Below, in pieces: positions 1 to 50,657 of a DNA stretch of 50,657 nt. The stretch lies in the IMG/VR virus record IMGVR_UViG_3300048033_000871, positions 1 through 50,657 of that record. The stretch is one strand, 5' to 3'. The notes under the pieces were generated by a model, which searched no databases, had not been told where the DNA came from, and saw only the letters and a program-made list of their open reading frames with translations. The DNA is from a virus. The number at the start of each line of letters is the position of its first letter. Positions within the stretch are counted from its first letter, which is position 1. The translations under genes were made by a program, and so were the position numbers.

Positions 1-86
1 TCTGAAATGGTATACTCCATAGCCAATGTATGAGGTACACCATCTTCAGTATAAAGGTTGTATGTCTCTTTAATGAATTTCTTCAC
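1..86 (-). CDS. Partial hypothetical protein (C-terminus cut by window edge)
   Basis: An open frame runs off the left edge and reads like protein (it contains YTEDGVPHTLAMEYT). I place the start at a GTG at 84-86, preceded about 8 bases upstream by GGAG, overlapping the end of the 197-residue gene in a different frame. The overlap and the GGAG suggest translational coupling. Only about 28 residues are visible, so no family can be named. Confidence 0.45.
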   Translation of the reverse strand, partial: MKKFIKETYNLYTEDGVPHTLAMEYTIS

Positions 87-663
87 TATCAGTCTCCAAC
101 TTTTGGATAAAGTTCTCTCTAAATTGATGAAACTCGTTTTCTATCTTTTCTTCAATCTCTTCCCAAGATACACCATCCCATTCTTCAAAAGAACCATCTT
201 CGTTGATATATCTTGCTTTGAGTGCAATCTTAACACTTTCTTTTTCAAGTTCGGCTTGTTTTAACCAAGCCTTGGCATTGTCTAATATTTTAGTTCGTTG
301 GTACTCATCAAACTTCCCCTCTATTTTGAGTTGATGTTCCATATCTATCACACAATCAAAACACATACCGTGGATGGGTTTCATCTTTAGGTCGTTTCGT
401 TTTGGTGTAGTACAAGTACAAACTTCTTTTGGACATTTAGGAAATGTATTGATTTCATTTCTCAACTCTGAAAGTTTCCCAAGTTTTACCTTGTATCCTT
501 TCTTTTGTTCCCAAATGTTTCCATCGTTATCAGTCCATTGTTCACCAACTTCTCTTTTAACGAATTTAGTTTCACCATCAAATGCTACCGTGTTCTTTGT
601 TTGTGTTCGGTGGCTTCCAGCAATCATTTCTTTGACTGCTTTGATGTTTTGTAACTTTGCCAT
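70..663 (-). CDS. Hypothetical protein with possible zinc-binding cysteines
   Basis: 197 residues. The middle (about residues 77-105) has a cysteine cluster: CPKEVCTC, then about 22 residues, then CFDC. This could bind one zinc ion. The C-terminal third is acidic and probably helical (EEIEEKIENEF). I do not recognise a named family. The start ATG follows the context AAGTTAT with no clear Shine-Dalgarno. It lies downstream of the nucleotidyltransferase/ligase-like gene in the same direction, 34 bases away. Confidence 0.8.
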   Translation of the reverse strand: MAKLQNIKAVKEMIAGSHRTQTKNTVAFDGETKFVKREVGEQWTDNDGNIWEQKKGYKVKLGKLSELRNEINTFPKCPKEVCTCTTPKRNDLKMKPIHGMCFDCVIDMEHQLKIEGKFDEYQRTKILDNAKAWLKQAELEKESVKIALKARYINEDGSFEEWDGVSWEEIEEKIENEFHQFRENFIQKLETDSEEIH

Positions 664-697
664 ATAACTTATTTATTGTTTCTATACTATAAGTATG

Positions 698-3007
698 TTA
701 AAAATACATTAAACCAAGGATTTGGTTGAGTGATGCAAACGTACCTGTAAGTTTCATTGTGTATCCTTTGTAAGTAAACACCAATCCCTCGTTTGGTACA
801 ATCTTATTTCTACCACCTACTGCGTTTAATCTTTCTAATTCCATTTTTAATTTTGCAATCTTCTTTGGGTCACCTGACTTCTTCACATCTTTGATTGTTG
901 TATCCAATCGTTTCTGCATATCACGAAGTGCTTTGTCTGGGTTTACAGTCAATGCTGAAGACATAAATGATAGAACTTCAGCACCCACACCCAAGAAGAT
1001 GTCTTCGAACTTACGAAGGTTTTGTTTTGAGATTTTTGCTTGGTCAATCTTATCAGTCTTCTTTGCCCAATCCAATGTTTTATCATCGGTAATGTTTTTC
1101 TTATCCAAACGGAATCCTTTGTCGTAGAATGCCCATCTACGAACCAATCCCATTTTAGTTTTGTTGTCCAATGTTGAAGGTGAGTTCTTATCAACATATT
1201 GCTCCCACCATCTTTGGTGATACTCTGCAACTCCATCGGTGTCTTTGAGTTTGAACTCTTTTTGAACTTTAGATAATTGTCCAAAAAACTTTGATTTCAA
1301 TTTGGATAGTTCTTGATTTTGTGGTAACTTTACAACAGGTGGGCCTTGGATTGTATATTTGTCTTGTACATCTGCGTTCACTTGTTTAATCATACCTGCA
1401 AGAACTTTAGCATCCGATGTATCAGCACCAATTGCTTTACCACTATCATCATATTCCATAGTTCCGTGGAACACTAATAGGGGTTGACCATATGGTATTA
1501 CGTTTACTGACTCCGGCCAGATGACTTCAATGTTCATAAACTTTGAACCATTCTTGAAAATCTTTTCTCTTTGTGCATCTGATAGTTTTGAAATTGCAGA
1601 TTCCAAATCTCTCATTGCGAAATTATACGCATCGGTCAATCCACCTCTATTAGCGAACTTGTCTGAAACACCCTTGATGTCAAGTGCGTTTAGACCACTA
1701 TCCTTTAGGTGTCCTTTGTTTCTTGCAGCGATGATACCTCTATCTTTTCTATATGAGATAGCAAGTGCCTGTCCATCGGTTTTTTCTCTTGTAAACTCTA
1801 ACTTACCATTAAGAGCACCATCAATGATTAGTTTCAAATCACCAAAGGTCAATCCTAATTCAGTATCGAATGGGTGATTCATATGTCCGTATGCACCACC
1901 TTCCATAAGGAAACCTTCTTTTAAGTCTCCAGTAGTTTCTTTTTCTTTCTTAGGTTCATCAGACAATATATTTTCAATATCTTTTGGTTCTAAGAAGTTT
2001 AAGAACTCATATCCTAATTGTAAAGAAATCTTTTTGATGTGGTCTGCCCACTTCTTGTATGCGTTGTTACCTTGAAGGTCATCTCCATATCTAACTGATA
2101 ATGCATCCAACCCCGCCTTACCACTTGGGAAGAATGATACTGGGTATCTACCAGGACCTTTTGGATACTCGGTATCCGTGAATGATTCCATATCATCTTC
2201 ATCCATAAGATAGGTCACAATGTTCCAACCCAACTTACCAATAACATCATCCATCTCGGACTTGAATGTTTTCATATCACCATAGAATGCACCTGGACCA
2301 TCATCCACACCTTGTGCATTACCACCAATACCAGTAGAAGTAGCATTCTCACTTAGGATTGAGTTGATGTTGATTGATTGTAAGAACGACTCCATCACTT
2401 CTTCAGACCTTAAAATCTTAGAAGATACTAAATCAAAAATCTTTTGGTTGAACTTTGGATATACTGATTTGAAAAACTTCATTCGTTTTTGTTCATCGGG
2501 TTCAGACATACCTGCTCTTACTTGAGTTCCCGAAATACCTTTACCTTGTGGTGGTACGATATACACATACCCTTTATCAGCAAAACCTTTATCTACTTTA
2601 CCTTTTTCGTATTTACTAAAGTATCTACCATCACCCATTCTTAATCGACCTGCGTCTTTCTTACCAACTACGGTTACGAATGCAGTAGTTTCTTCTGAGA
2701 ATGATTGTAGGATTTCTTTTGGTGCGTATGGATTCTTTACTTGGTATATTTTATTTTTTGGGATACCAAACATCGTAGTCATAATCTCAACTTTTTCCTT
2801 GAAACGGAATGGTGACTTTGGTAATTCTACTTTATCAGATGTACCGATATACACATTGTCTTTACCAAACTTTTTTACCAAGTGTTGGTAGACTGCGTTA
2901 TGACCTTCGTGGAATGGGTGAAACCTTCCTACATAAGTTACGACTGTTTTCTTAATGTCTTCGGTAAGGAGTGACTCCTTTACCCATTCGTTTATTAGTT
3001 TTCCCAT
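698..3007 (-). CDS. NMN-adenylyltransferase-like / polynucleotide-ligase-like fusion protein
   Basis: 769 residues in one frame. Residues 22-165 form a nucleotidyltransferase of the NadM/cytidylyltransferase type: GRFHPFHEGH at 27-36 (the HxGH signature) and ISGTQVR at 158-164 (the ISxTxxR signature). Residues 380-769 resemble the covalent nucleotidyltransferase superfamily of DNA/RNA ligases: KTDG at 409-412 (motif I lysine), MNIEV at 491-495 (motif III-like), EGLVF at 740-744 (motif IV) and KLTG at 752-755 (motif V). The link between the two halves is about 200 residues. The activities could be NAD synthesis plus nick or RNA sealing. The motifs are seen; the reactions are inferred. It follows the 882-residue structural gene. 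Confidence 0.7.
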   Translation of the reverse strand: MGKLINEWVKESLLTEDIKKTVVTYVGRFHPFHEGHNAVYQHLVKKFGKDNVYIGTSDKVELPKSPFRFKEKVEIMTTMFGIPKNKIYQVKNPYAPKEILQSFSEETTAFVTVVGKKDAGRLRMGDGRYFSKYEKGKVDKGFADKGYVYIVPPQGKGISGTQVRAGMSEPDEQKRMKFFKSVYPKFNQKIFDLVSSKILRSEEVMESFLQSININSILSENATSTGIGGNAQGVDDGPGAFYGDMKTFKSEMDDVIGKLGWNIVTYLMDEDDMESFTDTEYPKGPGRYPVSFFPSGKAGLDALSVRYGDDLQGNNAYKKWADHIKKISLQLGYEFLNFLEPKDIENILSDEPKKEKETTGDLKEGFLMEGGAYGHMNHPFDTELGLTFGDLKLIIDGALNGKLEFTREKTDGQALAISYRKDRGIIAARNKGHLKDSGLNALDIKGVSDKFANRGGLTDAYNFAMRDLESAISKLSDAQREKIFKNGSKFMNIEVIWPESVNVIPYGQPLLVFHGTMEYDDSGKAIGADTSDAKVLAGMIKQVNADVQDKYTIQGPPVVKLPQNQELSKLKSKFFGQLSKVQKEFKLKDTDGVAEYHQRWWEQYVDKNSPSTLDNKTKMGLVRRWAFYDKGFRLDKKNITDDKTLDWAKKTDKIDQAKISKQNLRKFEDIFLGVGAEVLSFMSSALTVNPDKALRDMQKRLDTTIKDVKKSGDPKKIAKLKMELERLNAVGGRNKIVPNEGLVFTYKGYTMKLTGTFASLNQILGLMYF

Positions 3008-3039
3008 AATAATAAGTATCCTAAATTATATGTTTAAGG

Positions 3040-5688
3040 TTATACTATTCCACCACCTCCACCAGCTGGTACTTGTGTCGCGAGGTCAAATGTACTTGCA
3101 AGACCACGAGATGTCCATAGTGATATATTTTTTACAAATACATTTGAAGTACCAGTCCCAGTAAATGCTACATTTACAAATGGTTCTAATTTTAATCTAA
3201 AAATTTGTGTTTGATATTCTGCGTGGTTATATGTGGTAAGTCCATCTTGGTAATCATCTATGTAAAATGTATATGAGTCTGAACCCACGTTTGAAGCAGA
3301 CCCTGTGTATGCAGATGATACCCCCATTGAACCGATTACTCCGATGTTAGTTATAGTTCTCAAAGTAGACCAATTGTCGTAGTAAGAGTCGCCGTTATTT
3401 TCAGACCCACTTGATGCAGTTTCAAGAGTAGCCTTAATACCACCGATAGCTCTATGAGTTCCACTTTTATGAATCATACCTTGGAATGATACGTTGACCT
3501 GTGTTTCATATTTAAGACCCTGCCAAGTTACATATATTGGTGTTGCATATGTAGCACCCGAACTAGTCCCAGTCTTACTAACTGTTACTTCATCTGTGCT
3601 AAAATATAGAGACCTACCAACATTCTTAGCATCAATAATACCCTTGGTTGTATCTAAAACCTCATAGTCATCACCATCTACCTCTACGACCAATCTGACA
3701 GATGACCCAGTTATTTGACCATTTGCTTTTAGTATTAGAGAATCATTAGATGATGATATGGCAGTGGGTGTAATAACAAACCCACCAATAATTGCTTCAT
3801 CATCTTTTGGATTGAGGTGAAAGAACGATGAACTAATTTCTATATTACCACCCGACCCACTAATAAATTGTGTATCTTCATTACCTATAAAAAACTCATC
3901 AGTAATTACTTTTAAGTTACCACCATCGTGAGTAGTAAAGAAGAAACTAGATGAACCACCTTCGGAAATCATTTCCATTCCAACACCTGGGTAATCATCT
4001 ACACCAATGGTTAGGTTATCACTACCACTCCAAATAAGAAATCCACCTGGACCACTTCCTTCGGATGCTGAAGTAAATCCTTTATAACCAATTGACTTGA
4101 TATACCCACTTGACTCACCTGACATTTCTATACCAGTTCCAACGGAGTTACCAATGTGGAATGACCCTGTTATCAAACCTTGGTCACCTGCTATGTAAGC
4201 ATTACCACCTTCAAATATAATGTTCTCTACAATAAGTTCAGTAGTTGAGACATCACCTGCTGAATTTACGAATTGTATTTTTAGAGTCTTAGGGTCTTTT
4301 AATTGCTCAGTTGGTATTGGTACTTTATATTCTATAGTAGTATCATTTGATACTTGTGTATTTGCAATCAATTCAAAATCAGAAGATGCTAATCCTTGTG
4401 ATTTTATTAAAGTGTTTATAGATGCTACTCTGCCTGCGATTGGATTTACATTTGTTAATGTAATATTTGCAATTGCCACTTGGTTTTGTGTAACTACATC
4501 AGAACCACTTTGTATGTATCTAATCGTACCAGTCACCGAGCCATCAGAATATTCATAGGTGTGTATTGAATCCGAGTCTCTATTATCAGATTGAGTAATT
4601 GGATTCTCTACTCTTATAATATTTGATGATACTACTTTAGTAATACTATGTGTTACTGATGTAGGTTGTGATTGTCCTGTTAGTCTTGGAAATAATGTTG
4701 TAGATGAAAAGTCTAACTCAATAGAACCACTAACCATTTCTTGATTAAATCCAACACCACTTCCTGATTCAAAGTTTGTTTCAAGTGATGAGGTATTAGA
4801 TATAAATTGCAAGTCCCAAGTGGCTTGATTTTCAGAAGTACCATTAAACTCGTAATCATTATCAAAAACTATTTCTTGACTTTGTAAGTCGATATTATCA
4901 ACTAATGCATATGATACTTCTGAAGAACCATTTTCTAAAAATATAGTATCACCACTCGTGTTATATACGAACAATTGGTCTACACTTGACTCAAAGAAGG
5001 GTATAGAATATGCATTGGTGTCTAGATTTACATAATTAAAATCACTATCACCATCACTTGGTGAGAAAACTTGAAAAGAAGCACTTACGATTGTTCTTAA
5101 ATTAGTTGCCTCGTAAGATATAGTATCACCAAAATTAGATTTGATATACTTTACTTGATTTGCCTGTGTGGTCTTAGTTAATTGTAGACCCGATTGTGAT
5201 TTATCTCTAAAAGTCTCAACCGATGATGATAATTGTAAATTTGGTTTATCATTTGGTTTAAATAAGATTTCAGATTCAGAAGTTCTAGACTTTACAATAT
5301 TTACACGTTTACGTGCTCTCATTGTTTGACCACGAACATTTCTACTTACGATAATTATCTCACAAGGACCATCGGGTGTATTGTATTTTCTATTTGGATT
5401 GTCATAAACCCATACTGATATTACTCTGGATTTATCTAATGATTTAAAAGTTGGGATTTCCCAATAGATTGGGTTTCCATTTGCATCTAATATTTCTATT
5501 TCTATATTAGAACCTTTTTGGATTGCATTTACCCTAGGTTTTATTCTAAAGAAGTTTTTACCTTCGCCGAAGTAAGAGGGTATATCAAATAGACCGAATA
5601 CTCTTTCAGCACCACCTTCGGGAAGTTCTATATCAACTTCCTTATCTCTTAAAAATTGCTTCGACCTTTTCTTTAATTCCAATCCCAT
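3040..5688 (-). CDS. Tail fibre or other virion surface protein
   Basis: 882 residues, rich in Ser, Gly, Thr and Asn, with predicted beta structure throughout and no catalytic motif I can see. Residues about 480-680 contain short units alternating G-x-F/I-x-I patterns with SSS and SGS turns, as in phage fibre and tip proteins. The protein ends in a glycine run (GGGGG) before IV. It lies directly downstream of the fused nuclease/ATPase gene, separated from the main baseplate block by the recombination genes. CATATTTATA stands about 20 bases upstream of the start, and a similar sequence precedes two other structural genes. Confidence 0.65.
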   Translation of the reverse strand: MGLELKKRSKQFLRDKEVDIELPEGGAERVFGLFDIPSYFGEGKNFFRIKPRVNAIQKGSNIEIEILDANGNPIYWEIPTFKSLDKSRVISVWVYDNPNRKYNTPDGPCEIIIVSRNVRGQTMRARKRVNIVKSRTSESEILFKPNDKPNLQLSSSVETFRDKSQSGLQLTKTTQANQVKYIKSNFGDTISYEATNLRTIVSASFQVFSPSDGDSDFNYVNLDTNAYSIPFFESSVDQLFVYNTSGDTIFLENGSSEVSYALVDNIDLQSQEIVFDNDYEFNGTSENQATWDLQFISNTSSLETNFESGSGVGFNQEMVSGSIELDFSSTTLFPRLTGQSQPTSVTHSITKVVSSNIIRVENPITQSDNRDSDSIHTYEYSDGSVTGTIRYIQSGSDVVTQNQVAIANITLTNVNPIAGRVASINTLIKSQGLASSDFELIANTQVSNDTTIEYKVPIPTEQLKDPKTLKIQFVNSAGDVSTTELIVENIIFEGGNAYIAGDQGLITGSFHIGNSVGTGIEMSGESSGYIKSIGYKGFTSASEGSGPGGFLIWSGSDNLTIGVDDYPGVGMEMISEGGSSSFFFTTHDGGNLKVITDEFFIGNEDTQFISGSGGNIEISSSFFHLNPKDDEAIIGGFVITPTAISSSNDSLILKANGQITGSSVRLVVEVDGDDYEVLDTTKGIIDAKNVGRSLYFSTDEVTVSKTGTSSGATYATPIYVTWQGLKYETQVNVSFQGMIHKSGTHRAIGGIKATLETASSGSENNGDSYYDNWSTLRTITNIGVIGSMGVSSAYTGSASNVGSDSYTFYIDDYQDGLTTYNHAEYQTQIFRLKLEPFVNVAFTGTGTSNVFVKNISLWTSRGLASTFDLATQVPAGGGGGIV

Positions 5689-5708
5689 TAATGGACTCCA
5701 TCACTTTT

Positions 5709-8700
5709 TTATAAATATGATACTTTAGAGAACCCACGAACTTTATTGATATCAATTATTTGGTCAACCATATCTCTGGTTTTGTCGATGTGTGATATCG
5801 TTACGATAAAGTCAAATTGTGTCTTTAAGTAATCAAATAATAAATATAAAGAATTAAAGTTATCCGTGTCTAATGAACCGAACCCTTCATCAATAGCAAT
5901 GAAGTTTGGTCTTGGTAGATTGGATACGTTAATCAAAGCAGTTCTAATTGCAATGGATGAGATAAACTTCTCCATACCACTTGTTAGTTCCAATGGCCAA
6001 TATTCTTCAGTACCATATGCAATGTATGAGTTGATGTTCTTACCATCAGTATTCAACATAATTTGGAAATCAACGAGTGGTGATAGAATGTTGTTAATCT
6101 CAACTTCCAACTTAGGTAAGACATCTGATATAAGGTTGTATGGAATACCATCTCTCTTTACACATTTAAGATAGTATTCATATCCATCAAACTTAATCTC
6201 CATATCACGAAGTTTGTCAATAGCACGATTAACACTCTCAATGGTGTTCTCAGCAAGTTTGATATCAGAGTTCACGTTCATAATGTCGTTTGTCAAATCA
6301 CTAATATCTTCTCTGAGTTGGTCTCGTGTGACTTTAAAAGATTTTATCTTTTCTTGAACTTCTTCATTATGACTCACTGCCTCTTCTTGCTTCTTTGCTT
6401 TTTCTATTTTACTTTTCAAAGAATCCAATTCAAGGTTCATCTTTTTCACAAGTAAAACACACCCATCATAATTTGACTCACACTCTCTAACTTCTTGATA
6501 TGCCTCTTTAGAGTCTAATAGCAATTCCTCATACTCTAATATCTTAGAACTTACATCGGACTTGTTTCTTTCATCCATAACTGATAATCGTTCTGATACA
6601 ATCTTCGAGTATTTTTCACTCAAGAATTTTAATTCTTTCTCAAGTGTGTCTGCTTGTTTAGCAAACGGAGTATTTTGATTTTCAACACAATGACTACAAT
6701 TAGGGTCAAATGTAAGAGACCCAATACCATCCAAGTGCTTCTTTGTGTGAACCATTTCAGTTTCAATCTTATCCAACTCAATACCAAGTTGATTGAATTT
6801 TTTATCGAGTAAGTTATATTTCTTCTGACTTTCATATAATTCATCTGAATTGAACCTATCCAACTTAGTTTCAATATCCTTGATTTCAGTTTTTACCTTT
6901 TTGATTTGGGTTAGATTTGCATCACAAGAAATTTTTTGTTTTTTAATATGGTCTTCTTTCTTTTCTAATCTATCTTCTAAATCAGATATATCACCCAAAT
7001 CTTCTACGGGTTTTAATCTACCCATCTCAAACTCAATCTTGGTATTGGTATTGTCTCTCTTTGTTTCCAACTCAGTCTTTCTATCTTGTAAATCAGTCAA
7101 TGACCCTGTGATAGATGTAAGGCTATCTTGTGCCTCTGCAAGTTGGGTTGGGAAGTCTTGGTTCTTGTAATCCTTTAGAAGAGCAGATAGTTCCTTAATC
7201 TCTTCACTTGCAATTTGGTATAGACTTTCGAAGACATCCATATCGAGGAATTGTGCAAGGAGTTCTTTTCGTTCCTTCTGAGATTTCTCGATAAACCCAC
7301 TATTGTTTGATTGGGTTGACATTGCCGTGAGGATGAAGTCATCATAAGTTCCGACATATTCTCTAATGATTGCGTTAGTTTCTCTTCGTTGTTCACCATT
7401 TAGGGATTCCCTTTGACCATCTACCATACGATAGAAGTCTACATCCACTTTTACAGTTCCTCTCTTTGGTGACTTCTTTGCTTTTCTCTCAATGGTATAA
7501 TCTATACCATTTAATTCAAATGTAAATGAACAATCAAAATTCATCTTTGAATAATTCATCACATCATCTGCCTTTGAGGTTCTCGAACATTTGTCAAAGA
7601 TACAAAATGATAAAGCATCCCATAGAGTAGATTTACCACTTGCGTTTGGAGCAAAGATACCATATGCTCCTTTCATCTGACTAAAGTCTACGACATTGTT
7701 AGGACCATACGAGAACATATTTGAGAATTCAAACACCTTTGGTATCCAAGTCGAGTTGACAATTGTTCTCTGACTTCCAAGTTTTGAGTTGATATCATTG
7801 TTAATGCTTTTAACAACTTCAAGTTGCTCTTCGGTGAGATGTTCGATGTCATTCAAGAAGTCCTCAATCAGTTTGTTTTGGAAGGCAGTATCACGAACAT
7901 TCTGAAGAACTATCTTCTCGTGTTCACCACCATCCTTACGAGTGATAACCTTTTGGATTGTGAGTTCTTGAACCTTACGACCTTTCTTTAGGTCAGCAAC
8001 AATCTTGTTTAACTCAGATGCCTTAGTGTCTTTTACACGAACTCTCATTCGTGGTTTTTGAGGGATTGGCATACTTGATACAATCTTACCCTCTTCTATA
8101 TCTATCGTTACATATCCGTAATCGTTATGGATTTTAACGAATTCGTTTTTACGAGTTTCCACATCCCACACCAACATTCCGTGGTCTGGATACTTTGCTT
8201 CTCCGTGATTCTGAACGATTAGTGACCCAGGATACTTGATAGTATCCACACCTTGAACTGTGTTGTTTGGTTTGTGGATGTCACCAAGTAGAACCATATC
8301 ATACCCATCAAAGTTTCCTACATTTATGTTCTTGTTCTCGATGGCAAATCCGTGTTCAGTCTCAATCTTGTCAACTGGTCCGTGGAATACACCAATCTTT
8401 ACATCACCTTTGTAGTCACTTGCAGGTGGGAAACCTGGTGAGTTATCCCATACCGATTGGTGAACAAACGTAACATTACCCAACGACCAACCACCTGTCT
8501 CTTTTAGGTAGAATAGGTTTGGGTGTTTGAGTGCGTTGATAATTGGAGTCAATGCATCCAATCGTGAGGTGTTGTTCAAGTTAGCATCGTGGTTACCAGG
8601 AATCACAATCGTTGGTAGTAAGTCTGCCAAACGAGTAAAGAACTCTTGGGTCAAATCCACTACTTCGGGTGACATATCGGTTTTAGCGTGAACGATATCA

Positions 8701-8876
8701 CCTGCAATTACAATGATGTCATTTTCCCCCATTGTGGTTAATATATGACCATAAAGTTGGGAAAAGACATCACGATATTCTTTGTGTCTTTTTAAGTTTC
8801 TGATGTGGACATCTGCTATATGATAGATTTTGTCTACCTTTTCAATGTCTACTTTAATCTTCTTGAGTCGTTTCAT
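5709..8876 (-). CDS. Fused Mre11/Rad50-type (gp47/gp46, SbcD/SbcC) recombination nuclease-ATPase
   Basis: 1055 residues. Residues 15-260 are a calcineurin-like nuclease: ADVHI (21-25), GDIVH (59-63), GNHD (94-97), FHGP and GDIH (198-201). Residues 380-1055 are an SMC-like ATPase: Walker A APNASGKST (409-417), long coiled coils on either side of a CxxC zinc hook (CSHC, 727-730), signature LTSGMEK (964-970), Walker B FIAIDEG (992-998), SLD D-loop and a switch His near 1029. T4 encodes these as two genes, 47 and 46. Here they are one uninterrupted frame, about the summed length. The expected role is DNA end resection in recombination-dependent replication. The start overlaps the end of the primase gene by four bases (ATGA). 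Confidence 0.93.
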   Translation of the reverse strand: MKRLKKIKVDIEKVDKIYHIADVHIRNLKRHKEYRDVFSQLYGHILTTMGENDIIVIAGDIVHAKTDMSPEVVDLTQEFFTRLADLLPTIVIPGNHDANLNNTSRLDALTPIINALKHPNLFYLKETGGWSLGNVTFVHQSVWDNSPGFPPASDYKGDVKIGVFHGPVDKIETEHGFAIENKNINVGNFDGYDMVLLGDIHKPNNTVQGVDTIKYPGSLIVQNHGEAKYPDHGMLVWDVETRKNEFVKIHNDYGYVTIDIEEGKIVSSMPIPQKPRMRVRVKDTKASELNKIVADLKKGRKVQELTIQKVITRKDGGEHEKIVLQNVRDTAFQNKLIEDFLNDIEHLTEEQLEVVKSINNDINSKLGSQRTIVNSTWIPKVFEFSNMFSYGPNNVVDFSQMKGAYGIFAPNASGKSTLWDALSFCIFDKCSRTSKADDVMNYSKMNFDCSFTFELNGIDYTIERKAKKSPKRGTVKVDVDFYRMVDGQRESLNGEQRRETNAIIREYVGTYDDFILTAMSTQSNNSGFIEKSQKERKELLAQFLDMDVFESLYQIASEEIKELSALLKDYKNQDFPTQLAEAQDSLTSITGSLTDLQDRKTELETKRDNTNTKIEFEMGRLKPVEDLGDISDLEDRLEKKEDHIKKQKISCDANLTQIKKVKTEIKDIETKLDRFNSDELYESQKKYNLLDKKFNQLGIELDKIETEMVHTKKHLDGIGSLTFDPNCSHCVENQNTPFAKQADTLEKELKFLSEKYSKIVSERLSVMDERNKSDVSSKILEYEELLLDSKEAYQEVRECESNYDGCVLLVKKMNLELDSLKSKIEKAKKQEEAVSHNEEVQEKIKSFKVTRDQLREDISDLTNDIMNVNSDIKLAENTIESVNRAIDKLRDMEIKFDGYEYYLKCVKRDGIPYNLISDVLPKLEVEINNILSPLVDFQIMLNTDGKNINSYIAYGTEEYWPLELTSGMEKFISSIAIRTALINVSNLPRPNFIAIDEGFGSLDTDNFNSLYLLFDYLKTQFDFIVTISHIDKTRDMVDQIIDINKVRGFSKVSYL

Positions 8877-9808
8877 ACTCTAAATAATTTATACTCCATT
8901 AACTTTCGTAAGTCTAATGCTGGAGTATTATATATTAGTTTGTTAATATTATCATATCCCATATCAGATGGGTCTTCTTCACCTAAATCAACAAGATGAG
9001 TCTCAATCCCATACGACATAAACTTCTTCGCTAGCCCTAAAGCATTCTTTAGAGCATCCGAATCTAATACAATATACAATTTTTTTACGGAATTTCCAAT
9101 TATTTTCTTCTCTAATTCAGATTGTATTGATTTTCCGAATAATGGAATGACATTCCTACGAATTGCGATTGCATCAAATGCACCCTCACAAAGAACCAAT
9201 GGAGTGTCCCAATTTATGAGTAGGTCGAACCCTACAATGTCTTTGGATACCTTTGGATTTTTATGTTTATATTGTGTTTGGTAGAATGACCTACCTACAA
9301 AGAAGTTTAGTTTACCTCGTTCATCATACGATGGTATAATGATTTTATCTCGATACTCACCCTCATCACAATACCCAATGTTATACTTTACAATGTCCTC
9401 TGGTCTGAGTCCTCTACCCAATAGATAATTAAGTGCGTGTTTTCTCTTGTAAGAGTTAGATGGTTTGTATAATGGAATGAATTCTTTTGGAAGTTCAACT
9501 TGCTCTACAACATCAGTAGTGTCATACTCACTTCTGTATCGGTTGACCTTACTAAAGATTGCATTATACTCATCCCAAGTTGATTTGGATACACGAAGTT
9601 TCTTGAATAGAGTTTTGATGGTTCTACCCTTCTCATCCGAAATCCAACAATGCCAAGGGTTGTTTCCTTTAGAATTAATTCGTATATTAATCTCTAACTT
9701 TGGTTTGTAATGGTCAACGAATGGAGAATAGAACGCATAATTATCCCCACTGGTTTTCTTGGATTTACCAAGAACGGACTCTAAAAGTTCAAGTAGTCTA
9801 TCTTCCAT
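8873..9808 (-). CDS. DnaG/gp61-type DNA primase with Toprim domain
   Basis: 311 residues, close to T4 gp61 (342). The Toprim catalytic motifs are EGAFDA (208-213) and DSDA (249-252). The N-terminal part has only one obvious zinc-ligand-like pair (HCW near 53-55), so a full CHC2 zinc finger is not evident. It would make RNA primers for lagging-strand synthesis with a gp41-type helicase, which is not in this window. It overlaps the start of the fused nuclease/ATPase and follows the resolvase. A box-less TTTG/TATATT promoter lies just upstream of its start. Confidence 0.85.
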   Translation of the reverse strand: MEDRLLELLESVLGKSKKTSGDNYAFYSPFVDHYKPKLEINIRINSKGNNPWHCWISDEKGRTIKTLFKKLRVSKSTWDEYNAIFSKVNRYRSEYDTTDVVEQVELPKEFIPLYKPSNSYKRKHALNYLLGRGLRPEDIVKYNIGYCDEGEYRDKIIIPSYDERGKLNFFVGRSFYQTQYKHKNPKVSKDIVGFDLLINWDTPLVLCEGAFDAIAIRRNVIPLFGKSIQSELEKKIIGNSVKKLYIVLDSDALKNALGLAKKFMSYGIETHLVDLGEEDPSDMGYDNINKLIYNTPALDLRKLMEYKLFRV

Positions 9809-9813
9809 AACTA

Positions 9814-9844
9814 CTAATATACAAAATTATTTTGAGAAATCAAA
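9814..9844 (-). promoter_or_regulatory. Putative promoter, box-less class, for the primase gene
   Basis: TTTG at 9841-9844, a 19-base spacer ending in ATTTTG, then TATATTAG at 9814-9821, six bases before the primase ATG. The spacer shares CAAAATAATTTTG with the promoters near 47850 and 49430. It lies inside the end of the upstream resolvase gene. Confidence 0.5.
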
Positions 9845-10258
9845 AAAATCCTGCTTTGGGTTTTCATCAATCCACTCTTGTGGTATTTCTTTTTTTGCCC
9901 ATTTGAACCCATTCTTCTCACACCATTGTGCATAAGTGGTCTTCGAACCTTTGTAGATTTTACCATTGGGTGATTGTAAAACAAATCGTAAATCCATATC
10001 AGGATTTTGTTCCTTGATGAGTAAGTGTTTCTTTCTATCATCTGGTAAGAACCAACCCTTTGATTCTATATAAATACCATTTGGTAATTTGAAGTCTGGT
10101 TTGTATGTATGATGTGATGCAGGTATAGTATACTTTACCTCGTGTTGTTCGTATTCACCATCAATCCCTTGAGATTTTAATTGTTCATCAATACGAGTTT
10201 CAAGACCACTTTTGTGACCTTTTTGTTTTTGGATGTGACTCCAATTTCCCTTTGCCAT
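9827..10258 (-). CDS. T7 endonuclease I-type Holliday junction resolvase
   Basis: 143 residues, against 149 for T7 gp3. The motif YKPDFKLPNGIYIESKG places D55, E65 and K67, with E20 in GLE, at the same residue numbers as the catalytic residues of T7 endonuclease I. The following DDRKKHLLI, YKGS and EWI also follow the T7 protein. It would cut branched DNA during recombination and packaging. T4 itself uses the unrelated endonuclease VII (gp49) for this. It forms one block with the primase and the Mre11/Rad50 fusion. The start has the context AAAAGTT-ATG without a Shine-Dalgarno. Confidence 0.9.
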   Translation of the reverse strand: MAKGNWSHIQKQKGHKSGLETRIDEQLKSQGIDGEYEQHEVKYTIPASHHTYKPDFKLPNGIYIESKGWFLPDDRKKHLLIKEQNPDMDLRFVLQSPNGKIYKGSKTTYAQWCEKNGFKWAKKEIPQEWIDENPKQDFFDFSK

Positions 10259-10263
10259 AACTT

Positions 10264-11889
10264 TTAATCTATATCAAATCTAACATCAATAGTTACATCG
10301 ACATCTCTTCTTTTTTTGAGAGGTGATGCTAACTTACCCAACGCTAATAACTGACCTTCATCATTATACAATCCGATTTGTGTAATGTATGGTCTAAAAT
10401 CAGAACCAGTTACCATAGATTTCAATCGGGTATCTGTATCGGTAGAGTCAATTCTTAATGATGCATTTTGTGACACATTAAATTCGTTTCTATTCAATTC
10501 ACACAAAACTGATATTTCTTGTATATTTTTAGTTGCTCTATACTTTAGTTCATAATCCCTATCAGTATAATCCCAATCACCATTTCCTAAAAATATATTT
10601 TGATATCTAGGTCGTGGGTCGGTAATAATAATCATTCCTTGATTATAAAAAACATAACCCACTTCTTTACGTTGAATTGCAGATGAACTATCAGAAGTAT
10701 CTGCTAATGATGAAATCTCGTTTGTGGATAAACTAGTATTAAATAGTTTTACTTGTGATAGAGACCCACTAAAGTTTGCTTCAGTATTCTCAACATTACG
10801 ACTACCTAAAAGTATATCTCTATTGTTATTCACCGAACCTCTAAATGAGTATGATGATGAAACTTCTTTTGTAGCATCTACATATAGTTCAAGTTCGGAC
10901 CCACTTTTGTTTAATACATAGTGATGTACCTGACCATCGTTATACGAGTTAGAAGATGATATATTTAAGGTAGATTTCCCATCAGATGCTCTCACAAGTA
11001 TCTGACCTTCTCGTGTTGGGTGTTCTTCTGAATAAAAGGATATATCAAATGGATATTGTCCCACACTATTTGAACGAACCTGCTCAGTACCCGAATCATC
11101 TATATAGGTTTCTGAGTTTCTTTTTTGAATCAAATTAAAAACTCTACGGCCGGCAATAGATTGTGATGGTGGTATCTTTGCAAAGAAAGATACTGCCCAA
11201 TTATCATTTTTGTTAAATGTATTAAAATGATTTTTGTTTTTTACTCGTATACTTTGAGTTTGGTCGGTAAGTGATACCATCTTACCTATGGTTGATTCGG
11301 AATCAGCAAATGTATATGAATCATTTACTAATGAATTTTCCCTACCCGAATAATCTTTAAAAACACCATCGAGTTTTAAATCTAAAACTAACTTACCACT
11401 ATTTACATAGGTTGATGATGTTAACTCGTTTGCAACAATAAGACCATACTCACCATCTACCTTTTGGTCTAATAAGGTGATTGATGGATTTGGATAATCG
11501 GAATTATCGGTTATTGTTATAGATTTGTTTTTTACCCTATCACCAAATTTATTTTGTGGTATAGAAACTATCGAAGCAGTATCGTATAATCGTATATCAT
11601 TCCTTCTCTTAAAAAACGTAGAGTTTATAGAATGCCAATTGATTTCCTGAGGAATACTATTTAATTCATTAGTAACACCACCAGAAGATGTAAGAAAGGT
11701 TGCTAGACCAATATCACCCGAAACCGATGTAGATACTTCGGTTAGTGTATTGTTGTCTGATATACCTCTTAGGACTGATATCTCGAACGATGATGAGTGG
11801 TTAACATTTGTAACTTCATATCGTTTATGTGCAGTAAAGGGTCTTTCTTGAACACCCTCATTAAAGATTCGTTTGAATACCATTCCCAT
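10264..11889 (-). CDS. Virion structural protein with LamG-like middle domain
   Basis: 541 residues. Residues about 165-400 look like a concanavalin/laminin-G sandwich: KLVLDLKLDG, WAVSFFAKIP, HHYVLNKSGSELELYVDA, GSLSQVKLFN. The last 70 residues carry a module, YITQIGLYNDEGQLLALGKL, shared with the end of the next upstream gene. This points to a baseplate or fibre protein that may bind glycans. It follows the 408-residue structural gene by 13 bases and precedes the resolvase gene by 5. Confidence 0.7.
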   Translation of the reverse strand: MGMVFKRIFNEGVQERPFTAHKRYEVTNVNHSSSFEISVLRGISDNNTLTEVSTSVSGDIGLATFLTSSGGVTNELNSIPQEINWHSINSTFFKRRNDIRLYDTASIVSIPQNKFGDRVKNKSITITDNSDYPNPSITLLDQKVDGEYGLIVANELTSSTYVNSGKLVLDLKLDGVFKDYSGRENSLVNDSYTFADSESTIGKMVSLTDQTQSIRVKNKNHFNTFNKNDNWAVSFFAKIPPSQSIAGRRVFNLIQKRNSETYIDDSGTEQVRSNSVGQYPFDISFYSEEHPTREGQILVRASDGKSTLNISSSNSYNDGQVHHYVLNKSGSELELYVDATKEVSSSYSFRGSVNNNRDILLGSRNVENTEANFSGSLSQVKLFNTSLSTNEISSLADTSDSSSAIQRKEVGYVFYNQGMIIITDPRPRYQNIFLGNGDWDYTDRDYELKYRATKNIQEISVLCELNRNEFNVSQNASLRIDSTDTDTRLKSMVTGSDFRPYITQIGLYNDEGQLLALGKLASPLKKRRDVDVTIDVRFDID

Positions 11890-11902
11890 TACAAATCATC
11901 TT

Positions 11903-13129
11903 TTAAAAATCTAGTTTTACCTTAATCAATATCTCGTTTGAATATGATTTTAGTAAAGGTTTAGATAGTTTAGCAATTGCTAAAAGTTCATTGTCGTTGT
12001 TATACAATCCTACTGAAGTGATGTATGTTTTTGGGTTACCAACAAAAGTTTGTTGTCTAAGTTTACCCAATGAACCTGTTACATAAGATGGGTTGTTTGA
12101 AAAGTTGTATTCAGCATTTTTTGCTCTTACAAAGAAGAATGTTGATTTCACTTCTTCTTCACTTCTTGCTTGGAATCCATTCGCATTATTCTCAACTGCT
12201 GCACCACTAATTGCAGTAAACAACTTTCCGTGGTTTTGAGCATCAGTATTACTTGCTCTATTTGTACTTAAAGATGCCGATGCATCTAATGAAGCAGCAC
12301 TTAATGCTATTACACCGAATTGTGGATAAACTGCACCATAAATTTCAGCTGTATCTTCTATACCATCTACGATAGAACCCGATACAATATTGTATACATT
12401 TTTATTAGAGTTACCTAATTGGTTAGCATCTCCGCTATCATCAATTAATCTAAGGGTTTCACCATTAGAACCCGAAAGAACTAATTCCCAATTTCCTGGG
12501 TCTAACTTATCTCTAAGTCTTGCTCTATTGATTGATATAAAGTAGACATCATCCTGAGATACATTGTTGAAATTGAATGTAGTTTGAGACGCAGGGAGAA
12601 GTACTTGTTGGAACTGTGAGTAAATTGCGTTTGTAGGTGAATCTTCATTAGACCCATCACTAGATGAACCACTACCTGCATAATGACCATATGCTATAGA
12701 GAATTGTGCTTCGTATTCACTATCAGTTGGGTCACCATTATATATTTCGTAGTAATATTGTTTCTGAGTATCTGATTGGTATGAAGATGTCCAGAACGTA
12801 GTTAGTTCACCAACATTACCACTCCATAATCCACGAGTTACTCTATCACTATTACCTTCTACAACATCTTCTATTGTAAAAGCAGTATATACTTTACCAC
12901 TACCATAATCAAATGCACCTGCGGGAATTACTGGTGTTTGATTTTGTTGAATGTCTTCTTCTAAGGCAGCCTCTATAGTCATAGTAGGTCTATTAAATGC
13001 ACTAACTGCACCTACGGCCGAATTGCCTGTACCTGCACCTACAGTCGTACCAAACGCCTGATTAAAATTTACATTTGAAGTTGGTGATGTTCTTCCATCA
13101 CCTCTTTCTCCACTTGGTCCGTTTGCCAT
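11903..13129 (-). CDS. Virion structural protein, paralogous C-terminus to its neighbour
   Basis: 408 residues, rich in Ser, Asn and Ala. The end carries YITSVGLYNNDNELLAIAKL, clearly paralogous to the end of the 541-residue neighbour. The middle includes NFNNVSQDDVYFISINRARLRD and a segment of short beta strands. The function is unknown; position in the tail block and the shared module suggest a baseplate component. The start context is AAAGGA, 7 bases, then ATG. Confidence 0.7.
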   Translation of the reverse strand: MANGPSGERGDGRTSPTSNVNFNQAFGTTVGAGTGNSAVGAVSAFNRPTMTIEAALEEDIQQNQTPVIPAGAFDYGSGKVYTAFTIEDVVEGNSDRVTRGLWSGNVGELTTFWTSSYQSDTQKQYYYEIYNGDPTDSEYEAQFSIAYGHYAGSGSSSDGSNEDSPTNAIYSQFQQVLLPASQTTFNFNNVSQDDVYFISINRARLRDKLDPGNWELVLSGSNGETLRLIDDSGDANQLGNSNKNVYNIVSGSIVDGIEDTAEIYGAVYPQFGVIALSAASLDASASLSTNRASNTDAQNHGKLFTAISGAAVENNANGFQARSEEEVKSTFFFVRAKNAEYNFSNNPSYVTGSLGKLRQQTFVGNPKTYITSVGLYNNDNELLAIAKLSKPLLKSYSNEILIKVKLDF

Positions 13130-13144
13130 AATACTATTCCTTTG

Positions 13145-13825
13145 TTATGCTAATGCTGTTTGTCTATTTTGAGTAGGAGCATCATTGACTGGATTTACAG
13201 TAATATCTACTTCGACTCTACCACCAGTTTCATTTGCAATAATAATCAACCTAGTTGTTAGTGCTGCTCTATCTGAAATAAAAGTGGTTGGTGTAAACGT
13301 AAATCCATTCTTACCTACTGCACTAATTGTTTGATTAGTGTTGAACGAAGATAGATTTATAATAGGGTTAGTAACACCAGGTACACTTCCAATTCCTGAG
13401 ATTGTTCCTGCATCAGAATTTAATAAGATGCCAGTAAAACCTAAGTTTTGGTTTGCATTTGGGAAGTTTGCCGTGCTAACTGTAATAGTAGCAGGGGTTG
13501 TCCTACCCTCATCAATTGTTACTGATGTTGGTGTTGCTGTAATTGTTGGTAAGAAAGCAGTGTCTTTTGGTAAAGTCAATAACTTATACTTCATCGCATA
13601 TGACTCATCAGTAATTGCTTCAATCACTGGCATATTCTCGATTATAATACCATAATAATCAGAACCCAACGAGTGTGCTGGATTCCATAGTTCATAATCT
13701 ACCTCATCATCTGCTAATGCAAATTGAGTGATTTGAAACTTATCACGGCCTTGTGCTAACAACTCTCTACCCTTCTTGGTAAGGATTGCATCTACCGTTA
13801 CTGATGAATTATCTAAAAATCCCAT
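13145..13825 (-). CDS. Virion structural protein with cadherin/Ig-like C-terminus
   Basis: 226 residues. Residues 1-95 (starting MGFLDNSSVTVDAILTKKGR) look like a compact baseplate or tail domain. Residues 95-226 resemble a secreted-type Ig/cadherin repeat and end near a VNDAPTQN segment typical of cadherin-like repeats. Such repeats in virion proteins usually serve surface attachment. It sits between the giant 1671-residue protein and the 408-residue protein. CATATTTATA precedes its start. Confidence 0.7.
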   Translation of the reverse strand: MGFLDNSSVTVDAILTKKGRELLAQGRDKFQITQFALADDEVDYELWNPAHSLGSDYYGIIIENMPVIEAITDESYAMKYKLLTLPKDTAFLPTITATPTSVTIDEGRTTPATITVSTANFPNANQNLGFTGILLNSDAGTISGIGSVPGVTNPIINLSSFNTNQTISAVGKNGFTFTPTTFISDRAALTTRLIIIANETGGRVEVDITVNPVNDAPTQNRQTALA

Positions 13826-13872
13826 AATATTTCCCTTTTATGTATATAAATATGGTTTTATAACTTTTTAAG

Positions 13873-16800
13873 TTAAAATCTAAATCTCTTTAATATTTTA
13901 CTAAATAACGAGTTTGAATTTGGTCTCAAGTTTAACTTTGGTTTAGTCTCCTTGAACACAAATGGAAGAGGTCTAATTGACTCCGTTTCAAATACTTTAT
14001 CAAGCAATTTACTTCTATTCTTAGATTTGTTGTTATTTTTCTTTGTTGATAATAACACATTACTAGGAATTGTCTTTACTTTTCTATCATTACCATCCGA
14101 TAGTGATATGCTATCATCGTTTTCGGATTGACCACTAAATACCAATATGTTAGGGTCTGCATTTGTTATTTCTACAACTGGACCACCATCGGGTGTATCT
14201 GGTGAATCTGTAGTTAATGAGTCACTTGTTATTCTACAACCATTGTAATATAAATTTTCTATCGCGAGTGGTAGTCTAGTGTCTTGTACTTCGGCATACT
14301 CCATAGATGTTGAACTTGGTAAGTTTACACTTGCCGAATAATCTGATGAGTAAAAATACTTTGGTACTTTGTATATCTTAGACTTTTTATGATTTAGTAC
14401 AGTAGACCCAGTAGGAGAATAATCCCAATACCCATTACTTCTATTTACATAAGTTGTATTTGTAACACTACCTAAACTACCAGTAGGACCATATACTCCA
14501 GTATATGCATCAATGGTAATTGCTTGTGTATTCGAAGATGATACAAGTAATGTTGATGTAACAAAGGACCCACTTGTATTTGGAGCATAAGAAGATGTAT
14601 CTATAACAACGTGTGTATTGGATAATCTGCTAAGTATTGGGTAATTTTTGTTACCACTACCATCGTTAAATGTAATTGATGGGTTGTTACTAGATTTTAT
14701 ATTAGTACCAAATGATGAGTTTGATGCAGTTACAATGTTATCTGCAACTTGATGATTTTGAGTACTAGAACTCATATGACTTAAATAAAATTGAGCATCA
14801 CCTACTGCTTCATTAGGAGCAGTGACCCTCATATTAAATGGACCATTTCCCAAGTCTACACCATTTAAGTCAATTTGAATTTGGTCTACCCCAGACCCTG
14901 GTTCAACTACATTAGACTGAAACGTAAGTGTAGTTAATTGAACTGCATTATCTCTAAACCCAGTAAGATTTGTTGAACTTGCTATAGTTAAATTCAATGT
15001 GTTTTGGGAATCTATAAATTGTTGAAAATCTGCAACAGAAGACCCACTTAAATATAGTGTGGTATCTCCATTAGTTATAGTTTTAGAATTTACAAATGAT
15101 GCAGTGACTGGTGTATTAAGTGTAGATGATGAGATTGCAAATGCTTTTACATTAATACCACTTGTTGAAGTAGATGAACTATATGCTATCGTTGCCGATG
15201 ATGCACTTGCATAGATATTAGAATCTATGGTAAAGTGAGTTCCATCTATTTTAGTTGTAACATCATAATTAAGCGGACCACCTGCCACACTTGGTGAATT
15301 GTATCTTAAAATAGACCCACTACCAAAATCAGTTGGTAATGTAGCAGAAGCAGTTACTTGAGTTGTTATTGGGTATGATATATCAACACTTGATGATAAT
15401 GTAGGTGTTTGATATTTGTACTCTGCAGCTCTATAATCATATAGGTCAATCTCAGCAATATCGTAATCATTTCTACTTGCAGTAATAATACCACTTACGT
15501 TAGGGATGTTACCTTCATAGTGATGTCTTGATATTGTTATATCACGATTTCTTTGGTATTTGTTTCTCTCAAAGATATGTGGTTCAATTAGGATACCCTT
15601 GTGCCAATCTACACGAGCAGGTAGAAGTTGTTTGATTTGGTCAAACACCGACATATCATATCGTGCTAACATATCCATAATCAAATCAATTGCAGTTCCA
15701 CTTGTGTATTTTTGGAAGTAATTCTTTGCTCTATAGTTAAGTAGAGGGTATGAATCATTATATCGTTTATCGGGGTCACCTACCCAATCATCAATTTCAA
15801 AATAGCCCTCTGAATTGTAGATATCATAATTTACAGTATCAGTTGTTGAGAAGTATGTACCTAGCAAATTAGAATCATTTGGTGCATAATCAAATTCTGA
15901 TAACTCATTTGATTTATCGGGACTTAGTCCTGCCTTCAATGATGCAGATTCTATACGAACTTTATTGTTCATTAGATTTAAAGCACCCATAGATGGAATG
16001 GTTACAAATTGTGTATCCACCTCACCTACTAAATCAGCAGGTTCTAGGTTTATTAATGATGCAGATAATATTAATCCACTATCACTTTGAGTAAAGTTTT
16101 GGTTAGGGTGTAATGAATCGATAGATGATGTGTTTGTGCCGAATGCACTATCTGGGAATATTCGATACATCAATTTGTCGTATGAAGTATCAATATCCAA
16201 ATCAGTAGTATTATCATCACTAAAATATGCTTCTCTATTCTTAGCATGTTCAGTTACAATCTCATTCGATATACTATCTCTAAAATACCTTACCTCTTGA
16301 ATACTTGCAGTTTCATATGAGTTTACATTCAAGTCGGTTGTTGGTCCAGGAACTTGTACAGTTCCAGTCGAAGTCCAAACCGAATTAAATGTAGAGTTAG
16401 TACCACTTAGGGTCGCACTTGGGTTAGCAAGTAACTCACCCCAATCATCAACCCAAGCAGCATTAATGTCTATACTACCAGATGTAAGTACGACTGCTAC
16501 TTCTCTGCGTTCTTTGTAGGGAACATATGAAGATGATATAATATCAGTAGAATTTACCCTTAATCTAATTCTAGCAGTTTCGTTGTCGTAATCCCAAAAT
16601 AAATCAACATTATCAGATGTGTCACTTAGTCTAAGAATATGATAGTTTTGTTTTGGGAACTTACCAATAACCTCGATTGAATTTGGTCTATCTGATTGAA
16701 TAGTATCCCAAGGATTCGAGATATATTTTGATGGAGATAATTGTAGTTTATTTACGAATCGCTCTCTCTCAAATACATTTTTTCTTGAAGGTATAGCAGG

Positions 16801-18888
16801 TCCACCAAATTCTCTAATTTGTAAAAATGATTGTGGAATACCATACGATGCTAAAAGTGCTTTTATAGACCTAGCAGACCCTTTGGACTTATACAACATA
16901 GGAATTGTGTTTACAATCCTTCTCCAAGTTTCTTTTACTATTAAATCTCTTGGTTTTGATTGTAAAGACCCAGATTGGTATAAAGTACCATCTGACTCAA
17001 CACCTAGAGCATATTTCCATAGGTTTACATCTGAATACCCATTTGATAATTTCCAACCTAAAGATTCTGCAACCGATGCTAATAGGTCGTTTGACATACC
17101 ATCTTGTGGATGTTCTTCTCTCTCGTTTATATTTGTAAGTGATTTTATATAGGTCCATTGGATATCAAAGTGTTGGCCTATCATATCTACAAACGTAGTA
17201 TATTCCTCGTTTCTCTCATCCTCTTGTAGGTGAATTGGAATCATATTACGAAGTCTTGCATCGTTGAACTCATCGTATAGAGATGCAGATGCATAAACAC
17301 CATTATACCAATTCACACCTTCAGTCGAATCAGTATCTCTTAAAACGTGTGGAAATGTTGATACTTTAGGGTATGGTTCAATAGTAAAATCAGATGAAGA
17401 CCAATGTGTATATATATTTGAATCAGTTTTGTAGTATAGATACTCTTCAAATTCATCAAATCCACCAATAACCCTATCCCTACGAACAATTGATTGTGAT
17501 ATGTTTGTTAGTGCATCAGAACCACTTACCGACTCTAATAAATCTATTCTATCGTTAAACTTTTCAATTTGTTGTAGTTTATATCTAAAGTTATCAACCC
17601 GCTCGGTTGCTGATGAAAAGTGTATAAAGTTTTTAAAGTCAGAATAATCTATGTTTAGTTTAACATCACCCAAAGACCCACTAAAATACTTATTTACAAG
17701 TTGTTGTGATGTCGTTGCATCTACATCTAATAATGAGGTCCAAGTTTCAAATTCAGTTCCATTAGAACCTTTTCTATCAGAAAGGTCAATATTGAAATCG
17801 GGTTCTGAAAAGTCAGGTCGTTTCTCATTTTGAATACTTGGGAATGCTATAATCTTCTCTACCCAAGACTCTTTGATACGAGCATCTAAATCTACAATGT
17901 TGTTTACAACTATACCGTCATCCAATGGTTTTGCTAACTTAACATAAATTCTATTATAGTTCGTTATAGTTTTGTCAAAGTACCTATATTCAATTGATAA
18001 TTGATTAGTATTTACCTGATGTTTTAATCCTTTAGTATTTGGAGTATACTTTAAATCGTGGACCCATTGATAATTAGTTCCTATCTTTTGACCGAATTCC
18101 CATCCAAGTGACATATCAAAGTTTCTCTTGACTGCGAACCAACGACTACGACCAGTCAAAGCACCCTTTGAGTCTTGTGATTGATTAATAGCAGGATTGT
18201 ATACTTCAATCATCGGAGTCCACGCGGGATTGAGTCCATCGAAATTTTGGAGATTGGAATCAGCAGGGATAAATACGGTTGGTATTCCATTAAAAGTAGC
18301 AGTAGGGTATGGTAAAGTGGAATCTACGTTACCAACCCGAACACCACCTAATTCAATATTTGTAACATCAACTAAATTGTTTTCTCCAAAGTTTAAAACA
18401 AAATCTCGGATGTGTGAGGCAAATGTAGTCGAGTGGTTTCTTTCTATTAGTTGTCTTAAATCACTAAACACATTAGGTGTTCCAACCAACTCCAACTCAG
18501 TTCTATCCCCCGATATGTTTACTATCTTTATTCTCTTGTTGATGTTGTGCAGAAAGTTATATACTATTGAGTAATTACCTTGAAGTATACCCACATCTCT
18601 TAAATCTTTTTCAGGTGTAAGGGATATGGCCATATACCTATTAAACCCAATAGGAGTACTATCCTTAGATGGTATTGTTCCATTTTGTGATGAATACAAT
18701 AATGAATCAGCTGCATATATGTGCTTCTCAAAGTTTGGACTAAATTGAACACCACTTGCTAATCTACCATCTATATCACCCGAAAGTAAGGGTGCATTAG
18801 TAGAATATGGGTTTACATCCAATGTCTTTCCATAGACAGGTGTATTACTTTTTACTTGGTCTTTATTTGAAAATCTATCTAATGACAT
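13873..18888 (-). CDS. Giant baseplate wedge-type protein (gp7 / P2 gpI-like candidate)
   Basis: 1671 residues, the largest gene here. Its place after gp25, gp6 and two small structural genes matches gp7 in T4, though T4 gp7 is 1032 residues. Around residues 650-700 the stretch WRRIVNTIPMLYKSKGSARS, followed by a YGIP segment, resembles the KGTxxG region of P2 gpI-type tail proteins. A LamG-like beta sandwich follows (about 720-900), then a long Ser/Thr-rich beta region (about 1170-1550). The C-terminus is basic (NKSKNRSKLLDKVF and on). Placement and motif support a baseplate role; the exact homologue is inference. Confidence 0.6.
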   Translation of the reverse strand: MSLDRFSNKDQVKSNTPVYGKTLDVNPYSTNAPLLSGDIDGRLASGVQFSPNFEKHIYAADSLLYSSQNGTIPSKDSTPIGFNRYMAISLTPEKDLRDVGILQGNYSIVYNFLHNINKRIKIVNISGDRTELELVGTPNVFSDLRQLIERNHSTTFASHIRDFVLNFGENNLVDVTNIELGGVRVGNVDSTLPYPTATFNGIPTVFIPADSNLQNFDGLNPAWTPMIEVYNPAINQSQDSKGALTGRSRWFAVKRNFDMSLGWEFGQKIGTNYQWVHDLKYTPNTKGLKHQVNTNQLSIEYRYFDKTITNYNRIYVKLAKPLDDGIVVNNIVDLDARIKESWVEKIIAFPSIQNEKRPDFSEPDFNIDLSDRKGSNGTEFETWTSLLDVDATTSQQLVNKYFSGSLGDVKLNIDYSDFKNFIHFSSATERVDNFRYKLQQIEKFNDRIDLLESVSGSDALTNISQSIVRRDRVIGGFDEFEEYLYYKTDSNIYTHWSSSDFTIEPYPKVSTFPHVLRDTDSTEGVNWYNGVYASASLYDEFNDARLRNMIPIHLQEDERNEEYTTFVDMIGQHFDIQWTYIKSLTNINEREEHPQDGMSNDLLASVAESLGWKLSNGYSDVNLWKYALGVESDGTLYQSGSLQSKPRDLIVKETWRRIVNTIPMLYKSKGSARSIKALLASYGIPQSFLQIREFGGPAIPSRKNVFERERFVNKLQLSPSKYISNPWDTIQSDRPNSIEVIGKFPKQNYHILRLSDTSDNVDLFWDYDNETARIRLRVNSTDIISSSYVPYKERREVAVVLTSGSIDINAAWVDDWGELLANPSATLSGTNSTFNSVWTSTGTVQVPGPTTDLNVNSYETASIQEVRYFRDSISNEIVTEHAKNREAYFSDDNTTDLDIDTSYDKLMYRIFPDSAFGTNTSSIDSLHPNQNFTQSDSGLILSASLINLEPADLVGEVDTQFVTIPSMGALNLMNNKVRIESASLKAGLSPDKSNELSEFDYAPNDSNLLGTYFSTTDTVNYDIYNSEGYFEIDDWVGDPDKRYNDSYPLLNYRAKNYFQKYTSGTAIDLIMDMLARYDMSVFDQIKQLLPARVDWHKGILIEPHIFERNKYQRNRDITISRHHYEGNIPNVSGIITASRNDYDIAEIDLYDYRAAEYKYQTPTLSSSVDISYPITTQVTASATLPTDFGSGSILRYNSPSVAGGPLNYDVTTKIDGTHFTIDSNIYASASSATIAYSSSTSTSGINVKAFAISSSTLNTPVTASFVNSKTITNGDTTLYLSGSSVADFQQFIDSQNTLNLTIASSTNLTGFRDNAVQLTTLTFQSNVVEPGSGVDQIQIDLNGVDLGNGPFNMRVTAPNEAVGDAQFYLSHMSSSTQNHQVADNIVTASNSSFGTNIKSSNNPSITFNDGSGNKNYPILSRLSNTHVVIDTSSYAPNTSGSFVTSTLLVSSSNTQAITIDAYTGVYGPTGSLGSVTNTTYVNRSNGYWDYSPTGSTVLNHKKSKIYKVPKYFYSSDYSASVNLPSSTSMEYAEVQDTRLPLAIENLYYNGCRITSDSLTTDSPDTPDGGPVVEITNADPNILVFSGQSENDDSISLSDGNDRKVKTIPSNVLLSTKKNNNKSKNRSKLLDKVFETESIRPLPFVFKETKPKLNLRPNSNSLFSKILKRFRF

Positions 18889-18906
18889 AATATACCTTAT
18901 GCTATT

Positions 18907-19338
18907 CTAAAAAAAGAAATCGGGTAGTGGGTTCAAACTTGGTGGTGGGGTAGTTCTTGGTGGTGGGGCAGTTGTACTAGATGACCCCTTAGTACCACGA
19001 GTTTTATTAGAACTATCATATATAAAGATGCCTTTGTTGAAATCTACAATGTCCTCACCTATAATCTCACCCATAATTAGATTCACAGGTGGTTGCTCAA
19101 ATCCAAAACGACCTGGAACTAATTCATCTGAAAGTGTATTATCTACTAAGTCATTGTACCCTAACTCACCAAGTGGTGTGTTGGCACGATATTTTATAGC
19201 AAATGTTGGTCCGTTTTCATCATTTACTAATTCAACATCACCATATTGTTCAGAGTCTATAGTAGAGTCATTTGTTCCAAAAATCTCGTATGAGATTATT
19301 TGACCTCTACTATTTCTTTTTACATCTCGCTTGTTCAT
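18907..19338 (-). CDS. Small structural protein with proline-rich tail
   Basis: 143 residues. Residues 1-110 are acidic and compact. The end is unusual: a Thr/Pro-rich linker with PPP repeats, closed by PDFFF. Its start shares one base with the stop of the 696-residue gene, so the two are probably translated together. It lies between two structural genes and is therefore likely a baseplate component or connector. I do not recognise the family. Confidence 0.65.
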   Translation of the reverse strand: MNKRDVKRNSRGQIISYEIFGTNDSTIDSEQYGDVELVNDENGPTFAIKYRANTPLGELGYNDLVDNTLSDELVPGRFGFEQPPVNLIMGEIIGEDIVDFNKGIFIYDSSNKTRGTKGSSSTTAPPPRTTPPPSLNPLPDFFF

Positions 19339-21428
19339 TATCTAACCACCTTAAAGTAGAAGTTATCATCAAAGTATTTAGTTGTTCCGTTTTGGTCAAC
19401 TCTAAATACAAACTTATAGAATCTCTCTGGTTGTAACCCATTGAACCAAAAGTTAAAATAGTTACCTTCGGAATCACAACCCACCTTAGTATAATTAGTA
19501 TCGAACGGAATAATTACTTGCTCCGTTTCAGCATCAACTACCGAATAATACGAGGTAGTTGGTAAGTATTTTACCAATTTATAATTTGATGTCGATGAGA
19601 ATGTTCTTGCAGGGAATCTCTCTCTACCAAATATTCTAATCTTACCTTTAGATGATTCTTTGTATTCAGTTCCAAGATTCTTTACATATACAATCATATC
19701 ATCAGTATCAAGTGCTTCGAGTGAGCCAGTTACAAATGTCGTATCATCCCAACGAACTTCAAGTACTGGTGGGTAGATTGTATTTGTGTCTGAAGAGAAG
19801 AACTTGATTGAACCAAACTTAGTCGTTGATTGTTCATCAGTCTTAGATTTCTTAACTATAAAACCATTGTTTGTTCTTGTTCCATCTAACCACTCATTTA
19901 CATAATCAGTAACTTCCACATCAAGGTCATCCGTGTATTTTGTGAATGATTGATAGTATGCATTGCCACTGCTAAATGATGATGAGTACCAAGTACCACC
20001 ACCTACATTGGTAATCCAATGAGCGTCATATTTAAAGTCGGTGTATGCTGAACCTGTTGAGATGTTATCTGATTCTAATTTTACATTGTCAATAGAACCA
20101 CTAAAGTCACCACTACCACTACCAAAGAATGTCCAACGAATGTTATGATTACCATCTTGCTGTGCTTCGAAGTATAGTGTTACATTTTGTGATGATGTGA
20201 AATTTGATACATAAGAACTTTGTAAATAGTTAGATGAGTCTAATAATCTACCATCGGGTTCTTGGATATTAAATTCGATACCTAATACATTACCACCACC
20301 ATCGGTATCTTGGAATGTTCCAGGGTCTATATTAAAACTAGCAGTATAGAAGGCACCTTCTTGTAGTGATACCTTTCTATTCACAGTTGCACCGCCAAAG
20401 TTAGACCCCGACATAACTAACTTAAAGTCTTTAATCGTGGTTGTTTGTGATGAGTTTTCATCATTTAGAATCTCATCGTTGATTACATATGTTGATGGTA
20501 AAGTTCCATTGATATTGAATTGGTCAAAGATTACTACCGACTCCTCTACTACACTATAAATGTAGAAGTTATCCAACGAACCCTCAGAACCATCTGCACC
20601 ATTGTTATCAAAGAATGTAAATTGTACCTTGTGTACATCACTACCACCAACTGCAGCAGAACCTGTAAATGACATTAGATATGAATTCTCACCCTCAATA
20701 GTGTCGAAGTATCCAGTCACTTCCGAGTCATCGTAGTAAGAACCATCGGGTTTGTAAACTCTAAAGTCAATACCCGATAGTGTTAACTTATTTGCCTCGA
20801 ACGATAGTGTATAAACTTGACCCTCATCTAAAGATGCTGATAAGTTTGCGGTAGCACCACCATAATTAGATGCTGAAAGGATTAGTAAACCACCACTAAC
20901 CACGAGGGATGGGTCTTCACCTTGAGTACCTTTGATAGGTTCTATCATTTCGAACCCACCTACATTTGCAGTAAAGTTATAATATGCTTCCAATGATGGA
21001 ATCGATGATGGGTCAATTGGTTTACCAACAGTTGAGTTTACAGTATCCCAAACATCTGACAAACTTCTACTTACCCAAGAAACGTGTTTTGTAGAGTGTG
21101 GTGTGTCCGCTTCAGACCCAATACCTTCAGTAAATCCCTCGTATAATGGATACACATATAGGTCGTAATTCGATTCTATTTCTCTACTCTCAATGTTCTC
21201 TAACCTCAACCTATATTGTGGTGATGTAATATCATTTGATACTATCGATTGTGAAATTGAGGTAAGGTCGAATTCCAACAATGCTCTACTATTACCTAAT
21301 AGAGTAGTATTATCGGTATCGTAGAACTTACCGATTTCAAGAATCTCATCCTTACCCGTGTTTTGTGATTTACGAGGTGTGTCCTCATATAGGGTTGCAT
21401 CTTTACTTGGATATATTCTATAAATCAT
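19338..21428 (-). CDS. Baseplate/tail protein with DNRLRE-like N-terminus
   Basis: 696 residues. The opening IYPSKDATLYEDTPRKSQNT, followed by SRALLEFDLTSI, resembles the DNRLRE family of extracellular beta modules. Residues about 190-460 contain two related jelly-roll-like segments (LILSASNYGGATANLSASLD and LVMSGSNFGGATVNRKVSLQ), a clear internal duplication that resembles carbohydrate-binding modules. This suggests glycan contact at the baseplate rim. It follows gp6 by 10 bases. Confidence 0.7.
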   Translation of the reverse strand: MIYRIYPSKDATLYEDTPRKSQNTGKDEILEIGKFYDTDNTTLLGNSRALLEFDLTSISQSIVSNDITSPQYRLRLENIESREIESNYDLYVYPLYEGFTEGIGSEADTPHSTKHVSWVSRSLSDVWDTVNSTVGKPIDPSSIPSLEAYYNFTANVGGFEMIEPIKGTQGEDPSLVVSGGLLILSASNYGGATANLSASLDEGQVYTLSFEANKLTLSGIDFRVYKPDGSYYDDSEVTGYFDTIEGENSYLMSFTGSAAVGGSDVHKVQFTFFDNNGADGSEGSLDNFYIYSVVEESVVIFDQFNINGTLPSTYVINDEILNDENSSQTTTIKDFKLVMSGSNFGGATVNRKVSLQEGAFYTASFNIDPGTFQDTDGGGNVLGIEFNIQEPDGRLLDSSNYLQSSYVSNFTSSQNVTLYFEAQQDGNHNIRWTFFGSGSGDFSGSIDNVKLESDNISTGSAYTDFKYDAHWITNVGGGTWYSSSFSSGNAYYQSFTKYTDDLDVEVTDYVNEWLDGTRTNNGFIVKKSKTDEQSTTKFGSIKFFSSDTNTIYPPVLEVRWDDTTFVTGSLEALDTDDMIVYVKNLGTEYKESSKGKIRIFGRERFPARTFSSTSNYKLVKYLPTTSYYSVVDAETEQVIIPFDTNYTKVGCDSEGNYFNFWFNGLQPERFYKFVFRVDQNGTTKYFDDNFYFKVVR

Positions 21429-21438
21429 CTCTTACCTC

Positions 21439-23352
21439 TTAAAATAATGATACCACTCTACCACGAATATCACTATCTGGATACTTCACTTCAAAACAAG
21501 TTGGGTCTTTAGGTGGGTAGATAATTCCATTTCTGGTAGCATTGTTAATGTTATATATGTTCGATGAGTAGTTACCATCGTATTTGTTTGTTATTTGTAA
21601 ACCACCATTACCATCTCTATCAGGTCTAACCACCGATTGTACACCATCCACACTATCTAATAATACATAAATATCAGTAAGTACAATTGGTTTTGCTATT
21701 TGCATATTATCGGTGTTGAAGTATTTTTTCAATTCATCAATACATCTCAACAACACTTCATTTGAATTGTAATTTGGTAATGTTATAATTTCAAAATCAA
21801 TACCGATATTAACTATGTACGCATTTTTTATATTAACTGCATCCGTAAGAACTCTATAATATGATATGTAGTTTTGCAAGTTCTGCTTTGTAGCAGGATT
21901 GAGTTGTGTTAATTTCTTATCTTTATCATATCCTAATGTATAGAAGTTGATTGCCAATGGGTTTGGTATTGGGTCTGGGCCATCATCCAACAATGTGTTG
22001 ATTTGGAAGTCGGGGGCAACGTATGCTTTAGCAACCGAACCAAATTGTGGTGGTAATGCATATGCTCTTAATAAATAATCTTCCTTAGTTACTGCTCTAT
22101 TTTGTGCTCTAAAGTAAGATATAGCATTGTTTCTAACTTCTTCTACTTCTTCTTCAAAAGCACCCCCTGATGCTGCTACTTCATTTGTTACTGCTATTGA
22201 GTTTTCCACAACATTAACAACATCACCTACTAATGCAGATGTGTCGTTTTCTATAACACGCTCTACAATATTTGTAAGGTCAGATGATGGTACATTATCC
22301 ACAACACCATTCCCAACTCTATAAGTTACTGTAAGGGTTGTGTTTGAGGGAGCAACACCATATGTTTTTGTATACATAAAGTTTGAAGGGTCGATTCCTT
22401 GGTCAAGGTCACCACTTGCAGGATATAATGCAGACCCAACATTATCTGGATTTGGTAGAATCTCTTCATCTGCATTTTGTGATACACCTGCTCCAAACTG
22501 AATATCTATTTCACCATCATCTGTGATACGAGTCACATATCTTTTTGGAACTCGTTTTAGTTTTAATAAAGATGGTGTCTCGTTTGAATATGCAGACATT
22601 GCTAACGAGTAGTCAGTAGTGTTTGGTAACTCTTCAAATATAGTGTCTTGTGCTAAGTATTCTACTTTAGACCAAGAGTCACCATCATCATCCATAATTT
22701 TGATTACATCAATCAAACCATCCTCATCACTAAGTTTAATCTTGTCATATGGGGTTGGGGATTCAAATTCGTATTCTACTGATTTTTCTTTACCACTAAC
22801 TGCTCTTACATATTTTTTAAGAAGGTAGTATACTGGTTCATTTGTGTTTTCATCAATCTGATATACTGATACTTCGGTTGGGTCAAATGATGAAGAGAAT
22901 CCAAATCTTACTTTATTGATTGTAGTGAATTCAACATCTGAGTTTGTCGATGACCCAACTATCATTCCCTCTTGTAAGGTGAGTGCGTAATCAAAGTTTG
23001 GTTTTACGTTTTCACCACTTCCTTGTGCGGGTACTAATTGATAAACTGTTAGTGTAGTTGTAGCAGGTACGAATAGTTTTGGTTTATATCCAAATGATTG
23101 TGCAATTGTAAATACATTAGACTTTTCTTGTGCTTCTTCAAGGATAGATTCTCTTAATTGAACATCAGTATAGTATGATAATACATCACCCACATACGAT
23201 GCCATCTCCATAAACATCATACCAGGTGATGACTCGTTAAAGTCATTATAGGTATTTGGGAAATAATTTTTTGTGAAGTCAATCAGGTTCTTACGAATAT
23301 CACCGAAATCTCTTCCTACTAAATTTACATCTTTTTTTACTTTATTTGCCAT
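21439..23352 (-). CDS. 6: Baseplate wedge protein gp6 (Baseplate_J-like)
   Basis: 637 residues (T4 gp6 is 660). The opening DFGDIRKNLIDFTKNYFP and ESSPGMMFMEMASYVGDVLSYYTD is typical of T4-like gp6. A Baseplate_J-like core follows, including the SYFRAQNRAVTKEDYLLRAY segment near residues 420-440. gp6 dimers form the ring that holds the wedges of the contractile-tail baseplate. It follows gp25 by 9 bases, the usual order. Confidence 0.9.
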   Translation of the reverse strand: MANKVKKDVNLVGRDFGDIRKNLIDFTKNYFPNTYNDFNESSPGMMFMEMASYVGDVLSYYTDVQLRESILEEAQEKSNVFTIAQSFGYKPKLFVPATTTLTVYQLVPAQGSGENVKPNFDYALTLQEGMIVGSSTNSDVEFTTINKVRFGFSSSFDPTEVSVYQIDENTNEPVYYLLKKYVRAVSGKEKSVEYEFESPTPYDKIKLSDEDGLIDVIKIMDDDGDSWSKVEYLAQDTIFEELPNTTDYSLAMSAYSNETPSLLKLKRVPKRYVTRITDDGEIDIQFGAGVSQNADEEILPNPDNVGSALYPASGDLDQGIDPSNFMYTKTYGVAPSNTTLTVTYRVGNGVVDNVPSSDLTNIVERVIENDTSALVGDVVNVVENSIAVTNEVAASGGAFEEEVEEVRNNAISYFRAQNRAVTKEDYLLRAYALPPQFGSVAKAYVAPDFQINTLLDDGPDPIPNPLAINFYTLGYDKDKKLTQLNPATKQNLQNYISYYRVLTDAVNIKNAYIVNIGIDFEIITLPNYNSNEVLLRCIDELKKYFNTDNMQIAKPIVLTDIYVLLDSVDGVQSVVRPDRDGNGGLQITNKYDGNYSSNIYNINNATRNGIIYPPKDPTCFEVKYPDSDIRGRVVSLF

Positions 23353-23361
23353 CTTCTATCC

Positions 23362-23796
23362 TCAGACAATAGAAACATTACCTTGCTCAGTAACGAGTAT
23401 TGTTATTTGTGTGTTTGCACCATTCTCAGTAACCCTAACCCTTAATTCTATTTGGACACGATTACTATCCTCTAATGTAGTTACATTTACATTATCTACT
23501 ATAATATAAGGTAACCAAAATTTTATATCATCTCTTAATGATGCTTCTAAATCATCGTTTAGAGTTTCTGAAATTTGTTCGAATAGTAGTGAATATACAT
23601 CCGAACCAAATAAGGGTTGGAATGGTCTTTCACCTTTTCGTGTTAGTATCAGATTTTTAAGATTAGATATTGCTTGTTCTTCAGTAGTATAAGATAATTT
23701 AAACAATGGGTCACCGCCCAATGGTAGTTGCACCCCAATTGCTTTATTAGGTTTTAGGTCTAATGGATTTCTTCTATACTCCTTACGAATTGGCAT
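23362..23796 (-). CDS. 25: Baseplate wedge protein gp25
   Basis: 144 residues (T4 gp25 is 132). It contains the family's core: a helix (AISNLKNLILTRKGERPFQP, with the conserved ERP-type motif), then LFGSDV, and beta strands RVQIELRVRV near the end. gp25 is part of the conserved inner baseplate core with gp6 and gp53. The start overlaps the last base of the upstream 160-residue gene's stop region. Confidence 0.9.
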   Translation of the reverse strand: MPIRKEYRRNPLDLKPNKAIGVQLPLGGDPLFKLSYTTEEQAISNLKNLILTRKGERPFQPLFGSDVYSLLFEQISETLNDDLEASLRDDIKFWLPYIIVDNVNVTTLEDSNRVQIELRVRVTENGANTQITILVTEQGNVSIV

Positions 23797-24278
23797 TATT
23801 TACCCTTTTTATCATTCATATGTTTCATCAAACCAGAATAGTCTTTTGTCAATGCACTCAGTACCGCTTGACCTGCTTCGGTTTGTTGTAGTTGTTGTGT
23901 AGATACTTGACCACCTTCAGCAGTTTGTAATACTTGTGGTTGTTGACCACTCACCATACTACCAAAACTTTGTGCTTGAGATGAGTTAAACATACCACCG
24001 CCAACTCCATTGGAGTTGATACTTCTCCACTCACCACCTTGGGCAGTTTCATTTAACATATCATTCAACATAGAGTTCTTAGTGAATGACTTTGATTCTT
24101 GTTTTGCTTCGAAGATATGTTCTACATCAAGCGGGTCTCGTTCAACAACTTGTGGTTGTGATTCCTTCAACTCTTTTAGAATAGAGTTACGAAGTGCCTT
24201 TTCCTTTTTAGCCACTTCTTTCTTTACCTCTTCCTTAATAATGAGTTGAATTGCTTTAATTAGTTTCTTTGTATCCAT
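23796..24278 (-). CDS. Hypothetical protein, coiled coil and Gln-rich
   Basis: 160 residues. Residues 1-45 form a charged Lys/Glu helix (KEEVKKEVAKKEKALRNSIL). Residues 75-145 are low complexity, rich in Gln, Ser and Gly. The position between the gp5-like spike and gp25 suggests a small baseplate or chaperone-like component. I do not recognise it. CATATTTAT stands just upstream of the start, overlapping the leader. Confidence 0.7.
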   Translation of the reverse strand: MDTKKLIKAIQLIIKEEVKKEVAKKEKALRNSILKELKESQPQVVERDPLDVEHIFEAKQESKSFTKNSMLNDMLNETAQGGEWRSINSNGVGGGMFNSSQAQSFGSMVSGQQPQVLQTAEGGQVSTQQLQQTEAGQAVLSALTKDYSGLMKHMNDKKGK

Positions 24279-24302
24279 AATAATAAATATGTTTGTATAT
24301 AA

Positions 24303-25331
24303 TTATTGTTTCATTAATTGTAACTGAGTTTTGATTCCAGCAGCTGATTGTGCAAGTTGTGGTCCTGCTGAAGCAAGAGATGCGATTGGCACAGGTCCTA
24401 CTGCACTTGCTCCGATTGCTGATGTAAGTTGTGGTGCTAATTTTATCAACGCATCGGTGATTGCTTCTAACTGAGTAAATATGGTATCCATATCTGCCTT
24501 CCAATTTGGAGTAGATACATTTACGGACTTACCACCACTAATCAAAACTGAGTCTGATTTTGAGTTTAAAATAATCCTATCAGAATTTAATACTATCTGA
24601 GGACTTTTGTAATTACTTGGTGGGGTAACTCCCAAAGTAAACTTGTTTGATGACTTTAGGCTTATAGTTTGTTTTGAACCTAACCAAATAGATGAGTCAT
24701 CTTCGTTAACATCTTCAATTACAAATTTATTATAACCATTGGATTCACCTGCACCATTTCTAATTATAGTGATTGGTGATTTAGGGTCATTTGATGACCA
24801 CGATGGTTTTATGGCAGCACCTTTGATTTGATTGCTGTCTCGTAGAACACCATCAGGTGTATATCCAAATCTAATAGACTGACCAAACCTACCTTCCTGT
24901 ATCACATCACCAAGGTATGGTTGTAATTGGGATACGTTAGATACTTCTTCAAACCCAATTCCTAAATCTGGGTTAGAGTCACCAGACGTTACGGCAGGTA
25001 TACCATTTGATACTTGCGAGAAGTTTGGTGAAGAACCTGCTTCTGCAAATGTTAGTTTAGGTAAAGCATTATGGTTTACATTGTTTTGTATACCAACAAC
25101 ACTAGTGTAGTAGTTTTTAGTTGCTTGAGATGAGTTAGATGCTTCATCGGAATTTGCTACCACAATGTACACCTGCTCACCTATTACTGGAATCTTCCTT
25201 GTGTTAGTATCAAGTGGTGTACATCTTAATATATTTTTAGTACCCCTATCTTTTACGGATACTGTGATTGTATTGAAATTTTCATAGGTGTCATCATCTA
25301 AATATACACCAATTACGGTTCCTAATTTCAT
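24303..25331 (-). CDS. gp5/gpV-like baseplate spike protein (OB-fold, no lysozyme)
   Basis: 342 residues. Residues 1-95 look like the OB fold of gp5/gpV/VgrG (GTVIGVYLDDDTYENFNTITV, then PVIGEQVYIV). The middle has short repeated beta strands (KQTISLKSSNKFTLGV, QIVLNSDRIILNSKS), as in a triple-stranded spike helix. The last 80 residues are Ala/Ser-rich helix. I see no lysozyme catalytic motif, unlike T4 gp5. Location next to gp25 and gp6 supports a hub/spike role. Confidence 0.65.
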   Translation of the reverse strand: MKLGTVIGVYLDDDTYENFNTITVSVKDRGTKNILRCTPLDTNTRKIPVIGEQVYIVVANSDEASNSSQATKNYYTSVVGIQNNVNHNALPKLTFAEAGSSPNFSQVSNGIPAVTSGDSNPDLGIGFEEVSNVSQLQPYLGDVIQEGRFGQSIRFGYTPDGVLRDSNQIKGAAIKPSWSSNDPKSPITIIRNGAGESNGYNKFVIEDVNEDDSSIWLGSKQTISLKSSNKFTLGVTPPSNYKSPQIVLNSDRIILNSKSDSVLISGGKSVNVSTPNWKADMDTIFTQLEAITDALIKLAPQLTSAIGASAVGPVPIASLASAGPQLAQSAAGIKTQLQLMKQ

Positions 25332-25690
25332 TCATCATCTCCATCTTCTTTGGGTAGGTCTTTTTCAACCTCATCGATTGCTTCCATTAATTGTCTCTTT
25401 TCTTCATCGGACAATAGCATACCACCACTCTCTCCACTATTACTATCCTTCATCATTCTCTGAACAATAGCAGCAAGTTTAATTAATGCATCATCATTCT
25501 TTACTGAGATATCTAGGTATTCTTTAATAAGTGGGACAACTACGGAAGCATCATTAAGATTCTTAACCATAGGTTCAAGTTGTGCAATCAACAACTTTAT
25601 TTGTCTATCTTTCTTTTTTTGATTCGAGTATATATCAGACATAATATCTGAAAAACTCTTATCTTTAAATAGTTTACTATCCTTATCCAT
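25328..25690 (-). CDS. Hypothetical helical protein between late sigma factor and spike
   Basis: 120 residues, mostly helical with an acidic end (EEKRQLMEAIDEVEKDLP). It overlaps the spike gene by 4 bases and the sigma gene by 8, so it is translationally coupled to both. T4 gene 33 (late co-activator, 112 residues) has similar size, but I see no hydrophobic clamp-binding tail, so I do not call it gp33. Confidence 0.75.
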   Translation of the reverse strand: MDKDSKLFKDKSFSDIMSDIYSNQKKKDRQIKLLIAQLEPMVKNLNDASVVVPLIKEYLDISVKNDDALIKLAAIVQRMMKDSNSGESGGMLLSDEEKRQLMEAIDEVEKDLPKEDGDDE

Positions 25691-26399
25691 TCAACTCCTC
25701 AATCCTATGTGTTATTGGCAATAAACCTTCCTTTACATAGTCTAAATACAATTCTCTATAAATTATTTTCATCTTACCAACTACCTTTGTAATGTATTGA
25801 GTTTGAACACCAGTCCTCTCTCTAATAAGTATATAAAGTGCTTTTTTGTTGTAAGAGTAAAGATTGTCTCGTGTCCTAAATAATTCATTGAGAGAATCTG
25901 CAATCTTTCTATCACGTTCTTTATTGAATAATTCAAATAAGTTATAGTCGATATACCTTACATAAAAGTCCATAAATTCAGTCAAGTCATCCTTTTGTTT
26001 TTGTAGATACACTTCACTAATAATATCTCTACTAGAATCAATCACATCTATACCATCACGAAGTTTCATTCGTGCATAGTTAGCATTATTCTCGTTGAAC
26101 AAATAGTTTCTTGCAATTACTGTAAAGTATGAAAATGCTCTACCATTCTCACCCTTGAACTTGTGAATCTTCTCATTCAAGAATGCTACTACATTTGCCT
26201 TTACATCTTCATATGGAACTTCGAAGTAGTAAGTTTTGTATGTGTGAATCACATTCTCAGCAAGTTTATCAAATGGATAGTGAATAAAACGATTGTAGAT
26301 TTTATTCTTTAATCGTTGGTCATCACATCTATTATATGCATTGATTGCAATCTCGGTGATTGATGTAAAATACCTTTTACTTCTCCTCTTGCGACCCAT
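25683..26399 (-). CDS. 55: Late transcription sigma factor, gp55 family
   Basis: 238 residues (T4 gp55 is 185). A sigma-2-like region is visible: RAFSYFTVIARNYLFNENN (about residues 93-111) corresponds to the core-binding and -10-melting helices of phage late sigma factors. The basic N-terminus (MGRKRRSKRYF) may contact DNA. It would direct host RNA polymerase to late promoters for the structural genes next to it. Its start lies inside the end of the 93-residue membrane gene. Confidence 0.8.
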   Translation of the reverse strand: MGRKRRSKRYFTSITEIAINAYNRCDDQRLKNKIYNRFIHYPFDKLAENVIHTYKTYYFEVPYEDVKANVVAFLNEKIHKFKGENGRAFSYFTVIARNYLFNENNANYARMKLRDGIDVIDSSRDIISEVYLQKQKDDLTEFMDFYVRYIDYNLFELFNKERDRKIADSLNELFRTRDNLYSYNKKALYILIRERTGVQTQYITKVVGKMKIIYRELYLDYVKEGLLPITHRIEELNG

Positions 26400-26658
26400 A
26401 GTATTCCTCTAGTTGTGAAATTATTTCGTACATTTGTTTAAATACAACCCCAGTCTCATCATCTGCTTCAAATGACCCAATTCTATCAATCTCTTTCATA
26501 CGAGACATTGATGAGTCGATTCTACTTGCGATTTCAGCAAGAGTTGTTTCCTGCTCCTCTACCACATCTTCTTGTGCTTCATTCTTACGAAGAAGATTCC
26601 AAGTGGTATACCCAAGGGTAAGTGTGGTTAGTGATAATAATATAATAGTTACAATCAT
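26377..26658 (-). CDS. Membrane-anchored coiled-coil protein
   Basis: 93 residues. One N-terminal transmembrane helix (residues 2-22), then a charged region with a predicted coiled coil (VVEEQETTLAEIASRIDSSM). The topology resembles small inner-membrane anchors. Function unknown. It overlaps both neighbours, which is consistent with one operon. Confidence 0.75.
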   Translation of the reverse strand: MIVTIILLSLTTLTLGYTTWNLLRKNEAQEDVVEEQETTLAEIASRIDSSMSRMKEIDRIGSFEADDETGVVFKQMYEIISQLEEYYGSQEEK

Positions 26659-27437
26659 TACTCTACAATATCTTTAAATGCATCGAATACACTTTTAGTA
26701 TCCGTAGTGCTATTAGTAAATGCCTCACCCAAATCACCTTTCTTAGGTCTACCAGTTGTCGTGGTACGAGTTGACTTCACTGGATTCATCTCTTGTTTCC
26801 ATCTCTGTGTTTCGAATGTACACGCATTTAAATCTGCTTGATGCATAATATGAGGTAGTGGTGTCTTTAGTTTTTGGTCAGCAAATGTTTTTCTTAAATA
26901 CTCACCATTGCTATCATCATACAACCCATCGGTCAGCTTCATACTAATCCACTCCTCTTGGGTACACTTTATACCAAAGTAGTTTAGTAAGTAAAATGTT
27001 CTATCATTGGTATTCATCCAATGAATATCTGCATTTGGTTTGTAAATCTTACCTTGGTTCTTAACGTGCCATTGTGAGTCGTTCTTAATGTAGTAATCAG
27101 CATCGGGTGTTCCTAACTTACCAAGGTCGTGGTGTAGTGCAGTGAAGATTACACTCTCCCGTGTAAGGTCACCCATATCAATACCTAACTCTTGTTGGAA
27201 CTCATAAGTCTTTACTGCATTACGAGTAACTCGTAGCACGTGGTCAATGTATCCGCCTGGGAATGCATTATGGAAGTGTTCAAACGAAGATGCAGGTGTA
27301 TACAAAATTCGTTCTTCAAAATGGTCGTACATTTTGTTTAATGATTCTAATCTATCACCTTCAAAGGTTTGATTGATTAGTTTACGAAACTTCTCGTAGT
27401 TTCCTACGAGTTCTTCTGCTGTAAAGAAATCTAACAT
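26658..27437 (-). CDS. HD-domain phosphohydrolase
   Basis: 259 residues. HD-superfamily metal ligands are visible: H66 (YIDHVLRV), HHD at 102-104 in ALHHDLGK, and a later D near the helix MKLTDGLYDD. Such enzymes cleave nucleotides or nucleotide second messengers; the substrate cannot be told from sequence. The last 40 residues (NPVKSTRTTTTGRPKKGDLG and on) are a disordered tail. It follows the ClpP gene by 9 bases, with the AAAAAGTT-ATG start context. Confidence 0.8.
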   Translation of the reverse strand: MLDFFTAEELVGNYEKFRKLINQTFEGDRLESLNKMYDHFEERILYTPASSFEHFHNAFPGGYIDHVLRVTRNAVKTYEFQQELGIDMGDLTRESVIFTALHHDLGKLGTPDADYYIKNDSQWHVKNQGKIYKPNADIHWMNTNDRTFYLLNYFGIKCTQEEWISMKLTDGLYDDSNGEYLRKTFADQKLKTPLPHIMHQADLNACTFETQRWKQEMNPVKSTRTTTTGRPKKGDLGEAFTNSTTDTKSVFDAFKDIVE

Positions 27438-27446
27438 AACTTTTTA

Positions 27447-28073
27447 TTAAATAATTTTATCTATAATACCTAATTCTAATGCTTTATCAGTAGACATAAA
27501 GTAGTCTGAAGATGATATACCTTCCCAATACTCTTTGTCCATTTTTGAGTTGTCTGCCATCAATTGATTGCAATCGTTTTCCAAGTCTTCACTAAACTTA
27601 GCATTTGATTTCACATCACTTAACTTACCTACAACAAATGTAGATAATTGATGAACCATAATCTTCGAGTGCTTTGATGCAGCACGAACTCCAGTACCAC
27701 AAGTCAATAGTAAGGCAGCTGCCGACATTGCTGAACCTCTTACTATAATATTAAATGTAATACCTTGTTCTTTTTGTGACTGCATAAAGTCAATTAACGC
27801 TAGAGTCTCAATAACATCACCACCTGGTGAGTTGAGAAGAATATTGATAGTATCTAACTCTCCATTTATTTTCTTGAGTAGTCTTACCTTAGATACAATA
27901 TCAAATGTTAATCCACTTTGAATTTCATCTTGGATAAGGATTACATTGTCAGTAGAATCAATTCCATAGTCGAACTCTCTAAAGAATTCTTCCTTTGGGT
28001 CGGCATCTTTATCTATTGAATATCTTGGAGTTTCTCCAATTCGTGTGGTACTATTACTATATAGGTCATCCAT
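27447..28073 (-). CDS. clpP: ClpP-like serine protease
   Basis: 208 residues. The fold's marks are NSPGG (81-85, oxyanion hole), the nucleophile Ser117 in GSAMSAAA, His141 in MVHQ and Asp190 in SSDYFMS, so the catalytic triad is complete. Residues 1-40 are a non-conserved acidic leader. In phages such proteins can serve as head-maturation proteases or act with host Clp ATPases; context here does not decide. A promoter without boxes lies just upstream. Confidence 0.9.
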   Translation of the reverse strand: MDDLYSNSTTRIGETPRYSIDKDADPKEEFFREFDYGIDSTDNVILIQDEIQSGLTFDIVSKVRLLKKINGELDTINILLNSPGGDVIETLALIDFMQSQKEQGITFNIIVRGSAMSAAALLLTCGTGVRAASKHSKIMVHQLSTFVVGKLSDVKSNAKFSEDLENDCNQLMADNSKMDKEYWEGISSSDYFMSTDKALELGIIDKII

Positions 28074-28097
28074 TGTGTATATCTTGTTTATTTATAT

Positions 28098-28129
28098 ACA
28101 ATATACAAAAAATAATCGAATTATCCAAA
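28098..28129 (-). promoter_or_regulatory. Putative promoter, box-less class, for clpP
   Basis: TTTG at 28126-28129, 20 bases ending in TTTTTTG, then TATATTGT at 28098-28105. A T4-late-like TATAAATA overlaps the downstream edge (about 28090-28097), so the site may serve both early and late transcription; that second role is speculation. Confidence 0.5.
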
Positions 28130-28130
28130 A

Positions 28131-29222
28131 TTATTTTATAGAAGCATTACGATATGTGTGCTTTACCTTTTTAACCCGCTTTGACTTCTCCCCATACAAG
28201 TCTCGTGCTTCCTCATCAGTTGGGATGAACTCTACTTCTTCTTTTTCTTCTTTGACTTCTTTATGAGTTTCTTCAATGCTTTCGCTTCTTTCTTCTCCCA
28301 CTTCTCTTGTAGGTATTGGTACTTCCTTCCCATCCTGTCCATATATGGTAGCATTATCCAAAACATCGATATGATTAGAATTACCAACACTATCATCATT
28401 ACTAACACTTCTATCTTCATCTTTTTTAGTAAGTTTATTTAACGCAATTACCATAGAGATTGCAAGTGGGTCAAACACAAATACGATTAATAGTGTAAAC
28501 CAATTCACAATCACCGCCATTGGTTTGCCAGTAATCTCAGACATATATCTAAGTGGACCTACCTCGGCAGCAACTTCGTTATTGGATTCCAAATCTAATA
28601 CTTGAAGGTCGAGTGAAGTGATGGAATCCGTAAACACTTCAATCTTCCGTGAAATACCATCACGAGATTCAACTGCGGACTCTAATTGTTGAGTCAGAAC
28701 TCTTCGTTGTGATGATGAACTTGTTGTAATAATTTGACCAGTCTCCCTATCCTTGTACTGGATTTTATTATTTGATAACCCATTTCGTAGTTCGGTAATC
28801 GACTCAGACAACTCTTTCTTTTCTGCATTAAGGTAATCCAATTGTTCTTGGAATCTACCTTTCTTTAATTCAATCACTTGAACTTGCTTATCCATAACAC
28901 CCAATTGGTCAGCAGTCTTTTGATATGCTGATGTTAGGAATCCATATATACCTGCTGATGTAATTAACATAAGTACACCAACTGCTAAAGTAAGATACCA
29001 TTTCATCCATCCAGCAGACTTCCAATTGTTATGTAGGTATGATGCAATGATGAGTTTACTAAACTCCAATGCACCTGCCATTATTATTACCTCTAATCTT
29101 GCTCCTGCGAACAAAGAACTCAAACCAAAGACCGAGTAGTACGCAGCAGACCCAGCAAGAGCAAGGGTACTTATACTCATTAATAGGATGAACCAATTCT
29201 TCCTGTTAAAAATATTTTTCAT
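28131..29222 (-). CDS. Four-helix membrane protein with periplasm-scale coiled coil
   Basis: 363 residues from ATG at 29220-29222 (a TTG 12 bases further up also stays open). Three N-terminal transmembrane helices (about residues 8-30, 40-60, 70-95) are followed by a long coiled coil (about 100-220), a fourth membrane helix (about 235-260) and an acidic, charged tail of about 95 residues. I do not recognise a named family. The layout suggests a membrane-spanning sensor or scaffold, perhaps for lysis control. The leader has GGGG shortly before the ATG. Confidence 0.75.
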   Translation of the reverse strand: MKNIFNRKNWFILLMSISTLALAGSAAYYSVFGLSSLFAGARLEVIIMAGALEFSKLIIASYLHNNWKSAGWMKWYLTLAVGVLMLITSAGIYGFLTSAYQKTADQLGVMDKQVQVIELKKGRFQEQLDYLNAEKKELSESITELRNGLSNNKIQYKDRETGQIITTSSSSQRRVLTQQLESAVESRDGISRKIEVFTDSITSLDLQVLDLESNNEVAAEVGPLRYMSEITGKPMAVIVNWFTLLIVFVFDPLAISMVIALNKLTKKDEDRSVSNDDSVGNSNHIDVLDNATIYGQDGKEVPIPTREVGEERSESIEETHKEVKEEKEEVEFIPTDEEARDLYGEKSKRVKKVKHTYRNASIK

Positions 29223-29234
29223 TTTTTTCCCCAA

Positions 29235-29389
29235 AGTTGGTTTTACTAACTTTCTAACTTGTATTTATTCTCAAACATTATTGTTTTAAGCTAATAAGCT
29301 AATAAGTTTAGAACTTGTCAGTTCATAAACATAAATATAGAAAAATAAGTTTATAAATCATTTCTATTAAGCTAATCCCCTTCCTGTGT
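29235..29389 (-). other. Intergenic region between UV endonuclease and membrane protein genes
   Basis: No gene seen. On the plus strand the sequence AAGCTAATAAGCTAATAAG (about 29289-29307) is a tandem of AAGCTAAT units, with a further AAGCTAAT near 29369. TATATTTA on the minus strand near 29335 resembles the -7 element, but there is no good TTTG at the right distance. Confidence 0.4.
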
Positions 29390-30295
29390 CTAATTGTGTT
29401 TAACAAAATTAGAACGATAATCTAAGATGGTCAGTTCTTTCATTTTTGCTTCTACCTCTATATCAAGTGAATGTCCATATGTGTTAATCTCAGAGTAGAT
29501 GTAATCAGAATGTGCTTGTGGTTTCACACCCTCTTCTTCAAGAACACGAGACTCGGAATAATGCACGACTGGTTTGTAATCACCCCAAGTAGACATTGCA
29601 AGTTCTAATGCTTCTTGTTCGGTCAGTCCACCAGTATTGAACTTGTGGTGGTGATAATCAAATGTAATTGGAATACCAATTCGTTCGTGTAGATACATAA
29701 GGTCTTTAACCGAATACATACTTGCCTTGTCATCATTCTCTACAACCAATCTACTACGAACTGATTCGGGTAGTTTTTTATAGTTGTCAATAAAACGATT
29801 CATCGCAGCAATCTTGTCACCATACACACCATTACAATGGATGTTGATTGGATTCTGATAACTTCTCTCCAACCCCATAAGGTCAAATATCTCTCCGTGG
29901 GTAGTGAGGTCTTTAAACGTGTTCTGAACGACTTTCTCATTAGGAGAGACCAAGACATTGAATGGACCAGGATGTGATGTTATGCGTTGGTTATAAGTCT
30001 TAGCAAGTGTACCTGCTCCCTTGAGTATATTACTAAACTTCTGATAGTCTGGCATATCCGACAATTGGAACTCACTTGCCCAAGGAACGATGTCAGATGA
30101 TACACGAAATAGATTGAAACCATTCTTGTGATTCCACTTGATAATCTCTACAAGGTCTTTTGCATTTTGTAGAGCAAGGTCAGAGGACCTACTAATACCC
30201 TCTTGGAGGAAAGTTCTTTTTATCATACCACGATTGGTGGTAATCTTGTCCTTACGAAGGGTCATATTGATACAGCAATATCCGAGGTTTGTCAT
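29390..30295 (-). CDS. uvsE: UV damage endonuclease (UvsE/UVDE family)
   Basis: 301 residues, full length for the family. TIM-barrel metal-site motifs are visible in order: FRVSSDIVPWASEF, SHPGPFNVL, NIHCNGVYGDK, VVENDD, TFDYHHHKFN, VVHYSES and HSDYI. The enzyme nicks 5' to UV photoproducts to start excision repair. T4 uses the unrelated DenV glycosylase for this. It is transcribed from a combined terminator/TTAACA-box promoter just upstream. Confidence 0.95.
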   Translation of the reverse strand: MTNLGYCCINMTLRKDKITTNRGMIKRTFLQEGISRSSDLALQNAKDLVEIIKWNHKNGFNLFRVSSDIVPWASEFQLSDMPDYQKFSNILKGAGTLAKTYNQRITSHPGPFNVLVSPNEKVVQNTFKDLTTHGEIFDLMGLERSYQNPINIHCNGVYGDKIAAMNRFIDNYKKLPESVRSRLVVENDDKASMYSVKDLMYLHERIGIPITFDYHHHKFNTGGLTEQEALELAMSTWGDYKPVVHYSESRVLEEEGVKPQAHSDYIYSEINTYGHSLDIEVEAKMKELTILDYRSNFVKHN

Positions 30296-30315
30296 ATTGT
30301 TTTTCTTTTACTATA

Positions 30316-30371
30316 TAAAAGTACAAAAAAAAGGGGACTTTTCCAAGTCCCCTTTGTTAAGTTTATGTTAA
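30316..30371 (-). promoter_or_regulatory. TTAACA-box promoter driving uvsE
   Basis: On the minus strand: TTAACA (30366-30371), 5 bases, TTAACA (30355-30360), 7 bases, CTTG (30344-30347), 20 bases, TACTTTTA (30316-30323). The 20-base spacer includes the 3' arm of a terminator hairpin. Spacing is identical to five of the other six boxed promoters. Confidence 0.7.
30324..30355 (-). terminator. Intrinsic terminator, copy 1 of 3
   Basis: An 11-bp stem (AAAGGGGACTT / AAGTCCCCTTT) with a 4-base loop, followed on the minus strand by a run of T. It ends the Hsp20/65-residue operon and overlaps the uvsE promoter. Confidence 0.85.
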
Positions 30372-30560
30372 TTCTTCAAAGTTTATTGAAGGTATCTCTT
30401 CACAAAACCAATAGTATCCATCCTTTTTTAATATTGTATCTACTCCGAGATGCTCCTTCCAAGTATCAATTATAGGATTATGGTCAATACGAATCTTTCT
30501 GACCACGATGAACAACTTGTCATTAAACGTAACTTTTTCTCCTCTGAAGAATCTAAACAT
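30363..30560 (-). CDS. Small hypothetical protein
   Basis: 65 residues, basic start (MFRFFRGEKV) and likely beta-rich, with two Trp and a YYWFCEE segment. Its ATG follows the Hsp20 stop by one base, so it is coupled to it. The end of the gene overlaps the distal TTAACA box of the uvsE promoter. No family recognised. Confidence 0.7.
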   Translation of the reverse strand: MFRFFRGEKVTFNDKLFIVVRKIRIDHNPIIDTWKEHLGVDTILKKDGYYWFCEEIPSINFEELT

Positions 30561-30561
30561 C

Positions 30562-30906
30562 TTACTTAACTTTTACTTGAATCGACTTTGCTTTTCGGTC
30601 TTCATATTTTGGAATAGAGATAGTAAGTAGACCATCTTTAGCAATAGCAGTCGTTTCATTGATGTCAAATGCATCGTGAATTTTATACCTCTTATGTATT
30701 TTACGATGCTCCCGTTCTGCTTTGATTTCAAGCATTCGGTCTTCGACCAATACCTCAATGTCCTTGTTTGATAACCCAGGCACATCAAACTCCATATTTA
30801 ATACATCATCTTTTAGATATGCAGTATTAGAAGAGAGACCCGTCTCGTTACCCCACTCACCCAACATAAAGTCAGATACCAAAGTGTTAAATTGATTAAA
30901 TGTCAT
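30562..30906 (-). CDS. Small heat-shock protein (Hsp20/alpha-crystallin)
   Basis: 114 residues. The alpha-crystallin domain is visible (LNMEFDVPGLSNKDIEVLVE, then GLLTISIPK), with a C-terminal I-x-V motif (SIQVKVK) that links oligomers. It would hold unfolding proteins in solution. Hsp20 genes are frequent in marine T4-like phages. The leader shows two TTAACA copies, but spaced by 8 rather than 5 bases and without a matching -33 element. Confidence 0.9.
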   Translation of the reverse strand: MTFNQFNTLVSDFMLGEWGNETGLSSNTAYLKDDVLNMEFDVPGLSNKDIEVLVEDRMLEIKAEREHRKIHKRYKIHDAFDINETTAIAKDGLLTISIPKYEDRKAKSIQVKVK

Positions 30907-30977
30907 AATATATCCTTTATAGTGTTAAACATAATGTGTTAACAATAGAACAACATATATACCATTTGTATTTTTTA

Positions 30978-30990
30978 TGACACGTTGTCA
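30978..30990. promoter_or_regulatory. Inverted repeat upstream of Hsp20
   Basis: TGACACGTTGTCA reads as TGACA, CGT, TGTCA: a 5-bp inverted repeat about 75 bases upstream of the Hsp20 start, overlapping the stop codon of the previous gene. It could be an operator. It is short and may be chance. Confidence 0.25.
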
Positions 30991-31335
30991 GTTCATAGAG
31001 AATGGTGATGACATTCCTACATATTTGTAAAAATGTGTGTCACCCCTGACTTGTTCGGGTAGAATAATAAACCCATCCATCTTAAACATGCTTATAGTTT
31101 TCTTAATAATATCTTCACTATCACAAGTTATTAAGAGATGGGTATCGGTAATAACAACATCAACTGAAGTGGTAGATGGTTTGTCTTCGTTATAATCGAA
31201 TTCAAACTCACCCACAATCTCATCGTTATCTAGGTTAAAGAAATCATACATATACTCTAACTTAGCAATGTCACCCAAAGACATAAAGAAGTTGTATTCA
31301 GCTTCATCCCAAATCCAATCTCCATAGTCTTCCAT
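30988..31335 (-). CDS. Acidic hypothetical protein
   Basis: 115 residues, strongly acidic (EFEFDYNEDK, CDSEDIIKK) with an N-terminal run of Trp and Tyr. No catalytic motif seen. It follows the cysteine-rich peptide by 12 bases with AAGGA before the ATG. No family recognised. Confidence 0.75.
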   Translation of the reverse strand: MEDYGDWIWDEAEYNFFMSLGDIAKLEYMYDFFNLDNDEIVGEFEFDYNEDKPSTTSVDVVITDTHLLITCDSEDIIKKTISMFKMDGFIILPEQVRGDTHFYKYVGMSSPFSMN

Positions 31336-31347
31336 ATGATTCCTTAA

Positions 31348-31452
31348 TTAAGAGTTACATTCCCCATTAGCACAACAAGTACAAGGTGCTACTGAGTTTT
31401 GACATTCATCGTGAGTAGTACACGCACATTCAGTACAATTACAATTCGCCAT
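31348..31452 (-). CDS. Cysteine-rich metallothionein-like peptide
   Basis: 34 residues with nine cysteines (positions 4, 6, 9, 11, 17, 24, 26, 27, 32) and one histidine, giving CxC, CxxCxC and CxCC patterns and no aromatic residue. This is the composition of bacterial metallothioneins or other soft-metal-binding peptides. The start is well supported: AAAGGAGA precedes the ATG by 5 bases, one of the best Shine-Dalgarno sequences in the window. The binding of zinc, copper or cadmium is inference. It lies in an operon of unknown genes above Hsp20. Confidence 0.75.
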   Translation of the reverse strand: MANCNCTECACTTHDECQNSVAPCTCCANGECNS

Positions 31453-31474
31453 AATATCTCCTTTAGTATAAGTA

Positions 31475-31849
31475 TTAAGTCAAATTGTTATTTATCTCAT
31501 TTAACATAGATAAAGCATCTTTGTTTAGATATTCGCCTTCTTTAACACAATCCAAACATATCTCAATGAATGTCTTACTAAACTTATCACTTTCATCTAA
31601 CCTTAGATATAGCCCATTTAGTTTGATAACCATTTTTTCGGTGTAAGATGTCTTTGTAACATCACCCAATGGTCTATCAAATATCACAAGATGTCTGATT
31701 TTGTTTTTAGCAATGGTGAAATATGGTTCTTTCTTATCACTAAGTATTGAAGAAATCCCATCATCTAAAAAAGTCAGAAGCTCGTTTGAAAATTCTTCAT
31801 CACGAGCCTCTGCTTTTTCAAGAATTTGAGATATAATATCGATTGACAT
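31475..31849 (-). CDS. Hypothetical helical protein
   Basis: 124 residues, mixed helix and strand (IAKNKIRHLVIFD, EKMVIKLNGLYLRL). No motif recognised. The start overlaps the stop of the 101-residue gene (ATG/TAA sharing one base), so the two are coupled. Confidence 0.75.
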   Translation of the reverse strand: MSIDIISQILEKAEARDEEFSNELLTFLDDGISSILSDKKEPYFTIAKNKIRHLVIFDRPLGDVTKTSYTEKMVIKLNGLYLRLDESDKFSKTFIEICLDCVKEGEYLNKDALSMLNEINNNLT

Positions 31850-32154
31850 TACCCTTGTAATGTTCCAAGTCTATAACGCATATATGTAGTTTTGATAGCA
31901 GATTCCAATGTCTCTATAATTTTAGTCGCTTCACCTTTTGTTAATTCAACTTCCATTGGACCAATAACCAAAGAACCAATTTCCATCTTATTGGTAACTG
32001 GAAAATCATCTGCAGATAAATTATCGTTTGTAAGAAAATCAATTGATGGATATTTTTCACCAAATGATTTCTGCAACCTTGCTACTTGTGTATCGGGAAT
32101 AGCATCAATTTGATTGATTGACCCCCTACGATTGTTTTTATTAAACTTCTTCAT
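31849..32154 (-). CDS. Hypothetical protein
   Basis: 101 residues. Basic N-terminus (MKKFNKNNRRGS), then an alternating region with GSLVIGPMEVELTKGEATKI. Possibly a small nucleic-acid or virion-associated protein, but nothing decisive. The start has no clear Shine-Dalgarno. Confidence 0.7.
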   Translation of the reverse strand: MKKFNKNNRRGSINQIDAIPDTQVARLQKSFGEKYPSIDFLTNDNLSADDFPVTNKMEIGSLVIGPMEVELTKGEATKIIETLESAIKTTYMRYRLGTLQG

Positions 32155-32205
32155 AAATTATAACTTTATAGTTTCCTATAAATAGTTTTCAAGAAGTTAA
32201 TAAAA

Positions 32206-32502
32206 CTATCTTTTTCGATTTCTACGGGATACTCTATTGAATTTTTTCTCATCAAACGACATTGAAGTTCTATCGGGGTGTGTTCTATCTAAGTTTTGTT
32301 TTAATTGTATAGACCTGGATGCCCAGTACCAAGCAAGTGCAACCGAGTCTTGATTCGGTATCATAAAGTCTGACCCGATTGAACCACCTTCACCCGTTAC
32401 CACATAGTATTTACCATCACTAGCAATACGAGTTGATGCATTCGGATACTTCTTTAATACTTTTCTTTTGAATGATTTAAATTTTTTACTATCAATTGTC
32501 AT
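32206..32502 (-). CDS. Hypothetical basic protein
   Basis: 98 residues from ATG at 32500-32502. A GTG eight codons upstream also stays open, but the ATG overlaps the previous gene by only 11 bases and is preferred. The ends are very basic (KKFKSFKRKVLKKYP, RVSRRNRKR). The middle contains YYVVTGEGG and ALAWYWASRS. It may bind nucleic acid; this is only composition. Confidence 0.7.
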   Translation of the reverse strand: MTIDSKKFKSFKRKVLKKYPNASTRIASDGKYYVVTGEGGSIGSDFMIPNQDSVALAWYWASRSIQLKQNLDRTHPDRTSMSFDEKKFNRVSRRNRKR

Positions 32503-32704
32503 TTTGTAATGATTTAGTAAGACCACGATGAATAATAAAGTGAGAAAGTTCTTTATTAACTGAGACTCTATCTAAGGATTTACCATCTTCCAAACTTACC
32601 GAGTAAACCCAACCTTTTTTAATTTTAGATTTAGATGTGATGACACCCACCTTGTAGGTGCCATTCACATTAACAACTACACTTTGCCCACTAGAGTATA
32701 TCAT
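32492..32704 (-). CDS. Small KOW/SH3-like protein
   Basis: 70 residues with a beta-barrel pattern (GQSVVVNVNGTYKVGVIT, then KGWVYSVSLEDG) of the kind found in KOW or SH3 folds. Overlaps genes on both sides. Fold call is tentative. Confidence 0.65.
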   Translation of the reverse strand: MIYSSGQSVVVNVNGTYKVGVITSKSKIKKGWVYSVSLEDGKSLDRVSVNKELSHFIIHRGLTKSLQNDN

Positions 32705-32901
32705 CGGATAACCTTAATGATTTTAGTTTCTGAAACCGATGTTACTTCGTATTCCAAATTACTTCCCTCGAAATCTCCAATAACTTTTGCTTCTGCATCG
32801 GTTACCGATACCGCGTGTACAAGATACTGTTCAGTAATCTTCTTTACTCTTCCTTTGTCATCTTCGTGATGAACTTTAACTTTAGCAACGTAATAATTCA
32901 T
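32701..32901 (-). CDS. DUF4494-like small protein
   Basis: 66 residues. The pattern YYVAKVKVHHEDDKGRVKKI, then TEQYLVHAVSVTDAEAKVI, resembles DUF4494, a small family I associate mainly with Bacteroidota. If right, it supports the host inference from the promoters. Function unknown. It overlaps the next gene by 4 bases. Confidence 0.6.
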   Translation of the reverse strand: MNYYVAKVKVHHEDDKGRVKKITEQYLVHAVSVTDAEAKVIGDFEGSNLEYEVTSVSETKIIKVIR

Positions 32902-32909
32902 ATCTATTT

Positions 32910-33500
32910 TTAATTATAATTAGTATTCAACATATTAAATAGTTCGGCAGAGTCTACCAATCTATACTCTCCGTTTGGACCACCATCGTGGTAGTCTTGA
33001 TAAATAGTGTGATAGAAATTAATCATTTCATCACCATCGTGTTGTTTTCCTGCTGGGATAACAATTAATTCAAAATTGCTTCCGTGGTCTTTAAACCTAA
33101 CCACCCCACCCACATCACTCACATCATAGATGTCTTTTGAGAATTCTTTTAGTTCTTCCATATCGTTGGTGTTAATCATATTGTTTACTATCTTACCACT
33201 TTCGGTTGCTCTATACGCAAGTTCACCATCATCTCTTACAACCATTTCAAGTAAACCCATTTCGGTCAAGTTATTTAAAGCAGCATCTACTTCATACTTT
33301 CTATAGTCATCCAATGCTAGTCTCAGAAAATCAGAAAGCATATCCATATCTTGTGCGTCAAGTAAGTACTCTCGTAAGTATCCAAGAAACACTTCTTTAT
33401 TTTCTATTTCTGTAGTTTCGAAAAACTTATCTTCTATCAAAGACCTTCTTATCTTTAAGAACACCTCATCGAATTCATCGTTACTTTCCCAAATTCCCAT
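32910..33500 (-). CDS. Acidic hypothetical protein, possible winged-helix part
   Basis: 196 residues. The middle stretch (VDAALNNLTEMGLLEMVVRD, then YRATESGKIV) looks like a small winged-helix unit in which a helix is followed by a beta hairpin, so it may regulate transcription. The rest is acidic. The function is unproved. Its start lies inside the 58-residue gene upstream. Confidence 0.65.
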   Translation of the reverse strand: MGIWESNDEFDEVFLKIRRSLIEDKFFETTEIENKEVFLGYLREYLLDAQDMDMLSDFLRLALDDYRKYEVDAALNNLTEMGLLEMVVRDDGELAYRATESGKIVNNMINTNDMEELKEFSKDIYDVSDVGGVVRFKDHGSNFELIVIPAGKQHDGDEMINFYHTIYQDYHDGGPNGEYRLVDSAELFNMLNTNYN

Positions 33501-33657
33501 ATTTTTCTAATATTGTGTTGATAAAATCAATTGACTCTGAATCTCCTATGTAAGCATCGTATGGTAGATACCTTTTAGCAGTTTTCTCTAATCCATAATC
33601 GTATAGGTAATCTCTAAGAACATCTATACTAGGTAATATACATTTATTAAATCCCAT
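33481..33657 (-). CDS. Small hypothetical protein, 58 residues
   Basis: An ATG at 33655-33657 opens 58 codons to TAA at 33481. The composition is protein-like (VLRDYLYDYGLEKTAKRYLP). It overlaps the previous gene by 11 bases and the following one by 20, a tight packing typical of this stretch. No family recognised. Confidence 0.65.
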   Translation of the reverse strand: MGFNKCILPSIDVLRDYLYDYGLEKTAKRYLPYDAYIGDSESIDFINTILEKYGNLGK

Positions 33658-33937
33658 TAGTTTCTATGTCACTATTAAGCTTATCTATAACCCGTTGGTT
33701 GTTTTCCATATCACCTTCTTTGCCAATCCTTTTAGCAGATTGAAATTCATCTTCAGTTAGACTTACCCCTCTTTGGGCAGCTGCCATTGAAGCATATCGT
33801 TTTGTGTGGTACGAGCCAAGTGGTCGTGTGAATTGTTTTAGATATTGTGCTTTACTATCTAAATACTCAAGGAAGTCATCTTCACTTAGGTCAAGTAGTT
33901 GCTCTTCGCTGAGTTCGTTATTTGGGTCGTAAATCAT
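33647..33937 (-). CDS. Acidic hypothetical protein
   Basis: 96 residues, acidic at both ends (SEEQLLDLSEDDFLEYL). The middle holds GSYHTKRYASMAAAQRG. No function seen. First gene after a box-less promoter, whose TATATTTA lies only 6 bases from its ATG. Confidence 0.7.
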   Translation of the reverse strand: MIYDPNNELSEEQLLDLSEDDFLEYLDSKAQYLKQFTRPLGSYHTKRYASMAAAQRGVSLTEDEFQSAKRIGKEGDMENNQRVIDKLNSDIETNGI

Positions 33938-33942
33938 ATTGG

Positions 33943-33974
33943 TAAATATACAAAATTTTTATTAAATATCCAAA
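33943..33974 (-). promoter_or_regulatory. Putative promoter, box-less class, for the 33937 operon
   Basis: TTTG at 33971-33974, 20 bases ending in TTTTG, then TATATTTA at 33943-33950. It sits across the end of the 137-residue gene. Confidence 0.5.
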
Positions 33975-34375
33975 CCTTTTCTTCGCATTTTTTCTTGGCA
34001 GTAGAAATCATACAACTCTTCCAAGTCCATCTGCTTCGACTTCATCATCTTATCCCAAAGACAAAACCCAAACTCCTCGTGTAGTGAGTCCTTTAGTTCC
34101 TTGAGAATCTTTTGTTCATCCTTGAACCCTTCCTCATCAAGTTTAAGTGCTCTAACATTCTTCATACGAGCAGCGTATCTTGCCTGTGCATAATCTCCAG
34201 TATTCTCCATCGTTGTTTGGAAGAGGGAAGAGTACTCTTTACGAGCCCCTTCCGCTTCCGTGTAATAATGAGAATAATCAAAGTCCCCATTTTGAATCTT
34301 GTCAAACAAGTGAGCGCTTTGGGGCAAGCGTTTCTTTTTACCTTTAGTGTACCATCTGAATGGATTATATCCCAT
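33962..34375 (-). CDS. Hypothetical charged helical protein
   Basis: 137 residues, Lys-rich start (YTKGKKKRLPQ) and long charged helices. The segment ARYAARMKNVRALKLDEEGF resembles that of the 96-residue neighbour only loosely. No family recognised. tRNA-Gln lies just upstream. Confidence 0.75.
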   Translation of the reverse strand: MGYNPFRWYTKGKKKRLPQSAHLFDKIQNGDFDYSHYYTEAEGARKEYSSLFQTTMENTGDYAQARYAARMKNVRALKLDEEGFKDEQKILKELKDSLHEEFGFCLWDKMMKSKQMDLEELYDFYCQEKMRRKGLDI

Positions 34376-34390
34376 AGTTGTTTTTATTAG

Positions 34391-34461
34391 TTACCCGACT
34401 AGGATTCGAACCTAGAATGACTGGACCAAAACCAGTAGTGTTGCCATTACACCATCGGGCA
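34391..34461 (-). tRNA. tRNA-Gln (anticodon TTG)
   Basis: 71 bases. The acceptor stem TGCCCGA/TCGGGTA (one G-U) closes correctly. The anticodon arm is ACTGG-TTTTGGT-CCAGT, giving TTG at 34-36. The T arm CTAGGTTCGAATCCTAG is standard. CCA is not encoded. Confidence 0.93.
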
Positions 34462-34474
34462 TCCATTCTACTTT

Positions 34475-35776
34475 TTAGAATGGGTTAGAGATGTCTTCAG
34501 TTTCAACATTGAACAAGTCTTCATTCTCTGGTGTCTTACCCAAGAACTTTTGAATGTATTGTTTCATATAAGTTCGTTCCGAATCAGCACCCCCATCCTT
34601 ATCGAACATTGGGTAGATAGCAATCTCAGCAGACTCCTCAAGTGAGAACCCATCGTAGAGTAGAGACCCAATCTCAACCGCAGTACGAGTTGAAAGTGCA
34701 TTGGTCAATTTTGGAGACTCAGACTCAAGGTCTTCACGAGTCATCGAGGTTACCTCGGCAACTGCTTTGATGTCCTCAATAGAAACCGAAGGATACATCA
34801 TCTGAAGAAGTTGAGTTTCCTCATCACGAGTCAAAGTATCCATCTCAATCGGAATGAATCGGTCAAGGATTGCACGGTCAAGAGCACGAGTCGCAGTGTA
34901 CTCATTACCAATGTTGGCAGAAGCAATGAACGACACACCATCAGCAACTTTCACTACCGGAGCATCAGCAGCCTCATCCAATCGTAGGTATCGTTGACCT
35001 TGGTCAAGTACTGTCATTAGGATGTTGTGAGCCTCTGGGTGAGCACGTGTCAACTCATCAAGGACAACTACCGTGTTTGGAGTTGAAATTGCTTTGACAA
35101 ATGGACTGGCATTGAAGACCGTACCCTTCTTAGATTCGAACTGAGTGTTCCCAATCAAAGTGGTTCGTGGGTCTTGAGTTGCACCCAAGTTGATTACAAA
35201 GGTATTGTAACCCTCGATGGAATTAGCAGCTGCCTTGGCAGCCATTGTCTTACCACACCCAGCAGGTCCAGTCATCATAATGTTCTTACCACGAATGATG
35301 TTACGAATGAGAAGTTTCCACTTCAAAGGATTCATAAACAACATCTGAGGTTTCAGACCTTCAGATTCCTCGTGGATAAACTTGAGGACATCATCTGGCA
35401 TCTCGGCGGTAATTGGTGCCGAAGACACATTTGGAGATGAGTTGTATTCTAAAGCAAGTAACCCACCATTAGGTTTGTTAAAGTTACCAACTGGTTCTGG
35501 GTTAGACTCAAACTTATCGATAGGGACACGAGTATGACCCAACTCACCATCGGATAATCGACCCACAACACGAACTTTCCAACCCCACTTTTCGGGTTTG
35601 TTGGCAGCTGCTCTGGCTCGTTTATAAAGAGAAGAACCCTTCTCGTTAAGTTCCTCAATGAGGAAGTTGACCCCTTCAGAGTCTTGGAACATTAGGAGAT
35701 TGTCCACCTCGACAATCTTACCGAAAACTGATTTCTGTGCTTTCATACGCATCTGATTATTATTATTATCTCTCAT
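34475..35776 (-). CDS. MoxR/CobS-like AAA+ ATPase
   Basis: 433 residues. Walker A GPAGCGKT (170-177), Walker B VVVLDE (236-241), sensor-1 Asn288 in SAN, and an Arg-finger region ALDRAILDRF (298-307) are all present. The N-terminal 130 residues are family-specific. Such ATPases usually work with a VWA protein, and one is encoded two genes upstream (36202-38316). CobS annotation is common in marine T4-like phages, but cobalt chelation is unlikely without other cobalamin genes. It has its own TTAACA-box promoter. Confidence 0.88.
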   Translation of the reverse strand: MRDNNNNQMRMKAQKSVFGKIVEVDNLLMFQDSEGVNFLIEELNEKGSSLYKRARAAANKPEKWGWKVRVVGRLSDGELGHTRVPIDKFESNPEPVGNFNKPNGGLLALEYNSSPNVSSAPITAEMPDDVLKFIHEESEGLKPQMLFMNPLKWKLLIRNIIRGKNIMMTGPAGCGKTMAAKAAANSIEGYNTFVINLGATQDPRTTLIGNTQFESKKGTVFNASPFVKAISTPNTVVVLDELTRAHPEAHNILMTVLDQGQRYLRLDEAADAPVVKVADGVSFIASANIGNEYTATRALDRAILDRFIPIEMDTLTRDEETQLLQMMYPSVSIEDIKAVAEVTSMTREDLESESPKLTNALSTRTAVEIGSLLYDGFSLEESAEIAIYPMFDKDGGADSERTYMKQYIQKFLGKTPENEDLFNVETEDISNPF

Positions 35777-35785
35777 TATTACTAT

Positions 35786-35841
35786 GTAAATATCGTGAAT
35801 CTTTTCGTGATTTCCAAACTTTTAATGTTAAGAAATTGTTA
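35786..35841 (-). promoter_or_regulatory. TTAACA-box promoter driving the MoxR ATPase
   Basis: TTAACA (35836-35841), 5 bases, TTAACA (35825-35830), 7 bases, TTTG (35814-35817), 20 bases, GATATTTA (35786-35793; first base differs from consensus). The distal box codes for the last residues (LTIS and stop) of the previous gene. Confidence 0.65.
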
Positions 35842-36130
35842 AGGTTTCAACCCTTGTAATTATTATATTAATGTCCATTCGAGTCTGCCAACCAACAACA
35901 TCATCATTGATGTTAGGTACGACCTCTTGTGTAACGAAGTCCCCATTAGGACTAAACACGGCTACCTCAAATGATTCAAAGTCTTCGGGTGATGACAAGT
36001 TCTTACGAGGGGAACTGTACATACCTTCACCTGCAACGACACTTAATAGGTGTCCATTGACCTTTAAACTACCTTGAATACCAAATCCTTGGCGATGTGG
36101 TTTAAACACTATATCTTTGAAGTTTTTCAT
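35828..36130 (-). CDS. Hypothetical protein between MoxR and VWA genes
   Basis: 100 residues, beta-rich (GFGIQGSLKVNGHLLSVVAG). No motif recognised. Its own TTAACA-box promoter lies upstream, and its last codons form part of the promoter of the next gene. The position suggests a partner of the MoxR/VWA pair. Confidence 0.8.
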   Translation of the reverse strand: MKNFKDIVFKPHRQGFGIQGSLKVNGHLLSVVAGEGMYSSPRKNLSSPEDFESFEVAVFSPNGDFVTQEVVPNINDDVVGWQTRMDINIIITRVETLTIS

Positions 36131-36149
36131 ATCTCTCTCTTTTACTTTG

Positions 36150-36205
36150 TAAATATAATCAAAAAAGGGGACTTTACCAAGTCCCCTTTGTTAAGTTTAT
36201 GTTAA
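36150..36205 (-). promoter_or_regulatory. TTAACA-box promoter for the 100-residue gene
   Basis: TTAACA (36200-36205), 5 bases, TTAACA (36189-36194), 7 bases, CTTG (36178-36181), 20 bases, TATATTTA (36150-36157). The spacer contains a terminator hairpin arm. Confidence 0.7.
36161..36189 (-). terminator. Intrinsic terminator, copy 2 of 3
   Basis: 11-bp stem AAAGGGGACTT / AAGTCCCCTTT, loop of 4, then six T on the minus strand. It ends the VWA gene and overlaps the next promoter. Confidence 0.85.
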
Positions 36206-38316
36206 ACATTCATCTCAAACTTTTTGTTCAAGGTCTTTGCCAATTGATTCATATTGGTAGTATCAATGAACTCAGAATCCTTACCATACATCTCTTTAAA
36301 CATATCACCACTTGCCTCGTATGCGTAGTCAGACACGAAGTAAGATAGGACATTCACACCTGCCTTCTTAATCTTCTTAACTTGCTCGGCAGTGTGTTTA
36401 CGAGCAGCAGTACCACCATAAGAGATTTGTGAGTTATCGAACCCAGGCCATCCATCTGAGAAGTTAATTAGGTAAGTCTCAACACCATTGGTGGTTTTGG
36501 TGATTTCCTTGAGAACTGCTTCGTAACATAGACCCTCTGGTGTAGTACCATCGGAATGAATGTAAGGGAAGAGTTGTTGAATCTTAGAGAACTTATCCTT
36601 ACGACTATCGTAAGCAATCAACATTAGTGGTTGAACATTGTTCCAATTGCCAGGTGAGTAGTAGACACCTCGGTAGGAAATCACCACATCAATGTTTTGA
36701 GTCATCGAAGCAGCTTTAGCAATGGCAACTGCAGCAGTCTGAGTTGAGTTCCACTTGTCACCATTCATCGAAGAACTTGCATCGATTGAGATGTGAAGTA
36801 CAACTGGTGTTGCTTTATTGACCAAGGTTTGTTCGAAGATGTCGAAGTTACCAAACCCAATTTCGTGAATCATACGACCACTTAATTTACCACTCTTCAT
36901 TCGTGGTGTTGAGGTCACTCGTTCCTCATTACGAGTCTTGAGTTTCTTACCAAGTAGTGTACCCAATTGAGTACCCTTCTTAATGTTTTTAGTCATCTTC
37001 TCAAAATTCCAAGTAGAAGTGGTCAACATACCAATCATATTGGACTCACATAGACCCTTGGTTAGATTGTTGATGATGTAGGTCTGAACTCCATTAGAAC
37101 CAGTAGACCAACTACTTTTGTTGAATCCCTTACCAACAACCTCAGACTTGATATCTGCTTTGTCGAGTTGGTCAATCTTGTTTTTGTCAGACTTAGAAAC
37201 TTTCTTCTTCTTAACATCACCATCCATAAACTCTTCCTGTTTCTTGATAGCATTGTCTAACATCTTCTTTTGTCGGTCCGATAGTGGTGTATACTCACCA
37301 CCTGCCCCTTGAGGATTACCCTCACCACTTGGTTGACCACTTTGGGTGGTAGTATCATTGGACTCTTGACCCTCATTAGAGTCACTTTCTGAAGTCTCAC
37401 CTTTACCTTGAGAAGACATACCACCACCACTTTGTTGGTTGTTAGTATCTCCAGTCATTGGTGAGTTACCATTTTGGTCACCACCTTCAGAACCTTCTCC
37501 TTCACCATCACCCGATGATGATTGGTCACTACTATTAGAGACTTCAATATTCTTTTCTATAATCATAAGGAGTTGACCTGCCACCTCAAGTGAATCCCAA
37601 GAAGACTTGAGTCGAGAGATGTTACCAAGGTCAAGAACATTCCAAATCTCACGAAGACCTTTGAGAGCATCAAGGTCACGATTCTCATTGGTGATGTTGA
37701 TGATACGGAACATATAAGACTCCCAATCTTCAGTACGTTTCTCACCACTCTGAAGACCTTTGTTAATCACATTTGAGTGGAAGTACTTATCGTACATTGA
37801 CTCGTAGTAACCACGATACCCAGGGGCAGTGGTGTAAATGTGGTTATCAATTCTTCGGTCTTCAACATAGTTGAGTAGTGACTTGAGGTTGTTTGACAAG
37901 TGACCTTGTAACTGCCAATCTTCAGTATAACCATACTTATTCATCAACCATTGTGCGTCAATCGTAGATGGTAACTCACCACCACGAAGTGAGGTCAGAG
38001 TATTGAAATCGGTCAAAGCAATGTGAGACCCTTCGTGGAGAGCAAGACCAACAACTGGGTCAAACTCTTTGTCATCTAACTTGGCAGAAATCACAACCTC
38101 TTTACCATCGGTATAAGAATCTTCCCCACGACCATCGAAGGTCACTGGGATGTTCTGACCAGTTACAATATTAACGAAGTTACGAATACTTCTTTTATAA
38201 GCCATCAACTTCATAAGGTCGTTTGACTTCTTCTCTACTGAGGTCAACTCATTAGACTCATCTTCAAAGATTGAAGAGTCGAGCCAGAACGAGGAATAAT
38301 TCATTTGTTTACTCAT
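36202..38316 (-). CDS. Metallopeptidase-like / VWA-domain protein (CobT-like partner of MoxR)
   Basis: 704 residues. Residues 30-160 look like a zinc metallopeptidase relative: HEGSH (94-98, an HExxH motif) and a downstream EDRRID (152-157) that may give the third ligand. Residues 255-345 are a disordered Gly/Ser/Glu/Gln linker. Residues 505-700 are a von Willebrand A domain with a MIDAS: DASSS (512-516), DGTTPEG (589-595) and SDGWPG (620-625). CobT-type proteins share the linker and VWA layout. The MoxR ATPase nearby suggests a phage protein-remodelling complex. Confidence 0.85.
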   Translation of the reverse strand: MSKQMNYSSFWLDSSIFEDESNELTSVEKKSNDLMKLMAYKRSIRNFVNIVTGQNIPVTFDGRGEDSYTDGKEVVISAKLDDKEFDPVVGLALHEGSHIALTDFNTLTSLRGGELPSTIDAQWLMNKYGYTEDWQLQGHLSNNLKSLLNYVEDRRIDNHIYTTAPGYRGYYESMYDKYFHSNVINKGLQSGEKRTEDWESYMFRIINITNENRDLDALKGLREIWNVLDLGNISRLKSSWDSLEVAGQLLMIIEKNIEVSNSSDQSSSGDGEGEGSEGGDQNGNSPMTGDTNNQQSGGGMSSQGKGETSESDSNEGQESNDTTTQSGQPSGEGNPQGAGGEYTPLSDRQKKMLDNAIKKQEEFMDGDVKKKKVSKSDKNKIDQLDKADIKSEVVGKGFNKSSWSTGSNGVQTYIINNLTKGLCESNMIGMLTTSTWNFEKMTKNIKKGTQLGTLLGKKLKTRNEERVTSTPRMKSGKLSGRMIHEIGFGNFDIFEQTLVNKATPVVLHISIDASSSMNGDKWNSTQTAAVAIAKAASMTQNIDVVISYRGVYYSPGNWNNVQPLMLIAYDSRKDKFSKIQQLFPYIHSDGTTPEGLCYEAVLKEITKTTNGVETYLINFSDGWPGFDNSQISYGGTAARKHTAEQVKKIKKAGVNVLSYFVSDYAYEASGDMFKEMYGKDSEFIDTTNMNQLAKTLNKKFEMNV

Positions 38317-38343
38317 AATATAACTATCTCAATGATTACAATA

Positions 38344-38399
38344 TAAATGTAGTGAAAATAATCGACTTAAACAAGTTTCCAATGTTAAGAAATTGTTAA
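38344..38399 (-). promoter_or_regulatory. TTAACA-box promoter driving the VWA protein
   Basis: TTAACA (38394-38399), 5 bases, TTAACA (38383-38388), 7 bases, CTTG (38372-38375), 20 bases, TACATTTA (38344-38351). The distal box codes for LTIS and the stop of the previous gene. Confidence 0.7.
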
Positions 38400-38552
38400 A
38401 TCTTTTTTATGTTTCTCTTTACGAGAATACGTTTTTTTAGACTTATGGGTCTTTTGGGTGGTCTTTTTACCAATATGGTGAGTTGCTTCACCACGAGACC
38501 AACCCCCATTGAAGTCTAACTCTTCTTGATATGTCTTACCTTTCTTTCCCAT
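38385..38552 (-). CDS. Small basic protein
   Basis: 55 residues from ATG at 38550-38552. A longer frame from a TTG is possible but would read through a terminator hairpin, so I reject it. The second half is a Lys-rich tail (KKTTQKTHKSKKTYSRKEKH), which suggests nucleic-acid binding. Its own TTAACA-box promoter precedes it. Confidence 0.7.
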   Translation of the reverse strand: MGKKGKTYQEELDFNGGWSRGEATHHIGKKTTQKTHKSKKTYSRKEKHKKDLTIS

Positions 38553-38563
38553 AATGATACATA

Positions 38564-38619
38564 TAAATGTAATAAAAAAAGGGGACTTTACCAAGCCCCC
38601 TTTGTTAAGAAATTGTTAA
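38564..38619 (-). promoter_or_regulatory. TTAACA-box promoter for the small basic protein
   Basis: TTAACA (38614-38619), 5 bases, TTAACA (38603-38608), 7 bases, CTTG (38592-38595), 20 bases, TACATTTA (38564-38571). The spacer contains a terminator hairpin arm. Confidence 0.7.
38574..38603 (-). terminator. Intrinsic terminator, copy 3 of 3
   Basis: Same hairpin as the copies near 30340 and 36175, with one G-U pair in the RNA, then a run of T. It ends the exported-protein operon. Confidence 0.85.
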
Positions 38620-38622
38620 ATC

Positions 38623-39066
38623 TTAATTACCCAATCGGTAAAAGGAAACCATATATCCAGTTCTATAATCACCTCTAAATGTGATTTGTGCTTCTACACT
38701 CTCTCCACCCAACTCTCTATCCAATTGAGTCTTCATATTGTCTGCCATAAAGAAGCAAGCAGTATAATCAGGTGATGCCTTAAAGAATACATCTACCTCA
38801 GAAAACCCCCGTGGTGGTCTACAAGGTAATTGTCGTTGTGGATTCGGTGTGGTAGGTCCTATCGAAACTGGACCATTTAGTGGTTGTATAATATTTGATG
38901 GTGATACCAATACACCATCTCGTAATACTATATTTTTTAGAGTAACCTTTCTACCATTAAATCGTTGAGGATTACTTGCGAATACCTCACTTGGTATTGC
39001 CATTTGTGCAAATGCTGACCCAATCATTCCGATTGTAAGTACAACTAATAGTTTGAATCTTTTCAT
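38623..39066 (-). CDS. Exported protein with signal peptide
   Basis: 147 residues from MKRFKLL. A classic signal peptide (KR, hydrophobic core LLVVLTIGMIGSAFA) predicts cleavage near residue 20. The mature part has beta strands (RKVTLKNIVLRDGVLV, EAQITFRGDYRTGYMV) and two cysteines. It would act in the periplasm or outside the cell, perhaps in superinfection exclusion. That role is a guess. Confidence 0.75.
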   Translation of the reverse strand: MKRFKLLVVLTIGMIGSAFAQMAIPSEVFASNPQRFNGRKVTLKNIVLRDGVLVSPSNIIQPLNGPVSIGPTTPNPQRQLPCRPPRGFSEVDVFFKASPDYTACFFMADNMKTQLDRELGGESVEAQITFRGDYRTGYMVSFYRLGN

Positions 39067-39137
39067 ACCACTAAGATAATACACAATCTATACCAAAACG
39101 AGTTGGTGTCGATGAATGGTATTACTTATTCGATGAG

Positions 39138-39488
39138 TTACAACTTGCCATCACTACGAAGTTTTTCACGGATTTTTGTAGCAGAGATTTCTTTAATTTC
39201 TTGTGGGGGAACGTGTTCGTTTATGTGATAACCCACACCTCTACCATAGTTTACCGATTCAATATCGGGTATAATCATCAACTTAATTCTATCTTGCCTT
39301 ATTAAATCGTAATGTACCTTTTGAAGATTCTTCATAACTTGTTGAGCAGTCCACGGATTTTTTTTATCCGTTGGTACATCTCTGATTGCTAACAATACAC
39401 GATTACCTTTTTCAAGTTGTTGGTCTATCAACCATTGATGTCCCTCGTGCCAAGGTTGCCATCTACCTATATAAAGTGAGTATTTCAT
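39138..39488 (-). CDS. Small nucleotidyltransferase (HxGH / ISxTxxR type)
   Basis: 116 residues. GRWQPWHEGH (8-17) and ISATKIR (101-107) are the two signatures of the NadM/cytidylyltransferase superfamily. It is shorter than the family's usual 160-180 residues, so it is a minimal domain. It overlaps the kinase gene upstream by 26 bases. The pair probably transfers a nucleotide onto a phosphorylated metabolite; the substrate is unknown. Confidence 0.8.
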   Translation of the reverse strand: MKYSLYIGRWQPWHEGHQWLIDQQLEKGNRVLLAIRDVPTDKKNPWTAQQVMKNLQKVHYDLIRQDRIKLMIIPDIESVNYGRGVGYHINEHVPPQEIKEISATKIREKLRSDGKL

Positions 39489-39897
39489 TCAAACAATCCA
39501 ATGGGGTTCTATCAGTTGTATCTACACAAATATCGTTTGTATTAAACTCAAAGTCATCAGCAAAGTAATTCTCTCTACCACGAATCTCTGAGGTCTTAAC
39601 ATAAATCATTTGTGGATTCAAATCTTTAATTTCGTTCCTAACTTCATTGTATGGTGCTACTACCGACACTACTACATCAAAGTCTTTGTAGTTTAAAAAT
39701 CTAATAAGGGTGTTTACTTTTCTAAGGTTGTTTATCCTACCTTCTTTAGAGTAATCTTTGTTTTGAAAAATCTTCCGTATTTCATCACCATCAATGTGTT
39801 GTACATTTCGATGATTACTATACTCTAAGTGTTCTTTTAATCCGTTTGCCAATGTAGTCTTACCAGACCCAGGTTGACCATAAAACCAATATATCAT
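39463..39897 (-). CDS. APS-kinase-like small-molecule kinase
   Basis: 144 residues. P-loop GQPGSGKTT (7-15) and DGDEIR (36-41) followed by NLRKVNTLIRFL match the adenylylsulfate kinase fold. It is shorter than CysC (about 200). Sulfate activation is unlikely here because no ATP sulfurylase is seen; kinases of this fold also phosphorylate sugars, alcohols and modified nucleotides. It overlaps the nucleotidyltransferase gene, which suggests the two enzymes act in sequence. Confidence 0.8.
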   Translation of the reverse strand: MIYWFYGQPGSGKTTLANGLKEHLEYSNHRNVQHIDGDEIRKIFQNKDYSKEGRINNLRKVNTLIRFLNYKDFDVVVSVVAPYNEVRNEIKDLNPQMIYVKTSEIRGRENYFADDFEFNTNDICVDTTDRTPLDCLNEILTLYR

Positions 39898-39959
39898 TTA
39901 TTATATTTATCCTTTACTCTCTGAGTGATTGGAATCGGTTCGTTGTAATTAACTCCATA

Positions 39960-40244
39960 TCAAAATGGTGGTTCTAATAACCACTCTTTAATTTCTTCTT
40001 TTATAGTATTGTCTACCTGTGCATTCCAAGCATCATTCCATACATCATATAGATACTTTCTATGATGCTCCATCAAATCATCACCCCTATCAAGGTAAGT
40101 GATTATTCCCTTTAGAACTGCATAAGTTTTTTTCTTAGCAGATTCATCAACATCACTATTATCTATAAGTTGGTACATCACCAGCACAACTTCTGCTGGT
40201 GATTTCTTTGCCCATAATGTACCAATATATTCTTGCTTATTCAT
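39960..40244 (-). CDS. Hypothetical helical protein (possible longer reading frame)
   Basis: 94 residues, helical, with Trp-rich ends (LWAKK, DVWNDAWN, EWLLEPPF). After the TGA stop, the same frame continues for 20 more protein-like codons (NYNEPIPITQRVKDKYNK) to a TGA that overlaps the kinase start. This may be readthrough, a recent mutation or chance. No family recognised. Confidence 0.7.
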   Translation of the reverse strand: MNKQEYIGTLWAKKSPAEVVLVMYQLIDNSDVDESAKKKTYAVLKGIITYLDRGDDLMEHHRKYLYDVWNDAWNAQVDNTIKEEIKEWLLEPPF

Positions 40245-40266
40245 ACAAGTACTTGACTGCGAATTG

Positions 40267-40351
40267 CAGAGGAGGAGGGATTCGAACCCCCGGTACGTTG
40301 CCGTACGCTTGATTTCAAGTCAAGTCCATTCGACCACTCTGGCACTCCTCT
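40267..40351 (-). tRNA. tRNA-Ser (anticodon TGA)
   Basis: 85 bases, with the long variable arm expected for serine. Acceptor AGAGGAG/CTCCTCT, anticodon arm CTTGA-CTTGAAA-TCAAG giving TGA, T arm GGGGG-TTCGAAT-CCCTC. CCA is not encoded. Confidence 0.93.
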
Positions 40352-40358
40352 GAATGAA

Positions 40359-40622
40359 TTACCCTTTTAGTAGTCCTTTTTCAATATCACTATCATCAAA
40401 CCCTCCATACTCTTGACCAAAGTTGTCACGAAGAGTTCCCAACTTATCAGTAGCATCAGTTAGTTGTGCTACCAATAGGTCGAGTTCTTCAGTATGTTGT
40501 GGGTGTTCTCCGATTGCAACTGGTGATTCGAAGTATACCGAAATACGTGCTCTTGCATCCATAATCTCTGCTGTGTACTTTGCTTCCAATGCTTGGAATA
40601 ATCTTCTTGAAATCTTACTCAT
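40359..40622 (-). CDS. Conserved small phage protein
   Basis: 87 residues, helical and acidic (SKISRRLFQALEAKYTAEI, then ATDKLGTLRDNFG). I have the impression that similar short proteins occur in other T4-like phages, but no function is known to me. It is embedded in the tRNA cluster. The start context is AAGTTATG without Shine-Dalgarno. Confidence 0.75.
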   Translation of the reverse strand: MSKISRRLFQALEAKYTAEIMDARARISVYFESPVAIGEHPQHTEELDLLVAQLTDATDKLGTLRDNFGQEYGGFDDSDIEKGLLKG

Positions 40623-40676
40623 AACTTAATTGTTTTAATCCAATATAAATAGTTTACAAAACTTTAATAAACATAG

Positions 40677-40748
40677 TACTCCGTACGGGATTCGAACCCG
40701 TGACTTCGCCGTGAAAGGGCGATGACTTAACCGCTTGTCGAACGGAGC
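40677..40748 (-). tRNA. tRNA-Glu (anticodon TTC)
   Basis: 72 bases. Acceptor GCTCCGT/ACGGAGT (one G-U), anticodon arm TCGCC-CTTTCAC-GGCGA giving TTC, T arm ACGGG-TTCGAAT-CCCGT. CCA is not encoded. Confidence 0.93.
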
Positions 40749-40840
40749 AAATAAGAGTAGTCGTTAGGATACGGAGTCCTATTAATAGTAACTTACATTT
40801 ACCCCTGCAGAGGTGTACTAAACTTTTTACCCACTCTATG
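40749..40840 (-). other. tRNA spacer with small hairpins
   Basis: No gene seen. TAGGA-CTCCGTA-TCCTA (40765-40781) has the geometry of an anticodon arm (5 bp, 7-base loop), but no T arm or acceptor stem accompanies it. A near-perfect palindrome around CTGCAG lies at 40801-40816. These may be remains of a decayed tRNA or processing signals. Confidence 0.35.
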
Positions 40841-40914
40841 TGAACCCGATAGGATTCGAACCTATGACCGTCTGCTTAGAAGGCAGATGCTCTATCCAAC
40901 TGAGCTACGAGTCC
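40841..40914 (-). tRNA. tRNA-Arg (anticodon TCT)
   Basis: 74 bases. Acceptor GGACTCG/CGGGTTC (with G-U pairs), D arm GCTCAGTTGGATAGAGC, anticodon arm TCTGC-CTTCTAA-GCAGA giving TCT, T arm ATAGG-TTCGAAT-CCTAT. It reads AGA, a codon favoured in AT-rich genomes. Confidence 0.93.
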
Positions 40915-40916
40915 AT

Positions 40917-41009
40917 AAAAAAGAGAGGCTTCGGGTCTTTCGGGGTTACTACGATATAGAGGTTAACCCTTACCTTTTTCTATACCATTGTAGCTTCACT
41001 ACCTCTCTT
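40917..41009 (-). ncRNA. Candidate structured small RNA upstream of tRNA-Arg
   Basis: About 89 bases closed by a perfect 8-bp stem (AAGAGAGG at 41009-41002 with CCTCTCTT at 40928-40921), followed by a T run. Inside are an 8-bp hairpin (GGTATAGA 40986-40979 with TCTATATC 40960-40953) and a possible 6-bp pseudoknot between its loop (GGGTTA, 40969-40964) and TAACCC (40948-40943). It has tRNA-like size and place but no T arm, so it is not a normal tRNA. It could be a phage ncRNA or a processing element. Confidence 0.5.
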
Positions 41010-41025
41010 AAAATCGTATGTTAGT

Positions 41026-41394
41026 TTAATATTCAGATGATGCGAATGTTTCAAATCCACCATATCGAGTCCACTCCTCATTAGGAACACCTACTTGAAT
41101 GTTAGAGTCCTCACCCTTTGTTCGTGAATCAAAGAATTCGTTTTCTACATAAGCCTCTTCCATTGAAAGGGCAAATGTTTCATCTTCACCATAGACTTCA
41201 ATGTTGGTTTCGTTATCATACCATTCATAGTTACCCCACACATTCTCGGTTAGATAATCAATGAGTTCATCGTGGGATTCACCTTCATATGGTGGTTCAC
41301 ATTTACGAAGTGCTTCTACATTTACCTCAATAGGTTCACTTGCAGATGAGATTGTCCAAGTCTCTACTTTACGGACATAAATCTTTTCAGACAT
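41026..41394 (-). CDS. Acidic hypothetical protein
   Basis: 122 residues, very acidic, with many aromatic residues (NVWGNYEWYDNETNIEVYGE). It might be a DNA-mimic or modulator of host proteins by composition alone. No family recognised. Start context TTAAGTTATG. The last gene before the structured RNA. Confidence 0.75.
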   Translation of the reverse strand: MSEKIYVRKVETWTISSASEPIEVNVEALRKCEPPYEGESHDELIDYLTENVWGNYEWYDNETNIEVYGEDETFALSMEEAYVENEFFDSRTKGEDSNIQVGVPNEEWTRYGGFETFASSEY

Positions 41395-41397
41395 AAC

Positions 41398-41715
41398 TTA
41401 ATATTTAGATATTTGATTTTTTAATTCTTCAATCAAATCCTCATTGTCAATATGAGCACTCACTTGAGTCAATAGGCTTCTCATATAATCCTTTGACTTC
41501 TTTTTAGATATTCTTTGATTGTTGTGTTCTACTTGATATAAGTGATATGCAGTCTCATCAATTGCCTTCAACTTATTGTAGTATTTATCTAATCGGGCAT
41601 CTAATTTTCGAGACCTAGTTAAATCGGTTATTGTTGGAATTGCTTTGTGTAGTTCATCCAACCTACCCTTGAGATATTGAATCTCTAATAATTTGTGTAG
41701 TTCTATTTCAGTCAT
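41398..41715 (-). CDS. Hypothetical coiled-coil protein
   Basis: 105 residues, nearly all helix with a heptad pattern (LLEIQYLKGRLDELHKAI, YYNKLKAIDE). No motif recognised. It lies 2 bases after the glycosyltransferase gene and before the acidic gene. Confidence 0.7.
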   Translation of the reverse strand: MTEIELHKLLEIQYLKGRLDELHKAIPTITDLTRSRKLDARLDKYYNKLKAIDETAYHLYQVEHNNQRISKKKSKDYMRSLLTQVSAHIDNEDLIEELKNQISKY

Positions 41716-41717
41716 AA

Positions 41718-42452
41718 TTAATAATCTATACCTTCAATTGGTGATGTTAATGAGTTACCTGCTGCTTCAAATCTATCTTGACCTACGATGTTGTTACGAT
41801 ACGCATATGCATTCATATTTCTATAGAACAAGTTTCTAATATCTTCTCGTGGATGCCAAGTGTATGTAGCAGGTAAGAACTCATCAGATACTATAATGTT
41901 TTTCTTTAGTGTATCTACATTCGTTTCCACCAACTTACGAACACCTTCCTTACTAAGAACATATGCGTGAGTTTGATATGAGTATCCTGGTTTTACAAAA
42001 TTAGGGTCACCCCAATCCATATCATAAACACCACTATGTGATGATTGTAATATTCGTGAAAGAAACACTAAATCGTATCCAAGTATAGTGTCAAGTAAAT
42101 CAAAGTTGAAAGATTCGTTTGGATTAAAATCATCTTCTAATACTAAGATGTTTTCGTGTCCATTCTTATATGCATCTTCCCAAACTTTTATATGAGAACA
42201 CATACCACCACCTTCACCACTTGTTACATTTCTAGACCACCATTCACCCTTTCCAATGTTCCAACCATCATAGAAACTAACACCATACGACTCTCTACCT
42301 TCGGTGGTTGATAGTAATTGTCTACCATCAACTGCCTCTATAAAATAGTAAGGAGCACTATTGGGACATAGTACATTGAGTCTATCCAATAGTTTCTGTC
42401 TATTCTCAATTGATTGGTCTAAAGTAATGATGTATACTTTATCTAGGGTCAT
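41718..42452 (-). CDS. Family 25-type glycosyltransferase
   Basis: 244 residues. The opening DKVYIITLDQSIENRQKLLD, the acidic VLEDDF near residue 100 (metal/nucleotide-sugar site) and GYSYQTHAYVLSKEGVRKLV are typical of the LPS/procollagen galactosyltransferase family (GT25). It would add a sugar to phage DNA, a virion protein or host surface glycan. The start overlaps the 54-residue gene upstream by 14 bases. Confidence 0.8.
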   Translation of the reverse strand: MTLDKVYIITLDQSIENRQKLLDRLNVLCPNSAPYYFIEAVDGRQLLSTTEGRESYGVSFYDGWNIGKGEWWSRNVTSGEGGGMCSHIKVWEDAYKNGHENILVLEDDFNPNESFNFDLLDTILGYDLVFLSRILQSSHSGVYDMDWGDPNFVKPGYSYQTHAYVLSKEGVRKLVETNVDTLKKNIIVSDEFLPATYTWHPREDIRNLFYRNMNAYAYRNNIVGQDRFEAAGNSLTSPIEGIDY

Positions 42453-42603
42453 CTGAAACTGTGTATATACTTAGAAATGATTTCAATGAAAGGTTTTTGA
42501 TGGTCGCAAACTTTTTAGCAGCACCTAACCTCGACTCAGAGGTTGTGTACGAAATGGGTTCTCTATTACCATCATTTCTTGAATAAAAGAAATACTTTTT
42601 CAT
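42439..42603 (-). CDS. Small basic hypothetical protein
   Basis: 54 residues between ATG at 42601-42603 and TAA at 42439. Opening MKKYFFYSRNDGNREPISY, then an Ala/Lys helix (RLGAAKKFATIKNLSLKSFL). It overlaps the glycosyltransferase start. Likely real because it fills an otherwise empty gap in frame with coding bias. Function unknown. Confidence 0.7.
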   Translation of the reverse strand: MKKYFFYSRNDGNREPISYTTSESRLGAAKKFATIKNLSLKSFLSIYTVSDDPR

Positions 42604-42604
42604 A

Positions 42605-42943
42605 CTAGTTCTTCTTTTTAATTTGAGATATTAAATCGGTAACAAAGTCACCTGCATACACCTTACTACCCACATTCCAATCTTGGTTCATTGTCATAGT
42701 GTATGTTTCATCACCAGTTTTCCAATCGTATAATGTAAACACCACACCATCAGATGCACGAACAAAGACCCATTCTTTCTGAACCTTCCCATCACCACTT
42801 TGAGTTGGAAGAGTTGGTTCTCCGAATGTCGTGACTAATTGTTTGTAATTAAAACCAATCAATCGGTCCTTGAGTGATGTACCAGTTGTTAGTTTAAGTG
42901 CCTTCTCCGTGTTTGTTACCTTTCTATACTTCATATTTCTCAT
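42605..42943 (-). CDS. Hypothetical beta-rich protein
   Basis: 112 residues; an internal Met (fourth codon) is an alternative start. The middle holds KEWVFVRASDGVVFTLYDWK, a likely beta sheet. No family recognised. It is the first gene after the TTAACA-box promoter at 42955-43009. Confidence 0.7.
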   Translation of the reverse strand: MRNMKYRKVTNTEKALKLTTGTSLKDRLIGFNYKQLVTTFGEPTLPTQSGDGKVQKEWVFVRASDGVVFTLYDWKTGDETYTMTMNQDWNVGSKVYAGDFVTDLISQIKKKN

Positions 42944-42954
42944 TTTATATAATA

Positions 42955-43009
42955 CAAATATACAAAATATTTTTGGAATATCAAAACTATAGTGTTAATT
43001 TTTTATTAA
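42955..43009 (-). promoter_or_regulatory. TTAACA-box promoter (19-base spacer) for the 42943 operon
   Basis: TTAATA (43004-43009, one mismatch), 5 bases, TTAACA (42993-42998), 7 bases, TTTG (42982-42985), 19 bases, TATATTTG (42955-42962), the best -7 match in the window. The boxes overlap the last codons of the upstream glycosyltransferase. Confidence 0.65.
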
Positions 43010-43658
43010 CAATTTCCAAACGTGTTGGGTCGGTGTCACCATACTCACTTATATAATTGTAATAAGATAGTATCTCATCAGTAAAAGTGAACTCAGACTT
43101 AGCACCATTTTGAAATAGACCTACTATAAAATCACCATCACCACAATACCCATTTCCAAATAAGGTCCTATATTCAAATGGTAACTCCCACCCAAATACA
43201 AATTGAGCAAGGTCAATCGAACCCACCTTTATATTATCGGGTTTGCCAAATCTGATATCGACTCCCGAAAAATCATTACCACCAACCCATTGAGAAAACA
43301 CAAACCCTCTAGAGTTTGGATTCTCGGCGTAGAGTTTTAGTAGTGATGAATAAAAGTTTTGATGTAGTATATTGTCATCATCTACGAAATAAACAAACCC
43401 ATCTCGGATATAATGTGTTAATAGATTATTAGCAAAGTGATATTGACATTTCCAATCACCACATTCAGTAAAATGGAATCGTGTATTCTTGCATTTTAAA
43501 TCACCAAGTAGGTCAGTTGATAGTGTTGATACTTTCTTGCAATCAAACACAACATTCCAAACAACATCAACTGCTTTTGGTTTGTTTTGAAATATAGACT
43601 CCCGAATTTGTCTTAGATTTTCGGGTCTAGTGCATCGAGTGATTATATGTATTTTCAT
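42987..43658 (-). CDS. GT-A type glycosyltransferase
   Basis: 223 residues. The DDD motif in VYFVDDDNILHQNF (near residue 93) is a metal/nucleotide-sugar site of GT-A enzymes, and the opening MKIHIITRCTRPENL is typical of the fold. Substrate unknown. It overlaps the methylglyoxal synthase gene by 4 bases. Confidence 0.75.
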   Translation of the reverse strand: MKIHIITRCTRPENLRQIRESIFQNKPKAVDVVWNVVFDCKKVSTLSTDLLGDLKCKNTRFHFTECGDWKCQYHFANNLLTHYIRDGFVYFVDDDNILHQNFYSSLLKLYAENPNSRGFVFSQWVGGNDFSGVDIRFGKPDNIKVGSIDLAQFVFGWELPFEYRTLFGNGYCGDGDFIVGLFQNGAKSEFTFTDEILSYYNYISEYGDTDPTRLEIVNKKLTL

Positions 43659-44029
43659 TTCTTCTTAAAGTACTTGATTAAGATATGTCCCATCTTATAG
43701 TTAGTCGCAAGTGGTACATCGTGGACATCACACAATCGCATCAACATAGATACATCAACCTCGTGTGGATGTTTTCCAAGTGGGTCTCTAAAGAACACCA
43801 CCCCATCAATCTCACCACGAGTCACCATCGCAGCGATTTCAGCGTCCCCACCAAGAGGACCACTATTGACTCGTTGTACTTTATCCACACCTGCGTGTTG
43901 AATCACCTCACCAGTCGTACCAGTCGTTACGAGTTCTACATCTCTTCGATTAAAGAACTCCAATCTTTTCATTACAAAGGACACCATCGATGCCTTCTTC
44001 CCATCGTGTGCGATTAGTGCTATTTTCAT
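43655..44029 (-). CDS. mgsA: Methylglyoxal synthase
   Basis: 124 residues. All key motifs of MgsA are present: HDGKK (8-12), TGTTG (36-40), SGPLGGD (56-62) with the catalytic base Asp62, FFRDPL (79-84), PHEVDV (88-93) with the catalytic His89, and LATN (107-110). It lacks the about 20-residue C-terminal extension of the E. coli enzyme (152). It converts dihydroxyacetone phosphate to methylglyoxal and phosphate, diverting glycolysis when phosphate is short. It overlaps genes on both sides. Confidence 0.95.
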   Translation of the reverse strand: MKIALIAHDGKKASMVSFVMKRLEFFNRRDVELVTTGTTGEVIQHAGVDKVQRVNSGPLGGDAEIAAMVTRGEIDGVVFFRDPLGKHPHEVDVSMLMRLCDVHDVPLATNYKMGHILIKYFKKK

Positions 44030-44127
44030 TTGTTGAGTTTTTTATAGATGTCTCTAATGCGATTGTCAAGGAATACGAATCCCACAACATTCACAATCAA
44101 TACTCCTATCAGTAATCCTAAAATCAT
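44026..44127 (-). CDS. Single-span membrane peptide
   Basis: 33 residues: a hydrophobic helix (MILGLLIGVLIVNVVGFVFL) then a basic tail. The stop TGA overlaps the MgsA ATG. Such mini-membrane proteins recur in this region. Function unknown. Confidence 0.55.
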   Translation of the reverse strand: MILGLLIGVLIVNVVGFVFLDNRIRDIYKKLNK

Positions 44128-44154
44128 ATCGTGTTACTTAAAAAAATTTGTGTG

Positions 44155-44175
44155 AAAAGGGAACTGGAGTTCCCT
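44155..44175 (-). terminator. Intrinsic terminator
   Basis: Stem AGGGAACT/AGTTCCCT (8 bp) with a 2-base loop, then TTTT on the minus strand. It lies 30 bases past the stop of the membrane gene at 44205 and upstream of the mgsA leader. Confidence 0.7.
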
Positions 44176-44204
44176 ATGCTTATTGCTTTCCATGCTCAAC
44201 TACC

Positions 44205-44408
44205 TTATTCCTTGTTTTCAAATAGTGACTTAAAAAAGTTATACCAAAACACAAAGGTGTAGATGGGCCATAATACGAGTATAAAAACCCTTTCCGTATT
44301 CGTAAGGGTTTCCCTATCCAATACCTTCGCTACCTTGGTTATCATATAATCCATTATCATAAGGGATAGTGTTCCTATAAGGAGGTAGTATGTTATAAAC
44401 TTATACAT
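44205..44408 (-). CDS. Small two-span membrane protein
   Basis: 67 residues from ATG at 44406-44408, overlapping the stop of the previous gene by 8 bases (an ATG 12 bases further up is also possible). Two hydrophobic stretches (ITYYLLIGTLSLMIMDYMI and VFILVLWPIYTFVFWYNFF) predict two membrane helices. Function unknown. Confidence 0.65.
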   Translation of the reverse strand: MYKFITYYLLIGTLSLMIMDYMITKVAKVLDRETLTNTERVFILVLWPIYTFVFWYNFFKSLFENKE

Positions 44409-44730
44409 AATGGTTATCATAAATAATTTCCCAATCTTCTTTCCCGATAACATCTACCTCTTCCCAATCGGAATCCCAATCGATAGGAAAGATATTTGAA
44501 TTGTATTGATGTTCTTGAAACTCTGAAGTAAAGTTAGTATTGTTGTACCACTCTCTTATCATTTCTTTAGCACCCATATCTTCTAAGACTTCATCTATGG
44601 TGTTATATCCATAATCTATATAATAAGACATTAGTTGAGACTCTGAGGGTTTTACTAACTCGGCTTTCTTTACCTTGACTACTCCGTAGAATTCTCTTTC
44701 TTTCGTTTCCAAAATTTTATTCATCACCAA
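44401..44730 (-). CDS. Acidic hypothetical protein
   Basis: 109 residues, acidic, rich in Tyr and Trp (DWDSDWEEVDVIGKEDWEII). No motif recognised. It overlaps neighbours on both sides. Confidence 0.7.
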   Translation of the reverse strand: MVMNKILETKEREFYGVVKVKKAELVKPSESQLMSYYIDYGYNTIDEVLEDMGAKEMIREWYNNTNFTSEFQEHQYNSNIFPIDWDSDWEEVDVIGKEDWEIIYDNHYV

Positions 44731-44911
44731 TTTCTTTCTTTAGGATTTCCTCTTGCCATTCTTGGAGTTCGATGTCAGCAAACTTTTCTCTATCTTCTGC
44801 TTTGGTTTCGTGATACTCTTCCAATAAGATTTCTGCTAACATCTTCTCCTCTTCTTCAGACATAATATAGAGTTCTATATTGTCCCTATCTAACATTGAT
44901 TTCTTATTCAT
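44717..44911 (-). CDS. Small acidic helical protein
   Basis: 64 residues from MNKKSML (an ATG 18 bases further up is less likely because it extends the overlap). Glu-rich helix (EEEEKMLAEILLEEYHETKA). It overlaps the 36-residue membrane peptide by 8 bases and the next gene by 14. Confidence 0.6.
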   Translation of the reverse strand: MNKKSMLDRDNIELYIMSEEEEKMLAEILLEEYHETKAEDREKFADIELQEWQEEILKKEIGDE

Positions 44912-45014
44912 TGTCTTTATCTTTACCATCCAAATACATTTGGTATATTCCTATAGTTAGTATAGTACCAAATATAACCAATACTGCAAATCCTTTTAAT
45001 AACTCGTACCACAT
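44904..45014 (-). CDS. Small membrane peptide
   Basis: 36 residues: hydrophobic helix (LLKGFAVLVIFGTILTIGIY), then a charged tail (DGKDKDNE). Start ATG at 45012-45014, overlap with the next gene. Function unknown. Confidence 0.55.
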   Translation of the reverse strand: MWYELLKGFAVLVIFGTILTIGIYQMYLDGKDKDNE

Positions 45015-45015
45015 A

Positions 45016-45174
45016 TTACTTTACCCATTCTCTATACGCTAATTCATATGCATCCACTTTTCTCATCTTTGGATTCTCTCTCAACTCTTTTGCTGCCCAT
45101 TCCATTACTTCACCTGCTAATCCATAAGCATGTGACTCCATTAGGATTTCTTCTATTTGTTCTGCTTCTGTCAT
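45016..45174 (-). CDS. Small helical protein
   Basis: 52 residues: Glu-rich helix followed by MEWAAKELRENPKMRKVDAY and a YREWVK end. Its ATG overlaps the TGA of the gene upstream, so the two are coupled. Function unknown. Confidence 0.65.
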   Translation of the reverse strand: MTEAEQIEEILMESHAYGLAGEVMEWAAKELRENPKMRKVDAYELAYREWVK

Positions 45175-45560
45175 CACTTCCCTATTTTATCTTTGTTTTG
45201 TTCAATAGACCATCTATTCAATAATGTAATCAATCCAATTGGGATAATCATACCAAGACCAAACAACCAAGAATTATTAGGTGCTTCTACAAGTGTTGTT
45301 GTGACTGCGACACCACCAATATAAATAAACCAAGCAATTGCCCATAACCACCACGGGAATTTTTTGGTCTTGTCTTGTACGGATACAACTCGTTTGTCGT
45401 GTACTACTCGTGATAGAGCATCTTGTAGGTCCTTACCATAGGCAGGAATGACTTGGGTTTTACCCTCTTCATCAATAAGGGTAATCTCATACTTCATCCA
45501 ATCACTAAAGGTTACTGAGTCCTTGCGATAGGTGACATTAATAACTTTTTGTTTCTTCAT
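45174..45560 (-). CDS. Two-span membrane protein with cytoplasmic domain
   Basis: 128 residues. Residues 1-65 are a soluble beta-rich region. Two membrane helices follow (about 70-88 and 95-115: WLWAIAWFIYIGGVAVTTTL and WLFGLGMIIPIGLITLLNRW). Function unknown. It follows thymidylate synthase by 6 bases. Confidence 0.7.
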   Translation of the reverse strand: MKKQKVINVTYRKDSVTFSDWMKYEITLIDEEGKTQVIPAYGKDLQDALSRVVHDKRVVSVQDKTKKFPWWLWAIAWFIYIGGVAVTTTLVEAPNNSWLFGLGMIIPIGLITLLNRWSIEQNKDKIGK

Positions 45561-45566
45561 AATAAT

Positions 45567-46502
45567 TTAATTACTTAAAGGTGCTTTTATACTTGGGTGG
45601 GATTCATATCCCTTTACTTCATAATCAAACTCTCCATTTAGAATGTCTACATTAGATAGTTCTATTGTAGGTAATGAGAATGAACTTCTTTGTAGTTGTT
45701 CTTTCACTTGTTCTATATGGTTATTATAGATATGTATGTCACCGAGGTTTCCGATTAACATACCTGGTTGGTATCCAGTCTCCTCACATAGTAGTAGGAG
45801 TAGTGTACCATATGATGCAATGTTGAATGGTAGACCTAAGAATGTATCTACACTTCTCTGATTCCACATTAGGGATAGTTTACCATCAGCAACATAACAT
45901 TGGAATCCATAGTGACAAGGTGGTAGAACCATTTCATCTAACTCACCCACATTCCAAGCAGATACCATTAATCTTCTACTATCAGGATTTCTTTTAAGTT
46001 CGTTGATTAGATTTTCGATTTGGTCTGATGTTCTTTTAACAATCATTGGATTACCACCATTTAATTTCTCAATATAGTACTCTGTCCAATTCCTCCATTG
46101 TGACCCATAGATAGGACCCAACTCGCCATTCTCATTTGCAAATTCATCATCAGTTTTGATTTTGTTGATGAATTCTTCCATTGTATCTGGAGTAAATTGA
46201 TACGGGGTTGGTTCAAACTTATTTCTATAATTCTTATAAGCATCACCATTCCAAATGTTACATCCATTGTCCACCAAGTACTTGATGTTGGTATCTCCTT
46301 TTAAGAACCACTTCAATTCAGTCATCATAGTTTTGATGGCCATCTTCTTTGTGGTTAGGAGTGGGAATCCCTCTGACATATCGTGAACGAATTGACCACC
46401 AAAGACTGATAGTGTACCTGTTCCAGTTCGGTCATCCTTTTGTACACCATACTCCAATACTCGTTCGAGTAGAACTTGATATTGATTATCTAATGTGTTC
46501 AT
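45567..46502 (-). CDS. thyA: Thymidylate synthase (ThyA)
   Basis: 311 residues. Family motifs are intact: DDRTGTGT near 22-29, GSQWRNW, DSRRLMVSAWN, the catalytic Cys in LPPCHYG, and NQRSVDTFLGLPFNIASYG. It makes dTMP from dUMP with methylene-tetrahydrofolate, supporting phage DNA synthesis. The start ATGA overlaps the stop of the upstream 45-residue gene. Confidence 0.97.
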   Translation of the reverse strand: MNTLDNQYQVLLERVLEYGVQKDDRTGTGTLSVFGGQFVHDMSEGFPLLTTKKMAIKTMMTELKWFLKGDTNIKYLVDNGCNIWNGDAYKNYRNKFEPTPYQFTPDTMEEFINKIKTDDEFANENGELGPIYGSQWRNWTEYYIEKLNGGNPMIVKRTSDQIENLINELKRNPDSRRLMVSAWNVGELDEMVLPPCHYGFQCYVADGKLSLMWNQRSVDTFLGLPFNIASYGTLLLLLCEETGYQPGMLIGNLGDIHIYNNHIEQVKEQLQRSSFSLPTIELSNVDILNGEFDYEVKGYESHPSIKAPLSN

Positions 46503-46636
46503 ATACTAAATACTATTCCTTTGTTAAACCATCCAATGATAATTTCGATATCACCATTTAGAAATCTATCGTGTGTTACCTTTACATATGGTAATAGGTA
46601 TACTTGTGCTAATACACTATACGTTCTTATCTTCAT
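46499..46636 (-). CDS. Small hypothetical protein upstream of thyA
   Basis: 45 residues with beta-like strands (YSVLAQVYLLPYVKV, IEIIIGWFNKGIVFSI). Its TGA overlaps the thyA ATG and its ATG overlaps the upstream peptide, making a strict overlap chain. Function unknown. Confidence 0.6.
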   Translation of the reverse strand: MKIRTYSVLAQVYLLPYVKVTHDRFLNGDIEIIIGWFNKGIVFSI

Positions 46637-46724
46637 CTTTTTTCATTTTATAAAATAGGAATCCATTCCATAGTATAACAATACCACCAACAATTACCCA
46701 CTCAATTATCTGCCGTGTCATCAT
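46617..46724 (-). CDS. Small membrane peptide
   Basis: 35 residues with one hydrophobic helix (IIEWVIVGGIVILWNGFLF) and a Lys/Asp tail. It overlaps the neighbours at both ends. Function unknown. Confidence 0.55.
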   Translation of the reverse strand: MMTRQIIEWVIVGGIVILWNGFLFYKMKKDEDKNV

Positions 46725-46803
46725 CTTCGTTGTTAGGTGCAAAGATGAACAATGCAGTTAAGATACAAGTTAGTAATAATACCATATAAGGGAAGTCTAT
46801 CAT
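46702..46803 (-). CDS. Small membrane peptide
   Basis: 33 residues: one hydrophobic helix (MVLLLTCILTALFIFA) and an acidic tail (NNEDDDTADN). GAG precedes the ATG at short distance. It overlaps the next peptide by 23 bases. Function unknown. Confidence 0.55.
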   Translation of the reverse strand: MIDFPYMVLLLTCILTALFIFAPNNEDDDTADN

Positions 46804-46806
46804 CTC

Positions 46807-46959
46807 TTATTGATTAAACCATTCATCTATTGTTCCATCAGCATACCCAACACCGTGAGCAACCTTTCTTACCAATTCCATAAACTGATTAAAGTCAAGG
46901 TCATCGTGTTGGGTTTCGATAGAAACCTTTTCATTATAATGTTCTACTGTTATCTTCAT
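46807..46959 (-). CDS. Small acidic protein behind start cassette
   Basis: 50 residues (starting MKITVEHYNEKVSIETQ, then DDLDFNQFMELVRKVAHG). Its leader is a diverged copy (copy 5) of the repeated start cassette. Function unknown. Confidence 0.65.
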   Translation of the reverse strand: MKITVEHYNEKVSIETQHDDLDFNQFMELVRKVAHGVGYADGTIDEWFNQ

Positions 46960-46971
46960 TTCTCTTTGATG

Positions 46972-47184
46972 TTAAATATCTCTGATTGGTCTCTCTTGTC
47001 TAATACCACTACCCTCGTGTCTGTACTTAACGGGGATAGGTAAGTTACATATCCTACATAGGTAAGTCTCTTTATCATAAACTAACCTCTCACAAGTACA
47101 CTCAACTGTATACCTATCTCTAGTATCGTAACTTAGACTACACGAGGTTAGTACAAAAAATAATCCTATGGCTAATGCTTTCAT
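46972..47184 (-). CDS. Small lipoprotein with zinc-ribbon-like cysteines
   Basis: 70 residues. N-terminal signal (MKALAIGLFFVLTSC) with a lipobox LTSC at 12-15, so Cys15 is the predicted lipidation site. The mature part has CTC, then CRIC (33-52), like a small zinc ribbon. Phage lipoproteins often act in superinfection exclusion. Role not proved. Confidence 0.7.
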   Translation of the reverse strand: MKALAIGLFFVLTSCSLSYDTRDRYTVECTCERLVYDKETYLCRICNLPIPVKYRHEGSGIRQERPIRDI

Positions 47185-47408
47185 CTCTCTTTGGTGTTAA
47201 AGAATTCAGATAAGTCATCATATAAAGATATAATTTCATTATCATTTAGTTCACTAACTTTCTTCATTAATGAAGCTCTTAACAACTCTGTTTCTCTCTC
47301 TTTCTCAAGTAGTGATTCAATCTTACGCTCAATCATTTGTGGTGTATCTAAATCCATTGGTAAGGTTGCTCTAACCCATTCCAACAACTCTTGCATTGGT
47401 GTTTTCAT
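47181..47408 (-). CDS. Small helical protein ending in NTKER
   Basis: 75 residues, helical (DTPQMIERKIESLLEKERET). The last five residues NTKER come from the start cassette of the next gene. ATGA overlap. Function unknown. Confidence 0.7.
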   Translation of the reverse strand: MKTPMQELLEWVRATLPMDLDTPQMIERKIESLLEKERETELLRASLMKKVSELNDNEIISLYDDLSEFFNTKER

Positions 47409-47689
47409 CTCTCTTTGGTGTTAAAGGTTTCTAATATATGTAGAGCAAAGTCTGCCATCATATCATAGTGATAATGAGCATAGGTTTGTCCTTCACTACG
47501 ATTAGACTGAACAAAGTCATCAGTCATAGATAGAATCTTGTCGTGTGTATCAGTACCATATTCTGCTAATACTTTATCCCACTCCTTTTTTAGCACCTCT
47601 TTAGGTGTTGTCTTAACGATGTGTTCCATCTCTTCACCAAAGTTGTCAAAATCTGCTTCTGGATTGTAATTTGGATTTACTTCACTCAT
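47405..47689 (-). CDS. Acidic helical protein ending in NTKER
   Basis: 94 residues (MSEVNPNYNPEADFDNFGEE at start, helical later). Ends in TFNTKER, encoded by the cassette. Function unknown. Confidence 0.7.
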   Translation of the reverse strand: MSEVNPNYNPEADFDNFGEEMEHIVKTTPKEVLKKEWDKVLAEYGTDTHDKILSMTDDFVQSNRSEGQTYAHYHYDMMADFALHILETFNTKER

Positions 47690-47817
47690 TTCTCTTTGGT
47701 GTTAAAGGTTTCATCATAAAGACCTAACTCTTGGTCTCGTTTCATTATTTCAGCAAGTAACCTTCCTCTTCTACTTGGTGTTAGCCAATTAAGAAATCTA
47801 TTCCAATATTTTCTCAT
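47686..47817 (-). CDS. Small basic protein ending in NTKEK
   Basis: 43 residues (MRKYWNRFLNWLTPSRRGRL). First gene of the cassette chain; ends TFNTKEK and overlaps the next ATG. Promoter lies upstream at 47843-47874. Confidence 0.65.
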   Translation of the reverse strand: MRKYWNRFLNWLTPSRRGRLLAEIMKRDQELGLYDETFNTKEK

Positions 47818-47842
47818 CTCTCTTTGGTGTTAAAGGTTTATT

Positions 47843-47874
47843 ACAATATACAAAATTATTTTGACATTTCCAAA
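47843..47874 (-). promoter_or_regulatory. Putative promoter, box-less class, for the cassette chain
   Basis: TTTG (47871-47874), 20 bases, TATATTGT (47843-47850). The whole 37-base region 47840-47876 is identical to 49420-49456. Confidence 0.6.
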
Positions 47875-47881
47875 TTTAATA

Positions 47882-47899
47882 GGGGGAGATTTCTCCCCC
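47882..47899 (-). terminator. Putative terminator after the GIY-YIG/ParB-like gene
   Basis: Strong stem GGGGGAGA/TCTCCCCC (8 bp, 2-base loop), but only a weak A/T tail (TATTAAATT) follows. It lies 8 bases past the stop of the 483-residue gene. Confidence 0.6.
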
Positions 47900-47907
47900 C
47901 AACTAAA

Positions 47908-49359
47908 CTATGCAGCTTGACTTGTTTGAACTTGATTACCCCACATCGGCATTTCGTGATACGATACATCTGGGTAAGTTACCAAACCTTTTAAAGTCTC
48001 CAAATCAGATGGACTAAATATATACCCATCAATTTCATTAGGTATGTTTTGAGACATCACAAGCTCTCCGAATAGTCTGGGCCATTCATCTTTACTCTTT
48101 GTGTTTGTATGGTAAACGACTAACTTAATTTTACTCTGAGGTGTCTTACCTTCTTTAACTCGTTGGAACTGCTCAATAAAGTAGCTCTTCAAGATACGAT
48201 ACCAGTGTGGGTTACCCGATGATAATGTGGTAACAAACATATCATCATCTTTGTTGCGAAATGCAGCTGCTACTTTATCAAGGTCACCTCTATTTTTATC
48301 TGAGTTAGTGTAGTCATACACAATACGACCCATTGATTTCCAATCTTCCTTGATAATAGCAGTCTCAGTTCTATGGAAAACTGTCAATACTTGGTTTGAT
48401 GTAAGTCCCAATCGCATCATTCGATTTTTCATCTCAGCAGTTTTCCAAGAGTGACCCATCTTATGGTGACCCAAGCATTCTTTAACACCATCCTTTACAC
48501 TAAATGATTTACCTACATTATAATCAGCATTCAAGTTGTTGCCCAACATATCAACTTCAGAATCTTGGAGTGATTGTGTCAACTCACTTGGAATTGCAAG
48601 GTACTCAATTTGTGTATTAGATGTGTAACCTCGGTTCAATTTTCGGGCTTTCCACATCGCAGTTCTCGTGTGGTTTCCACTAATTAGGATTTGTGGATAA
48701 TGTACACCCTTGTAAGTGATGTCCTCTAATACTACTGGCATATCTGGTGACCCAATTCCGTTTTTAATTCGGTCTATAATCTTCTGAAGATTCTCATTAT
48801 CAATTTGGAGTTCTCGAATTTGTATAGTTGGGATATTATACAATACTTCTAATGACATCTTTTTAACATTACTAATTGATAAAAGAATGTGCTTTTTTAA
48901 ATTCTTGTATGTTCGAATGTCATCAACCTCATCTTGTAACTTGTTCACAAAGTCCAAATCGAGTTTTCTAATACCTGGTTTACCATTCCACTTGTTGTAG
49001 TATCGTGGACTTTTTGCAGCATCAACTGAGGTGAGTAACTCCCATTCATATTGCTGACATTCTTTTACTGAACCCCAAAATAGAATTTCGTATTTTAAAG
49101 TATTTAGGTCACCATCTTGTATGTGCTCTGCGAACTCTTTTGAAGTTGATGATGTGGTATAGATATCATTACCTTCTTTATGAAACCCAATGTATTTCAT
49201 ATTGTTGGTAGTATTTGTGATTTCATAGACATATGAATCACATCCGTTCGGTTGCCTTAACAATCCAATAGGTTTTTGAAAAGGTCTTGGTGGGTTGTAC
49301 AACATTGTTTCTAAGTTCCAACCTGTTCCAGTAAGGGCTGCCCCACTTGCTTTTTTCAT
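47908..49359 (-). CDS. GIY-YIG / ParB-like fusion protein
   Basis: 483 residues. Residues 40-110 resemble a GIY-YIG nuclease: YVYEI (43-47), KYIG (55-58), and a Glu in YEWELL near 105-107. Residues about 175-240 resemble the ParB/sulfiredoxin fold: IQIRELQIDNEN then ILISGNHTRTAMW (224-236), where GNHTR matches the GxHR motif. The last 200 residues are unassigned. It could be a homing-type nuclease with a DNA-site module. It stands alone between a box-less promoter and a terminator-like hairpin. Confidence 0.75.
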   Translation of the reverse strand: MKKASGAALTGTGWNLETMLYNPPRPFQKPIGLLRQPNGCDSYVYEITNTTNNMKYIGFHKEGNDIYTTSSTSKEFAEHIQDGDLNTLKYEILFWGSVKECQQYEWELLTSVDAAKSPRYYNKWNGKPGIRKLDLDFVNKLQDEVDDIRTYKNLKKHILLSISNVKKMSLEVLYNIPTIQIRELQIDNENLQKIIDRIKNGIGSPDMPVVLEDITYKGVHYPQILISGNHTRTAMWKARKLNRGYTSNTQIEYLAIPSELTQSLQDSEVDMLGNNLNADYNVGKSFSVKDGVKECLGHHKMGHSWKTAEMKNRMMRLGLTSNQVLTVFHRTETAIIKEDWKSMGRIVYDYTNSDKNRGDLDKVAAAFRNKDDDMFVTTLSSGNPHWYRILKSYFIEQFQRVKEGKTPQSKIKLVVYHTNTKSKDEWPRLFGELVMSQNIPNEIDGYIFSPSDLETLKGLVTYPDVSYHEMPMWGNQVQTSQAA

Positions 49360-49422
49360 TGTTCCAATGATTTTATAGTTAAAAAATTCCCCGACTTAAC
49401 TCACCAGGGTTTGTTATTGATT

Positions 49423-49454
49423 ACAATATACAAAATTATTTTGACATTTCCAAA
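49423..49454 (-). promoter_or_regulatory. Putative promoter, box-less class, for the GIY-YIG/ParB-like gene
   Basis: TTTG (49451-49454), 20 bases, TATATTGT (49423-49430). It overlaps the last codons of the upstream 58-residue gene. Confidence 0.6.
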
Positions 49455-49612
49455 TTATGTTGTCGGAATCCGATAACTTTTGTTGGACCAGCAACTTGCA
49501 TTCTTCGTTGTTCGATAGCAATCTTGGTTACCTCTAATGTCTCTACATCGGTCTCAGAGTTCAACCACTCAAAGAACCACTTTGTTAACAACTTCTTCTT
49601 TAGTTTGTTCAT
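49436..49612 (-). CDS. Small basic hypothetical protein
   Basis: 58 residues (MNKLKKKLLTKWFFEWLNSE, then VETLEVTKIAIEQRRMQVA). Its last codons are part of the 37-base promoter repeat. Start context AAAAGTT-ATG, no Shine-Dalgarno. Confidence 0.65.
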   Translation of the reverse strand: MNKLKKKLLTKWFFEWLNSETDVETLEVTKIAIEQRRMQVAGPTKVIGFRQHNLEMSK

Positions 49613-49617
49613 AACTT

Positions 49618-49743
49618 TTATTTTTGTGTTAAGTAATAGGGAACTGTTTCAGCAGGAACACAAATTTCATCCCCACCAACCAATACAATAGCACAATCCA
49701 TTCCTGTAATCGTACATTCAAAAAATCTTAATACTTTATTCAT
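49618..49743 (-). CDS. Small hypothetical protein
   Basis: 41 residues with three cysteines and beta-like stretches (RFFECTITGMDCAIVLVGG). Start context AAAAGTT-ATG. Function unknown. Confidence 0.6.
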   Translation of the reverse strand: MNKVLRFFECTITGMDCAIVLVGGDEICVPAETVPYYLTQK

Positions 49744-49748
49744 AACTT

Positions 49749-50084
49749 TTATTTTAGGTACATAGGTCCGTATGGTCCGTACATTGCAGTTCCTTCGATG
49801 ACATTACCACGAGCGTGTTTGGCAGCAGCCGACCAACCTGCAGGTTTCATCAAGTCACCTTTATTTAGTTGGACACCCTTGTGAACGAATGGGATACGAG
49901 CAATGAATCCCCATACCGAACTACCTACGATAACCTTGTAGAACTTAGACCCCTTATTGATTTTGATTTGAGGTGTCATCACATTCTCATAGACCCCAGT
50001 GTAATACTCGGTCAATTGGTTAACTAACTGATTCTCAAACTCTTCAATCGAGTTTACTGGTTTAGTGTTTTGGAATACTGACAT
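49749..50084 (-). CDS. Hypothetical protein
   Basis: 111 residues. The segment YKVIVGSSVWGFIARIP, then GVQLNKGDLMKPAGWSAAAK, suggests a small mixed fold. No family recognised. Start context AATAAGTTATG. Confidence 0.7.
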   Translation of the reverse strand: MSVFQNTKPVNSIEEFENQLVNQLTEYYTGVYENVMTPQIKINKGSKFYKVIVGSSVWGFIARIPFVHKGVQLNKGDLMKPAGWSAAAKHARGNVIEGTAMYGPYGPMYLK

Positions 50085-50090
50085 AACTTA

Positions 50091-50363
50091 TTATTTTACA
50101 AACTTAATATTGTGTGGTTCTGGCTCACCAACTGTCTCCCACATTGTACCTTTCATAGCACGAGCAAATTGTTCTTGCATTTCTTTTTGTTGTTGTAAGT
50201 GTCTCTCACGGAAGAACTTGTATCTCTCATCTAACATCTTCATACGAGTCTCAGCAGTGATACCTGGATAATTGTACATCTTGTTCAATGTCTTCGTATG
50301 TGGTTTCTTACCTTGTGCCAGTCTCACGGCAACTTTATCAACTAAAATCTGAAATGGTGTCAT
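50091..50363 (-). CDS. Hypothetical basic helical protein
   Basis: 90 residues from MTPFQILV (an ATG six codons further up is possible). The context AAAAGTT-ATG favours the shorter form. A basic helix (KFFRERHLQQQKEMQEQFAR) suggests nucleic-acid binding by charge only. First gene after the TTAACA-box promoter. Confidence 0.7.
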   Translation of the reverse strand: MTPFQILVDKVAVRLAQGKKPHTKTLNKMYNYPGITAETRMKMLDERYKFFRERHLQQQKEMQEQFARAMKGTMWETVGEPEPHNIKFVK

Positions 50364-50391
50364 AACTTTTATCTCTCTCATTATTACATAG

Positions 50392-50447
50392 TAAATGTAA
50401 GGAGAAAAGTCGGGATATCCAAATATAGTATGTTAAATAAATGTTAA
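50392..50447 (-). promoter_or_regulatory. TTAACA-box promoter for the 50363 operon
   Basis: TTAACA (50442-50447), 5 bases, TTAACA (50431-50436), 7 bases, TTTG (50420-50423), 20 bases, TACATTTA (50392-50399). Confidence 0.7.
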
Positions 50448-50521
50448 GATTTGAATTTCTTTCGGATGGATAATACTATATGAATCACAGCATACCCCAA
50501 TAGAGTCCATCCCATCATCAT
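50444..50521 (-). CDS. Possible membrane peptide
   Basis: 25 residues (MMMGWTLLGYAVIHIVLSIR then KKFKS) with one hydrophobic helix and a basic end. An open frame continues further up without a good start, so the true start is uncertain. Confidence 0.35.
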   Translation of the reverse strand: MMMGWTLLGYAVIHIVLSIRKKFKS

Positions 50522-50556
50522 ACGAAGACCTCGTAAGATGTTATCTATTACATATA

Positions 50557-50657
50557 TTAGAATGCCTCGTTCCACGAAGCAAAATGTTTTACCTTTGGTG
50601 TTCTCGTAACTTCCTCATCTTCAGTTACTTGGACTACCTTCTTCTTCTGAGGTCTCT
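50557..50657 (-). CDS. Partial hypothetical protein (N-terminus cut by window edge)
   Basis: A frame entering from the right edge ends at TAA 50557-50559. The visible end is basic then neutral (RPQKKKVVQVTEDEEVTRT and HFASWNEAF). It is protein-like. No family can be named from about 33 residues. Confidence 0.6.
   Translation of the reverse strand, partial: RPQKKKVVQVTEDEEVTRTPKVKHFASWNEAF

Follow-up and report, generated by a model that had tools for sequence, protein, structure and literature searches.

Three short blocks in this phage genome carry an intrinsic terminator and a Bacteroidota-type promoter on the same bases. Judging from stem covariation together with a fixed 20-base promoter register, which link the two functions to selection, both the terminator and the promoter reading are under selection. 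We propose that each block is probably a compact, insulated operon boundary whose promoter would be under Pho control. Dozens of related viruses share the design, which is nearly absent from the host DNA that we examined.

Anatomy of the merged blocks

The window is a virus record of 50,657 bases whose genes lie on the minus strand, which is referred to below as the coding strand. Merged blocks were present on this strand at 30316-30371, 36150-36205, and 38564-38619, where the initial annotation had placed them, and its description of a single block of about 55 bp that combines a terminator, two regulator boxes, and a promoter was borne out by the anatomy of all three sites. The common layout is TTAAC-N6-TTAAC, eight bases, CTTG, 20 bases, and TAnnTTTA. 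The hairpin, AAAGGGGRCTT-GGWA-AAGTCCCCTTT, has an 11-bp stem and a 4-nt loop, and its 5' end adjoins the second box. The CTT of the -33 element forms the end of the 5' arm and the G is the first loop base, while the T run stops 1-3 nt before the -7 element; hairpin and T run therefore overlie the -33 element and the spacer of the promoter. At all three sites a stable, GC-rich RNA hairpin precedes a T run, on the coding strand only, and a terminator scan detected no other intrinsic terminators on this strand of the window. The blocks sit at gene boundaries, with upstream stop codons that either overlap the box or lie right beside it, followed within tens of bases by the next ATG. Transcription starts were predicted near 30311, 36145, and 38559 from the placement of the -7 box at -12 to -5 in Flavobacterium psychrophilum, where its consensus is TAnnTTTG (PMC9723704). 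The features of the three blocks, all on the minus strand, are as follows.

30354..30371, minus: site 1 Pho-type box TTAACATAAACTTAACAA (sequence match; box identity from the Bacteroidota genome comparison)
30330..30355, minus: site 1 terminator hairpin, 11-bp stem, GGAA loop, T run to 30325 (folding -18.7 kcal/mol, z -4.0)
30344..30347, minus: site 1 -33 element CTTG, with CTT closing the 5' arm and G opening the loop (promoter pattern; loop G invariant in 24/24 aligned sites)
30316..30323, minus: site 1 -7 element TACTTTTA, predicted start ~30311 (-7 box placed at -12 to -5 as in PMC9723704)
29390..30295, minus: gene for UV endonuclease UvdE (PF03851, E 1.9e-60), downstream of the site 1 promoter
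36188..36205, minus: site 2 Pho-type box TTAACATAAACTTAACAA (promoter pattern)
36164..36189, minus: site 2 terminator hairpin, GGUA loop, T run to 36161 (folding -19.5 kcal/mol, z -4.1)
36178..36181, minus: site 2 -33 element CTTG (promoter pattern)
36150..36157, minus: site 2 -7 element TATATTTA, predicted start ~36145 (promoter pattern)
38602..38619, minus: site 3 Pho-type box TTAACAATTTCTTAACAA (promoter pattern)
38578..38603, minus: site 3 terminator hairpin with one G.U pair, T run to 38574 (folding -16.8 kcal/mol, z -3.2)
38592..38595, minus: site 3 -33 element CTTG (promoter pattern)
38564..38571, minus: site 3 -7 element TACATTTA, predicted start ~38559, ATG of a 55-aa gene at ~38552 (promoter pattern)

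These blocks belong to a set of six boxed promoters of one architecture on the minus strand of the window (TTAAC-N6-TTAAC, 8 bases, YTTG, 20 bases, TAnnTTTA), three with the hairpin and three without; in one of the six, the -7 element is GATATTTA. Folding of the hairpin-free promoters was no better than that of shuffles for two and only weakly better for the third. These three, with 5' box ends at 50447, 38399, and 35842, are not mentioned in the initial annotation.

50392..50447, minus: boxed promoter without hairpin (folding z 0.05)
38344..38399, minus: boxed promoter without terminator, weak fold only, predicted to drive a 704-aa gene (-8.8 kcal/mol, z -2.3)
35787..35842, minus: boxed promoter without hairpin, predicted to drive a gene for a 433-aa CobS-like AAA ATPase (promoter pattern, folding)

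Conservation of the terminator and promoter readings

Alignment of homologous sites, which the initial annotation had suggested as a check for compensatory stem changes and a conserved CTTG, gave a positive result on both counts. The merged element upstream of uvdE was found in about 32 of 45 distinct loci of relatives. Among 24 aligned sites (21 from uvdE relatives and the three in the window), which share a first stem geometry, 99.1% of stem cells were paired and two-sided changes occurred at six of nine pairs. This covariation was equalled by none of 500 shuffles and was lost when the partner strand was slid. The G of the -33 element, as the opening base of the loop, was the same in all 24 sites, while the remaining loop bases vary; the stem does not need this G, yet it is invariant. 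One stem pair was G.U in 19 of the 24 sequences. Such a pair is acceptable in RNA and is a mismatch in DNA, so its frequency indicates an RNA hairpin and argues against the DNA melting that had been invoked to couple the two functions.

In a second geometry, found in other viruses, the 5' arm contains all of YTTGG, whose pairing partner is CCAAR in the spacer. Here 97.1% of cells were paired, 22 cells showed two-sided changes, and 34 G.U pairs were counted vs 1 A.C. Covariation extends to the -33 element itself, whose first base changes together with its partner in the spacer (C-G, U-A, U.G). The promoter reading was assessed separately with a search anchored on box and terminator, in which a promoter was not a requirement: 68 of the 73 terminators recovered carried YTTG-N20-TAnnTT, with a spacing of exactly 20 in 68/68, and at least four of the other five had this layout too, with GTTG in place of YTTG or with a variant -7 element. 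The sites thus show the -33 TTG and -7 TAnnTTT at fixed spacing of a Bacteroidota sigma-A promoter as well as a hairpin conserved by compensatory change. The terminator is optional. At the 55-aa gene of site 3, box and promoter were kept in five of five relatives and the hairpin was present in two of five, and orthologous sites that no longer form the hairpin still keep the promoter.

Recurrence and controls

The promoter pattern had 56 matches in 14 related records (~2.4 Mb) and the reversed pattern had none. Among 233 boxed promoters, 61 had a hairpin and T run, compared with 2.3 on average and at most 7 over 200 rounds of a shuffle that exchanged columns between promoters; the hairpin was absent from the other 172. 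Starting instead from terminators, 93 of 257 distinct ones in the fetched viral contigs had a -33/-7 promoter within -30 to 150 bases, a frequency that is indicative only, as these contigs were picked for promoters or neighbouring genes. The end of the T run fell -1 to 3 nt before the -7 element in 72 of the 93, none fell at 4-24 nt, and the others were farther away. In 0.96 Mb of cellular, mostly Bacteroidota, DNA, one of 168 terminators was merged with a promoter; this DNA had been retrieved for other purposes and does not amount to random sampling, so that this frequency is likewise indicative only. Merged elements were also seen on box-free promoters. Chance overlap was rejected on the basis of the column shuffles, the reversed patterns, and the empty 4-24 nt gap. 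One recent three-copy duplication was rejected as a full account, given the two stem geometries and many stem sequences in other viruses. A third stem axis (sum 56) was set aside as mostly a by-product of stem types A and B, or AT-rich false positives.

The uncultured viruses that share this design appear to be large, T4-like, and to infect Bacteroidota. A T4-type portal was found in five of eight records; no DNA match to a named phage was found among 50,697 phage records, and protein matches were remote only.

Identity of the boxes

The regulator boxes, to which the initial annotation gave no name, match the Bacteroidota Pho box. When the phage promoter pattern was compared with bacterial and archaeal genomes (one per species), the Bacteroidota matches included two phosphate transporters preceded by almost the phage box. 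The sequence TTAACATNAACTTAACAT occurred at 11 places in 296 Bacteroidota genomes and its reversed pattern at none. Five of the genes downstream encode PhoU_div (DUF47) proteins, of which Pfam confirmed one, while the other four look alike by eye. Three more encode a Na/Pi cotransporter (Na_Pi_cotrans), an alkaline phosphatase, and a protein resembling Porin_O_P that fell slightly short of the Pfam threshold, and the remaining three were other or unclear. The commonest phage box, TTAACAATTTCTTAACAT, occurred at 19 places in 292 Bacteroidota genomes, again with no match for the reversed pattern, and a control with 12-base spacing and four times the variants gave two places. Eight of the 19 precede genes for PHO4 (2), PstS, a phosphonate-binding protein, Porin_O_P (3), and a PstC-like ABC permease; about 10-11 of the 19 were not clearly phosphate genes or had no clear gene. 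From these matches, the near-zero controls, and the phosphate genes downstream, we identify the phage box with good confidence as the Bacteroidota Pho box, an 11-bp direct repeat identical to the boxes before phosphate genes of the host phylum. It is near-perfect and is present on roughly 4-30 promoters per phage genome. A published Pho box for the phylum was not found in the literature searched, although F. johnsoniae has a PhoBR-linked phosphate regulon (PMC8115612).

The position of the box differs between phage and host. Host boxes typically end about 8 bases before the -7 element and, in most host Pho promoters inspected, replace the -33 element. The phage box starts 48 bases before -7 vs about 26 in most of these host promoters, a difference of 22 bases that corresponds to two 11-bp repeats further upstream, so PhoB would act on the phage promoters from a different position.

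A profile search for PF00486 and PF00072 found neither in the window or in seven large relatives (8 records). A phage-encoded PhoB relative was rejected on this basis, and, with no PhoB-type regulator recognisable in the phages, host PhoB is the likely reader of the boxes. We consider it unlikely, though worth weighing, that a phage activator of different or unknown fold mimics PhoB specificity and reads the boxes in the manner of MotA at T4 middle promoters. T4-like phages commonly bring their own activators, a T4-type portal occurs in five of the eight records, and the box position is unlike that of most host Pho promoters. Against this, phage and host boxes are identical in sequence, none of the eight phage records has a response-regulator or OmpR/PhoB domain, and cyanophages are known to use host PhoB (PMC10976474).

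Proposed function of the merged blocks

We infer termination, initiation, PhoB binding, and an insulating role at these blocks from their sequences. RNA polymerase arriving from the upstream operon would transcribe the GC hairpin and come to a halt in the T run, some 13-18 bases short of the next predicted start. As DNA, the same bases would offer host sigma-A holoenzyme the -33 element and 20-bp spacer of the next promoter, and the Pho box just upstream (repeats at ~-60 and -49) would most likely be bound by host PhoB, which would activate that promoter. By blocking read-through from upstream, the hairpin would leave the downstream genes reliant on their own Pho-controlled promoter, and this insulation would be gained at almost no cost in length. 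The overlap would also mean that terminating and initiating polymerases exclude each other. As 172 of 233 boxed promoters have no hairpin, insulation is not a general property of these promoters.

The initial annotation had gone further and suggested that melting or the binding of an activator could link termination with initiation. This proposal found no support, as the sequences do not require coupling and the hairpin is gained and lost on a conserved promoter (as in the relatives of site 3) and occurs on box-free promoters as well. In its fuller form, polymerase stopped in the T run would be released onto the next promoter and restart there, so that upstream transcription feeds the downstream operon; conversely, a loaded promoter or bound activator would block the incoming polymerase. 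In E. coli, the polymerase usually remains on the DNA once it has stopped at an intrinsic terminator and then reinitiates at promoters close by, with 37-55% downstream reinitiation in one assay (PMC6978380, PMC6978322), and proximity of terminator and promoter has been proposed to favour reinitiation (PMC11347151). Stop and start are only ~15 bp apart here, which makes steric overlap of the two complexes unavoidable. Economy explains the close spacing equally well, however, and the reinitiation evidence comes from E. coli polymerase, not that of Bacteroidota; together with the coming and going of hairpins on a conserved promoter, this leaves coupling of either kind doubtful. More tentative still is the extension, plausible in view of the E. 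coli results, that the terminating polymerase might be handed directly to the Pho-activated promoter beneath it, the stop of one operon priming the next under the phosphate state of the host.

Far less probable is that the dyad is a DNA signal, either the operator of a regulator or, as in phage N4, a cruciform promoter, and not a terminator. Its precise overlap with the promoter and the adjoining boxes would fit such a signal. The T run, though, invariably follows the stem in the direction of transcription, pairing is kept while the stem sequence changes, two stem registers share one promoter spacing, and the second geometry has its strong excess of G.U over A.C pairs; the G.U pairs and constant T run disfavour cruciform and operator alike. 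Intrinsic terminators do consist of a GC hairpin and T run, and T-rich followed by TA-rich DNA is common, so promoter-like bases could in principle arise as a by-product of a functional terminator, but this is highly improbable given the invariant spacing of 20, the invariant loop G, the box upstream, and the hairpin-less orthologous sites that keep the promoter.

Comparison with known systems

The individual parts of the insulated boundary proposed here are known, namely the intrinsic terminator, the Bacteroidota sigma-A promoter, and the Pho box. In the literature searched, we found no description of these parts fused on shared bases with a fixed register and two independent geometries, nor of Pho boxes spread over roughly 4-30 promoters in T4-like phages. 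No natural overlapping terminator-promoters in phages were found in a full-text search of open-access journal papers. The blocks constitute a recurrent natural design in which covariation indicates that both readings are kept, and they provide a natural template for testing RNA polymerase recycling from stop to start. They also suggest that large Bacteroidota phages put many genes under an apparent host phosphate-starvation regulator, as previously known mainly from cyanophages; if this control is true, phosphate status would be a condition of infection in a major bacterial phylum of marine and fresh waters.

The hairpin promoter of phage N4 is a short DNA hairpin read by the virion polymerase, for which a T run is unneeded and pairing is equal on both strands. 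The merged elements differ in their constant T run and G.U bias. They resemble Rho-independent terminators in their GC stem, short loop, T run, coding-strand orientation, and pairing kept by covariation, except that stem, loop, and T run also serve the following promoter as its -33 element and spacer. Compared with the Bacteroidota primary sigma promoter (-33 TTTG, -7 TAnnTTTG), the phage promoters share the -33 (YTTG), N20, and -7 TAnnTTT, whereas their last -7 base is mostly A, the spacer is a terminator, and the -33 is part of the stem in a quarter of boxed promoters. Engineered yeast bifunctional elements also unite terminator and promoter in one element but are synthetic and eukaryotic (PMC10298055). 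T4 middle promoters likewise combine, in a T4-like phage, a promoter for host sigma with an activator box beside its -33/-35 region, whereas the box here differs by eye from the MotA box, matches the Pho box in sequence, and has a terminator fused in. The closest regulatory parallels are the Pho-box promoters of the hosts, with identical 11-bp direct repeats before Bacteroidota phosphate genes, and cyanophage genes under host PhoBR, such as the core genes of S-PM2, including DNA polymerase, that bind host PhoB (PMC10976474). The cyanophage system belongs to another host phylum, and the phage boxes described here differ from both in being near-perfect, placed one further repeat pair upstream, and fused with terminators.

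Genes and repeats of the window

Two adjacent genes of the window, encoding a CobS-like AAA ATPase and a 704-aa protein, each lie behind their own predicted boxed promoter, that is, a promoter with an upstream Pho-type box. The ATPase belongs to phrog_249, which is annotated as 'porphyrin biosynthesis'. Two repeat families were also found, and the box-less TTTGG...TTTTGTATATTGTAATAA repeats probably represent an early promoter class.

34475-38316, minus strand: adjacent genes for the CobS-like AAA ATPase and the 704-aa protein
9063, 9808, 28097, 33944, 42949, 47837 and 49417, minus strand: second promoter-like repeat family, box-less, TTTGG...TTTTGTATATTGTAATAA
46951-47845, minus strand: leader-like repeat TTTAACACCAAAGAGAGATGA, five copies, directly 5' of start codons

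Further merged elements

Merged elements, in which an intrinsic terminator overlies the -33 element and spacer of a promoter, were also noted at several sites in related viral records (G numbers) and fetched loci (L numbers). At the two sites with GTTG in place of YTTG, the altered base is offset by a C in the 3' arm.

G006 60522; G014 60557 and 185053; G008 43901; L108 4856: merged elements without a Pho-type box
G008 128269; L197 4794: merged elements with GTTG and TATCTTAG as the -7 element
L325 3437-3500: single merged element adjoining a phage-type boxed promoter, on a Paludibacteraceae genome contig

This last contig could represent a prophage or a fragment of a phage. In many Flavobacterium genomes (L304, L306, L318 and other loci), a parA-like gene is preceded by a TTAACCCATTGTTAAC box, which is conserved and accompanied by CTTG and a -7 element.

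Late-promoter-like motif

The motif TATTTATA was enriched on the coding strand in the window and in the 14 related viral records, G001-G014 (in G007, for example, 31 versus 4). The motif or a close variant lay within 60 bases downstream of 42 of the 184 box-less terminators, compared with about 1% of random stretches. TATTTATA resembles the late promoter of T4.
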